46,543 bases of DNA from Draconibacterium orientale (GTDB lineage: Bacteria; Bacteroidota; Bacteroidia; Bacteroidales; Prolixibacteraceae): NCBI GenBank assembly GCA_020726265.1, contig DYSZ01000009.1, positions 1 to 46,543 of the forward strand, given 5' to 3'. Position numbers and translations under genes: made by a program. Of this stretch, positions 1-46,543 are shown piece after piece (position 1 is the stretch's first letter; the number at the start of each line of letters is the position of its first letter). The notes under the pieces are model-generated. The model was not told the DNA's origin and did not search any database. It saw nothing but the letters and a program-made list of their open reading frames with translations.

Positions 1-1
1 G

Positions 2-25
2 AGCTGGATAGACAACCAGAATTAA
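2..25 (+). CDS. C-terminal tail of an upstream protein (partial, possible LESWMT-motif paralogue)
   Basis: The first bases read S-W-I-D-N-Q-N-stop in one frame, and a strong terminator follows within three bases. The S-W-[MI] start and short acidic/Asn tail resemble the end of the gene at 421-813 (ESWMTENNIWK-stop). This would make it the last residues of a tandem paralogue lying mainly outside the window. Only seven codons are visible, so the assignment is tentative. Confidence 0.35.
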   Translation, partial: SWIDNQN

Positions 26-27
26 CG

Positions 28-66
28 AAAAAGCCTGAAATCAATGATTTCAGGCTTTTTTTGTTT
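28..66 (+). terminator. Rho-independent terminator
   Basis: A 9-bp perfect stem (GCCTGAAAT at 33-41 and ATTTCAGGC at 47-55) has a 5-base loop, A residues on the left and a long T run on the right. The A/T flanks extend the stem, so it could act in both directions. It closes whatever gene enters the window from the left. Confidence 0.85.
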
Positions 67-302
67 TTCAGCCGGCAGTAAAATTTGCAGCATTTCTTCA
101 TATTCAGTTGTGAAATTTGGGATCAGCATTAAGTTATTACAGTACATTACATTGGCTAAACGGAAACTCAAACAAACATGAAACTGAATAATTACGTTTA
201 ATTTTCTGAAATCATCAATCTTTTCGTTTCATGCATTCAAAGCCAACAAATGCTGATTTCCGCTGTTTTTAATCTCTGATTCGATGCAAACCCAATTCTG
301 AT

Positions 303-330
303 GACAGATAACGAAACGGTAATATCTGTC
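303..330. promoter_or_regulatory. Inverted repeat upstream of the LESWMT-motif gene
   Basis: GACAGATA (303-310) and TATCTGTC (323-330) form perfect 8-bp arms around 12 bases, about 60 bp before the candidate -7 element of the gene at 421. The rest of the 67-420 gap holds no convincing reading frame. An operator is the simplest reading, but no regulator is identified. Confidence 0.35.
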
Positions 331-390
331 GTTTAGTCGGTAAAATCGGGCATTCCATCTATTTCATTTTACTGGCTGAAAATCAGTGCT

Positions 391-398
391 TAGTTTTG
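391..398 (+). promoter_or_regulatory. Candidate Bacteroidota -7 promoter element
   Basis: TAGTTTTG fits the TANNTTTG -7 consensus and lies 22 bp before the ATG at 421. The -33 position has only TTTT (367-370, 20-bp spacing), so this is a weak to moderate promoter call. It implies a 5' leader of roughly 15 nt. Confidence 0.45.
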
Positions 399-420
399 AA
401 TCAAATTAAAATTTACAACA

Positions 421-813
421 ATGAAACAATTAGCAACAGCAACATTTATCGCTCTCCTATTATTGGTCGTAAATGTGAAAGCAGAAGGAACTGAAAGAAT
501 TGCCTCAATAAATGAAAACATTGAAACTACACTTCAACTGGAAAACTGGATGACTGACGAAACAATATGGCACAAAAATTTGTGCAGGCACAACAGGTTT
601 CACGAAGCAACAGAAAATAGCCTGGAAGTCGAGAACTGGATGACAAATGAAGTAACCTGGAGTTCTGAACTTGGATTAGAAGAAGTAACAGAAGCCGGAT
701 TAGAACTTGAAAGCTGGATGACAAGCGAGGAAACATGGAACAAAAACGAATTGTGTTATGAAGCAGCTTTAACCCTCGAAAGCTGGATGACAGAAAATAA
801 CATTTGGAAGTAA
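421..813 (+). CDS. Small secreted protein with four LxxE[NS]WMT...W repeats
   Basis: This 130-residue protein starts with a clear signal peptide (residues 1-21: charged start, hydrophobic core, A-E cleavage region). The mature part holds four copies of a 13-residue motif, L-x-[LV]-E-[NS]-W-M-T-x-[EN]-x-x-W, at about 38-50, 68-80, 94-106 and 117-129. The spacers are acidic and variable and the last motif ends the protein. Two cysteines (C55, C112) lie between motifs. I do not recognise a named domain; similar motif-rich small exported proteins exist in Bacteroidota as hypotheticals, to my recollection. The gene stands alone with its own promoter and terminator. Surface or periplasmic location is inferred from the signal peptide; function is unknown. 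Confidence 0.85.
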   Translation: MKQLATATFIALLLLVVNVKAEGTERIASINENIETTLQLENWMTDETIWHKNLCRHNRFHEATENSLEVENWMTNEVTWSSELGLEEVTEAGLELESWMTSEETWNKNELCYEAALTLESWMTENNIWK

Positions 814-854
814 TACATACAGAAATAGTTTGGTTTAATTAATTAATTAGTTTG

Positions 855-881
855 AGGCTGGAAGCAATTCCGGCCTTTTTT
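855..881 (+). terminator. Rho-independent terminator
   Basis: GGCTGGAA (857-863 region) pairs with TTCCGGCC with one G-U pair, over a GCAA-like loop, followed by six T residues. It ends the transcript of the small secreted-protein gene and separates it from the convergent regulator gene. Confidence 0.85.
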
Positions 882-927
882 GTTAGCCTGTATTTTTTAA
901 AAAACATCTACAACCTGAAGTAAAAAT

Positions 928-1623
928 TTACCCCTTCTTACTGATTTCCTGCAAGCCCGCGGAATTCACCAGCACAATATCTTTTTCCTGGAGTTCAATT
1001 AAACCATCTTTTTCAAAGCTTTTCAGCAGTTTCACCGCGCTTTCGGTCGAAATGCCTGCAAATTCAGCCATGTCCTTTCGCGAAAGGAGTTGAAAAATAT
1101 CGTGGTATTGAAATTTCAGACTGTCGAGGTACAAGAGCGTGTCGGCCATTCTTCCGTTCATTTGTTTGTACAATACAGTGCGCAACGTATCGAAAAGATT
1201 GGAGTTCTGGCCACAATACCGCTGAATCATGTTAAAAGCGAATTGTCCGTTTTGCTGAACAACGGATACAATAGCATCTTTTTCGACAAGAAAAACCTGA
1301 CAATCGGTAATTGCAATCGACGAGTAATTGAATGTGTTTTTGTTAAACACAGCTGAAAGCCCTACAAATTCGCCGGGCTGAATAATTCTCAGGTTGTGGT
1401 TTTTTGTGCCGTCGCCCTCAATATATTGTTTTGCCAGACCTTTTATTACAAACAAAGCGTACGATGCAAAAGCTCCCTGTTTGGTCAGGTTGTCGCCTTT
1501 GCGAAACAAAACCTGGGTTTTGCTGGTACTCACCAAATTGGCCTCTTCAAGCGAAAGCAGCTGAAAACAGGGCGCCTGAATATCGCAAATAAACTCAAGG
1601 TCGGTTTCAAGAATTGGCTTCAT
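928..1623 (-). CDS. Crp/Fnr-family transcriptional regulator
   Basis: The 231-residue protein has an N-terminal cyclic-nucleotide-binding-like beta-roll (about 25-115), a dimerisation helix, and a C-terminal winged helix (about 179-215; recognition region around G190-I191-S192-T193-E194-S195). Cysteines sit at 13, 19, 108 and 137. C13-X5-C19 plus C108 have the same spacing as E. coli FNR C23, C29 and C122 (89 versus 93 residues between the last two), while the first FNR ligand position (residue 10) is Glu. An Fe-S or redox/persulfide-sensing role is therefore possible, but is inference. It has a near-consensus promoter and lies on the opposite strand from the sulfur gene set at 3390-9223, which it could control. 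The start is the ATG directly downstream of that promoter. Confidence 0.9.
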   Translation of the reverse strand: MKPILETDLEFICDIQAPCFQLLSLEEANLVSTSKTQVLFRKGDNLTKQGAFASYALFVIKGLAKQYIEGDGTKNHNLRIIQPGEFVGLSAVFNKNTFNYSSIAITDCQVFLVEKDAIVSVVQQNGQFAFNMIQRYCGQNSNLFDTLRTVLYKQMNGRMADTLLYLDSLKFQYHDIFQLLSRKDMAEFAGISTESAVKLLKSFEKDGLIELQEKDIVLVNSAGLQEISKKG

Positions 1624-1650
1624 AAAATTTATTTTCCTGAATTTGAGCTA

Positions 1651-1681
1651 CAAATTTAGTTTTAAACGCTATTGAATCAAA
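1651..1681 (-). promoter_or_regulatory. Bacteroidota-type promoter of the Crp/Fnr gene
   Basis: Read on the minus strand, TTTG (1681-1678), a 19-bp spacer and TAAATTTG (1658-1651) match the TTTG-N19-TANNTTTG consensus fully. The predicted start site is about 20 nt before the ATG at 1623. This is the best promoter match in the window. Confidence 0.75.
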
Positions 1682-1708
1682 CTCCACCTGTGGGTTATTG
1701 GAAATAGT

Positions 1709-3052
1709 TTATGTTGCTAAAAAGCGTTCAAGTATTTTTTCGGTTTGCGAAACCAGGTAAAAGGGAATATTAACAAGGCAAAATTGTTTTCCACCGGGAG
1801 TTTGTAATTCGTCAACTGCAAAAGGTTTAGCCCAAACCCTCACTGCCACATCATGCGGCGCTGAATCCATAAATAAATGGAGCGATTTTAGCGTAGTTCC
1901 TGCATCCGATTTAACTTCAACAGGAATCATATGGTTTTTAAATTGAAAAAGGTAATCGACTTCCGCATTTGAATTTTTTGCTTCACGCACCCAAAAGTTA
2001 CGGTGGTATAAAACATCGTAGTTCTCCGAAATTAGTTCCTGACCAACAATGTGTTCTGCAACCTTTCCACGCCATGCTGATTGAATATCTGCTGCACCAA
2101 ATACTTCTGCTTGTATTCCGGCAGCAAAATTAAGTAAGCCCGTGTCGAGCCAGTGCAGGCGTGGCGATTTTTTGAAATCGGGAAACCCCGGAACTTGTGT
2201 TGTTATTGTTGGATAAACAAGTTCAACAAGCATCGCCTTTTCGAGAATGCGAAACGCCTCTGCCATTTCGCGCGAACGGTATTCCGATGCGCCAAAACGC
2301 TCGAAACGAATACGTTGACAGCCATGTGCAAACCCCGTACGCAAAATATGCCTGATGTGCTGAACCGCACTATTGCGTGGCGCATATTTTTCAACATCAT
2401 CGGTATAACCCGTCAACAAGCTGCGGTATATACGGCTTAATGCCATAATATCAGCATTTTGCACATATTTGGCAATTACAGCAGGCATACCCCCGATAAG
2501 CGCAAAACGGTTAAACAACAACATTAACCGGCTATGGGCAAATTCGGGTATTGGCCAATTTCGTAATACATCCTGCGCAATTTGTTCGCCTGTGGCTCCC
2601 AAAAATTCATCAAACGAACAAGGTCGTACAGCGAGATATTCAACTCTTCCCACCGGAAACGAGATTTGCCTGTCGATAAGTGTTTCGAGCAGCGAGCCTG
2701 CTGCTATTACATGAATACCGGGTGCCTCCTCGTAAAAATAACGTAACAAGGTAACGGCTTTTGGAGAATTTTGAATCTCGTCAATAAAAATCAGGGTACT
2801 CCTGTCTGTTCTGCTTTTTTTCTTTGTAAAAAAAATAGCATCAAGAATAATCTGAAACGAATGATTCCCCTCAAAAAGCGATTTTTCTTCTGGCTTCTCG
2901 AGATTTAGAGAAATGAAAGTTTCAAACTTTTGGGCAAACATATTTACAAGTGTGGTTTTACCAACTTGCCTTGCACCACGAAGCACCAACGGCTTACGGT
3001 CGGATAATTCTGACCATTCATCAAACTTCGACAGTATATTCCTGTAATACAT
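1709..3052 (-). CDS. AAA-family ATPase with DUF4143 C-terminal domain (COG1373)
   Basis: The 447-residue protein has a Walker A motif GARQVGKTT (26-34), a Walker B LIFIDEIQ (about 87-94, D91/E92), a sensor-like region AAGS (117-120), and a C-terminal DUF4143-type region with E-V-D-Y and P-V-E-V-K-S resembling a PD-(D/E)XK nuclease core. Proteins of this family are widespread in multiple copies in Bacteroidota and archaea with no firmly known role. No signal peptide is seen, so it is cytoplasmic. Three direct repeats at 33-bp spacing lie directly before the start codon (3071-3155). A second, unrelated-family ATPase with upstream repeats lies at 45257. Confidence 0.92.
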   Translation of the reverse strand: MYYRNILSKFDEWSELSDRKPLVLRGARQVGKTTLVNMFAQKFETFISLNLEKPEEKSLFEGNHSFQIILDAIFFTKKKSRTDRSTLIFIDEIQNSPKAVTLLRYFYEEAPGIHVIAAGSLLETLIDRQISFPVGRVEYLAVRPCSFDEFLGATGEQIAQDVLRNWPIPEFAHSRLMLLFNRFALIGGMPAVIAKYVQNADIMALSRIYRSLLTGYTDDVEKYAPRNSAVQHIRHILRTGFAHGCQRIRFERFGASEYRSREMAEAFRILEKAMLVELVYPTITTQVPGFPDFKKSPRLHWLDTGLLNFAAGIQAEVFGAADIQSAWRGKVAEHIVGQELISENYDVLYHRNFWVREAKNSNAEVDYLFQFKNHMIPVEVKSDAGTTLKSLHLFMDSAPHDVAVRVWAKPFAVDELQTPGGKQFCLVNIPFYLVSQTEKILERFLAT

Positions 3053-3070
3053 ATGATTTGAAATTTATTT

Positions 3071-3155
3071 TGTAATAAATCCAATCATAAAAATATCTCT
3101 ATTTGTAATAAAACCAACTATAAAATGCTAATTATTTGTAATTAATCCAATCATA
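3071..3155 (-). repeat. Three direct repeats at exact 33-bp spacing before the ATPase start
   Basis: Copies start at 3071, 3104 and 3137 and share the core TGTAATWAAWCCAAYYATAA. The spacing is exactly 33 bp twice, about three helical turns, so all copies face the same side of the DNA. The nearest copy ends about 20 bp from the ATG at 3052. This is consistent with an autoregulatory operator. A CRISPR array is ruled out by the short spacers and low copy number. Confidence 0.8.
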
Positions 3156-3209
3156 ATTTTTTGTATTATCTTCAGTATTCAAATGATGCATAATCTTTTA
3201 TTTGTCCTC

Positions 3210-3295
3210 AACTGCGACTTTATTTTTTATATAAAATTCTTGAGCATAACAAACCATCGCGTTGGTTCCACATCAATTAAAAAGTTGTCGCAGTT
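3210..3295. repeat. Inverted repeat with 9-bp arms and internal hairpin
   Basis: AACTGCGAC (3210-3218) and GTCGCAGTT (3287-3295) are perfect inverted arms about 68 bp apart. Between them, AACCA and TGGTT (about 3252-3267) form a second small hairpin. The element lies in the 337-bp gap between the ATPase start and the sulfur genes. It may be a degraded mobile repeat or a structured leader; no gene is visible in it. Confidence 0.4.
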
Positions 3296-3330
3296 CAACT
3301 CAGTGTCCGATGTCGTTCAACCCTGAAAAC

Positions 3331-3361
3331 TTTAGACCCCGAATAAGGGGAGGTATTTTTG
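3331..3361 (+). promoter_or_regulatory. Bacteroidota-type promoter of the sulfur gene set
   Basis: TATTTTTG (3354-3361) fits the -7 consensus TANNTTTG, and TTTA (3331-3334) sits at the correct 19-bp distance as a -33 element with one mismatch. It would start transcription about 20 nt before the ATG at 3390. Confidence 0.6.
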
Positions 3362-3389
3362 CAGCGTGATTTTTAAATAGAAAATTTTC

Positions 3390-3746
3390 ATGTTGTACAC
3401 CAATTTAAAACATATTGAAACTGCTGCCGATTGCGCCAGAATCATCAACGAAAACGAAAATGTGATGATTATCTGCGGACGAATGGGGCCTTTCAGCATC
3501 CCGGTGTACCGGATTGCTGAAGACCTTGAACCTGTTTATAAACAGGTGAAGTTTTTTGATATGGAATTTGACAATCCCGAATCGGAAATCATCAAATCTC
3601 TTCCCGAAGTTCAGGGATTTTCAGGGTTTCCCGTAACAGTTTATTTTAAACAGGGCGAAGTGGTGAAAGCAACTGTCGGCCTGCAAACCAAAGAACAGGT
3701 AATTGAAATTCTGGAACACGAATTTGCTGAAGCAGTGAATGCATAA
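3390..3746 (+). CDS. Thioredoxin-fold protein without CXXC motif
   Basis: The 118-residue protein has the thioredoxin layout: an N-terminal helix, a beta strand ending in ICGRMGPFSIP (28-38) where the active site should be, and the cis-proline loop GFPVTVYF (79-86, P81). The usual W-C-G-P-C is replaced by C29-G-R-M-G, so only one of the two redox cysteines remains; C15 is elsewhere. A classical dithiol reductase reaction is unlikely; a persulfide carrier or binding role is possible. It is the first gene of the sulfur gene set, 40 bp ahead of the rhodanese-fused reductase. Its own promoter lies upstream. Confidence 0.85.
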   Translation: MLYTNLKHIETAADCARIINENENVMIICGRMGPFSIPVYRIAEDLEPVYKQVKFFDMEFDNPESEIIKSLPEVQGFSGFPVTVYFKQGEVVKATVGLQTKEQVIEILEHEFAEAVNA

Positions 3747-3786
3747 TACATAAAAACAAAAAAACAGAAACAGAAAAATATTAATT

Positions 3787-6063
3787 ATGGAAAAGATTTT
3801 AATCATAGGAGGAGTTGCAGCAGGTGCAACCGCTGCAGCCAAAGCGCGCCGTATTTCCCCAAACGCGAAAATTACAATGCTCGAAGCCGGGCCCGACATT
3901 TCGTTTGCGAACTGCGGTTTACCGTACTACATTGGCGGCGATATCAAAAGCCGTTCGAAGCTGATTTTACAAAGTCCCGAAAGTTTTAACGAACAATACG
4001 ATGTGGATGTACACACCCACACAGTCGTTTCGGCTATCGACAGAACCGCTCATAAAATAAAAGCCCTCGACACCCGCAGCGGCGAACAGAAAACATTTGA
4101 ATACACAAAATTAATTCTTGCCCAGGGCGGACGCCCAATTGCTCCATCTTTGCCAGGTGCCGGCCTTGACCATGTTTTCACTTTGTGGACATTGGAAGAT
4201 ATGGACAAAATCTCGGCCCACCTCGAAGAAAGAAAACCCAAAAATGCTGTGGTTGTGGGAGGTGGTTTTATCGGCCTCGAAATGGTGGAAGCCCTTGTAA
4301 AAAGAGGCTTGAAAGTGAATGTTGTTGAAATGATGCCGCACGTAATGGCCATTATGGAGCCCGAAACAGCCGGTTTTGTTGAAACCGAAATGCTTTCGTA
4401 TGGCGTTGGAATTCATACAAATGCCGGTGTTACCGAAATCAGTCCGCGTTCGGTTAAACTGAATAACGGAAAGGTGCTTGATGCCGAAATGGTGTTGCTT
4501 TCAATCGGGGTTCGCCCGACCTTACAACTGGCAAAAGATGCAGGCCTCGAAATTGGCGAAGCCGGCGGATTACTGGTAAACGAATTGTTGCAGACTTCGG
4601 ACCCTGATATTTTTGCAGCCGGTGACATGGTTGAAATAGAACATCGGGTTCATGGCAAAAAAGTACGTATTCCACTTGCAGGGCCTGCAAACCGCCAGGG
4701 ACGAATTGCTGCCGAAAATGCTTTGGGCGGAAACCACGCTTACAAAGGTTCCATCGGCACATCAGTGGTGCGCGTTTTCGAAGCTGTGGCCGGAATCACA
4801 GGTTTCTCGCTGAAACAAGCCCGCGCTGCAGGATTCGATGCCGATGCAGTGGTTGTGCATAAAGAACATCATACTTCATACTACCCCGGCGCCGAAACTG
4901 TAACCGCCATGTTGGTGTACGACCGCAAAACCGGCGTTATCTTGGGCGGACAGGCAGCAGGTTACAAAGGTGCCGACAAACGCCTCGATGTAATTGCAAC
5001 TGCAACAGCAGCTAAACTAACCGTTGCCGATTTGGCCGATATCGATTTTGCCTACTCGCCACCCATTGGCACTGCCAACGATGCCATGAACATGGCTGCT
5101 TATGCCGCCGAAAACCGGATTTCGGGATTCAGCCCGTCGGTAACCACCACCGAGCTCGACGCTTTTGTTGCAGGCAAAAACCCAGTATTTGTCGATGTAC
5201 GTGATGTATTTGCTTTCGAAAAAAGCCATATCAACAGGGCAATTCATTTACCTCTTGAACTTTTAACCGAACATATCAATACCGTTCCGGCAAACCGCAT
5301 GGTAATTATTTACGATGAAACCGGGAAAAAAGGACATCAGGCATTACGCACTTTGATTGGCGCCGGATATCAAAATGTGATTAATATTTCGGGCGGCCAT
5401 ATTTCTTTACAACGTCACGAAAGAGCTGTTGGTTTTAACAATATCCAAATAGACCTGTTGCCGGTTGAGAAAAAATCGATTGAAGATGAAATCAAAAAGA
5501 CAGAAGATAAAACAGTTGAGAAAGCCAAAGATTTCAGTTCGCTGATTGTGGTGGATGTACGTACAGAGGAAGAGTTTGAATATGGTGCTTATCCCGATGC
5601 AGTCAATATTCCGCTCGACGAACTGATGCATCGTTACGAAGAACTTGGAAATAACCCGTCGCGCGAAATTGTGGTGTATTGTGCTACCGGTGCCCGTTCG
5701 GCTTATGCGCAACAGGTTTTAATGAACCTGGGTTATCATAACGTGAAAAACGGCGGCGGAATCAATTCAATGATGGCACGCCGCAACGCAAAACCTGCTT
5801 CAGCAGCACAATCAAACACGCCTCTTGTTGTTGATGTGCGTACCTCAGAAGAGTTTTATGATGGTGCATATCCGGGTGCAATTAATATCCCCTTGGATGA
5901 ATTGCACCTGAGAATCGACGAGCTGGGACCCAAATCGAGGGAAATCACACTTTACTGTGCTTCGGGGGCACGCTCGGCATATGCACAGCGTGGACTGATG
6001 CAGATGGGATTTACCAATGTAAAAAATGGCGGCGGAATCATGCAAATGATGCGTTACAGATAA
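3787..6063 (+). CDS. CoA-disulfide/persulfide reductase fused to three rhodanese domains
   Basis: This 758-residue flavoprotein has an N-terminal FAD/NAD(P)H disulfide-oxidoreductase module: FAD motif GGVAAGATA (8-16), active-site cysteine C43 in SFANCGLPYY, a second nucleotide motif VVVGGGFIGLE (155-165), FAD-contact AAGDMVE (277-283), and tyrosines Y365/Y366 and Y423 typical of CoA-disulfide reductases. Three rhodanese domains follow at about 455-550, 585-665 and 678-758. The first has no catalytic cysteine (I-I-Y-D510-E-T-G); the second has C632 and the third C724, each in YCA[TS]GARSAYA. Relatives with one C-terminal rhodanese domain (about 550-570 residues) reduce CoA-persulfide and polysulfide using NADH. 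The last two domains are nearly identical in sequence, which suggests tandem duplication. Cytoplasmic; no signal peptide. Confidence 0.93.
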   Translation: MEKILIIGGVAAGATAAAKARRISPNAKITMLEAGPDISFANCGLPYYIGGDIKSRSKLILQSPESFNEQYDVDVHTHTVVSAIDRTAHKIKALDTRSGEQKTFEYTKLILAQGGRPIAPSLPGAGLDHVFTLWTLEDMDKISAHLEERKPKNAVVVGGGFIGLEMVEALVKRGLKVNVVEMMPHVMAIMEPETAGFVETEMLSYGVGIHTNAGVTEISPRSVKLNNGKVLDAEMVLLSIGVRPTLQLAKDAGLEIGEAGGLLVNELLQTSDPDIFAAGDMVEIEHRVHGKKVRIPLAGPANRQGRIAAENALGGNHAYKGSIGTSVVRVFEAVAGITGFSLKQARAAGFDADAVVVHKEHHTSYYPGAETVTAMLVYDRKTGVILGGQAAGYKGADKRLDVIATATAAKLTVADLADIDFAYSPPIGTANDAMNMAAYAAENRISGFSPSVTTTELDAFVAGKNPVFVDVRDVFAFEKSHINRAIHLPLELLTEHINTVPANRMVIIYDETGKKGHQALRTLIGAGYQNVINISGGHISLQRHERAVGFNNIQIDLLPVEKKSIEDEIKKTEDKTVEKAKDFSSLIVVDVRTEEEFEYGAYPDAVNIPLDELMHRYEELGNNPSREIVVYCATGARSAYAQQVLMNLGYHNVKNGGGINSMMARRNAKPASAAQSNTPLVVDVRTSEEFYDGAYPGAINIPLDELHLRIDELGPKSREITLYCASGARSAYAQRGLMQMGFTNVKNGGGIMQMMRYR

Positions 6064-6094
6064 ATATTGAAATCAACTTTTAAAAATTAAACCT

Positions 6095-6427
6095 ATGCAA
6101 AACGTTTTTTCTTTTACCGATTTTCAGCACAAGATGGAAAGGCACGACCGTGTTGCCTTATTAATTCATAATCCTGAAAATGAGACTTCAAGATGTGCCT
6201 TCCGGAAGATTTCCGAAGCCATGTATCTGAATCAGACTATCGCGGTTTTTATTGCCGATATCAGTCAGTGCAAAGATGCAAATAAAAACTTTGGGGTAAA
6301 TACCGAGCCAACTTTACTGCTTTTTGAAAAAGGTGAAAGAGTAAATGAATTGCAGGGTTGCCATGAAAGTGATTTTTATAAAATATTAATAAATAATGAT
6401 ATGACTGAAAATAAAATCAAAAATTAA
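6095..6427 (+). CDS. Second thioredoxin-fold protein without CXXC motif
   Basis: The 110-residue protein keeps a thioredoxin-like pattern: a strand then N-P-E-N-E-T-S-R-C34 at the active-site position and a cis-proline region T-E-P72-T-L-L-L-F-E-K-G-E (70-82). C34 is alone; C59 and C89 lie outside the active-site loop. It directly follows the rhodanese fusion and ends 7 bp before the channel gene, so it is translated from the same operon. The divergence from the first thioredoxin-like protein suggests distinct partners. Function is inferred only from fold and neighbours. Confidence 0.75.
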   Translation: MQNVFSFTDFQHKMERHDRVALLIHNPENETSRCAFRKISEAMYLNQTIAVFIADISQCKDANKNFGVNTEPTLLLFEKGERVNELQGCHESDFYKILINNDMTENKIKN

Positions 6428-6434
6428 TGGAACA

Positions 6435-7385
6435 ATGAGACAAAAAATTAATTTTTTCCCTATTACGAGCTTTGCGGTGGTAATGGGGCTTACCGGTTTG
6501 ACCATTGCCTTTGGTAAGTTTTACCACCTTCAATGGCTCCCGCGTATTTTCTATGATATTTCAATTTTTACTGTACTTGCATTATTCGTTGTGATTAGTG
6601 TATTGTACGGGTTGAAAATTGCCTTATTTCCCGAAGAAGCTAAAGCCGATTTTCGACACCGAATCAGGATAAACTTTTTTTCATCAATAAGTATTTCGTT
6701 GCTTTTGCTTTCAATTGCATTTTATACGTATTATCCCATTCTGTCCATTGCTCTTTGGTGGCTGGGGGTTGTACTTCACACTGTTTTCATGTTTAAAACC
6801 ATCAGCTTCTGGATTCAGCATAATTTTGAAATACACCATTTTAACCCTGCTTGGTTTATTCCCGTTGTTGGTAACATTCTTATTCCGGTAAGCGGAGTCG
6901 ATTTTGCCCCGGTAATATTATCCTACTTCTATTATGCAGTTGGTTTCTTTTTCTGGATTGTGCTCTTTACCATTTTTCTTTACCGGGCTATTTTTCATGT
7001 GCAGATGCCTGAAAAATTTATCCCAACATTCTTTATTTTGCTTGCACCTCCGGCAGTCGGATTTATCGCTTACATGCGCATTGCGGCGAGCTGGGACACT
7101 TTCTCTGTTTTTCTGCTGCTAATGACCTACTTTTTCATTACGCTACTGGTAGTAATGTATAAAAGTTTTATCCAGCTTAAATATTTTATGTCGTGGTGGG
7201 CATTTACTTTTCCGTTGGCAGCCTCTTCAATTGCTTCTGCCGTAGCTTTTCAGGTAACACATTATGTGTTTTTTAAATTAATGGCCTGGGTTATACTGCT
7301 GAGCGCTATAGCCTCTATTTTAATTGTGGCATGGTACACCGTAAAGAACATGCAAAAGGGTGAAATCTGTATTAAAGAAGAATAA
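6435..7385 (+). CDS. SLAC1/TehA-family anion channel or exporter
   Basis: The 316-residue protein is strongly hydrophobic with about ten predicted membrane helices. The start F-P-I-T-S-F-A-V-V-M-G-L-T-G-L and the motif FNPAWFIPVVGNILIPV (about 138-154) are typical of SLAC1/TehA/SSU1 proteins. The family includes plant anion channels, bacterial tellurite-resistance TehA and the yeast sulfite exporter Ssu1. Lying among persulfide and sulfide enzymes, it may export sulfite or another sulfur oxyanion; that substrate is inference. The start ATG lies 8 bp after the preceding stop. Confidence 0.88.
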   Translation: MRQKINFFPITSFAVVMGLTGLTIAFGKFYHLQWLPRIFYDISIFTVLALFVVISVLYGLKIALFPEEAKADFRHRIRINFFSSISISLLLLSIAFYTYYPILSIALWWLGVVLHTVFMFKTISFWIQHNFEIHHFNPAWFIPVVGNILIPVSGVDFAPVILSYFYYAVGFFFWIVLFTIFLYRAIFHVQMPEKFIPTFFILLAPPAVGFIAYMRIAASWDTFSVFLLLMTYFFITLLVVMYKSFIQLKYFMSWWAFTFPLAASSIASAVAFQVTHYVFFKLMAWVILLSAIASILIVAWYTVKNMQKGEICIKEE

Positions 7386-7513
7386 CAAAGTTGAATTTTT
7401 TTAAAATAAGTTCTGATGAAACGACCATGAATAAAATTTATTCACACAAAAGCACAATATAATTTTCATGGGAGTTACATCGAATACCTTTAATAATTAA
7501 CAATTATAATGAG

Positions 7514-8020
7514 ATGAAAACAAAATTAATAGCTATTGTATTTGCCGTATTTGGATTGTTAATCGGTATAATTTTTACCGGAATTGCAATTAACCTTTCG
7601 GCTGGCCGAATGATGATTAAAGAAATGAAAAGCCCGTACGATTATGAAAAAACAGTTGAAACGATTGTGAACCGGGTTAATTCAATGCCCGAATGGCACA
7701 TTGTTACTGTTTACGACATGAATAAAGAGGTGATTGAAAATGGCGGAAAACCCATTGGTAAATACACCGTCATCAAGTATTGCAGTGGTAAATATGCATC
7801 GGAAATGTTGATGGATGATGACCGCAAACCCCTGGGAGCAATGATGCCAAAGGCTTTTGCCGTATATGAAAAATCTGATGGACAGGTGTACATGTCCACT
7901 GCAAATGGTGCAGTAATGGGTAAACTATTTGGTGGCGAAACTGAAACGATTATTGAGCGTGTCTCGCTTGAAGTTGAAGAAATACTTCGCTTCATGAATT
8001 TTAAATTCAGCTTATTTTAA
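7514..8020 (+). CDS. Membrane-anchored DUF302 protein
   Basis: The 168-residue protein has one N-terminal membrane segment (about 5-28) followed by a DUF302 domain, recognisable from P-K-A-F-A-V-Y-E-K-S-D-G-Q-V-Y and the closing G-A-V-M-G-K-L-F-G-G. DUF302 proteins are often found next to sulfur-oxidation, rhodanese and thiosulfate genes, but no reaction is established for them. The domain should face the periplasm or the cytoplasmic face depending on insertion. It lies in a 128-bp downstream gap from the channel gene, so it may have an extra promoter, and 24 bp before the flavoprotein gene. Confidence 0.85.
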   Translation: MKTKLIAIVFAVFGLLIGIIFTGIAINLSAGRMMIKEMKSPYDYEKTVETIVNRVNSMPEWHIVTVYDMNKEVIENGGKPIGKYTVIKYCSGKYASEMLMDDDRKPLGAMMPKAFAVYEKSDGQVYMSTANGAVMGKLFGGETETIIERVSLEVEEILRFMNFKFSLF

Positions 8021-8044
8021 TTGTATATAATTGGTTGAAATAAA

Positions 8045-9223
8045 ATGAAGCACGTTTTAATCTTAGGCGGCGGGTTTGCAGGTATTCAAACCGCCATTCA
8101 GTTGCAAAAAAGCGGAAAATTTAAAGTAACACTCGTTTCCGACCGCGACTTTCTGTACCTCTACCCGATTTCCATCTGGGTTCCGGTGCGTATCAAGGAA
8201 ATCGATGAGGTAAAAGTACCACTGACTAAAATTCAGAAAAAATATCCTTTCGAAATCATTATTGACACGGTAAAGGAAATTCATGCTGCTGAAAAACAAG
8301 TGGTTTGTGCCGTCCAGACATTGAGTTACGATTACCTGGTTGTGGCTTTTGGCGCCGATAAAATGAAACACAAAGGTTTGGAAAATACGTTGTCGATTTG
8401 CGGAAAACCTGAAGTTGCCGTTGCCATCCGCGATGGTATTGATGCGTTAATTCAGAAAGGCCGTGGAAAAATTGCCATCGGTTTTGGCGGCAACCCAAAA
8501 GATAAATCGGCTGTGCGCGGCGGACCTGCTTTCGAACTTATTTTCAATATTCACAACCTGCTGAAGAAAAAGAAAATCAGGCAGCATTTCGACCTTACAT
8601 TTTTTGCACCTATGGATGAGCCGGGGGCAAAGATGGGAAAAGGTGCGTTGCCCATGCTCGATAAAATGTTCGCTCAAAATAAAATAGCAAAACGCTTTGG
8701 CAAAAAAATCACCGAATTTGAGCCGGGAGCAGTGGTTTTTGAAGATGGTTCAAAACTCGAATCCGACCTCACTTTGTTTATTCCCGCATCGGCAGGCCAC
8801 CAGGTTTTGCAGGCCAGCGACCTGCCTTTAACCGAAGCAGGGTTTGTAAAAATCGATACAAACTGCCAGGTTGAAGGTATTGAGAATGTGTATGCAATCG
8901 GCGATATTTCGCACATGGAAGGCCCCGAGTGGATTGCCAAACAAGGGCATGTGGCCGAATTAATGGGAAGGATTGCTGCGTACAACATTTTGGTTACCGA
9001 AACTGGAAGTGGTACAAAAAAACACTACCACGAATCGCCCCACATTCTTTGTGTGATGGACACAGGAAACGGCGCTGCTTTTGTGTTCAGAAACACGAAC
9101 AAATCGTTTATTATCCCAATGCCGTTTTTAGGGCACTGGATGAAAAGAGGTTGGGGAACTTATGCCAAAGTAACCAAAGTAGGTATCTGGAGGCATTTCT
9201 CTAACTTTATTTTTTCAGAATAG
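8045..9223 (+). CDS. Sulfide:quinone-oxidoreductase-like flavoprotein
   Basis: The 392-residue protein has an FAD motif ILGGGFAGIQTA (6-17), the second FAD segment V-Y-A-I-G-D-I (282-288), the SQR-type segment SAVRGGPAFE (155-164), and a C-terminal amphipathic region (about 355-392) suited to membrane attachment. C336 in H-I-L-C-V-M-D-T-G matches one redox cysteine of SQRs, and C119 could match another conserved position. The cysteine normally found just before G-P-A-[YF]-E is absent (R158-G-G). It may thus be a variant SQR or another quinone-linked sulfur dehydrogenase. It closes the gene set and is followed by a terminator. Confidence 0.85.
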   Translation: MKHVLILGGGFAGIQTAIQLQKSGKFKVTLVSDRDFLYLYPISIWVPVRIKEIDEVKVPLTKIQKKYPFEIIIDTVKEIHAAEKQVVCAVQTLSYDYLVVAFGADKMKHKGLENTLSICGKPEVAVAIRDGIDALIQKGRGKIAIGFGGNPKDKSAVRGGPAFELIFNIHNLLKKKKIRQHFDLTFFAPMDEPGAKMGKGALPMLDKMFAQNKIAKRFGKKITEFEPGAVVFEDGSKLESDLTLFIPASAGHQVLQASDLPLTEAGFVKIDTNCQVEGIENVYAIGDISHMEGPEWIAKQGHVAELMGRIAAYNILVTETGSGTKKHYHESPHILCVMDTGNGAAFVFRNTNKSFIIPMPFLGHWMKRGWGTYAKVTKVGIWRHFSNFIFSE

Positions 9224-9249
9224 AAGGTGAAGAAATCCATATAAACAAT

Positions 9250-9279
9250 AAAGAGGCACCCACCCGGATGCCTCTTTTT
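9250..9279 (+). terminator. Bidirectional terminator between convergent genes
   Basis: AGAGGCA (9252-9258) and TGCCTCT (9269-9275) pair over a C/G-rich loop, with A residues before and five T residues after. It serves the flavoprotein gene on the plus strand and can serve gdhA from the other side. Confidence 0.85.
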
Positions 9280-9333
9280 GCTGTTTAAGTTTGACTATCT
9301 GCTATGCAGTTACGATAAAACTGTTCCCGAAAT

Positions 9334-10704
<1,371 letters not shown>

Positions 10705-10905
10705 TTAGTAATTCTGATTTTGTTGCCAGAGAACTGATAACCGGTTTAAAAATAAGGTTCTGCGTTTTTAATCTGAATGAATTAGCAGTCGCTCCCTGTG
10801 AATTACGTGTTTTACTGATAAAAAATTTTCGGATGAACCCGGAATGTTAACAGGAGGTTAAAAACTGAATTTTCAAATCATTGTTGTTTAGTTAGTTTGA
10901 ACAGA

Positions 10906-11101
10906 CTTCGACTACGCTGCCAATGACAGATTCTTTTTGCTGTCACCTCGACGATAGGAGAGGTCTGTTTGTTCGAAGAGATTTCTCCTCGCGAACTCGT
11001 CGAAATGACAGCGTTGATGCAGCTTTCTGTCATCTTCACATTGTGCCCAATAAAAATTGGGTTGCAACTCAGGGAGACAGTCACCCTGAGCGTAGTCGAA
11101 G
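10906..11101. repeat. Nested palindromic repeat element (about 196 bp)
   Basis: Outer arms CTTCGACTACGCT (10906-10918) and AGCGTAGTCGAAG (11089-11101) are perfect 13-bp inverted repeats. Inside lies a second imperfect palindrome of about 74 bp whose arms begin GCTGTCACCTCGACGA (10939-10954) and end TCGTCGAAATGACAGC (10997-11012). Sequences of this type recur between genes in many Bacteroidota genomes (recollection, not a search). No transposase is encoded, so it would be a non-autonomous, REP- or MITE-like element. It occupies most of the 535-bp gap 10687-11221, which otherwise holds no gene. Confidence 0.8.
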
Positions 11102-11221
11102 GGTGTTTGTAATTTGGTACGGATAACTTTACATTAGTTAAACAATATCAAATCTCAATCTGTGAATCTGTGGCCTGATTTTCCCTTGAGCTACTAATCA
11201 GGTTTGTGGCTTTATTTCTCT

Positions 11222-11866
11222 TTAAATTTCAATCAGGTTGTTTTTAATGGCAAATTTCAGCAGGTCGATATTGGTTTTGAAGTTCAGCTTTTGCATGATG
11301 TGGTTTTTGTGTGATTCCACAGTTCGGGTGCTGATATTCATCCTCTCGGCAATTTCGGGATTCGAAAGCCCTTCGCCCCAGAAACGGATGATTTCAATTT
11401 CGCGCTTACTCAGATTTCCAGAGCCCGATTCGTCAAGTTGGCGGATGTAATTGTTCAGCAATATCTCCGAAATGGGTTTGGTGAAATAATCGTACCCATT
11501 GCGGAGCGAATAAATTGCCATCACCACCTCGCCGGCCGTGTCGTTTTTGGTGAGCAGCCCTTTTGCCCCGGCGCGTATCGATTCGTAAACCGCACGTTCA
11601 TCGTTTTCCATTGAGATTACCAGCACTTTGATGCGCGACATTTCGCTGCTGATTTTTTTGATGAGGTCGATTTCTTCGGAATGAAATTTATGCAGGTGAA
11701 TAATCAGCACGTTTATCGTCACTGTTCGCGAAGCCCTGATAAAATCGCTGACACGGCTGAACTGCCCGGTCACCGAAATATCCTCTTTTGCCGAAAGCAA
11801 CGAAGCATGACTTTCAAGCAGCAGGGGACTTTGTAAATCGAGCAGGGCAACAGCAATCATATTCAC
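11222..11866 (-). CDS. LuxR/NarL-type response regulator with His in place of the phospho-acceptor Asp
   Basis: The 214-residue protein has a receiver-like domain (1-125) and a LuxR helix-turn-helix (about 150-212; LSKREIEIIRFWGEGLSN then I-A-E-R-M-N-I-S-T-R-T-V-E-S-H). In the receiver the conserved Lys (K107, L-L-T-K-N-D) and the Ser/Thr position (S85) are kept, but the strand that normally ends in the phosphorylated Asp reads N-V-L-I-I-H57-L-H. Only one acidic residue (D10) is left of the usual pair. Canonical aspartyl phosphorylation is therefore unlikely. Its start codon overlaps the stop of the 1408-residue ATP-grasp protein by 4 bp, so the two are translationally coupled and probably work together. 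Confidence 0.92.
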   Translation of the reverse strand: MNMIAVALLDLQSPLLLESHASLLSAKEDISVTGQFSRVSDFIRASRTVTINVLIIHLHKFHSEEIDLIKKISSEMSRIKVLVISMENDERAVYESIRAGAKGLLTKNDTAGEVVMAIYSLRNGYDYFTKPISEILLNNYIRQLDESGSGNLSKREIEIIRFWGEGLSNPEIAERMNISTRTVESHKNHIMQKLNFKTNIDLLKFAIKNNLIEI

Positions 11867-14800
11867 AGGTTTTCAATGATGATTGATTTTCGTTTACGGC
11901 CATCCATGAGCACTGTCAGCGGTTTTTCGAACCTGATATGTTTGAAATAGCTGGTTTTATGCACAATCTCTTTACCTTTCAGTTTGTCCTGGCAAATATA
12001 ATTCACCGAATGACCATGCTGCACCGAAAAATACCCGATGTTCATGGACGTGACATTGTGAAAGAAATGCGAACCGAGTGAGGCATCGAGCGGAAAATCG
12101 GGCAACCCTAATTCGATAATAATTTTGGCATTGCAAATTTGCGGCCACACCACCGGAATCCCCACAGTTTTATCCTGCGTTCCCCAACGCCCTGGCCCGA
12201 TGAGGATGTACTGCCGGTTCTGGTTGAGCATAATCCGGTTGAGATACTCTATTTCCTCGGCCATTTCCAGTGTTTTCAGTTTGTTGAAGAGGTCGGTGTC
12301 CATGTAAATTACGTCAGTGAGGTAGTCGATTTTTCCGTTCCCCATAGTTGCTTCACTGTACAAAATCACTTTGTCGGGATCAACGCGGTCGGGGTCAATG
12401 TCGAAACTGAGCTGATTGCCTATCAGCGGTTTTATCTGCAAAAGATAAAACGAGGCTTTTCCCTGTTCGTCGCAGTTCAGGTCAACCGCAAATTCAATTT
12501 CCACCGGTTTCCCTAATGCTTCTTTTACTGTGTTCAGAATCACATCGATAGTACGGCTCAGCGGAATGTATTCATAATTCAGGATGTTGGCAAAATTCAT
12601 CACCCGCGGCCCGCGGGTATTGACTCCCGGAATCAGGCAATCGTTATCTGGGTTATATACCGAAACACAATGACGGATGGTGTCGTGTTTTTCGGCTTCC
12701 GAAATATCGAGCGAAACAAGCGCAGCCTTGTCGCCGTGTTTCATATAATCGATGTCGGAAATACTCATATCCACGGCAAAAAACTTTACTTGTGTGGTTT
12801 TCAGCAGATCTTTCAACGAAATCACATCGGTTTGTGGATAGCGCGGAGAAAACCTGAAAGCCCGTCCGCCTTCAACCACATAAGTTCCCAGCCCGAGGGC
12901 GATAACGGCAAAACCATCCTCGGGACTCATGTGCGAAACCGGGTAAAAATTGTAGCTCTGCGCGGTACCGCTGATGTGCGGATAATAATAATGGTCGTGA
13001 AAATCGCCCACAAGTTCCTGCAGAATAACCGCCATTTTTTCTTCTTCAATCCGGTGGTGCACCGCCCTGAAATAGGTACGGGCCTGTGGCGAAAACACCG
13101 AAGCAAAAACAAGTTTGATGGCCGTTACAAGCGATTCGAGACGCTGCTCTTCATCGGATTGATTGTTCGGGATGATGTACGTGTCAAAAATGCCGGCAAA
13201 CGGATGCGACAGCGAATCCTCAAACAAACTCGATGAGCGCACCGCAATGGGTTTTCTTATCTGGTTGATAAACACTTTAAGCCTTTTTATGAGTCTGTGG
13301 CTCAGCGTACCGGCCATAAACATCGCTTTTGTTTTTTCAAAGTTTTTCTCCTTGTAAATCTTGTCGAAAAGCTGGTTGCGCTGCATAAAATGCACAAACT
13401 CGTCGGTGCCGATTACCGCCGTTATTGGCGTTCGGATATTAATGTCGTTTGTATATTCCGAAAAATCGAGGTTGTAAATTAAGGTATTGATAAAGGCAAG
13501 TCCGCGCCCTTTTCCACCCAGCGAACCGCTGAACAGCGAAACAATATTTTTCTCGGTAAAATCAAACGAGTCGTCGAAACTGAGTACCCTGCCGCGTTTT
13601 TTATCTTCGCGAGCCTTATCAATGGTGTGAAGCAGCACACTTCGTACTTTTTCGGGGTCTTCGTTTTCCATCGTGCGGATGGGGTTCAGAATTTTGGCGA
13701 TATGAATTTCGCCACGCGCCATCAGCCAGAACGAAAAATGGTTTTTCCGGCCATGGTACAACAACGATTCGCCGGGAACTGTGAGCAACAATGTCTCAAA
13801 CTCGCGCAGGTTGGTGGCCACAGCAATTTCCCGGTTGTTTTCGTCGCGGAATACAAAATCGCCAAAACCGATATTGTCGATGATAAAATTGGTGAGTTCG
13901 CCCGCCAGGTTTTCCGAATTTTTGTCAAGAAACCCAACGCCCATATTTTTTGCCTTCGCCATGTTACGCTTTTCCGACGACTGCAACAATACCGGCAGTT
14001 CGCTGTCCTGCGATTTTACATACTGTGTGAAGGCAAAACCCGCGGTTTTGTTGTTCACCCCGTTCTTTTCAAACTCTACGTCGGCAATCACACACTGCAT
14101 AAAATTGCGGTACTTGTTATAAATGTACATGGCCTCTTCGTAATTGGTGGCCAGCAATATTTTGGGGCGCGACCGCATCTTCGAAATTTTCTCGAGTTCG
14201 TTTTTTTCAGAAGCGATGAGTTTCTGGATATGCCCGAAAACAATGGAGTATAACACCGAAAGGTATTTCGAATAATACAAAGGCGAATCTTCGATGAGCA
14301 GAATCACCCGCACCAGCCCCACGTTGGTATCGTTCTCCACATTAATGCGGTCTTCAACCGATTTTACAATCGCAAAAAAGATTTGCGAATCGCCATGCCA
14401 CATGTACAATTTATCGAGATATCGCGTTGTGTTGGCCAGCGAACTGAAATAAGTAATGTTGGCTTTTTTGTTGAGGAGCAGATAAATTTGCAGGTCGGGG
14501 CGGAGCAGTTTAATTTGCTGTGCCACTTCGACGGGCGATTTCTCATCGTCGCCAACCATGATAATTACAAAATCGAACCGGGCCGACTGAGCCAGCCCGA
14601 TGGCTTGATCATCGGCCGAAACAGCAGTGATGCGCGGTAGCGAAAACAGGCTGTACTGGTATATCTCGCCCATGAAATGTTCAAAAAATGCATCCTCATT
14701 CTCAAGAATAAAAGCATCATAAAAAGTGGCGACAAAAAGAATCTCCTTTACCTTGTACTTCATCATGTCGAGATAAATATACTTATCCACGGTTGGCGTG

Positions 14801-16089
14801 TTGAAATACTGTTGCAGCGGTTTGCTGTTTTTGAAAAGCGAATCGCGGTCGCCAGCGCTTTTTACATCCTGAATTCCGGTCTGTACCTGTTTGTTCAACA
14901 TGTCGCGGCCAATAAAATTGTTGATGTAACCGGCAATCAGCTGGGCGATGTTTACTATCAGGTTGCGTTCTTCTTTCAGAAACGGCCCTTCGTCCAAACG
15001 GGGATACTCGCGCAGGTAAAAAATTTCAATCCACCCTTTTTTGTTATCAATGGTGACAAATGGTTCGGCCTGCCGCCACAGCGTTTCTTTAAACGGCTGG
15101 CTTACCACCGAAATATCTTCAAAAGTGATGCGTGCCACCGTGTCATCGGGGTACTGCCACGAACCGGGCAACATCGCGCAGATTTCCAGCAGTGTTTCCT
15201 CCATGCTTTTCCTTGCCGAAATAATTGCGGTGGTTTTGTTAATGGCATCGAGTTCTTTCAGTCGTTCGGTATTGTCCACCATCAGCCGGTTAAGCAGTTT
15301 TTTGGCTGCCACCCCTGAAATAATGTCGGCTAGGTGGTTGAGCAGGTTGCGTTCTTCTTTCATAAACGGGCCCTCATCAAGCAGCGGAAAATCTTTCAGG
15401 TAATACACTTCGATGGTTCCCTTTTTTCCGGTCTGGGTTTCGAAATCCTGTTTCAGCACCCAACGAGTTTTATAAAAGAAATCGGATGTATAAACTTTGT
15501 TGTCGTAAACAATGCGGGCGGCGGTATATTTGGTATGCTGCCATGCTTCGGGCAATGCGTTACAAATGGCTTTCAGCGCTTCTTCAAGGTTGTTTTCCTT
15601 TTTCAGGATGTCGGTTATCCTGTTGATTCCCCGGAGTTCTTTTAACCGTTCGCTATTTTGGTGAAAGAGCTTTCGGAGCAAATCGCGCGTCAGCGACCCT
15701 GAAATTAGGCTGGCAAAATTGTCGATAAGGTTGCGTTCTTCCTTCATAAACGGGCCTTCGTCGAGCGTGGGGAATTCCTTCAGGTAAAAAACTTCTATCG
15801 AACCCGGTTTGCCGCCCGGAACTTCGAATAACTGGCTTTGCCGCCAGGGTGTTTCGCTGAAATTTCTGCTTACAAAAGTGTTTTCGTCATAGGTAATACG
15901 CACGCAGGTGAACTCGGAATATTGGTAAGCCTGTGGTATCAGGCTGCAAATTTCCTGCAACGACTCTTCGAGGGGTTTATCGCGGTTAAGCAACGCCACC
16001 GTGCTGTTTATTCCCTCAAGTTCCTTTAGTCTTTCGCGGTATTGGAAAAAAAGAGAGTTCAGTTCATTCGTTGATTGGTTATCTTTCAT
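11863..16089 (-). CDS. Multidomain signalling protein: three GAF-like repeats, two receiver-like domains, PEP/pyruvate-binding ATP-grasp domain
   Basis: The 1408-residue protein opens with three repeats of about 125 residues (18-145, 147-272, 274-395), each starting E-R-L-K-E-L and ending L-D-E-G-P-F-[ML]-K-E-E-R-N-L; they look GAF-like. A degenerate receiver-like domain (about 446-580) and a more intact one (about 594-735; E600-D601, D670, K723) follow. Residues 850-1225 match the nucleotide-binding domain of PEP synthase/PPDK: GGKGRGL (858-864, K860), IAVRSSSLFEDS (948-959, R951), E1199 and Q1218. The phosphohistidine swivelling domain and the PEP barrel are absent. The last 180 residues hold G-P-G-R-W-G-T and G-S-H-F-F-H-N-V-T-S, recurrent in this family as I recall it. 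A metabolic PEP synthase role is unlikely; signalling is inferred from the domain set and from the coupled regulator. Confidence 0.88.
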   Translation of the reverse strand: MKDNQSTNELNSLFFQYRERLKELEGINSTVALLNRDKPLEESLQEICSLIPQAYQYSEFTCVRITYDENTFVSRNFSETPWRQSQLFEVPGGKPGSIEVFYLKEFPTLDEGPFMKEERNLIDNFASLISGSLTRDLLRKLFHQNSERLKELRGINRITDILKKENNLEEALKAICNALPEAWQHTKYTAARIVYDNKVYTSDFFYKTRWVLKQDFETQTGKKGTIEVYYLKDFPLLDEGPFMKEERNLLNHLADIISGVAAKKLLNRLMVDNTERLKELDAINKTTAIISARKSMEETLLEICAMLPGSWQYPDDTVARITFEDISVVSQPFKETLWRQAEPFVTIDNKKGWIEIFYLREYPRLDEGPFLKEERNLIVNIAQLIAGYINNFIGRDMLNKQVQTGIQDVKSAGDRDSLFKNSKPLQQYFNTPTVDKYIYLDMMKYKVKEILFVATFYDAFILENEDAFFEHFMGEIYQYSLFSLPRITAVSADDQAIGLAQSARFDFVIIMVGDDEKSPVEVAQQIKLLRPDLQIYLLLNKKANITYFSSLANTTRYLDKLYMWHGDSQIFFAIVKSVEDRINVENDTNVGLVRVILLIEDSPLYYSKYLSVLYSIVFGHIQKLIASEKNELEKISKMRSRPKILLATNYEEAMYIYNKYRNFMQCVIADVEFEKNGVNNKTAGFAFTQYVKSQDSELPVLLQSSEKRNMAKAKNMGVGFLDKNSENLAGELTNFIIDNIGFGDFVFRDENNREIAVATNLREFETLLLTVPGESLLYHGRKNHFSFWLMARGEIHIAKILNPIRTMENEDPEKVRSVLLHTIDKAREDKKRGRVLSFDDSFDFTEKNIVSLFSGSLGGKGRGLAFINTLIYNLDFSEYTNDINIRTPITAVIGTDEFVHFMQRNQLFDKIYKEKNFEKTKAMFMAGTLSHRLIKRLKVFINQIRKPIAVRSSSLFEDSLSHPFAGIFDTYIIPNNQSDEEQRLESLVTAIKLVFASVFSPQARTYFRAVHHRIEEEKMAVILQELVGDFHDHYYYPHISGTAQSYNFYPVSHMSPEDGFAVIALGLGTYVVEGGRAFRFSPRYPQTDVISLKDLLKTTQVKFFAVDMSISDIDYMKHGDKAALVSLDISEAEKHDTIRHCVSVYNPDNDCLIPGVNTRGPRVMNFANILNYEYIPLSRTIDVILNTVKEALGKPVEIEFAVDLNCDEQGKASFYLLQIKPLIGNQLSFDIDPDRVDPDKVILYSEATMGNGKIDYLTDVIYMDTDLFNKLKTLEMAEEIEYLNRIMLNQNRQYILIGPGRWGTQDKTVGIPVVWPQICNAKIIIELGLPDFPLDASLGSHFFHNVTSMNIGYFSVQHGHSVNYICQDKLKGKEIVHKTSYFKHIRFEKPLTVLMDGRKRKSIIIENL

Positions 16090-16282
16090 CCGCTGTTTTA
16101 CTATCCGGTTTTTACATCAGCAAAATAAGAAGAAAGCAGTTAAATAACAAACCGGGGAAAAATGGGGAGTTTCATTTAGTGGGTGACGATTTTTGATTCT
16201 ACGGTCTTCATTTTTCCGAATACAAAAATTCCGGGGATGGTGCCCTGAACGGCTGACTGGGGATGTGTATGGTCGTTTTTGC

Positions 16283-16318
16283 TACCATAATCGAACTCCT
16301 ACGGAGTTGTTAGTGGTA
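16283..16318. repeat. Two-tier intergenic hairpin
   Basis: AACTCC-TAC-GGAGTT (16294-16308) is a perfect inner hairpin, with outer arms TACCA (16283-16287) and TGGTA (16314-16318). It resembles two other hairpins in the window with a short CTC/CCC-type stem (25062-25074 and 27127-27141). It lies in the 437-bp divergent gap 16090-16526, which otherwise shows only three TCAGCTT words near 16410-16470 and no gene. Confidence 0.6.
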
Positions 16319-16526
16319 ATTTGAGTAAAACGACATCACATGAAATGAAAATATTAAGGTAGTATAAAAAAGATTGTGTAAACACAAATAATGAGAGGTG
16401 ATACTACTGTCAGCTTGTTTACTTTTTTATTACATTAGCTCAGCTTGATTTTAAGCTTCAATATCAGCTTACAAAACAATCTTTCGCTTTTTTCGTTTCA
16501 TTTGCTGCACAACCGATACAATTGCT

Positions 16527-18851
16527 ATGTCGAAATTCAGAATTGAAATACTGATAACGCTGGTTGCCATTTCCCTTGGGGTTGTGGTAGTTACCATTGG
16601 CTATTTTTCGTACAAAAGCCTTACAAACATTGTGCACTCCGTTCACCAGGCTGCCCTGCCCGATAACCGGCTTTTTCTCATCAAAGACATTGGGGCCGAC
16701 CTCACAGCACTGGAGCACAGTGCCCGACTTTATGTATTAACCGACAGCAATGATGATCTGGACGATTTTTATGCCATTGAAGACAGCATTTCTAAAAATC
16801 TGGATTCACTCCAAATGCTGAAGAAGGAAGAATATTTTAGTCTTGCACTCATTGATTCACTTTCGAAATTTACCCGCCAAAAAGGTGAGCTTTGGAACAA
16901 CGTTATTAATATGCACTTAACCAGCGGATACATTTTTCCTGCGTTTTCGGGTTTATTGCAAAATCTGAATAACCCCCTGTCCGATTCAACGGTTTCGAAA
17001 AATCAGGCCGGGGAAAATACAATCAAAAGAAAAATACAGCAGCTTGAATGGAAAATTTACCAGCAAAATAAACAGCGAAATGTATTGGAATCGCAGTTGC
17101 TCGAAAAAAATGTTTGGCTGGGAAAACAAATAAGCCAGTTGACTGCCGACGCCGAAAAAGCTGAAGCCACTGCTTTTCTTGCAAAAACCGCTGATGCCAA
17201 CCGCTTGGCCAAACTTACTTATAAACGAATTGCCCAGTTTATTTTCTCGGCAATTTTGCTGCTGCTAATTGCTCTTTTTGTGCTTTTCAATTACCTCAGA
17301 AAAGCTCGGATTACAAGAGTAACATTGATGAACGCCCGCGAGAAAGCTGAAAATCTGGCATTAGCAAAAGCACAGTTTGCCGCCAATGTGAGCCACGAAC
17401 TGCGAACTCCGGTAAACGCAATTTATGGTTTGTCGGAGCAAATTCTCAATAAAAAACTAGATAGCGAAACAGCCGAAATGGTTTCGGTGGTATATCAATC
17501 GGCCGGCCATTTGCGGAATGTGGTAAACGATACGCTTGATTTTACAAAAATTCAATCCAAAAAATTAACTTTTCAATCTGTGGCTTTTTCACCTGCTGCT
17601 ATTTTTCAGGAGGTTTATTCGTTGCTGAAAAACGAAGCTTCCGGAAAAGGAATTTTGCTCAAATTACAGGGGGAAGGAGAAACACCCACTGCACTTCTGG
17701 GCGATCCGCTGCGGCTGAAACAAATTGTGATTAACCTGACCGGCAACGCCATAAAATTTACCGAATCAGGTGAAGTCAGCATCCTTGTTACCGGATTTAA
17801 CCGCGATGAAGATCATTTTGAACTTGAATTTCAGGTGGCTGACACTGGCGTGGGTATCGATGAAAAAAACCTCAGCCTTGTTTTTGATGAATTTGTGCAA
17901 CTTGAAAACAACAGTGGAAAGAAGTACCCCGGAACAGGATTAGGACTTCCGATTGTAAAAAAACTGGTGGAATTGCAAGGCGGTAAAATTAGCCTGAAAA
18001 GCAAACCGGGCGAAGGAACAGTAGTTACGGTTCATCTTTTGTTTCCGTTGGCCGACCCGTCAGCAATTGAACCGCGCGAAAGTGAAATTACAGAAATACC
18101 GCAGTACGTAAGGCAAGTTTCGGTTTTAATTGCCGACGACGAGGAGTACAACAGGTTTTTACTAAAGCACATTTTTAAGAAGTGGGGAATTCGGATTGAA
18201 GAAGCAAAAAACGGAAACGAGGTTACAGAAGCTGCCTGCAACGGGCACTTCGACGTAATTCTGATGGACTTGAATATGCCAGGTATGAATGGTTTTGAAG
18301 CTTCAAAAACAATTACCCGGTGTAACAAACAGGTTAAAGTTATCGCGGTTACTGCAACCAACGACCAATTCGACAAACAAACCTGCTTCGATGCCGGAAT
18401 GATCGGAATCCTGTTCAAACCTTTTTCTGAAAAAGAACTTTTTGAAACAATTGAAACAGCGGTTCGTGAAAATCGCAGCCAAAATAAAACCGATTCCGGC
18501 GTTCAGCCCGTAAATTTATCAGAACTCAGCAGGCTGGCCGGCGGCGACGAAAAGTTTCTTCTTGAAATGGTCCAGCTTTTTTTAAAATCGATGGAATCGG
18601 GAATTGCAGGAATTGAAAATGCACTCAAAAACGAAAACCTGCATGAAGTTGCTGAATATGCCCACAAAATGGCTGCCCCTGTGAAACATTTCGGAGCCAT
18701 GCATCTTTACGAAAATATCAGGCAACTGGAAAGGCTTTCGAAAAACTCGCCGACAGCCACTTCTGTTCAACCTGTTTTTAGCGAGATAATAACTGAAGCT
18801 GAACAATTAAAATGTAATTTAACCGCTTATCTTAATCAAACAAATGATTAG
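16527..18851 (+). CDS. Hybrid sensor histidine kinase with receiver and HPt domains
   Basis: The 774-residue protein has a membrane segment at about 8-28, an extracytoplasmic helical sensor (30-235) and a second membrane segment at about 237-256. The kinase core follows: H-box ANVSHELRTP (286-295, H290), N-box NLTGNAIKF (403-411), G1 DTGVGID (439-445) and G2 GTGLGLP (469-475). A receiver domain (about 530-645, D581, K631) and a C-terminal HPt domain (about 660-770, EYAHKM, H713) complete an internal phosphorelay. The final acceptor is probably the adjacent NtrC-type regulator, whose gene starts 15 bp downstream. The sensed signal is unknown. Confidence 0.94.
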   Translation: MSKFRIEILITLVAISLGVVVVTIGYFSYKSLTNIVHSVHQAALPDNRLFLIKDIGADLTALEHSARLYVLTDSNDDLDDFYAIEDSISKNLDSLQMLKKEEYFSLALIDSLSKFTRQKGELWNNVINMHLTSGYIFPAFSGLLQNLNNPLSDSTVSKNQAGENTIKRKIQQLEWKIYQQNKQRNVLESQLLEKNVWLGKQISQLTADAEKAEATAFLAKTADANRLAKLTYKRIAQFIFSAILLLLIALFVLFNYLRKARITRVTLMNAREKAENLALAKAQFAANVSHELRTPVNAIYGLSEQILNKKLDSETAEMVSVVYQSAGHLRNVVNDTLDFTKIQSKKLTFQSVAFSPAAIFQEVYSLLKNEASGKGILLKLQGEGETPTALLGDPLRLKQIVINLTGNAIKFTESGEVSILVTGFNRDEDHFELEFQVADTGVGIDEKNLSLVFDEFVQLENNSGKKYPGTGLGLPIVKKLVELQGGKISLKSKPGEGTVVTVHLLFPLADPSAIEPRESEITEIPQYVRQVSVLIADDEEYNRFLLKHIFKKWGIRIEEAKNGNEVTEAACNGHFDVILMDLNMPGMNGFEASKTITRCNKQVKVIAVTATNDQFDKQTCFDAGMIGILFKPFSEKELFETIETAVRENRSQNKTDSGVQPVNLSELSRLAGGDEKFLLEMVQLFLKSMESGIAGIENALKNENLHEVAEYAHKMAAPVKHFGAMHLYENIRQLERLSKNSPTATSVQPVFSEIITEAEQLKCNLTAYLNQTND

Positions 18852-18865
18852 TTAAAATCTTGATT

Positions 18866-20212
18866 ATGAGTGAAAAACCTTTTAAGATATTTGTAGTTGA
18901 AGACGACGAATGGTACAACAGGTTGCTGGTTCACAACCTTTCGTTAAACCCCGATTATGAAATTGAATCGTTTACCAACGGGAAAGACTGTTTAAACAAC
19001 CTGGGCAAAAATCCCGATGTTGTTACGCTCGATTACCGGCTCCCCGATATGCAGGGACTTGAAATTCTCCAGAAAATAAAGGCCGAAAACGAAGAAATTC
19101 AGGTGATATTGATTTCGGAACAGGATGAAATTGAAGTTGTTGTTGACCTGCTGAAATACGGGGCCTACGATTATCTTGTTAAATCGAAAGACATCCGTGA
19201 AAGGCTTTTAAATACAGTGCAGAACATCCGCAATGGGGTGAACCTCAGAAAGGAAATCGTGTCGTTGAGAAATGAAGTAAAGAAAAAATACAGCTACCAA
19301 AATACGATAATCGGTAATAGCACTGCCATTCAAAGCATTTATGCACTGATTGAGAAAGCCACCCGCACCAACATTTCGGTAGCCATTTCGGGCGAAACCG
19401 GTACCGGAAAAGAATTGGTGGCAAAAGCCATTCACTACAATTCGCCCCGTGCCGAAAAACCATTTATCGCAGTGAATATGGCTGCAATTCCAAAAGACCT
19501 CACCGAAAGTGAACTTTTCGGACACGAAAAAGGCGCATTTACAGGAGCAGCATTCCGTCGTACCGGAAAGTTTGAAGAGGCTAACGGTGGCACGCTCTTT
19601 CTCGATGAGATTGCTGAAATGGATATCTCTCTTCAGGCCAAATTATTGCGGGCGCTTCAAGAAAAAGAAATTGTTCGGGTGGGCAGCAACAAGCCGGTAA
19701 AAACCGATTGCCGCATTATTGTAGCTACCAACCAAAACTTACAGGAATGTGTAATCAAGGGGAATTTCCGTCAGGATTTATATTACAGGCTTTACGGATT
19801 TCCAATTGAGCTACCGCCTCTTCGCGACAGACAAAACGATGCTGCCATTCTTTCAAAACATTTTATCAAATCATTTTGCACTGAAAATAAGCTTCCACAA
19901 AAACAGCTTTCAAAACAGGCCGCTGAAAAATTGTTGGCTTATTCCTTCCCCGGAAATATCAGGGAGTTAAAGTCGGTGATTGAACTCGCCATTACACTTT
20001 CTGATGGTGATGAAATAACTGGTGAAAATATTTTTCTGGGCAACAATGCTTTGATGGAAGAAACCATTAATCAGGAGCTTAGCCTGCGTGATTATAATAT
20101 CCGGGTTGTAAAAAAATATCTCGAAAAATACAATAACGACATAAAACTCGTGGCAACAAAACTTGATATTGGGGTTGCCACCATTTACCGGATGTTAAAA
20201 GCTGACCTATAA
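18866..20212 (+). CDS. NtrC-class sigma54-dependent response regulator
   Basis: The 448-residue protein has a receiver (D56, K106), an AAA+ domain with Walker A GETGTGKE (176-183), the sigma54-contact motif GAFTGA (223-228), Walker B T-L-F-L-D-E-I-A (243-250), and a C-terminal Fis-type helix-turn-helix (about 405-446). It should activate sigma54 RNA polymerase when phosphorylated, probably by the hybrid kinase encoded just upstream. The ATG at 18866 is preferred over an in-frame TTG at 18860. A palindrome and a sigma54-like promoter lie directly downstream, before the coiled-coil gene, and are the likely target. Confidence 0.95.
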
Positions 20213-20244
20213 AACAAGATCAATCATCTTTTGCTTCCAAATGC

Positions 20245-20282
20245 TACTATCAAATTGATAACGAGTTATTAATTTGATAGTA
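20245..20282. promoter_or_regulatory. 38-bp palindrome, likely upstream activator site of the NtrC-type regulator
   Basis: Perfect 12-bp arms TACTATCAAATT (20245-20256) and AATTTGATAGTA (20271-20282) surround a centre that is itself partly symmetric (ATAAC/GTTAT). The centre is about 84 bp upstream of the -24 element at 20347, a normal distance for an NtrC-class enhancer site. No T run follows, so it is not a standard terminator for the regulator gene. Confidence 0.7.
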
Positions 20283-20344
20283 AATCATAATTTTCAATTC
20301 TACACAACAGTCTCATTTTCTGATATCTAAACCGCTTTTTTTGC

Positions 20345-20362
20345 TTGGCACATGAATTGGCT
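20345..20362 (+). promoter_or_regulatory. Sigma54-like promoter of the coiled-coil gene
   Basis: TTGGCAC (20345-20351) is a perfect -24 element. After five bases comes TTGG (20357-20360), against the consensus TTGC, so the -12 element has one mismatch. The predicted start lies near 20373, about 30 nt before the ATG at 20404. The sigma54 activator gene directly upstream strengthens the call. Confidence 0.6.
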
Positions 20363-20403
20363 TTAATTCCTATCAAAAAAAATGAAACAAAAATTATAGA
20401 ATC

Positions 20404-21333
20404 ATGGAAACAAAAAAAATGACAGCACTGAGCAGTATTTTAACCGGAGTGTTGGTTGTACTAATTGTGTTGGTGAGCGTAGTAACTTACAACAACAAAA
20501 ACCGGATAAATACACTGAATGAGAAAAATGCAGGTTTGACATCGACTCTTGAAGAACGCGATTCGTTAGTAAATGAATTGGCGAGCACTTTCGATGAAAT
20601 TGAGCAGAACCTCACTTTTGTCCGCAACAAACGTGGAAACATGGTAATTGCCGGCGAAGAAGGAGCTAAAAATCAAAAAGAAGTCCTTGTAGCCGACATT
20701 AAACTGATGAACGAAATGCTTGAGGAAAGCAGTGTAAAAATTGAAGAACTTGAGAAAAAACTAAAATCTTCGGGTATTGAAATCAAATCGTTCAGAAATA
20801 AAATTGCCCAGCTGAACAAGAGCATCGAAGAACAGAACAACAGCATTATGCAGTTAACTGCCGAACTTGAACAGCGCGACTACAAAATTGCTGAAATGGA
20901 CGGTGCCATTGTAAAACTACAGGAAGATTTAGCTGTACGCGACGACTCCATCAATTCGAAATCGCAGCTAATTGCTGAAAAAGCGCAAACAATTATTGAG
21001 AAAGACAACGAACTCAACAAAGCGTATTTTGCGGCTGGCACAAAAAGACAACTCGTTGAAAAAGGAGTACTCACACAAGAAGGCGGGTTCCTAGGAATTG
21101 CAAAAAACAAATCAATCCGCGACGATTTCAATGCAAGCTCATTTACACAGCTTGATATGCGAAATGCCAGTCAGTTTCCAATAAACGCAAAAAAAGCAAA
21201 ACTGATTTCAGAACATCCGGCAAGCTCGTACAGGCTGGTTGAGGAAAACGACAAAATTGCTTATCTGGAAATTGAAAAACCAGAAGAATTCTGGAAACTG
21301 ACCCGGTTTGTGGTTGTTGAAACCCGGAATTAA
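20404..21333 (+). CDS. Membrane-anchored coiled-coil protein (Cbp1/adhesin-like)
   Basis: The 309-residue protein has one N-terminal membrane segment (about 8-29), a long coiled coil rich in E, K, N and L (about 35-215), and a compact C-terminal part (about 220-309) starting with A-A-G-T-K-R-Q-L-V-E-K-G-V-L. This layout resembles Bacteroidota proteins annotated as Cbp1-family collagen-binding adhesins; that resemblance is from memory and uncertain. It sits downstream of a kinase/NtrC pair and a sigma54-like promoter, so envelope remodelling or surface function under stress is a plausible role. A terminator follows. Confidence 0.8.
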   Translation: METKKMTALSSILTGVLVVLIVLVSVVTYNNKNRINTLNEKNAGLTSTLEERDSLVNELASTFDEIEQNLTFVRNKRGNMVIAGEEGAKNQKEVLVADIKLMNEMLEESSVKIEELEKKLKSSGIEIKSFRNKIAQLNKSIEEQNNSIMQLTAELEQRDYKIAEMDGAIVKLQEDLAVRDDSINSKSQLIAEKAQTIIEKDNELNKAYFAAGTKRQLVEKGVLTQEGGFLGIAKNKSIRDDFNASSFTQLDMRNASQFPINAKKAKLISEHPASSYRLVEENDKIAYLEIEKPEEFWKLTRFVVVETRN

Positions 21334-21424
21334 AAAAAACATTCATATTGAATTCTGCGAATAGTAAAGCCGTGAACCCTGTATTTTATATCCTTTAGCT
21401 ATCACGGTTTAATCAATCATTTTC

Positions 21425-21456
21425 AGGGGTTTGGCATTTGTGCTGAACCCCTTTCT
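21425..21456 (+). terminator. Rho-independent terminator
   Basis: AGGGGTT (21425-21431) pairs with AACCCCT (21446-21452) over a 14-base loop, followed by TTCTTTTA. It lies between the convergent coiled-coil gene and the small gene at 21458. A second smaller hairpin (CCGTGA/TCACGG) lies just upstream. Confidence 0.7.
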
Positions 21457-21457
21457 T

Positions 21458-21781
21458 TTATCTCCCAAAAGTCCAGTAGTTTACTTCTGCTTCGGTTTCT
21501 TTGTCCGACTCTTGCAGCCAGTAAGCCGGAGTTACGCGTTTGCCTGTTAAACTTTTCAGGCGGCGCTTATAGACATCAACCAGCGGATTAAAAAGAATAT
21601 CAGTTACTCCAATTTTATACAATGGATTTTCGCCTTCCAGTACCGATTTTACTTCGTAGCCATTTAGTTCGAGCAGCTTTTTCAGAAAGTCAGCACGTTC
21701 GGCAGAAACACCTGTTTCAACCACAGTGCAGCGCACGCCGTCCAATTCTTCAACAATATGTTTTCCTTTATTGAGTGCCAT
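21458..21781 (-). CDS. Conserved hypothetical protein, 107 residues
   Basis: This soluble, charged protein has no signal peptide. It holds D-G-V-R-C-T-V-V-E-T-G (14-24), a helix rich in E and L, and ends with V-T-P-A-Y-W-L-Q. I recall small Bacteroidales hypotheticals with the same pattern, but no domain name or function. It lies 182 bp downstream of nuoN on the same strand; its relation to complex I is unproven. The start is the first ATG, followed closely by a G/C-rich hairpin repeat on the 5' side. Confidence 0.75.
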   Translation of the reverse strand: MALNKGKHIVEELDGVRCTVVETGVSAERADFLKKLLELNGYEVKSVLEGENPLYKIGVTDILFNPLVDVYKRRLKSLTGKRVTPAYWLQESDKETEAEVNYWTFGR

Positions 21782-21795
21782 TTCAAAAAAAATTT

Positions 21796-21832
21796 AAGCC
21801 CCCTTCTGATTCCCCCAAAGGGGGAAGGATGA
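21796..21832. repeat. G/C-rich intergenic hairpin repeat, copy 1
   Basis: CCCCC and GGGGG tracts form a stem in a segment starting AAGCCCCC. It belongs to a family of seven such hairpins in this window that sit directly after genes or between operon genes. It has no T run, so it is not a standard terminator. Confidence 0.7.
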
Positions 21833-21963
21833 GGAAATTCGTGTTTATAAGTTTGAATATGTTAATCAACATTCGTCATTAATAAATCTTCTTGTCTTGA
21901 TACCTGCATCTAACAATCTTGCGTCTTTTTCTCAATACTCAATACTTTGTACTCATTACTGTA

Positions 21964-23391
21964 CTAGTACAAAAAATTCTGACTGATTTCCCTGATTGTG
22001 TCGAAAATCACACTTGCAAAACCCACTGCAAAAATACCGGCAACGCAAATAATCAGTGCTGTGCGCATGTAAGCTGAGCTTTTAAAAGTAGGAACCGGAT
22101 TGTCGCTTTTCTCGATAAACATAGCCCGAACCACGCGCAAATAGTAGTAAAGCGAAACGGTGGCGTTTAAAACTGCGATTAGTACCAGGATGTAATATCC
22201 GCTTCCGGCTGCCGCTGTAAACAAAAAGAACTTCCCAAAAAACCCGGCTACCGGTGGAATACCAGCCAGCGAGAAAAGAGCAAGCGTCATCAGCAAACTC
22301 AGTTTCGGGTTAGTTTTATACATACCGTTGTAGCCGTCGATGGTTTCAACACCCGAAGCGTTTGAAATGGCTTCAACCACACCAAAAGCACCAAGGTTTG
22401 TAAATATATAAATCAATACAAAATAAACCACTGCACTCATTCCGAGGTCGTTGTTTCCCAAAATCCCCAACAAAAGAAACCCTGCCTGGGCAATTGACGA
22501 GAAAGCAAGAAACCGTTTCATATTTTGCTGACGCAAAGCAAACAGGTTGGCAACCGTCATAGTAAAAACGGCTAATGTGTAAATTACGGGTTTCCACATT
22601 TCGGTGAGTGTTTTAAACACAGTGAAGAGGATGATGGTAAATATAAATGATGCCGCACCTTTCGAAATTACCGACAGGTATGAAGTTACATTGATTGGCG
22701 CTCCTTCGTACACATCGGCGGTCCAGAAATGAAATGGAACCAACGAAATTTTGAAACCCATGCCGCTTACAAAGAAAATAAAACCCAATGCCACCATTGA
22801 GTTTGAAGTTATGGTTTGGGCAATGTCGGTAAAATAGATTGAACCGGTTACGCCGTAAATCAGCGACAAACCAAATAGCAACACACCCGACGAAAGGGCA
22901 GAAGATAAAATCAGTTTAATACCGGCTTCGGCTGAACGGCTGCGAATGCGGTCGAATGCGGCAAGCCCGGCAATCGGGATTGTGGCTGTTTCGAGACCGA
23001 TGTAGAACATTAGAAAATCGCCCGACGAAATCATAAAATTCATCCCGATGAGCGTTGAAACAGTCAGCAGGAAATATTCGCTGATGCGGTCGCTGTTTTC
23101 GGGACGTTTGAGCCAGCCTTCAGCCTGAAGGAAAATGATAAGCACACCGATATTCAGCACATTTTTCATTAAAGCGGTGAGCGGATTACTTTGGTAAGAA
23201 CCGCCAAATAATGTGCCTTCGGGAACCGGGAAAAAGCCGGCAACAGTTACCATTGCAAAAAGCGCGATGGTAAACGGAATCAGCTTTCTTTTAGCCGAAT
23301 CTGCCGTTGCGATTTCAGCAATAAGAATGATAAGCGCTGCCGCAGTAAGCAGCAATTCGTGGCGCATCATTAAAAATTGTGATAAATTCAT
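21964..23391 (-). CDS. nuoN: NADH-quinone oxidoreductase subunit N
   Basis: The 475-residue polytopic protein (about 14 helices) is one of the three antiporter-like proton-pumping subunits of complex I. It contains the conserved K-R-F-L-A-F-S-S-I-A-Q-A-G-F segment and the P-F-H-F-W-T-A-D-V-Y-E-G-A-P region. The start is placed at the ATG of M-N-L-S-Q-F; an in-frame ATG 60 bp upstream would translate a G/C-rich repeat (S-L-G-G-G-R-G-E) and is rejected. It is the last nuo gene. Confidence 0.95.
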   Translation of the reverse strand: MNLSQFLMMRHELLLTAAALIILIAEIATADSAKRKLIPFTIALFAMVTVAGFFPVPEGTLFGGSYQSNPLTALMKNVLNIGVLIIFLQAEGWLKRPENSDRISEYFLLTVSTLIGMNFMISSGDFLMFYIGLETATIPIAGLAAFDRIRSRSAEAGIKLILSSALSSGVLLFGLSLIYGVTGSIYFTDIAQTITSNSMVALGFIFFVSGMGFKISLVPFHFWTADVYEGAPINVTSYLSVISKGAASFIFTIILFTVFKTLTEMWKPVIYTLAVFTMTVANLFALRQQNMKRFLAFSSIAQAGFLLLGILGNNDLGMSAVVYFVLIYIFTNLGAFGVVEAISNASGVETIDGYNGMYKTNPKLSLLMTLALFSLAGIPPVAGFFGKFFLFTAAAGSGYYILVLIAVLNATVSLYYYLRVVRAMFIEKSDNPVPTFKSSAYMRTALIICVAGIFAVGFASVIFDTIREISQNFLY

Positions 23392-23405
23392 ATCTCCAAA
23401 TTTAA

Positions 23406-23448
23406 GAGCCTCCCCCCTGCCCCCTCCCAAGGAGGGGGAGTAGGAAAG
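23406..23448. repeat. G/C-rich intergenic hairpin repeat, copy 2
   Basis: CTCCCCCCTGCCCCCTCCC pairs with GGAGGGGGAG. It sits in the 99-bp gap between nuoM and nuoN, inside a transcribed operon, and belongs to the same family as copy 1. Confidence 0.75.
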
Positions 23449-23490
23449 CAATATCTTATTTTATTAAATCTTTCATTTCAATTTAAAAAC

Positions 23491-24996
23491 TCAAAAAACA
23501 TTTGTTTCGGCAAGTTTGTGAACGATAGGTTTCAAGCTGTCGAGAATTGTGTCCGACAGCCACAGCGGGGCAATACCAATTCCGGCAATGGCAATTACAA
23601 GCGTAAACATGCTTAGTTTCTCAAACCAGGTGGCATCGCGCAGGTGCTCGAAATGCGGGTCTTTTACCGGCCCGAACAACAAAATACCCACCACGCGCAG
23701 AATATAAACCGCGGTAATTACAATCGACGATGCAGCAATAATTGTCACAATTCTGTGAAATAAATCCTCGTGCTGGAAAGCGCCGACAAAAACTGTCATT
23801 TCAGCAACAAATCCGCTTAACCCGGGTAAACCCAACGAAGCCAGACCAGCTATTACGTAAACTACCGAAAGTACCGGAATCACTTTCATTAAACCCCCCA
23901 TTTCGTAAATGTTGCGGGTGTGCGTCCGTCCGTAAATCATCCCAATTAATGCAAAGAAAAGGGCTGTCATTAAACCGTGCGAAATCATTTGAATGATACC
24001 GCCGTCCATGGCCGTTTCGTTCATCATCAGCAAGGCAAAAAGTACAAGCCCGCAGTGGCTTACCGATGAGTAGGCGTTAATATATTTAAGGTCTTTTTGC
24101 CAGATGGCGCCGAAAGCTCCGTAAACCACACTGATACTGGTGAGAATGATAAAAATCCACGCCTGTTCGTGGGCTGCTTCGGGCATCAGGAACATGGCCA
24201 CGCGGAATGCACCGTAACCTCCCAGCTTCATCAACACCCCGGCGTGGAGCATCGAAACCGCAGTTGGCGCCGAGGCATGACCGTCGGGCGACCAGGTGTG
24301 GAAAGGGAAAAGTGCTCCCAAGATTCCAAACCCAATAAATGTGAACGGGAAGAAAAAGCGTTGCGCTTCAACAGGTATATTAATTTTCGAAATTTCGAGA
24401 ATGTTAAAAGTAAGTGGGCCGCCGTTGGGTGCCGAGTTAAAGTAAATACCGAAAATACCCACCATCAGCAGTGCCGAGCCTCCCATCAACATCAGCGTGA
24501 GTTTCATGGCCGAGCTTTCTTTAGGACCACTGCCCCAAACCCCGATTAACAGGTACATCGGGATTACTGCCACTTCGTAGAACAGGAACATGGTAAACAG
24601 GTCGATGGAGATAAAAAACCCGAAAACCCCTGTGGCCAGCAAAATGAGCGAGATAAAGAATTCGCGGGAGAGGTATTCCACTTCCCACGATGCAAAAATT
24701 CCGGCAAAAACCACGATGGCGGTAAGCGCAATCATCACCACCGCAATGCCATCGACACCCGTTGTGTAATGGATATTCAGACTTTTAAACCAGGTATAAT
24801 CCGAGATAAACACCATTTCATCGGTTACACCAGCCTTGCGCAGTCCCAAATACATAAATACAAGTGTTGCCGCCACAATCAGCTGAATGGTCATCCCAAA
24901 AGCCGAAACCGCACGCGCTCCCTTCATGTCTTTTGTAAACAGGATGCCGATGATGGTCAGCACCGGAACAACAATTAATAAGGTCAGTATATTCAT
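23491..24996 (-). CDS. nuoM: NADH-quinone oxidoreductase subunit M
   Basis: The 501-residue antiporter-like membrane subunit carries the expected E in F-L-F-Y-E-V-A-V-I-P-M-Y and the segment FPFHTWSPDGHASAPTAVS (about 246-264), both hallmarks of NuoM. It pumps protons in the distal membrane arm. Length is normal for the family. It lies 128 bp after nuoL, a gap filled with hairpin repeats, and 99 bp before nuoN. Confidence 0.96.
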   Translation of the reverse strand: MNILTLLIVVPVLTIIGILFTKDMKGARAVSAFGMTIQLIVAATLVFMYLGLRKAGVTDEMVFISDYTWFKSLNIHYTTGVDGIAVVMIALTAIVVFAGIFASWEVEYLSREFFISLILLATGVFGFFISIDLFTMFLFYEVAVIPMYLLIGVWGSGPKESSAMKLTLMLMGGSALLMVGIFGIYFNSAPNGGPLTFNILEISKINIPVEAQRFFFPFTFIGFGILGALFPFHTWSPDGHASAPTAVSMLHAGVLMKLGGYGAFRVAMFLMPEAAHEQAWIFIILTSISVVYGAFGAIWQKDLKYINAYSSVSHCGLVLFALLMMNETAMDGGIIQMISHGLMTALFFALIGMIYGRTHTRNIYEMGGLMKVIPVLSVVYVIAGLASLGLPGLSGFVAEMTVFVGAFQHEDLFHRIVTIIAASSIVITAVYILRVVGILLFGPVKDPHFEHLRDATWFEKLSMFTLVIAIAGIGIAPLWLSDTILDSLKPIVHKLAETNVF

Positions 24997-25029
24997 CTTT
25001 AAAACTTTACTTTTCTATTTATATCATTT

Positions 25030-25119
25030 CCCCGGGATTTTACCCCGGGCTAATACATTTCGCTCTTTCAGAGCTTGTTCTGTCCCAATCTTCCCCCTTT
25101 AGGGGAATAAGAAGTGGGC
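25030..25119. repeat. Cluster of three intergenic hairpins between nuoL and nuoM
   Basis: CCCCGGG (25030-25036) pairs with CCCGGG (25044-25049), GCTCT-TTC-AGAGC (25062-25074) forms a second stem, and CCCC/GGGG tracts at about 25090-25105 form copy 3 of the G/C-rich family. The first two resemble common short Bacteroidota intergenic repeats. The cluster interrupts an otherwise tight operon. Confidence 0.7.
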
Positions 25120-25124
25120 CAGTT

Positions 25125-27032
25125 TTATATATAATAAACCAATACCAGCGCCAGAATCAGCACGCCTGCCACAAACATAAATGCATAATGCTGCAATTGT
25201 CCCGACTGCATCCCTTTTATCCGGTACGAAATCTTTTCGGTTACTGTGCCAATGCCTACCATAAACGCATCCACAATGTGGCGGTCGAACCAGGCAACCG
25301 GCCTCGATATATAATTGAAGATGATTTTCTTGGTAACGAAGAGGTAAATCTCGTCGATATAAAATTTATTATAAGTAGCTGTATATAATATTCCAAATTG
25401 TTTTGCCAGTTTTTCAGGTACTTTACTTTCCTTTTTGTAAAGAAGCCATGCAAAGGCAATTCCTATCAATCCGATTAAAACCGATGGAACAGCAACTGCC
25501 AGATGTAAATGTGTATCGAAATGCATCTTATCCGATGTAACCATACTATGGAACGGAAGGAATCCTGAGAATATGGAAGCAAAAGCAAGAAACATGAGCG
25601 GGATGGTCATTGTAAGCGGCGATTCGTGCGGGGTATGATGGTAGTGTCTGTCTTTTCCCCAGAAAATATTGAAATAAAGCCTGAACATGTAAAATGCAGT
25701 AAGACCGGCAACCAAAAACTCAACACCAAAAAGGATTTTGTTGTGGTTAAATGCTGCGACCAGAATTTCGTCTTTACTGAAAAAACCCGAAAGCGGCGGA
25801 ACACCGGCAATGGTTAAACAGGCAATCAGGAAAGTGATGTGCGTGATAGGAAGGTATTTCCGTAACCCACCCATTTCGTACATATAATTTGAATGAACGG
25901 CATGAATGATTGAACCAGCTGCAAGGAAAAGCAAAGCTTTAAACATGGCGTGGGTAAAGAGGTGGAACATGGAAGCCATGTAACCCAAACCTTCTTCGCC
26001 GCCGTAACCAGAAACCCCAAGACTGAGCATCATGTACCCAAGCTGCGACAAGGTTGAAAAGGCAAGCACACGTTTAATATCGTGTTGAGTTATGGCGATA
26101 ACCGCCGCAAAAAGCGAAGTAAAACCGCCAACATAAGCTATAATTTCGAGTGCATCGGGTGCCTGAAAATGGTAAACCACAAACAAGCGCGCAACCAGGT
26201 AAACACCGGCAACCACCATGGTTGCAGCATGTATCAGTGCAGAAACAGGCGTTGGGCCTTCCATGGCATCGGGCAGCCAGATGTGCAGCGGAAACATGGC
26301 CGACTTGCCGGCTCCCCCCATAAAAACCAACACCATCGCCCAGGTCATTACCGAGATTCCCATAAAACTCATGCCGGCAGCATTGGCAAAAACTGCACCA
26401 TCAGGATTTGTAAGCTTTGCAAAATCGAATGTTTTGGTAATGAATGAGAGGATTAATATGCCAATCAGAAAACCGAAGTCGGCAAAACGTGTAACAATAA
26501 ACGCCTTTTTTGAGGCTGCCACTGCCGAAGGTTTCTGGTAGTAAAAGCCAATTAAAAGAAATGAACTTACACCTACCAACTCCCAGAAAATGTACATTTG
26601 GAAAATGTTGGTGGCAATTACTAATCCCAGCATCGAAAAGGTAAACAACGACAGAAATGCATAAAACCGTTGGAATCCCTTTTCGCCATGCATATAACCA
26701 AGACTGTAAATATGCACCATAAACGAAATTGTTGTAACAACCACGAGCATCATCACCGAAATCGGGTCGAGCAAAACGCCCATTTTTATCTGCAGTGTTT
26801 CCGAAAAGGTAAGCCACAGTTTTTCAAACGGAATGATAGTTTCAAAAGCACCTTCGTGATGGCTTCCGAAGAAATAGGTTATGGCTGTCATCACCGAAAG
26901 CACCCACGAAATTCCTAACCCGGTTGTACCCAGCAATCCTGAGATGATGGGTTTCCATTTCATTCCCAACAGCCCGGTGACAAGAAAAATCACCAGCGGA
27001 ATCAGCGGAATCAGTATTGTGTAATTGTACAT
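25125..27032 (-). CDS. nuoL: NADH-quinone oxidoreductase subunit L
   Basis: The 635-residue protein is the largest antiporter-like subunit. It has S-F-M-V-H-I-Y-S-L-G-Y-M near the N-terminus, F-W-E-L-V-G-V-S-S-F-L-L-I, K-S-A-M-F-P-L-H-I-W-L-P-D-A-M-E-G-P-T-P-V-S-A-L, and I-T-Q-H-D-I-K-R-V-L-A-F-S-T-L, all typical of NuoL. The C-terminal lateral helix region is present. It is separated from nuoK by about 200 bp of repeats. Confidence 0.96.
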   Translation of the reverse strand: MYNYTILIPLIPLVIFLVTGLLGMKWKPIISGLLGTTGLGISWVLSVMTAITYFFGSHHEGAFETIIPFEKLWLTFSETLQIKMGVLLDPISVMMLVVVTTISFMVHIYSLGYMHGEKGFQRFYAFLSLFTFSMLGLVIATNIFQMYIFWELVGVSSFLLIGFYYQKPSAVAASKKAFIVTRFADFGFLIGILILSFITKTFDFAKLTNPDGAVFANAAGMSFMGISVMTWAMVLVFMGGAGKSAMFPLHIWLPDAMEGPTPVSALIHAATMVVAGVYLVARLFVVYHFQAPDALEIIAYVGGFTSLFAAVIAITQHDIKRVLAFSTLSQLGYMMLSLGVSGYGGEEGLGYMASMFHLFTHAMFKALLFLAAGSIIHAVHSNYMYEMGGLRKYLPITHITFLIACLTIAGVPPLSGFFSKDEILVAAFNHNKILFGVEFLVAGLTAFYMFRLYFNIFWGKDRHYHHTPHESPLTMTIPLMFLAFASIFSGFLPFHSMVTSDKMHFDTHLHLAVAVPSVLIGLIGIAFAWLLYKKESKVPEKLAKQFGILYTATYNKFYIDEIYLFVTKKIIFNYISRPVAWFDRHIVDAFMVGIGTVTEKISYRIKGMQSGQLQHYAFMFVAGVLILALVLVYYI

Positions 27033-27049
27033 ATTAAAAGTTTTTTGCT

Positions 27050-27233
27050 ACCGGCGGCTTGCCATTGGCGGCTTGTTGCCTGCATTTCCACCATCGCTTT
27101 GTTATTTCAATCTTTATATTTTGTTGAACCCTTTCAGGGTTGGTTCTTCTTCTTTCCATTGTTTCAATTCGCGGTTCGGAAACCACGACACCCTTCTTTA
27201 CTTCCCCCCTTAGGGGGGATTGAGGGGGGCTTC
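27050..27233. repeat. Repeat cluster between nuoK and nuoL
   Basis: This gap holds a short direct repeat (GGCGGCTTG at about 27053 and 27068), a perfect hairpin AACCCT-TTC-AGGGTT (27127-27141), and a CCCCCC/GGGGGG hairpin at 27201-27233 (copy 4 of the G/C-rich family) directly after the nuoK stop. No reading frame of interest is seen. Confidence 0.65.
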
Positions 27234-27551
27234 CTAATACCTCAACTCATTCACATTTTCAACATCGATATTTTTCAGTTTTCTGTAAATATTGATGATA
27301 AGTGCAATGGCAACCGATGCTTCGGCAGCAGCAATTCCAACCACAAAAATGGCAAAGAAATGTCCCTGCAACTGGTCGGGGTACAAATAGCGGTTGAAAA
27401 TCACAAAGTTGATGTTCACCGAGTTCAGAATCAGTTCAATCGCCATTAAAATGGTAATCAGGTTGCGGCGCATGATAAAACCCGCAATACCGATAAAAAA
27501 CATGATTGTACTAACAATTAAAAAATGCTGTATTGGAATTCCTTCTATCAT
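27234..27551 (-). CDS. nuoK: NADH-quinone oxidoreductase subunit K
   Basis: The 105-residue, three-helix membrane subunit shows the conserved glutamates E39 in L-M-A-I-E-L-I-L-N-S-V-N and E77 in G-I-A-A-A-E-A-S-V-A-I-A, both part of the proton path. Its ATG overlaps the nuoJ stop by 4 bp, showing translational coupling. Confidence 0.96.
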   Translation of the reverse strand: MIEGIPIQHFLIVSTIMFFIGIAGFIMRRNLITILMAIELILNSVNINFVIFNRYLYPDQLQGHFFAIFVVGIAAAEASVAIALIINIYRKLKNIDVENVNELRY

Positions 27552-28075
27552 ATTTCAGCGTTTTTATCATTTCCTTTTTTAGCAACAATAATGGCGGCAA
27601 CCATGGCGGCCAGCAATAAAATACTAATCAATTCGAAAGGCAGAACGTAACCGTTTTTCTCCACACCCAGCAATTGCATACCAATGTTTTCCATGGTTGC
27701 AGGAAGTTCGGTAACCGTTATGGTTTGCGGAAACGGGTAAGTTAAAATGGTGTAAATGGTCAGTGCGCTGCCAACAACCGCAACCGCAATTCCCATTATC
27801 ATTTTGGTCAGGTCGGGGTGTTTAAACCTGTGCGAAATGTGGTGTGTAAGCAGGATACTGAAAATAATGAGCACCACAATACCACCCGCATAAAGCGTAA
27901 GCTGAACCGCGGCCATAAACTGGTACTCGAGCAGAAAGTATAAACCTGCGGTTGCAATAAGCACAAACAACAGGTAAACTGCGGCGCGAAGAATGCGGCG
28001 CGAAGTAATGGTCAACAGCGAAAACACGAGAATTATCGCCGAGAACAGGTAAAACATGATGATGTTGAAACTCAT
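27548..28075 (-). CDS. nuoJ: NADH-quinone oxidoreductase subunit J
   Basis: The 175-residue membrane subunit has five predicted helices and the NuoJ segment Q-L-T-L-Y-A-G-G-I-V-V-L-I-I-F (about 58-72), the pi-bulge helix linked to quinone coupling. It overlaps both nuoI and nuoK by 4 bp. Confidence 0.95.
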   Translation of the reverse strand: MSFNIIMFYLFSAIILVFSLLTITSRRILRAAVYLLFVLIATAGLYFLLEYQFMAAVQLTLYAGGIVVLIIFSILLTHHISHRFKHPDLTKMIMGIAVAVVGSALTIYTILTYPFPQTITVTELPATMENIGMQLLGVEKNGYVLPFELISILLLAAMVAAIIVAKKGNDKNAEI

Positions 28076-28554
28076 TTTTTAGCCTCCTTTCTGAGCGATG
28101 AGCCCGGCTGGTTTAACACTTTGGTCAGTTTGCTGCGGTCGAAAACGGCGTGTTCAAATTTCTGCCCGAAAGCCAGCGCATCCGAAGGACATGTTTTTAC
28201 ACACAATCCGCAAAATGTGCACATCGACAGATGATAAATGTGTTTATCGATGATGCGCTCCATTTTACCTTCGGCATTGGGAACACGGTTGGTAATGATT
28301 TCGATTGAACCGTTCGGACAGTTCATTTCGCAGATTCCGCAGCCAGTACACGCATGCAGATTGTTTTCATCGTGCGGCATAATGATTTCGCCTTTAAACC
28401 GCTCTTCCATTTTCAGGGTTGCGCGGTTTTCGGGGTACTGCTGTGTAACAATGGCCCGCGGACTGACAAAATATTTGCCTGTAACCCGCATTCCTGCCCA
28501 CAACGAGGAAATCCCGCCGAACATGTCTTTGAAATATTTCGATATACTATTCAT
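28072..28554 (-). CDS. nuoI: NADH-quinone oxidoreductase subunit I (two 4Fe-4S ferredoxin subunit)
   Basis: The 160-residue protein carries two classical cluster motifs: C-T-G-C-G-I-C-E-M-N-C-P (about 68-79) and C-T-F-C-G-L-C-V-K-T-C-P (about 112-123). These hold clusters N6a and N6b, which pass electrons to NuoB. Without NuoEFG in this operon, it is the likeliest docking region for an alternative donor such as ferredoxin. An N-terminal amphipathic part anchors it at the membrane. Confidence 0.96.
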   Translation of the reverse strand: MNSISKYFKDMFGGISSLWAGMRVTGKYFVSPRAIVTQQYPENRATLKMEERFKGEIIMPHDENNLHACTGCGICEMNCPNGSIEIITNRVPNAEGKMERIIDKHIYHLSMCTFCGLCVKTCPSDALAFGQKFEHAVFDRSKLTKVLNQPGSSLRKEAKK

Positions 28555-28557
28555 CAG

Positions 28558-28597
28558 CTCAAAGTTTCAAGTTCCAAGTTTCAAGTTTCAAGTCCAA
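28558..28597. repeat. Short tandem repeat between nuoH and nuoI
   Basis: Three to four copies of AAGTTTC/AAGTTCC words occur in a row (for example GTTTCAAGTTCCAAGTTTC). The arrangement is a common type of Bacteroidota intergenic microrepeat. It fills part of the 94-bp nuoI-nuoH gap. Confidence 0.7.
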
Positions 28598-28648
28598 AAC
28601 ATTCAACTTTTCCTGTATATTCATAATTAATCACTAATCATTAATCAA

Positions 28649-29743
28649 TCAAAAATGCCAGCCCATTAAAACAAGGAAAGCTATCAAAACGATATTCACC
28701 AAACTCACTGGCAGAAGGTATTTCCACTCAAGAGTTAAAAGCTGGTCGATGCGCAAACGCGGGAAAGTCCATTTAAACCACATGATAACGTAAATGATGA
28801 AAAACGTTTTCACAAAGAACCAAACGATAGAAGGAATAAAATCCATTACCTGGTTAAACCCTTCCCAGTTGCCGATGTGCAGCGGCATCCAGCCACCGAG
28901 GAAAACCGTGGCAGCAATAGCTGCTACAATAAACATGTTGATATATTCGGCCAGAAAGAAAAAGGCAAATTTGATTCCTGAATATTCGGTATGAAAACCC
29001 GCGGTAAGTTCCGATTCTGCTTCAGCGAGGTCAAAAGGGCCACGGTTGATTTCGGCGGTACTGGCAATCAGAAACACGATAAAAGCAATAAAAGCCGGAA
29101 TGTGTCCTTTGAATAACCACCAGCCATCGGCCTGGCTTTCGATAATGGTTGAAAGCTGCATACTTCCCGAGAAAACTACAATGGCCAGCAGCGACAATCC
29201 TACTGAAAGCTCGTAACTTACAATCTGTGCTCCGCTTCGCATTGCGCCAATCAGCGAATATTTGCTGTTGCTTGACCAGCCGGCCAGCAAAATACCAACC
29301 ACGCCGAGCGACGAAACCGCCATCACATAAAACACCCCGATGTTAAAATCGATGGCCTGCAATCCTTTGGCAAAAGGCAAAGCCGCCATTGCCATTAATG
29401 AGGCGATGATTACAATAAACGGAGCCAAGTTAAACAGAAACTTGTCCGATTTCCGGATGGGAATCAATTCTTTAATGAGCAGTTTAATAAGGTCGGCGAT
29501 GGTTTGCAGCAAACCCCATTTACCTACACGGTTTGGTCCCACACGGTTTTGAATGATGGCACAAACTTTCCGTTCGAGATAAACAAGAAAAAGGCCAAGC
29601 AACGCAAAAAATAGCAGGAACAACAGCCCGATGAGCACCAGTTCGGTAAAAGTAACCCACCCCGGCGACATCATCCCCGAAAGCCATTCGTGAATAGCGC
29701 CGGTAAGTGTTGAAAAATCGTATAAATTCGGTGTCATATTCAT
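28649..29743 (-). CDS. nuoH: NADH-quinone oxidoreductase subunit H
   Basis: The 364-residue, eight-helix membrane subunit forms the quinone chamber with NuoB and NuoD. Visible hallmarks are [20 protein letters not shown] (about 50-69), and [23 protein letters not shown], including the acidic residues near the quinone site. It starts 7 bp after nuoD. Confidence 0.96.
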
Positions 29744-29750
29744 TTGACTT

Positions 29751-30878
29751 TTATCGGTCGATATCAGGAATTACAAGGTCGAGGGAGCCGCTCACAGCAA
29801 CTAAGTCGGCAATCTTGTATCCCGAAGTTATCGTATTCATTACAAATAAATTACTGAAGTTGGGTGTGCGGAATTTGATGCGGTAGGGCGATTTGTTGCC
29901 GTCGCTTACAATATACACAGCCAGTTCGCCGCGGGCAGTTTCAACACGCTGGAAAAACTCGCCTGCCGGCAGTTTGATTATCGGTTTCATTTTGGCCGTG
30001 TAATCGCCTTCCGGAATATTGTCAACCAACTGTTCCAAAATGCTGAGCGACTCGTGCATTTCGCGCATGCGCACCTGGTAGCGGGCAAAAGTATCGCCTT
30101 CGGTTTCAAGACATTCGTTAAACTGAACCTTATCGTAAGCGCTGTAAGGTGCAATTTTGCGGATGTCGCAACTCCAGCCCGAACCTCTTCCCGACGGGCC
30201 GGTAACACCATAGGCGATGGCAGTTTCCTTGCTCATAAGCCCGATTCCTTTGGCACGCTGGTGAAATATTACGTTTCCGGTAAGCAACTGGTCGTATTCG
30301 GGCAATTTTTTGCGGAAATATTTTATGAATTCCTTAATCCCTTTTTGAAAATTGGGATGTACATCGTGCATCAGTCCACCAGGCATTACAAAACTGTGGA
30401 GCAGTCGCGAGCCAAACGATTCCTCAAAAATATCGAGAATTTTTTCGCGGTCGCGAAGGCCATAGAAAAAAGTGGTAAGTGCGCCTAAATCCATGCCGAA
30501 TGCCGACCACCACAACTGGTGCGATGCCAAACGGTTCAACTCGGCCAAAATGGTGCGAATATATTTTACACGTTCCGGAACTTCAACCTGTAAGGCATTT
30601 TCAACACAAAGACAAACTGCCTCGTTGTTGATGTGCGCAGAAAGGTAGTCCATCCTGTCCGTGAGGTGAATAATCTGCGGATAAGTAATCGCCTCACACA
30701 TTTTTTCGATACCGCGGTGGATATAACCAATGTGCGGGATTAGATATTTTACCGTTTCGCCCTGCAGGCAAACCTCGAACCGTAAAACCCCGTGGGTTGA
30801 CGGGTGCTGCGGCCCAACGTTGATAATATAATCTTCGCTTTCGCCAATAATAACGTCTTTTATAATTTCTTCTGTCAT
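29751..30878 (-). CDS. nuoD: NADH-quinone oxidoreductase subunit D
   Basis: The protein has 375 residues from the ATG of M-T-E-E-I-I-K. It contains [14 protein letters not shown] (quinone-site His), G-Y-I-H-R-G-I-E-K, and [10 protein letters not shown] (normally V-T-G-P-x-x-R-x-S-G). A TTG 21 bp upstream would overlap nuoC; the ATG leaves a normal 10-bp gap and is preferred. It is a separate gene from nuoC, unlike the fused NuoCD of enterobacteria. Confidence 0.95.
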
Positions 30879-30888
30879 GGCAGCGGTT

Positions 30889-31347
30889 TTAGCGTTCAAT
30901 CATGTTTACCTCATCCTTGAAATCCTTGCGCAACGGATAACCGTAATCATCTTCAAGAAATAAGCGTTTCAGGTTGGGGTGATTTTTATAACGGATTCCA
31001 AACAGGTCGAAAACTTCGCGTTCAAAGAATTCTGATGTTGGATAAACTTTTGCCAGTGTATCGATTTCCGGATTTTCGCGCTCTTCGATTTTTACTTTCA
31101 CCACCAGCAAATGATGGTGTTGCGTTGAAGTAAGATGATACACCGCCATAAAATGCGTGTTGAAATCGACGGCAGTGTGGCTGATGAGATAATCGAAAGC
31201 GGATTGTTTATCAGCTTTCAGCTTTTCGGTGAGTTCAACTAATTTTCCGGCCGGAACAATTGCCTCCGTAAGTTGTGTCCCTTCCGGAAATTCAGCTTCA
31301 GGAACAATTCCCCTGATGATTTCTGTAAGTTCTTCTCTGCTTAACAT
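30889..31347 (-). CDS. nuoC: NADH-quinone oxidoreductase subunit C
   Basis: The 152-residue peripheral-arm subunit carries the family signature E-R-E-V-F-D-L-F-G-I-R-Y-K-N-H-P-N-L-K-R-L (about 109-129) and ends with L-R-K-D-F. It scaffolds NuoB/NuoD at the base of the peripheral arm. It is 12 bp downstream of nuoB. Confidence 0.95.
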   Translation of the reverse strand: MLSREELTEIIRGIVPEAEFPEGTQLTEAIVPAGKLVELTEKLKADKQSAFDYLISHTAVDFNTHFMAVYHLTSTQHHHLLVVKVKIEERENPEIDTLAKVYPTSEFFEREVFDLFGIRYKNHPNLKRLFLEDDYGYPLRKDFKDEVNMIER

Positions 31348-31359
31348 TCAGGATTGGTA

Positions 31360-31920
31360 TTAAAGAATTGAATTGGCATTTTCGCCCGGTTTTAAAAACG
31401 ACTCGCCCTTGATTTTGCGTTGCAACTGCATTACGCCATACAACAACGCTTCTGGTCGTGGCGGGCAACCGGGAATATAAACATCCACCGGAATTACATG
31501 GTCAACGCCGCGAACCACCGAGTAGGTATTGTAAAAGAACGGCCCGCCCGAAACTGCGCAGGCGCCCATGGCAATCACATATTTTGGTTCGGGCATCTGG
31601 TCGTACAACCGTTTCAGCACCGGTACCATTTTGTTTACAATGGTTCCGGCAACCACAATCACGTCGGCCTGGCGCGGCGAGGCTCGGTAAACTTCGATAC
31701 CGAACCGCGAAAAGTCGTGGCGCGAAGCTCCGGCAGCCATCATTTCGATACCACAGCAACTGGTGGCAAACGTAAGCGGCCACACTGAGTTGGAACGACC
31801 CCAGTTAATCAGGTTGTCAACAGTGGTCATAAAAACCCTGTCGCCCAATGTATTCAGAAGTTCCAGCGATTCGTTATCGCCGAAATCTTCGTATTTCATC
31901 GATTTAATTTTTATACCCAT
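31360..31920 (-). CDS. nuoB: NADH-quinone oxidoreductase subunit B (cluster N2)
   Basis: The 186-residue subunit carries the tandem cysteines T-S-C-C-G-I-E-M-M and later G-A-C-A and P-G-C-P-P-R-P-E, the four ligands of cluster N2. The start is set at ATG 31920 (M-G-I-K-I-K), overlapping the nuoA stop by 10 bp; a second ATG at 31899 (M-K-Y-E-D-F) is also possible. A longer upstream frame only reads nuoA in another frame. Confidence 0.94.
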
Positions 31921-32261
31921 TTCAGCGCTCTTTTTTTCCATGCATACAAAAGGCCAAGCCCAAGTACGAAGAAGAAGATGATGATTTCGATAAATGCCCG
32001 CATCCCGATTTGTTTCATCACCACACCCCACGGAAAGAGGAACACGGTTTCAACATCGAAAATGAGGTAAATAATGGCAAAAAGATAGTAACCTACGTTG
32101 AACTGAATCCATGCGGGTCCTTCGGTGGGAATACCGCATTCGTATGGTTCCGATTTTGCCGGGTTAAATGAACTCGGGGCAATAAGCATTGAAAAGGCGA
32201 TGGCTCCCCCGACTAATACCAGCGCTATTACAAAGAAGAGAATTAGCGATTGACTCTCCAT
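31911..32261 (-). CDS. nuoA: NADH-quinone oxidoreductase subunit A
   Basis: The 116-residue, three-helix subunit opens the operon. It shows the P-Y-E-C-G loop (about 39-43; S-E-P-Y-E-C-G-I) and [11 protein letters not shown] typical of NuoA. The operon order A-B-C-D-H-I-J-K-L-M-N lacks E, F and G, so the NADH-oxidising module is not encoded here. This 11-subunit form is known from other Bacteroidota and from archaea and chloroplasts. Confidence 0.96.
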
Positions 32262-32302
32262 ATATTGTGTTATTTAAATATTTGTATAAATAAAAAACTG
32301 CG

Positions 32303-32310
32303 CAAAAATA
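32303..32310 (-). promoter_or_regulatory. Candidate -7 element of the nuo operon
   Basis: On the minus strand this reads TATTTTTG, matching TANNTTTG. It lies about 42 bp before the nuoA start. No clear TTTG is found at the -33 distance, so the call is moderate. Confidence 0.5.
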
Positions 32311-32549
32311 GCTTTTTTTTATACTTTCCCATTTTTTGCCTTTATTTATTTAATCTGGAGCAATCCTCATGAAAAGCCTGTTTCCCGTATTTCGTACATG
32401 TAAACACAAGTGATGAACCACCTTGAAATTGGTTGTCTAAATCCATTCTAAACTAATTTCAGCTTTGGTTGTTAATTAAACGAATGCGTTCATTTCGCTT
32501 TCGTGTAAATAGACTAAGTTTGAATATTGTTTAACTTAAAAAATTAATT

Positions 32550-32669
32550 GAAACGAAAAGATTAACCTTGTTTTTTGCTTTTGTGCTGGTAAATGCCCAG
32601 TCGAATAAAGAAGAGATTGACCTTATTCAATCTGTTTTTGGCTTGGAAAAGAAAGCCATAATTGCATAA
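32550..32669 (+). pseudogene. Remnant of a small exported-protein gene
   Basis: An open frame of 39 codons reads like a signal peptide (E-T-K-R-L-T-L-F-F-A-F-V-L-V-N-A-Q) followed by S-N-K-E-E-I-D-L-I-Q-S-V-F-G-L-E-K-K-A-I-I-A and a stop. The start codon is missing: the local sequence is ATTGAAACG where ATGAAAACG would be expected. The mature part resembles the start of Bacteroidota periplasmic proteins with a [KE]-E-x-[ED]-L-x-Q-S-x-F-G-x-E-K-K motif. It appears decayed at both ends. The rest of the 32262-32865 gap holds only promoter elements. Confidence 0.5.
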
Positions 32670-32823
32670 TTTATTGCGGTTAGCTTTAAATCCTTCAAAA
32701 CACAGGTAATATCTCATATCGATATAAAAGAAAATCAATTTTCATTCTGGTGACTTTGTGAACTCATTTTTTACCCTCAACTTGTCGCTTTAAATGTTTT
32801 CTCGGTTACTAATTTATTTTTTG

Positions 32824-32831
32824 TAATTTTG
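32824..32831 (+). promoter_or_regulatory. Candidate -7 element for the low-complexity exported protein
   Basis: TAATTTTG fits TANNTTTG and lies 34 bp before the ATG at 32866. TTTT at 32797-32800 could be a weak -33 element at 23 bp. Confidence 0.5.
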
Positions 32832-32865
32832 AGGATGAAATCATATCCTATAATATTATAACATT

Positions 32866-34032
32866 ATGAAATACAGTTTTTTATCAATATTTATAATGGC
32901 AATGTGCCTGATAAATTCACCAGCATTTTCTCAATCCGAGGGTCAAACAGCGGGAGATACTGCGATGTTAGGTTTGCCTGGGGATAATTTGAATCTTTAT
33001 GCAGTATTGGAACTTTTTCAGAAATCAAAAACAATTGAAGATTTTGAAAAAACCCTAAACGAAGAAAAAACAGGAATAAATAACCTGGACCTGAACCTTG
33101 ACAAAAAGGTTGATTTTATTAAAGTAACTACAAAGCAGAAAGATGATGATTTTTCATTTATTCTTCAGGTTGACGTTGCTGAAAAGGATGTACAGGATGT
33201 GGCTGTAATTCTTTTGGATAAGGACAAGGATGGAAAAATGACATTGCAAATTGTTGGAGATAAAGAGTTGTATGGAAAAGATTACATAATTGAACCAAAA
33301 ACAACTCCTACACCTTCGGTTACTGCCAATCCTGCTTATACAGGTGACAATCCGGTTACGGTTAATATTCCGGCATCAACTACTGTTGTAGTGGTTGAGC
33401 AGGTGCCAGTTGTACAATATGTTTATTCACCAGTGTATGTGCCTTACTACCCGCCCTATTACTACGGCTATTACCCGCCCTATTTTGCCGCTTTCTCGGT
33501 AATGGCAGTTGGCATATATTGCCATAATCATTACTATCATCATGGCCGTTATTATGGCGGTCATTATGGCGGAGGAAATGTTTATATTCATAATGAGAAT
33601 AACTTTAACAACTATAATAATTCGAGGAACAAATCAAATACTGTGGTAAACAATAAAGCTAACGGTAATTACGGCAATAACCGGGGATCGACGCGACAAT
33701 CAGGTGGAGCAACTGCTTCGAACAGGGCATCTGCAACTCCTTCAACTCGCCAGTCAGGCGGAACATCTGCCTCAAACCGGGCATCCACAACGCCTTCAAC
33801 CCGTCAGTCAGGCGGAACATCTCCTTCGAACCGTGCAACCACAACTCCCTCAACCCGTCAGTTGGGTGGAGCTTCTTCTTACAATCGTTCTTCATCCTCA
33901 TCAATGGGAGCATCAAGAACCAGAAGTGGAGGTTACAGCGGTGGTAGCAGCATGCGCAGAAGTAGTGGAAGTATGAGCAGAAGTAGTGGAAGTATGAGCA
34001 GAGGTGGCGGAGGTGGTGGCAGAAGGCGATAA
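32866..34032 (+). CDS. Exported protein with Tyr/Pro-rich middle and Ser/Gly/Arg-rich repeat tail
   Basis: The 388-residue protein has a signal peptide (1-22), a globular region (about 38-145) with two Asp-rich loops (N-L-D-L-N-L-D-K-K at 73-81 and D-K-D-K-D-G-K at 118-124), a Tyr/Pro-rich stretch (184-206), a His/Gly/Asn region (219-272), and four 18-residue repeats beginning S-T-R-Q (275-346; 54-bp DNA units from 33688). The C-terminus is Ser/Arg/Gly-rich and strongly basic. The D-x-D-x-D-G loop could bind calcium. It is likely an envelope or matrix protein; no named family is recognised. Confidence 0.85.
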   Translation: MKYSFLSIFIMAMCLINSPAFSQSEGQTAGDTAMLGLPGDNLNLYAVLELFQKSKTIEDFEKTLNEEKTGINNLDLNLDKKVDFIKVTTKQKDDDFSFILQVDVAEKDVQDVAVILLDKDKDGKMTLQIVGDKELYGKDYIIEPKTTPTPSVTANPAYTGDNPVTVNIPASTTVVVVEQVPVVQYVYSPVYVPYYPPYYYGYYPPYFAAFSVMAVGIYCHNHYYHHGRYYGGHYGGGNVYIHNENNFNNYNNSRNKSNTVVNNKANGNYGNNRGSTRQSGGATASNRASATPSTRQSGGTSASNRASTTPSTRQSGGTSPSNRATTTPSTRQLGGASSYNRSSSSSMGASRTRSGGYSGGSSMRRSSGSMSRSSGSMSRGGGGGGRRR

Positions 34033-34069
34033 AAAATCGATATCTTATTTTACACCTATAATCTATAAT

Positions 34070-34110
34070 AAGAAACGGCTGTCCGGAAAATTTCCGGACA
34101 GCCGTTTCTT
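34070..34110 (+). terminator. Strong bidirectional terminator
   Basis: Arms of 20 bp are perfectly complementary around a one-base centre (core GGCTGTCCGGAAA / TTTCCGGACAGCC), flanked by A-rich and T-containing ends. It separates two convergent genes and can serve both. Confidence 0.85.
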
Positions 34111-34126
34111 ATTGAACATTTATCCT

Positions 34127-34612
34127 CTATTCAAGTGGCATATCAGATGCACTCATATCTCTGAGGCACACATATTTACCATCTTTTCTTACAAACAAAC
34201 TCATATAGTTCCCTGTATTTATGGCAGTGTTTGTTGAATCAGCCACTGAATAATAACCAACTTCAACAACTTGTTCGCCATCACTTGAAACAAACACTTC
34301 GTTTGTGGTAAACGATATTTTATTGGAATTTGAAGCTAAATCAGATATTAAGAATGCTACTATCGAATCATTGCCAACCAATGGCGCCCTGTTTTGAAAA
34401 AAGGTAGTTGCATCATCGGCATAATAGCTAATATCTTTCAATTCTCCGGAATTGTAACCCGTAGCGAATTCATTTTCCCTGGCCTGAATTTCCTTTTTAA
34501 TTTGTTCTTTGTCGATTACAACTGCAACCGATTCTGCTTTCTTTGTATTACAGCCAATAATTAATGACATTAAACATGAAAATAACACTCCTTTAACAAC
34601 CTTGATTTTCAT
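34127..34612 (-). CDS. Lipoprotein with NTF2-like (DUF4440/SnoaL) domain
   Basis: The 161-residue protein has a lipobox L-I-I-G-C21 after a hydrophobic signal, so it is a lipoprotein. Residues 38-160 show an NTF2-like pattern: E-N-E-F-A-T-G-Y-N-S-G-E, Y-Y-A-D-D-A-T-T-F-F and G-N-D-S-I-V-A-F. This fold often binds small molecules or acts as a dimerisation module. No enzyme residues can be assigned with confidence. It is monocistronic. Confidence 0.82.
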   Translation of the reverse strand: MKIKVVKGVLFSCLMSLIIGCNTKKAESVAVVIDKEQIKKEIQARENEFATGYNSGELKDISYYADDATTFFQNRAPLVGNDSIVAFLISDLASNSNKISFTTNEVFVSSDGEQVVEVGYYSVADSTNTAINTGNYMSLFVRKDGKYVCLRDMSASDMPLE

Positions 34613-34735
34613 AATGCACGATTTTAAATTTACGTTTTGAGGGTATAAAATTAGTAAAAATAAAATAGCACCCTTTTTTAATTTTTGCGTTTCTAATTAC
34701 TGAACATCAGCGTTTTTTTTGGAGAATTTGTTTTT

Positions 34736-36679
34736 TTACAATTCTTCCATTAAAATCATCATCGAAATCGCTTCTGCTGTAACTTCATCGGATACCAGTT
34801 CTCCAATTCCGGCTTCGTTAATTTCGGTTCCTTTGGCTACAATTTTAAAATTGCCTTCGGGCAATGCAATTACTGCTTCCTGATTTTTCCCGTTAAAAAT
34901 GAGAATGATATTCTTCCACGAATCGCCGGCTTCATCACCCTGAATGCAATACGAAACCACGCCCAATTGATATGGTGTACAGAAATTAAGATTTCTGCTG
35001 ATATCGGAAGTGGCGCGCATTCTGAAAGCAGGATGGTTTTTACGCAGTTGAATGAGCTTTTTGAAATATTCAAAAACATCGGCATATTTTTCCTTGCGGT
35101 TCCAGTCGAGTTGATTTACCGAATCGGGCGATTTGTACGAATTTCCGTCGCCGTTTTTTGTGCGGCAAAACTCAACACCGGCATGTAAAAACGGTATTCC
35201 CTGCGAAGTTAGGATTAGCGCACCAGCGAGTTTTACCATTTTCCTCAATTCGGCATCGGTGGCTTTTGGCACACTCATTTTCAGCTTATCGAAAAGCGTG
35301 TAATTATCGTGGCACGAAACATAATTGACACACTGCGATGGTTCTGCAGCCCAGGCATGTTTCGAGGATTCCACATAATCATACACAATTTGCGGGTGTC
35401 CGGTGGCAGCAATTACACCAAATTTCACGGCTTCTTCGCGCAGTTCGAGTCCACTCACAAAACCTTTCGACTTTTTATCGCCGTGCCCGCCTTTCAGCGC
35501 ATCGCGGAAATCATCATTAAAAGCAGCTATTCCGGGCAGCTGCGAAATGTTGTGTTTTACTGCCCGCAGGTTTTCGGGCATCGGACTTTGGTCGGCAGCC
35601 CAACCTTCGCCATAAAGCAAAATTCCGGGTTTAATCTGGTTCAGTTCATGGCAAATTATACTCATGGTTTCTGTATCATAAATCCCCATTAAATCGAACC
35701 TGAATCCATCAATATGATATTCCGAAGCCCAGTATTTCAGCGAATCGGTAATGTATTTGCGTACCATCGAACGCTCCGAAGCAATCTCGTTACCACACCC
35801 CGAAGCGTTGGCAAAACTGCCGTCGGGTTTCTGCCGGTAAAAATAGCCGGGAACTGTTTGGTTAAAAACCGATTCTTTTGCATAGTAAGTGTGATTATAA
35901 ACCACATCCAGCACAACACCGATTCCGTTATCGTGCAACGCTTTCACTAACTTTTTGAACTCCAGAATGCGTACGGTCCCATCAAACGGATTGGTGGCAT
36001 ACGAACCTTCAAGCGCATTGAAATGCTCGGGGTCGTATCCCCAATTGTATCTTTCGTTGGGCTGGTCTTCAGTTACAGTGAAAAAATCGCTTACCGGTAA
36101 CAAATGAACGTGTGTAATACCCAGTTCTTTGAGGTGTGCCAACCCGGTTGAAATTCCGGTCTTTGTCTTTGTATCCTCCTCGGTAAAACCCAGATATTTC
36201 CCGCGGTTTTTAATCCCCGATTTTTCGGCAATTGAAAAGTCACGAACATGGGTTTCGTAAATAATTGCATCGGTAAACCTTTGCAATTCAGGACCTTTAT
36301 CGTTATTCCAGTTGTCGGGATTTGTTTTTTGCGGATTGTAAATCATACCCCGCCTTCCGTTCAAACCAACACAACGTGCATAAATATCCGGAACCTCTTC
36401 CAGCCAGTCGCCATCGTTAATGCGCAGGATATAAAATTTTCCTTCGTAATCGCCTTTCAGCGATGTGCCCCAAACCCCGTTACCCGCGGGTTGCAGGTTG
36501 GTTTTGTAAAAATATTCACCCGAAACACCGTCTTTGTATAACCTCAGTTCTATCTGGGTTGCAGTGGGCGACCAGATTTTAACCGTGGTTTTTTCAGGAC
36601 TCCAAAACACACCTAAATCGGTGCCGGCATAAAAGGGGTAAGTCGAAAAATCGATATGATTGAATTTCCAGTTGCGCAT
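34736..36679 (-). CDS. pulA: Type I pullulanase (GH13)
   Basis: The 647-residue enzyme should hydrolyse alpha-1,6 branches in pullulan, glycogen or limit dextrins. It has an N-terminal CBM48-like region (about 10-100), the type I signature YNWGYDP (211-217), region I DVVYNH (258-263), region II G-F-R-F-D329-L-M-G with the nucleophile D329, general acid E358 in Y-G-E-G-W, and region IV S-C-H-D458-N. No signal peptide is present, so it acts in the cytoplasm, probably on storage glycogen or imported oligosaccharides. Its ATG directly follows the stop of the upstream membrane-protein gene, so the two are co-transcribed. Confidence 0.95.
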   Translation of the reverse strand: MRNWKFNHIDFSTYPFYAGTDLGVFWSPEKTTVKIWSPTATQIELRLYKDGVSGEYFYKTNLQPAGNGVWGTSLKGDYEGKFYILRINDGDWLEEVPDIYARCVGLNGRRGMIYNPQKTNPDNWNNDKGPELQRFTDAIIYETHVRDFSIAEKSGIKNRGKYLGFTEEDTKTKTGISTGLAHLKELGITHVHLLPVSDFFTVTEDQPNERYNWGYDPEHFNALEGSYATNPFDGTVRILEFKKLVKALHDNGIGVVLDVVYNHTYYAKESVFNQTVPGYFYRQKPDGSFANASGCGNEIASERSMVRKYITDSLKYWASEYHIDGFRFDLMGIYDTETMSIICHELNQIKPGILLYGEGWAADQSPMPENLRAVKHNISQLPGIAAFNDDFRDALKGGHGDKKSKGFVSGLELREEAVKFGVIAATGHPQIVYDYVESSKHAWAAEPSQCVNYVSCHDNYTLFDKLKMSVPKATDAELRKMVKLAGALILTSQGIPFLHAGVEFCRTKNGDGNSYKSPDSVNQLDWNRKEKYADVFEYFKKLIQLRKNHPAFRMRATSDISRNLNFCTPYQLGVVSYCIQGDEAGDSWKNIILIFNGKNQEAVIALPEGNFKIVAKGTEINEAGIGELVSDEVTAEAISMMILMEEL

Positions 36680-37213
36680 TCAGAATTTGATTAATGTTTT
36701 ACGTATATAAACCGCGTGGCCTCCCAAATATTTTCCTTTGATACTAAAAACTGAAATTCTGATTTTTGGGTAACTTTTCAGCTTGCGGTCGTAGCCGTAA
36801 AACGGAGAAAGATCGATATTTAAAGTATGCGTTTTGCCTTTTTCGAGAAAGAGCGGGTAAATGTTGCGGCCTTCCACGCCGCTGATTCTGAATTTGCGTT
36901 TCATCCACCAGTTGTCGAAAACCAGCAGTGGCCTGTCGAAATCAACATCGGTATTGCCAGTGTTTGTAATGGTAAATTTTATAAATTCAGGGTAATACAA
37001 CCGGCTCTTCCCGATTTCGATCCTTACTTTTTGGCTTGAGAAAAGAGTACTGTAACGGATTTTTTTAATAATAAATATCACACCGAAAACAGCAGAAAGT
37101 AAAACCACCAGCAAAATCAAATGCAGGTTGTCGTCGATTGGCGGCCACCCAGTTTGAAAATAGTGCAATAAGGGTTTTTCCAATAAAGTCAGCAAAATTG
37201 ATGCTTTTATCAT
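36680..37213 (-). CDS. Single-pass membrane protein of unknown function next to pulA
   Basis: The 177-residue protein has one membrane helix (about 29-52), then a beta-rich soluble part (60-177) with K-F-T-I-T-N-T-G-N-T-D-V-D-F-D-R-P and a C-terminal Y-P-K-I-R-I-S-V-F-S-I-K-G pattern that suggests an immunoglobulin-like sandwich. Its TGA is immediately followed by the pulA ATG, which implies tight co-expression. I do not recognise the family. Confidence 0.75.
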   Translation of the reverse strand: MIKASILLTLLEKPLLHYFQTGWPPIDDNLHLILLVVLLSAVFGVIFIIKKIRYSTLFSSQKVRIEIGKSRLYYPEFIKFTITNTGNTDVDFDRPLLVFDNWWMKRKFRISGVEGRNIYPLFLEKGKTHTLNIDLSPFYGYDRKLKSYPKIRISVFSIKGKYLGGHAVYIRKTLIKF

Positions 37214-37300
37214 TCGCTTGCGGTTTGCGGTAAAAATACAAGAATTTCATTCGTAGTCAAGTGCAGTTTTGGGTGTGAATCCTACATCGGATTCTTTCAT

Positions 37301-37334
37301 AAAAAAAGGTAAACCAAAACACATTCGATTTACC
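37301..37334 (-). terminator. Rho-independent terminator on the minus strand
   Basis: Read on the minus strand, GGTAAATC and GGTTTACC pair over 8 bp with one G-U pair, followed by seven T residues (the A run at 37301-37307). It ends the transcript of the DUF4136-like lipoprotein gene. Confidence 0.75.
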
Positions 37335-37358
37335 ATTTTCAACATTGTACAAATTATT

Positions 37359-38072
37359 TTATGGTACAAGTACTTTTTTGGCAATGATATCTTTTACAAC
37401 CATATCTGCAAATTTACTGGCCTCTTCTTCAACCGATTTTATATTGGTAGATTTGGTACGTGCGGTCCATAACAACTCTTCTTTTACTACATCGTACAGG
37501 TTACATTCAAGAAAATAGGTTACATCCTCAACATAATAACCCGATTCGTAAGCCACTCCCAGATTATATGAGTAATAATTATAATAGGCACCATACGAAA
37601 CAGGCATCATTGCTGCACCTGGAACCACCATGGGTGTTCCATAATAACCTGTGCCGCCCATCCAGTAATTGCTGTTGTAATCCTGCACATATCGTTGCTC
37701 TTTTTGTTGGTCGAGCAGCGAGATTATCATCAGCGCATCAAATTTATTCTCCTCAACTTTGCTTTTTATTTTTGCTTTAAGCGCTTCCGGATTTTCCGAT
37801 TTACTCATTACACCTCCCATTCTACCGGCAAATGGAAATACTTCGTAGGTTGGCATGGCATTTATGCTTTTGGTCTTGAGGTTAGAGGCAACTGCCCTTT
37901 CAATTAAATACCGCCCTGATTCACTTGGAGTAATCGCCACGACGCCAAGTTTATCGAAATGATTCTGTGTATGATCTTTATTTTGCCATGAGCCAATAAG
38001 TTTGGTAGAAGTAGAACAAGCTGCAACAAAAATTACACTTGCAAGAATTAAAAATCTTGTGATTTTTTTCAT
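37359..38072 (-). CDS. DUF4136-like lipoprotein
   Basis: The protein has about 237 residues from M-K-K-I-T-R-F-L. The signal ends in a lipobox F-V-A-A-C19, so it is lipid-anchored. It has a beta-strand-rich region and a Tyr/Gly-rich loop (W-M-G-G-T-G-Y-Y-G-T) typical of this family, and E-E-L-L-W-T-A-R-T near the end, where such proteins usually have L-x-W-x-[AG]. An ATG 12 bp upstream (38084) is also possible; a still longer upstream frame lacks a signal and is rejected. Envelope role unknown. Confidence 0.82.
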   Translation of the reverse strand: MKKITRFLILASVIFVAACSTSTKLIGSWQNKDHTQNHFDKLGVVAITPSESGRYLIERAVASNLKTKSINAMPTYEVFPFAGRMGGVMSKSENPEALKAKIKSKVEENKFDALMIISLLDQQKEQRYVQDYNSNYWMGGTGYYGTPMVVPGAAMMPVSYGAYYNYYSYNLGVAYESGYYVEDVTYFLECNLYDVVKEELLWTARTKSTNIKSVEEEASKFADMVVKDIIAKKVLVP

Positions 38073-38266
38073 ATTGATATTCATTTGATTATTGACAAAA
38101 AAATTAAGTCGTTTTTGAGTTTGTAAATATATGAAATAACCGTTACAGCCATTGAAATGTTTTTTATCTGCCTGCAACAATCATTTAATTGTTTGCTTGT
38201 TACCACCCATAGCAAACGTTTCTTTTTTTTGTGTTTTTCGCTTTCAAAACTTAACCTGCTCGAGTT

Positions 38267-39297
38267 ATGAAACAACTTTTTGTTTTTTGTCTGATTCTGG
38301 CTGCCCTTTTGTTTTAATTGCACAAAAAAACAGCAAAATCATCCGCGATAGTTTGTTGAACAATCAGCTGCTTGGCGAAGTATCTGATACTTTGCAAACC
38401 TTTGATTTTTTCGACACTGAAGAACTACTGAAAATTACGCTGAAGTACGACATCACTTCTTTTATAAAAAACAAAAACAAAGCCGAATATATTGATGCTG
38501 AATTGCATGTTTTTTATCTTGGAATTGAACCGGTTGTGAAAAATATCCGCATTCAAGCGCGGGGTAATTTCAGAAAAGGACAGTGCTACTTTCCTCCGCT
38601 CGCGCTGAATTTCAAAACCGATCCGATTGAGCGTACTGAACTTGCAGGAATGAAAAAACTAAAAGTAGTTACCCACTGTTCAACAGGCGAAAACAACGAC
38701 AATATTGTGCTAAAGGAATACCTTTCATACAAACTTTACAATGTTTTAACCGAAAAAAGTTTCAGGGTGCGCCTCTTGGATATTACTTACATCGACACCG
38801 GAAAAAAGAAGCACGAATACCAGGAAATGGGATTTGTAATTGAACCTGCCGAACTTGTTGCCAAACGCAATAACTGTGTATTGATTGATCCGATGGTTGT
38901 TAAGGGTGAAAACCTGGTTGAAGAAGATGCGGACAGAGCCGCCCTTTTTCAGTACATGATTTCGAATACCGACTGGCGGATTAAAAGCGGGCACAACACC
39001 AAGTTTATGAAATCGTTTACCGATATTACCCCAAAACTTATTGCTGTACCATACGATTTCGATTTTTCGGCACTGGCCGATGCCAGTTATTCTTTTCCTC
39101 AGGAATGGTCTGATTCTGAAACTCTTTACGAAAGGGACTACCTGGGATATTGCCGCGATAATGAAGATGAATACCTGAAAACCATGCGGTATTTTGCACT
39201 TCACAAAGAAAAAATAATGAATACAATTGCCACTTTTCCATATTTACCTGAAAAAGAATTGAAAAATTCATCGCGTTTTATAGCGGATTTTTTTTGA
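38267..39297 (+). pseudogene. CotH-like exported protein interrupted by a frameshift after the signal peptide
   Basis: An ATG at 38267 opens a clean signal peptide (M-K-Q-L-F-V-F-C-L-I-L-A-A-L-L-F) that hits a stop at 38315. The mature protein continues in another frame from about 38314 (L-I-A-Q-K-N-S-K-I-I-R). Adding one T in the T run at 38312-38315 would join them. The body (about 325 residues) has the CotH-kinase-like pattern: Q-Y-M-I-S-N-T-D-W and V-P-Y-D-F-D-F-S. CotH proteins are atypical kinases of secreted proteins. Either the gene is disabled or phase-variable, or the read carries an error. The longer frame starting at 38152 lacks a proper signal and is not the native start. Confidence 0.7.
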
Positions 39298-39393
39298 CGA
39301 AATTAAAAACGAAAAAGGCTTTGTAAACATTTGGCGGATTCAAGTTATAAATGCAACTTTTCCCTTTTTATCCTGTTCAAATAAAAAACTCGT

Positions 39394-40227
39394 ATGCAAC
39401 TCGAAGGCAACATCCTTAAAATGCGGGCGGAATTTGCAACTCCTGTAAATTACTTTTTACAAGTGGGCCAAAACGAAATTATGATGAACGATTTGATTGG
39501 CAAGAAAATATCGATGAATTTCACTGGGCAAATCAACTGTATTTCGTGTGGAAAGCAAACTAAAACATCGTTTGGACAGGGATTTTGTTACAACTGCCTG
39601 CAAACTGCGCCTGAGGCCAGCGAGTCGGTGATGCGCCCCGAACTTTCGAAAGCACACCTCGGATTTGCCCGCGACATGGAGTGGGCTCAAAAACACGACC
39701 TCATAGACCACCATGTTTACCTTGCAGTTTCCGGCGATGTAAAAGTGGGTGTTACCAGGCACCACCAAATCCCAACCCGCTGGATCGATCAGGGAGCCAG
39801 CGCTGCAATTAAAGTGGCTACCACACCCAACCGCCACATTGCCGGTATCATCGAAGTTTTCCTGAAAAAATATTTTACCGACAAAACCGACTGGCGGGCA
39901 ATGTTGAAAAACGAAATTGCGGAGAATATCAATCTTTTAGACGAAAAACAAAAGGTTTACCAACTGCTCCCGTCAGAATTGAAAAAATATTTTGAATCCG
40001 ATAACGAAGTCATTGAAATTGATTATCCGGTACTTTCATTTCCTCAAACAATTAAAAGTATCGGGTTCGATAAAACCCCAAAAATAGAGGGTATTTTAAC
40101 TGGAATAAAAGGACAATACCTTATTTTTCAGGACGAATCGGTTTTAAACATCAGAAAACACAACGGGTATTTTTTACAGATTAAAAGCCTGTCCTCATAT
40201 TCCATTTTGGAACATCAATTCAGATAA
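39394..40227 (+). CDS. DUF2797 family protein
   Basis: The 277-residue cytoplasmic protein has a zinc-ribbon-like set of cysteines (C49, C52 and, 16 residues on, C66, C69: I-S-C-G-K then C-Y-N-C-L), followed by V-G-V-T-R-H-H-Q-I-P-T-R-W-I-D-Q-G-A, a hallmark of DUF2797 that recalls GIY-YIG-type motifs. No function is established for DUF2797. It stands between two unrelated genes, with about 100 bp on the 5' side. Confidence 0.85.
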   Translation: MQLEGNILKMRAEFATPVNYFLQVGQNEIMMNDLIGKKISMNFTGQINCISCGKQTKTSFGQGFCYNCLQTAPEASESVMRPELSKAHLGFARDMEWAQKHDLIDHHVYLAVSGDVKVGVTRHHQIPTRWIDQGASAAIKVATTPNRHIAGIIEVFLKKYFTDKTDWRAMLKNEIAENINLLDEKQKVYQLLPSELKKYFESDNEVIEIDYPVLSFPQTIKSIGFDKTPKIEGILTGIKGQYLIFQDESVLNIRKHNGYFLQIKSLSSYSILEHQFR

Positions 40228-40373
40228 ATTATCTGGAAGAGAGGGCTTTTTGTTAATTTCAATGCACCCCTGATATTTCTCTCGCTTCGGAAACACAAAT
40301 TTTTCTTAATTTGCCGGCTGTTTGGATGAAACAGCGATTTTCGCAAAATTCCAATCACATTAAAATTGCAAAA

Positions 40374-41390
40374 ATGGAAAACATCGACTGGAACAACCTC
40401 GGATTTGGGTATATAAAAACCGATTATAATATCAGGTGCAACTATAAAGACGGAGCATGGGGCGATTTGGAAGTAAGCGATAGCGAATATTTCCCGATGC
40501 ATATTGCTGCGACGGCCATTCATTACGGACAGGAATCGTTTGAAGGATTAAAAGCCTTCAAAGGGAAAGACGGAAAAATACGTATTTTCAGAATGGATGA
40601 AAATGCCCGCCGTATGCAGGATTCAAGCGACGGAACTTTGATGCCACGTTTGCCGGTTGAAACATTCACAGAAGCTGTGATAAAAGCAGTAAAACTGAAC
40701 GAAAGATTTGTTCCGCCTTACGAGTCGGGCGCATCTCTTTATATTCGCCCTGTTTTATTCGGATCGGGAGCCGAAGTTGGTGTTAAACCGGCCAAAGAAT
40801 ACATGTTTATTTTGTTTGTAACACCGGTTGGCCCGTATTTCAAAGGCGGTTTCCAGACAACACCTTTTGTAATTATGCGCGAATTCGACCGCTCGGCGCC
40901 GCTCGGGATGGGCAAATACAAAGTGGGCGGAAACTACGCTGCCAGTTTGGTTGCAGGTAAAAAAGCACACGAACTGGGTTATTCCAACATCTTTTATCTC
41001 GATGCCAAAGAAAAGAAATACATTGATGAATGTGGCGCTGCCAACTTTTTCGGAATAAAAAACAATACATATATCACACCAAAATCTGAATCGATTTTGC
41101 CATCGATTACCAATAAAAGCCTGATTGTTTTAGCCGAAACGATGGGAATGAAAGTTGAACAGCGACAGATTCCGGTTGAAGAACTGGCAACTTTTGAAGA
41201 AACAGGCGCGTGCGGAACCGCAGCTGTCATCAGCCCGATTCAGCGAATTGACGATTACGACGAAAACAAATCGTACATCTTCTCAAAAGATGGTAAACCT
41301 GGCCCGATCAGCGAAAAACTGTACAATAAACTGCGTGGTATTCAGTACGGCGACGAACCCGATAAATACGGGTGGGTGACTGTGATATAG
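40374..41390 (+). CDS. ilvE: Branched-chain amino acid aminotransferase
   Basis: The 338-residue PLP enzyme transfers amino groups between leucine, isoleucine or valine and 2-oxoglutarate. It shows the class IV pattern: G-Q-E-S-F-E-G-L-K-A-F (52-62), R-P-V-L-F-G-S-G (125-132), K183 in K-V-G-G-N-Y-A-A-S-L as the likely Schiff-base lysine, and Y-I-D-E-C-G-A-A-N-F-F. The start ATG 40374 is chosen over an upstream ATG (40311) because M-E-N-I-D-W matches family starts and the extension is unlike protein. Glutamate from GdhA feeds this reaction. Confidence 0.95.
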   Translation: MENIDWNNLGFGYIKTDYNIRCNYKDGAWGDLEVSDSEYFPMHIAATAIHYGQESFEGLKAFKGKDGKIRIFRMDENARRMQDSSDGTLMPRLPVETFTEAVIKAVKLNERFVPPYESGASLYIRPVLFGSGAEVGVKPAKEYMFILFVTPVGPYFKGGFQTTPFVIMREFDRSAPLGMGKYKVGGNYAASLVAGKKAHELGYSNIFYLDAKEKKYIDECGAANFFGIKNNTYITPKSESILPSITNKSLIVLAETMGMKVEQRQIPVEELATFEETGACGTAAVISPIQRIDDYDENKSYIFSKDGKPGPISEKLYNKLRGIQYGDEPDKYGWVTVI

Positions 41391-41392
41391 AA

Positions 41393-41436
41393 AGAAGCCT
41401 CTCCCGGCCTCTCCAAAGGAGAGGAGAAAAGAAAAT
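41393..41436. repeat. G/C-rich intergenic hairpin repeat, copy 5
   Basis: CTCTCC and GGAGAG tracts pair directly after the ilvE stop (AAGAAGCCTCTCCCGGCC start). It is followed by a true terminator, which suggests that the hairpin itself is not the terminator. Confidence 0.75.
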
Positions 41437-41451
41437 TCTATTAAATATTAT

Positions 41452-41481
41452 AAAGCTTCGGAAAGTTCCGGGGCTTTTTTT
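41452..41481 (+). terminator. Rho-independent terminator of ilvE
   Basis: AAAGCTTCGGAA pairs with TTCCGGGGCTTT (two G-U pairs) and is followed by seven T residues. A microrepeat (AATATCCAATATC type) follows at about 41488-41532. Confidence 0.8.
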
Positions 41482-41554
41482 GTATTGAAAAATATCCAAT
41501 ATCAAACGCCCAATATTCAATTTTCAAATATTTCAGGGGAAAAAGTTATCCACC

Positions 41555-41580
41555 TGTAACATCCTGCAAAGTTATCCGTC
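41555..41580 (+). promoter_or_regulatory. ECF-type promoter, copy A, before the sigma factor gene
   Basis: TGTAAC (41555-41560) and CGTC (41577-41580) are separated by 16 bp, matching ECF -35/-10 organisation. The 10-mer CACCTGTAAC and TCCGTC recur before the beta-barrel gene at 43304. The start site would be about 20 nt before the ATG at 41610. Confidence 0.7.
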
Positions 41581-41609
41581 CTATTTACAGAAAAGCGCTC
41601 AGAAAACGA

Positions 41610-42095
41610 ATGACAGTAAACGAATACAATAAGTCGGTCGAACTTTTTTCTGACCGGGTGTACCGGTTTATTTTAAAGAGTATCAGGGATATTCACAAGG
41701 CTGAAGATATTGTACAGGACAGCTACGAAAAGCTTTGGAAAAACGCAGAAAACGTGAGTTTCGAAAAAGTGAAATCGTACCTGTTTACTACTGCTTACCA
41801 TACCATGATCGATATTATCCGCAAAGAAAAAAGATCGACCTATTCTGAAGAACTAAAACTGCCTGAACAAAGCCATGAAAACAATTATTCTGATTTGGGT
41901 GAAGTATTAAAGGAAGCTGTTGACCGGCTGCCTGAAGTGCAACGGATGGTTTTACTGCTGCGCGATTACGAAGGATATTCGTACCAGGAAATTGAAGAAC
42001 TGACAAATCTGAATGAATCGCAGGTTAAAGTGTACATTTACCGTGCGCGGATATTTTTGAAAGGTTATATCGGAAAAATGGAGGCGGTGGTATAA
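41610..42095 (+). CDS. ECF-type RNA polymerase sigma factor
   Basis: The 161-residue protein has sigma region 2 (H-K-A-E-D-I-V-Q-D-S-Y-E-K-L-W about 29-43, then S-Y-L-F-T-T-A-Y) and region 4 (D-R-L-P-E-V-Q-R-M-V-L-L-L-R-D-Y-E-G-Y-S-Y-Q-E-I, about 103-130). It lacks regions 1 and 3, as ECF sigmas do. It likely drives its own promoter and that of the beta-barrel gene. The anti-sigma gene follows after 54 bp that hold a hairpin repeat. Confidence 0.95.
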   Translation: MTVNEYNKSVELFSDRVYRFILKSIRDIHKAEDIVQDSYEKLWKNAENVSFEKVKSYLFTTAYHTMIDIIRKEKRSTYSEELKLPEQSHENNYSDLGEVLKEAVDRLPEVQRMVLLLRDYEGYSYQEIEELTNLNESQVKVYIYRARIFLKGYIGKMEAVV

Positions 42096-42141
42096 AAGAA
42101 GCCCCCTCCCAGCCTCCCCCGAAGTGGGAGGAGTAAGAAAA
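42096..42141. repeat. G/C-rich intergenic hairpin repeat, copy 6
   Basis: CCCCCTCCC and GGGAGG tracts pair directly after the sigma-factor stop (AAGAAGCCCCCTCCC start). It fills most of the gap to the anti-sigma gene. Confidence 0.75.
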
Positions 42142-42149
42142 AAGAAGAG

Positions 42150-43193
42150 ATGAAGATTAGCAGAAATAATTACGAATCGTTTTTTATCGATTATCTTGAA
42201 GGTAATCTTGATGAAAGATTGGTTGACGATTTTATTGAATTTCTCACTCAAAATCCCGACCTGAAAGAAGAGCTGGCGATGTTTTCGCCGGTTGCCATTG
42301 AACCCACCACCCTTGAATTCAGCAAAAAAGAGCTGCTTTACAAAGAAAAATTTGACCTCGAAAGCGAGTTTGCCGAAGCTGCAATTGCCCACCTTGAAGG
42401 CGATTCAAACGATGATGAAAAAGTTGCTTTCGAAACTTATATTGCAACACACATTGAAAGAAAACATGATTTGAACCTTTTTGAAAAGACCCGGCTGATC
42501 GCCGATGAATCGGTTGTTTATCAAAGGAAAAATAAACTATACAAAACCATTCGTTTAAAACCAATTTTACTTTGGAGCGGACGTGTGGCAGCTGTACTTG
42601 TAATTGCCTTGCTTGCATACTTTTTTGTTGTGCACAACGAAAAAGTTGCGGTTGATAACAATACAATTGCCGTAATTAATGAAGACAAACCCCAGAATAA
42701 TATGGCTGTTGAAATTAATGCAACACCTGGAAACAACGCTTCGCTGAATAAAACCTCAACTGAAATTGCCTCAACCAGACCACCTAAAAAAGTTGTAAAA
42801 ACACCTGAAAGCAAATCGGCAGAAACCGCAAGCAGCAATCAACCCGATGTTCAAGAATTGGCTCAGCCTATTCTGTTTGCACAACTTTCCCCGGTTTCAG
42901 CAACCATAAAACCTGAATTGCCCGAAACAACACTCAAAACAATGTACATTACAATTCCACAAAGCGAGCCATTTGAGGAACGATTGCTTGTTGATATAGT
43001 AAAAGAAAAAACCGGAATCGAAAAAATCAGTTTGAATAAAATCACAAAAGCCGGGCTAAACCTTTTTGCAAGTATTTCGAACGAAAAATTCAGCTATCAA
43101 ACCGATGAAGCAGGAAAAGTCACCGAAATCATCTACGATTCGCGGTTACTTGCTTTTACCATTCCCACAAATCAGGCTGAAGAAGACGAATAA
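42150..43193 (+). CDS. Membrane-bound anti-sigma factor
   Basis: The 347-residue protein has a cytoplasmic N-terminus with two related motifs, Y-L-E-G-N-L-D-E (15-22) and H-L-E-G-D-S-N-D-D (81-89), each starting an anti-sigma-like helical unit without zinc ligands. One membrane segment (about 144-161) leads to an extracytoplasmic part of about 185 residues with a low-complexity linker and a small folded end (about 255-347). It should hold the adjacent ECF sigma until an envelope signal arrives. Family assignment comes from layout and position. Confidence 0.85.
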   Translation: MKISRNNYESFFIDYLEGNLDERLVDDFIEFLTQNPDLKEELAMFSPVAIEPTTLEFSKKELLYKEKFDLESEFAEAAIAHLEGDSNDDEKVAFETYIATHIERKHDLNLFEKTRLIADESVVYQRKNKLYKTIRLKPILLWSGRVAAVLVIALLAYFFVVHNEKVAVDNNTIAVINEDKPQNNMAVEINATPGNNASLNKTSTEIASTRPPKKVVKTPESKSAETASSNQPDVQELAQPILFAQLSPVSATIKPELPETTLKTMYITIPQSEPFEERLLVDIVKEKTGIEKISLNKITKAGLNLFASISNEKFSYQTDEAGKVTEIIYDSRLLAFTIPTNQAEEDE

Positions 43194-43246
43194 AATTCTT
43201 TCTTTCATTCATGCTTTGCAGCATTCACGCATTTTTTCCTCCCACC

Positions 43247-43273
43247 TGTAACTTTTCCAAAACCTTGTCCGTC
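43247..43273 (+). promoter_or_regulatory. ECF-type promoter, copy B, before the beta-barrel gene
   Basis: TGTAAC (43247-43252) and CGTC (43270-43273) are separated by 17 bp, in the same CACCTGTAAC context as copy A. It predicts that the sigma factor at 41610 also drives the beta-barrel gene. Predicted leader: about 20 nt. Confidence 0.7.
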
Positions 43274-43303
43274 ACAGGTTCAGAACAATAAAAAAACAAT
43301 GAA

Positions 43304-44440
43304 ATGAAACGATTAATTACACTTGTATTATGCAGCGCCATCGCTATGAATATCTGGGCGCAAAACAATTCCACCGAAAAGAAAGTGGACAAAAAAAACA
43401 TGGAAAAAGCAATCGAAGGCAAAGACAGTGTGTATGTTGTTACCGACGAATGGGGCGATACAACACATATAAAAATCGGAAATCAGACCTATAAAGTAAT
43501 TGAAGGTTCTGGCAGTACGAATGTTACTCATGTTAATGATTCTAAAAATTCTAAAGATGTAACAGAAGTAAAAATGGGCAAGAAAAACGTGGTAACTGTT
43601 GATGAAGATGGAGACAATGTACACGTTGTTGTCGGAGATAAAGAAAACGGGAAAGGTGTTGAAGTGATAACCAACGATTGGGGAGATACCACTCACATAA
43701 GGGTTGGTCGCAGAAATTTTAAAGTTATTGAAGGGAATAATGGTACCTATGTAAAATATGAAAAAGAAGATAAAAATAAAAACTGGAGTCGCAGTTTTAA
43801 TGCGCACTGGGCCGGGCTCGAAGTTGGCATGAATATGTTCGAGAATTCGGATTACTCGATATACCAGGGTACTGAATACGAACAATTTGGAGAAGTTTTC
43901 GACCTCAGATCGGGTAAATCGTTAAGTTGGAATCTGAACTTCATGGAATTTGCCTTTAAAAACGAAAAGAAAACTTTCGGGTTGGTAACCGGAATGGGTA
44001 TCAGTTTTAACGATTACGCCTTCGATTTACCGGTTACAATGGAAAAAGAAGATGGTTATGGGATCACAGTTCCTGTCAACATTCAACAAGAAAACAAAAG
44101 CGTGAAAAAATCAAAATTACATGTCAACTATTTGACTGTCCCGTTATTGCTCGAAATCAAAACACCGCTCAGAATGGGAAGTTCCAGGTTATCCATTTCA
44201 GCCGGGGCAATTGGCAGTTTATACATTGGTTCGCACACCAAATACAAATATTACGATAAGGCCAAAGTAAAAATCCAGGGGAACTATAACATCAACCAAT
44301 GGAAATACGATTTAACCGGTCGTTTGCATTTTGGCGATTTTACCGTATTTGCCAATTACAGCATGACATCGCTTTTCGAAACCAACCAGGGTCCTGAAAT
44401 TCACCCGCTTATGGCTGGAATTGCTTTTCCGAATATTTAA
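43304..44440 (+). CDS. Outer-membrane beta-barrel protein with WGDTTH repeats
   Basis: The 378-residue protein has a signal peptide (1-20). The N-terminal half carries two copies of a 32-residue unit (43-74 and 119-150), both containing W-G-D-T-T-H-I-[KR]-[IV]-G and K-V-I-E-G, with a shorter degenerate copy at 96-111. Residues about 165-378 form a PorT/OmpW-like beta-barrel with alternating strands. It is probably the main target of the ECF sigma factor. The repeated N-terminal part may be periplasmic or surface-exposed. Confidence 0.85.
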   Translation: MKRLITLVLCSAIAMNIWAQNNSTEKKVDKKNMEKAIEGKDSVYVVTDEWGDTTHIKIGNQTYKVIEGSGSTNVTHVNDSKNSKDVTEVKMGKKNVVTVDEDGDNVHVVVGDKENGKGVEVITNDWGDTTHIRVGRRNFKVIEGNNGTYVKYEKEDKNKNWSRSFNAHWAGLEVGMNMFENSDYSIYQGTEYEQFGEVFDLRSGKSLSWNLNFMEFAFKNEKKTFGLVTGMGISFNDYAFDLPVTMEKEDGYGITVPVNIQQENKSVKKSKLHVNYLTVPLLLEIKTPLRMGSSRLSISAGAIGSLYIGSHTKYKYYDKAKVKIQGNYNINQWKYDLTGRLHFGDFTVFANYSMTSLFETNQGPEIHPLMAGIAFPNI

Positions 44441-44480
44441 GAAAGCCCCTCCCTTCCTCCCCAAAGGTGAAATGTAAAAG
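44441..44480. repeat. G/C-rich intergenic hairpin repeat, copy 7 (degenerate)
   Basis: GCCCCTCCCTTCCTCCCC starts directly after the beta-barrel stop, but the right arm is eroded (AAAGGTGAAATG). A true terminator follows 15 bp later. Confidence 0.6.
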
Positions 44481-44495
44481 AAATAGAACTCAATT

Positions 44496-44527
44496 CCCCG
44501 GTTTTTTTCAAAAGCCGGGGATTTTTA
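44496..44527 (+). terminator. Rho-independent terminator
   Basis: CCCCGG (44496-44501) pairs with CCGGGG (44515-44520), extended by T/A pairs, and is followed by ATTTTTAT. It ends the beta-barrel transcript. Confidence 0.8.
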
Positions 44528-44557
44528 TATCCCATAAATCCACCTATTTTTATAACC

Positions 44558-45166
44558 ATGATTGTTTTAACGAACATAGCAGAACTCACTCCGTCCGCAG
44601 GATTTGTCGTGCTGATTTTACTGATTTCATTCAATTCACTTGAACTGAAAAGAAAAGGAGTTCGGGTTAGCGCTGCCGGAACCCGCAAACCCGGCAACAT
44701 CAAATGGTTTTATCCGGTTTTTGCCTTTTTCTTTCTGCTGTTTCTGACCGAAATCTTCAAACCTTTGCACGGTTTTTCCCTACTTCCAAAAGTATTAACA
44801 TACTTTCTTTTCGATTTTGTTTTATTCAGATTGACTGGTGTTTTGGCCGTTTTTTTTTCGGTTTTTATTTTGAAAATTACATTGAATCATTTTGGACCTT
44901 CACTGCGGTTTGGCCTCAACGAAAATAATGCAGGAAAACTGGTGAAAACCGGTGTTTTCAGCCGGTCGCGCAATCCTTTCTTTTTGTCGCTTTTGATATT
45001 TTTTACCGGAACAAGTCTTATTTTTCCAAACCTGTTCTTTTTGATTTTTGCCATTTCTGCTTTTGCGGGTATTCATTTTTCAATTCTGAAAGAAGAAAAA
45101 TTTCTGTACAAGGTTTATGATGAGGAATATAAGAAATATACAGCAAAAGTACGTCGTTATTTCTGA
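44558..45166 (+). CDS. ICMT-like integral membrane methyltransferase
   Basis: The 202-residue protein has about five membrane helices and the C-terminal signature of isoprenylcysteine carboxyl methyltransferase-like proteins: T-G-V-F-S-R-S-R-N-P-F-F (129-140) and E-E-K-F-L-Y-K-V-Y-D-E-E-Y-K-K-Y (about 180-195), the latter binding S-adenosylmethionine in the family. The methyl acceptor is unknown; bacteria lack the usual prenylated protein. It is monocistronic. Confidence 0.85.
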   Translation: MIVLTNIAELTPSAGFVVLILLISFNSLELKRKGVRVSAAGTRKPGNIKWFYPVFAFFFLLFLTEIFKPLHGFSLLPKVLTYFLFDFVLFRLTGVLAVFFSVFILKITLNHFGPSLRFGLNENNAGKLVKTGVFSRSRNPFFLSLLIFFTGTSLIFPNLFFLIFAISAFAGIHFSILKEEKFLYKVYDEEYKKYTAKVRRYF

Positions 45167-45180
45167 GATCATACCATGAA

Positions 45181-45240
45181 ACAATTTTGTTAGTTACAAT
45201 TTTGTTAGTTACAATTTTGTTAGTTACAATTTTGTTAGTT
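45181..45240 (+). repeat. Four perfect 15-bp tandem repeats before the COG1672 ATPase
   Basis: The unit ACAATTTTGTTAGTT occurs four times without change (45181, 45196, 45211, 45226). The array ends 16 bp before the ATG at 45257. Perfect identity suggests recent expansion or ongoing slippage. It also supplies the -33 element of the predicted promoter. Confidence 0.95.
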
Positions 45241-45247
45241 ACTTTTG
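45216..45247 (+). promoter_or_regulatory. Promoter at the repeat edge, near-leaderless
   Basis: TTTG (45216-45219) inside the third repeat and TACTTTTG (45240-45247) are 20 bp apart and match the Bacteroidota consensus. Transcription would start only a few bases before the ATG at 45257, giving an almost leaderless mRNA. Confidence 0.55.
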
Positions 45248-45256
45248 AAACAAAAA

Positions 45257-46429
45257 ATGAATACGCCGTTTGTATTTGGTAAACATGCCTCTTCGGAATA
45301 TTTTACAAACAGAACCGAAGAGGTAAAGCAATTGAGCTTCAATTTTCAGTCGCTTATAAACACAGTAATCATATCTCCGCGTCGCTGGGGAAAATCATCA
45401 TTGGTGTTGAAAGCGGCAGAAGAAGTGCAGAAAATTGATAAAAATATCCGGTTTTGCTTTATCGATATGTATAATATCCGAACCGAAAATCAATTTTACC
45501 AGCTTCTTGCCCAGGAGGTTATGAAAGCTTTGTCATCAAAGCTTGAGGAAATACTTGAAATTTCAAAGAATTATCTGTCCCGTATCATTCCTAAAATTTC
45601 ATTTAGTCCTGACCCGGCCAGTGATTTTTCAATCAGTATGGACTGGGAAGAAGTAAAAAAGCAGCCTGATGAAATTCTTGATCTGGCCGAAAAGGTTGCG
45701 TCATCAAAAAATTTTAAACTGGTTATTTGTATTGATGAATTTCAGAATATTTCGGGGTTTGACCAACCTGTTGATTTTCAGAAAAAGCTTCGTTCACACT
45801 GGCAAACCCATAAAAATGTGGGATATTGCCTTTACGGCAGCAAACGACACATGCTTTTAGATGTATTCAGTTCACATTCAATGCCTTTTTACAATTTTGG
45901 ACAAATTCTGTTTTTAAATAAAATTTCTGAAAAGCACTGGATCCCTTTTATCATTGAGCGGTTTGCAGCAACCGGAAAAGTAATTTCTGCAGAAACAGCA
46001 GGATTGATTTGTACTTTAACAGAGAACCATTCATTTTACGTACAGCAACTTGCACATTTTGCCTGGCTGAACTCAGAAAACACTTGTTATCCGGAACAAG
46101 TAACAAATGCTTTTGAAACGCTTTTGTTACAGTTGAGTTTTCTGTACCAATCGTTAACCGACAGCTTAAGCAACTCGCAAATCAATTTTCTGGAAGCAAC
46201 GATTAACGGCGAAGAAAAATTCAGTTCCAAGGAAATCATCCAAACTTATAATCTGGGTACATCAGCCAATGTAACACGAATAAAACAAGCCCTTGTAAGT
46301 AAAGAAATTATTGAGATTTCGGGCTCTGATATTGAATTTCTAGACCCCATGTACAAACACTGGCTCTCGAAATATTGGTTTAAAGTTAGATCGTATAAAA
46401 CAAATATGTGCTGTTTACTGAGCAAGTGA
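45257..46429 (+). CDS. COG1672-type AAA ATPase
   Basis: The 390-residue protein has a Walker A P-R-R-W-G-K-S-S-L (41-49), Walker B L-V-I-C-I-D-E-F-Q (155-163), and a C-terminal winged-helix region (about 300-385). These ATPases are of STAND/AAA type, often multi-copy in Bacteroidota, function unknown. The ATG is preferred over a TTG four codons upstream. A tandem-repeat array lies just 5' and a long hairpin spans its stop codon. Confidence 0.9.
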   Translation: MNTPFVFGKHASSEYFTNRTEEVKQLSFNFQSLINTVIISPRRWGKSSLVLKAAEEVQKIDKNIRFCFIDMYNIRTENQFYQLLAQEVMKALSSKLEEILEISKNYLSRIIPKISFSPDPASDFSISMDWEEVKKQPDEILDLAEKVASSKNFKLVICIDEFQNISGFDQPVDFQKKLRSHWQTHKNVGYCLYGSKRHMLLDVFSSHSMPFYNFGQILFLNKISEKHWIPFIIERFAATGKVISAETAGLICTLTENHSFYVQQLAHFAWLNSENTCYPEQVTNAFETLLLQLSFLYQSLTDSLSNSQINFLEATINGEEKFSSKEIIQTYNLGTSANVTRIKQALVSKEIIEISGSDIEFLDPMYKHWLSKYWFKVRSYKTNMCCLLSK

Positions 46430-46450
46430 CTTTGAGTCACCAGCTCAGTA
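46416..46450. terminator. Long hairpin spanning the ATPase stop codon
   Basis: TACTGAGC (46416-46423) and GCTCAGTA (46443-46450) pair perfectly; after an AA/CA bulge, GTGACT (46426-46431) and AGTCAC (46435-46440) continue the stem around TTG. The TGA stop (46427-46429) is inside it. No T run follows, so it may be a repeat palindrome or an mRNA stabiliser rather than a standard terminator. Confidence 0.5.
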
Positions 46451-46462
46451 ATTTGCAAAACA

Positions 46463-46543
46463 TTATTGTTTCAGCAACTGCATAATTTCGTCGAGTTTTG
46501 GCGAAAGAATAATTTCGGTGCGACGGTTGAGCGCTCTGCCTTC
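46463..46543 (-). CDS. OmpA-family protein, C-terminal end (partial)
   Basis: The minus strand reads E-G-R-A-L-N-R-R-T-E-I-I-L-S-P-K-L-D-E-I-M-Q-L-L-K-Q-stop. N-R-R-[TV]-E-[IV] near the end is the C-terminal signature of OmpA/MotB peptidoglycan-binding domains. The gene enters from beyond the right edge. Confidence 0.85.
   Translation of the reverse strand, partial: EGRALNRRTEIILSPKLDEIMQLLKQ

Follow-up and report, generated by a model that had tools for sequence, protein, structure and literature searches.

What would a bacterial cell do with the front half of a phosphoenolpyruvate (PEP) synthase joined to receiver domains, and which partner could such a protein serve? The question is raised by a window of 46,543 nucleotides from Draconibacterium orientale (contig DYSZ01000009.1), by which we mean the whole stretch of DNA that was analysed. 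The genes concerned are the following:

11863-16089, (-) strand: receiver/ATP-grasp protein gene, an ORF of 1408 aa (the core gene in its full chain)
11222-11866, (-) strand: REC-LuxR regulator gene, an ORF of 214 aa, with the start at GTG 11866 or ATG 11860
9334..10686, (-) strand: NADP-type glutamate dehydrogenase (GDH) gene (NF006929, 775 bits, cut-off 536), a neighbour that recurs across phyla

Both ORFs of the original prediction, 1408 aa and 214 aa on the (-) strand, were recovered as described. The gene overlap that it reported holds with the GTG start (4 nt, GTGA) and is lost with the ATG start, which begins 2 nt past the stop codon of the 1408-aa gene and aligns with the start in 4/5 of the relatives compared. 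The idea of a signalling protein whose ATP-grasp site is intact and conserved is supported, and some relatives (13 distinct genomes) likewise have the regulator gene next to it.

The regulator bears a LuxR-type HTH (GerE, 65.2 bits) and a Response_reg match of 29.7 bits, just below the cut-off of 30.2. It had been proposed that the ATP-grasp domain phosphorylates a histidine of this regulator. The two genes are adjacent, and the acceptor position (residue 57) is indeed His in the window; against the relay, residue 57 among 13 distinct orthologues is H in 2, N in 5, V in 2, D in 2, I in 1 and S in 1. Moreover, a regulator above the cut was found beside the core gene in just 8/80 scanned loci (the best 80 of 582 relatives) and in 0/39 sampled Bacteroidales loci. 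Regulator matches were dropped below 34% identity or 180 aligned residues (150 in the 80-locus scan), as happened with one of 27% identity (L126), and L035 and L051, apparently one contig, were counted once for residue 57 and are both within the 114 rows used for conservation below. The original prediction itself took a non-conserved His57 as grounds for giving up the phosphotransfer, and because this residue varies among the orthologues, we rejected the relay, to which we now give almost no credence. In having no conserved acceptor Asp, the small regulator is like Aspartate-less receivers such as RitR; according to the accessible part of a survey of such receivers (PMC4395418), Asn is a common substitute (16%), and PPDK is listed among the attached outputs. 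The regulator described here differs in that residue 57 varies inside one orthologous group, being H, N, V, I, S or D.

With His57 set aside, the 1408-aa protein itself comes to the fore. Its parts, all encoded on the (-) strand, are as follows:

15655..16062: sensor-like repeat 1, residues 10-145 (repeats 1-3 share 45-50% identity)
15274..15678: sensor-like repeat 2, residues 138-272 (identity among repeats)
14890..15303: sensor-like repeat 3, residues 263-400 (identity among repeats)
14317..14751: REC1, receiver-like without the acceptor Asp, about residues 447-591 (PDB receiver matches)
13864..14316: REC2, a receiver with all its key residues, about 592-742 of the chain, with D670 at 14080-14082 (VIA and conservation)
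13537..13818: DUF5752 region, residues 758-851 (Pfam PF19027, 26.9 bits, cut-off 23)
12424..13524: ATP-grasp/PPDK_N domain, residues 856-1222 (Pfam PF01326, 129.8 bits)
11866..12420: putative divergent swivelling phosphohistidine domain, residues 1224-1408, with His1341 at 12067-12069 (AF2 and VIA)

The core consists of REC1 without an acceptor, the intact REC2, DUF5752, the ATP-grasp domain and a carrier-like domain, and its family spans several phyla. This widespread and little studied family looks like the front half of a PEP synthase joined to a signalling switch. A PHROGs search gave no match, and a literature search found no paper on DUF5752, in which His779 is nearly invariant (113/114 aligned rows).

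The sensor-like repeats were correctly foreseen: three of them stand at the N-terminus, with no match in Pfam or in PDB sequences. In loci L047-L050 the repeat is a single copy, with an additional match to a hybrid histidine kinase in L048-L050. As to the predicted receivers, both are present but they are unlike. REC1 was detected by the match of core profile positions 37-108 to PDB receiver sequences (best E 8.8e-5), and its acceptor position is Met or Ile in 13/13 rows. REC2 resembles the ComE REC domain in structure (VIA Z 17.5) and carries the full response-regulator set of acidic pair, acceptor Asp, Ser/Thr and Lys, conserved in 114 aligned rows as E600 (114), D601 (103), D670 (112), S704 (114) and K723 (113). 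No Pfam match to HisKA or HATPase_c was found in the 1408-aa protein.

The ATP-grasp site is intact, as had been predicted from K860, R951, E1199 and Q1218: these residues and E1197 are identical in 114/114 aligned rows, the window included. The best structural matches of this part (VIA) are rifampin phosphotransferase (RPH, 5hv1, Z 26.6) and PEP synthase (2ols, Z 26.5), and PPDK (1dik) gives Z 18.8. The original prediction already offered an alternative, an ATP-grasp domain that only senses ATP/AMP. In an extended form of it, the ATP-grasp and C-terminal domains would have lost catalysis and would serve as sensors of the ATP/AMP ratio, making the whole chain an allosteric effector of GDH. Such a role would agree with the lack of a recognised acceptor domain, but the invariance of five catalytic residues seems to go beyond the need of mere binding, and we consider the sensor unlikely.

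The C-terminal 185 residues have no domain annotation, and sequence methods find little in them: Pfam gave nothing, HMMER against PDB sequences gave chance matches alone (best E 0.17), and a profile comparison with 27 PPDK domains, taken from 29 PEP-utiliser loci, gave a probability of 0.03% and aligned the wrong parts. A Foldseek search with this domain yielded no row at E below 0.001. The evidence comes instead from the AF2 model (pLDDT 92). When 998 PDB chains were re-ranked by VIA, the top ten were all carrier domains (Z 6.4-5.5) from PPDK, RPH or pyruvate kinase C-terminal domains, the best being the PPDK carrier domain 2fm4 with Z 6.4 over 114 residues; all Z values are below 8, rank 11 is another fold tied at 5.5, and unrelated folds follow at 5.5-5.0. 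In the whole-core model, 2ols and 1dik align from the ATP-grasp part to the last residue of the core, judged by end points only, and end at their own residues 467 and 511. His1341 lies at a helix start after the matching strand in the AF2 model, a placement for which the profile alignment with PPDK domains failed. The 80 scanned loci were found via two C-terminal motifs, so that the way of searching itself accounts for part of the conservation of these motifs there; as a check on this bias we used 18 rows from a whole-protein search, which were not found via the motif of His1341, and in these the residue is invariant (18/18).

These data indicate that the original prediction was probably wrong in holding the swivelling phosphohistidine domain to be missing: it is probably present, on structural rather than sequence grounds, and His1341 is predicted to be a likelier internal phospho-acceptor than His57 of the regulator. 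The absence of the PEP barrel, by contrast, was rightly noted, since the chain has no residues left beyond its carrier-like part and a barrel is not among the Pfam matches of the protein. Compared with PEP synthase and PPDK, the core shares the ATP-grasp domain with the catalytic Lys, Arg, Glu and Gln and, by the model, a C-terminal domain of the carrier fold; it differs in the absence of the PEP/pyruvate barrel, in a carrier domain beyond the reach of sequence methods and in the attached receivers. Some proteins likened by family models to "phosphoenolpyruvate synthase" are, this suggests, signalling proteins and not gluconeogenic enzymes.

The genes around the core point to a partner. Among the 80 scanned loci (the best 80 of 582 relatives, with L092, whose core ORF was lost by ORF calling, counted as a miss), a GDH gene lies within 10 kb of the core gene in 34 and within 1 kb in 31. 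Beyond the 48 Bacteroidota-like loci of this set, which include L063 (labelled Alphaproteobacteria) and L068 (labelled Chlorobiota), the figures are 15/32 and 14/32, and one Hodarchaeota bin is among the loci with GDH near the core. A second sample comprised 39 Bacteroidales loci, hand-picked among the matches listed, mostly one per family and before the GDH genes were inspected; GDH was within 1 kb of the core in 14/39, for which random placement gives about 3e-26. At the control PEP-utiliser loci GDH was found in 0/29 (flanks of about 1.5 kb). No GDH is nearby in 46/80 scanned loci (same best 80 of 582 relatives) and 23/39 sampled ones, where many contigs are short. Bacteroides-like neighbourhoods contain a GDH gene in 15/20 cases.

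Within Bacteroidota, the subtypes of the two genes go together: 17 A-A pairs, 18 B-B pairs and no mixed ones were obtained (35/35 matched), where a pair was counted if the alignments covered 800 residues of the core and 400 of GDH and the gap was below 1.5 kb. The cut-offs (43% for the core, 68% for GDH) were chosen after the identities were seen, and the groups are well apart (47.8-82.5 vs. 34.7-37.9 for the core, 69.6-91.8 vs. 54.4-65.9 for GDH). This pairing could be inherited synteny. Outside Bacteroidota it fails, in that cores of 37-40% adjoin GDHs of 66-79% and of 29-30%, and a GDH of another class adjoins the core in two loci of Ignavibacteria. A strict co-occurrence of core and GDH proved weak and was dropped: among the sampled Bacteroidales genomes, GDH is present in 125/130 having the core and in 15/19 without it (Fisher p 0.016), and 5/130 have the core without GDH. 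GDH is the partner of the core that is kept across phyla, in terms of gene linkage, not of function. GDH connects the metabolism of carbon with that of nitrogen, and how Bacteroidota control it is, to our knowledge, poorly understood; because the core gene so often adjoins the GDH gene, the core family may control the carbon/nitrogen balance of the cells. For the control of GDH, a concrete candidate is thus at hand in a two-component output that has kept the initial half of PEP synthase and is encoded near GDH in several phyla.

Our preferred reading, a tentative one that we put at slightly less than an even chance, is that the 1408-aa protein descends from the PEP synthase/PPDK line, carries phosphoryl groups under the control of its receiver and regulates GDH. 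The N-terminal repeats, in the subgroup of the window, together with a histidine kinase acting on Asp670 of REC2, would set the state of the protein, whereupon the ATP-grasp domain would use ATP to phosphorylate His1341 in the swivelling domain. Because the PEP barrel is absent, the phosphoryl group would be handed to a partner rather than to pyruvate, with GDH or a factor acting on GDH as the most probable recipient, and the flow between 2-oxoglutarate and glutamate would be set in this way. The REC-LuxR protein, whose receiver is degenerate, would then be a transcription factor, probably responding to the same state, perhaps via binding and without phosphorylation at residue 57. If the core does phosphorylate via His1341, the machinery of PEP synthase would have been put to use at the protein level.

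The same chain could also be imagined to relay inward, with the ATP-grasp domain phosphorylating His1341 and the group passing on to Asp670 of REC2 (or the reverse), as a self-contained His-Asp relay that needs no histidine kinase, and with GDH controlled by binding only. One chain does combine an intact receiver with a carrier-like domain whose His is invariant, and the two are conserved together; receivers, however, normally obtain their phosphate from HisKA- or Hpt-type helices and not from swivelling domains, and we regard such a relay as quite improbable.

A further alternative follows the example of RPH, whose carrier phosphorylates the drug rifampin and which has no PEP barrel. The core resembles RPH (5hv1, 5fbu) in the ATP-grasp domain (Z 26.6), in the carrier domain (Z 6.1) and in the missing barrel, so one could suppose that its carrier phosphorylates a metabolite near the GDH reaction (2-oxoglutarate, glutamate or another). 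The enzymes encoded nearby belong to the 2-oxoglutarate node, and 12/80 loci (the best 80 of 582 relatives) have, no more than 10 kb away, genes interpreted as 2-oxoglutarate:ferredoxin oxidoreductase. In RPH, however, a rifampin-binding domain stands between the ATP-grasp and carrier domains, whereas in the core model the carrier-like domain directly follows the ATP-grasp part, and a third, substrate-binding domain was recognised neither between the two enzyme domains nor after them; there is little probability in our view that the core is such a small-molecule dikinase.

The phosphoryl-carrier reading bears on an older observation. Baggio and Morrison reportedly dealt in 1996 with gdhA of Bacteroides thetaiotaomicron and its trans-acting gene(s), said to lie on a segment of about 3 kb, presumably the size of a core gene. 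The core is a possible explanation of that observation. In a Bacteroides-like genome (L202) a catalase gene stands between gdh and the core, so the identity of the core gene with the 1996 factor is only a lead. The fullest form of the idea, namely a new class of protein phosphotransferases, receiver-gated, derived from PEP synthase and of the ATP-grasp/phosphohistidine type, which extends from Bacteroidota to the Hodarchaeota bin, modifies or activates GDH and includes the 1996 trans-acting factor, appears doubtful to us. BT_1971 was considered as the core gene and rejected, being called a catalase in passages of PMC12596196 and PMC4595636.

REC-PPDK response regulators were catalogued earlier (PMC5847659), and the core is evidently of the same architecture, as far as the available part of that source describes it; this part gives no function, second REC, C-terminal domain or GDH link for them. 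Nor was the GDH link of REC-PPDK proteins found stated in the titles and abstract openings among the open-licence papers listed. By description alone, in excerpts of PMC4001038, the core is also like DVU0246/DVU0247 of the Desulfovibrio nitrate cluster, where neighbouring genes encode a receiver protein and a protein resembling PPDK, the latter with ATP-grasp and mobile domains. Unlike the core, these are separate proteins, their mobile domain is seen by InterPro, and no GDH link is given in the excerpts. According to the same excerpts, 100 mM nitrate was no hindrance to the growth of transposon mutants in DVU0246 or DVU0247.

The 1408-aa protein is encoded in the window together with a REC-LuxR regulator and a glutamate dehydrogenase (GDH) gene, and a hybrid kinase gene is divergent from it:

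11863-16089, minus strand: gene of the 1408-aa protein
11222-11866, minus strand: gene of the REC-LuxR regulator (214 aa), after the 1408-aa gene
9334-10686, minus strand: NADP-type GDH gene, 535 bases beyond the regulator gene
16527-20212, plus strand: CHASE3/HisKA/HATPase/REC/Hpt hybrid kinase (774 aa) and then, after a gap of 8 bases, an NtrC-type sigma-54 regulator (450 aa), divergent from the 1408-aa gene

A DUF302 protein and then a flavoprotein are encoded at 7514-9223 (plus strand); the top NCBIfam match of the latter, type III sulfide quinone reductase, falls under the model's cut-off. The 309-aa protein at 20404-21333 (plus strand) matches the NCBIfam model 'Cbp1 family collagen-binding glycoprotein adhesin' with 202 bits (cut-off 90), a name that is perhaps too specific, given that its remaining matches, all weak, are to coiled-coil families.

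Residues 10-400 of the 1408-aa protein comprise three repeats of ~135 aa (mutual identity 45-50%), for which no match was obtained in Pfam or among PDB sequences. One repeat copy is present in each of four related loci, L047 (cut off), L048, L049 and L050, and the proteins of the last three also match hybrid histidine kinase. Stand-alone ORFs with a sensor-like repeat adjoin core genes at L066:8196-9047, L136:4947-5729 and 9655-10776, and L144:5017-6168; the N-terminal repeat may also act in trans. The remaining part, the core (residues 426-1408), is found alone as a ~990-aa protein in many relatives, and that of L051, labelled Prolixibacteraceae, is 82% identical to the window core. The core comprises REC1, REC2, DUF5752, the ATP-grasp domain and a C-terminal domain. 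The acceptor Asp is absent from REC1; E600, D670, S704 and K723 are all present in REC2, for which the divergent hybrid kinase at 16527-20212 is a possible source of phosphate. His779 of DUF5752 is nearly invariant. The five ATP-grasp residues were identical in 114/114 aligned rows, thus confirming the original prediction of an intact site; residue 1220 is K in 71 rows and R in 43, the matching residue of PPDK being Arg. In L088 (contig label Riflebacteria), a 783-aa core-like protein (13107-15458; 27% identity over 564 residues) right behind a normal core is a shortened variant.

The core showed gene linkage to GDH. In the one genome-collection scan (the best 80 of 582 relatives), 34 loci have a GDH gene within 10 kb of the core, and in 31 of the 80 it is no more than 1 kb away; with the 48 Bacteroidota-like loci set aside, the corresponding numbers are 15/32 and 14/32. 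The labels there include Cloacimonadota, Desulfobacterales, Gemmatimonadota, Eisenbacteria, Marinimicrobia, Ignavibacteria and one Hodarchaeota contig, though single labels may be wrong, since the loci are mostly metagenome bins. When neighbours of the same best 80 of 582 were clustered regardless of their names, GDH was the commonest family (33 loci), followed by two genes read as 2-oxoglutarate:ferredoxin oxidoreductase (12 loci each). In a separate sample of 39 Bacteroidales loci, selected solely for having the core, the fetched stretch contained GDH in 16 cases, in 14 of them no more than 1 kb from the core. Under random placement ~0.3% would be expected per locus, and the binomial chance of 14/39 is near 3e-26, which, as the loci share descent, serves as a guide only; more telling is that the linkage extends over several phyla and orientations. 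The control, 90.6 kb of sequence from 29 PEP-utiliser loci, most of them PPDK, with ~1.5 kb on each side, contained no GDH. The fit is not complete: among the 149 Bacteroidales genomes sampled, the core is present in 130 and GDH in 140, but GDH is absent from 5/130 core-bearing genomes and present in 15/19 core-less ones (p 0.016). GDH can manage without the core gene.

The 35 adjacent core-GDH pairs of Bacteroidota comprised 17 in which both partners were window-like, 18 in which both were of the other subtype, and no mixed ones, with both pair types present in L058 and L066. This pairing could be inherited synteny. The rule fails outside Bacteroidota (16 pairs), and two Ignavibacteria loci have next to the core a GDH that belongs to another class (best match GdhA_Arch, 531-536 bits, below the cut-off of 750), so that the link is to GDH as such and not to one inherited block alone.

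In Bacteroides-like genomes, 15/20 fetched neighbourhoods of the core contain one or two GDH genes. In L214, L215 and L220 the end of the core gene is found on the opposite strand, 84-297 bases downstream of a GDH gene, and in L202 GDH and core are separated by a catalase gene. We take BT_1970 and BT_1973 to be the GDH genes of B. thetaiotaomicron. A gene order similar to that of L202 is suggested for this species because two papers call BT_1971 a catalase. The core was detected in 57/60 genomes of the genus holding the 16S-matched genomes, and in 37/37 of the good-quality ones. A 1996 paper by Baggio and Morrison reportedly deals, per its title, with B. thetaiotaomicron gdhA and trans-acting gene(s), and ~3 kb is said to have been needed in E. 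coli. The core gene is a candidate, as yet unproven, for this trans-acting factor.

The C-terminal domain matched no Pfam family. Modelled alone from 56 sequences (pLDDT 92.0, pTM 0.89), it gave no significant match in Foldseek. In the VIA re-alignment, which covered 998 of the best Foldseek chains and in which Z < 8 was taken as weak on its own, rank 1 was the phosphoryl carrier domain of PPDK (2fm4; Z 6.4, rmsd 3.6, 114 residues). Ranks 1-10 went to PPDKs, to rifampin phosphotransferase and to two pyruvate kinases, the latter matched through their PEP-utiliser-like C-terminal part; Enzyme I is listed at Z 5.4, and unrelated folds come close (a carboxypeptidase ties at 5.5 at rank 11, chaperonins 5.2-5.1). 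Despite Z < 8, the whole-core model (pLDDT 84.9, pTM 0.67) lends strength to the carrier assignment: its alignments to PEP synthase (2ols, Z 26.5) and PPDK (1dik, Z 18.8) extend from the ATP-grasp domain through to the final residue of the window protein and stop at residue 467 of 2ols and 511 of 1dik (the output gives end points only). In the model of the window protein, K-I-I-I-E is followed by a loop, S-L-G-S-H at the start of a helix, and a strand about eleven residues later; true PPDK sequences have G-I-L-T, a loop, M-T-S-H-A-A, and C-C-V eleven residues later. With the motifs paired by eye, the modelled strand/helix order fits that of PPDK. At the profile level, no relation to the 27 true PPDK domains compared was detected. 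His1341 was invariant in all 18 rows not retrieved via its motif. The domain likely has the swivelling carrier fold, and His1341 is probably catalytic.

Most economically, the protein can be read as a response regulator that has a PEP-synthase-like phosphoryl carrier, devoid of the PEP barrel, as its output. The state of REC2 would gate phosphorylation of His1341 by the ATP-grasp domain. With no substrate domain recognised, the phosphate acceptor would probably be a protein, and most likely GDH. PMC5847659 catalogues the fusion of REC to a PPDK-type domain as 'Bacteroides-like', so that the architecture itself is already on record. Among the literature matches listed, there was no prior report of the carrier-like C-terminal domain, of GDH linkage across several phyla or of the pairing of subtypes.

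The idea that the ATP-grasp domain phosphorylates His57 of the regulator had to be abandoned: among 13 distinct genomes, residue 57 drifts between H (2; confined to the window and a sister 95% identical to it), N (5), V (2), D (2), I (1) and S (1). The acidic pair and Lys likewise vary, and the receiver resembles the aspartate-less receivers described in PMC4395418. The regulator gene adjoins the long form in these 13 genomes, on the same or opposite strand, but a regulator passing the cut was found at only 8 of the 80 scanned loci (best 80 of 582) and at none of the 39 Bacteroidales loci.

The source genome encodes two further PPDK_N proteins. The one on contig C33 is a normal PPDK-like enzyme, as the PEP-utiliser domain is also present. 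The other, on contig C150, is a 993-aa paralogue matching residues 426-1404 of the window protein. It and some other short forms lie near predicted serC, serA and DUF1015 genes, not GDH, so that family members may serve different enzymes; from gene context, the partner of the C150 type may be serine metabolism. The C150 gene (L041:2528-6882) stands right behind a DUF1015-like gene, with a serA-like gene upstream, and in L042, L043 and L085 serC-, serA- and DUF1015-like genes precede the core in the same order.
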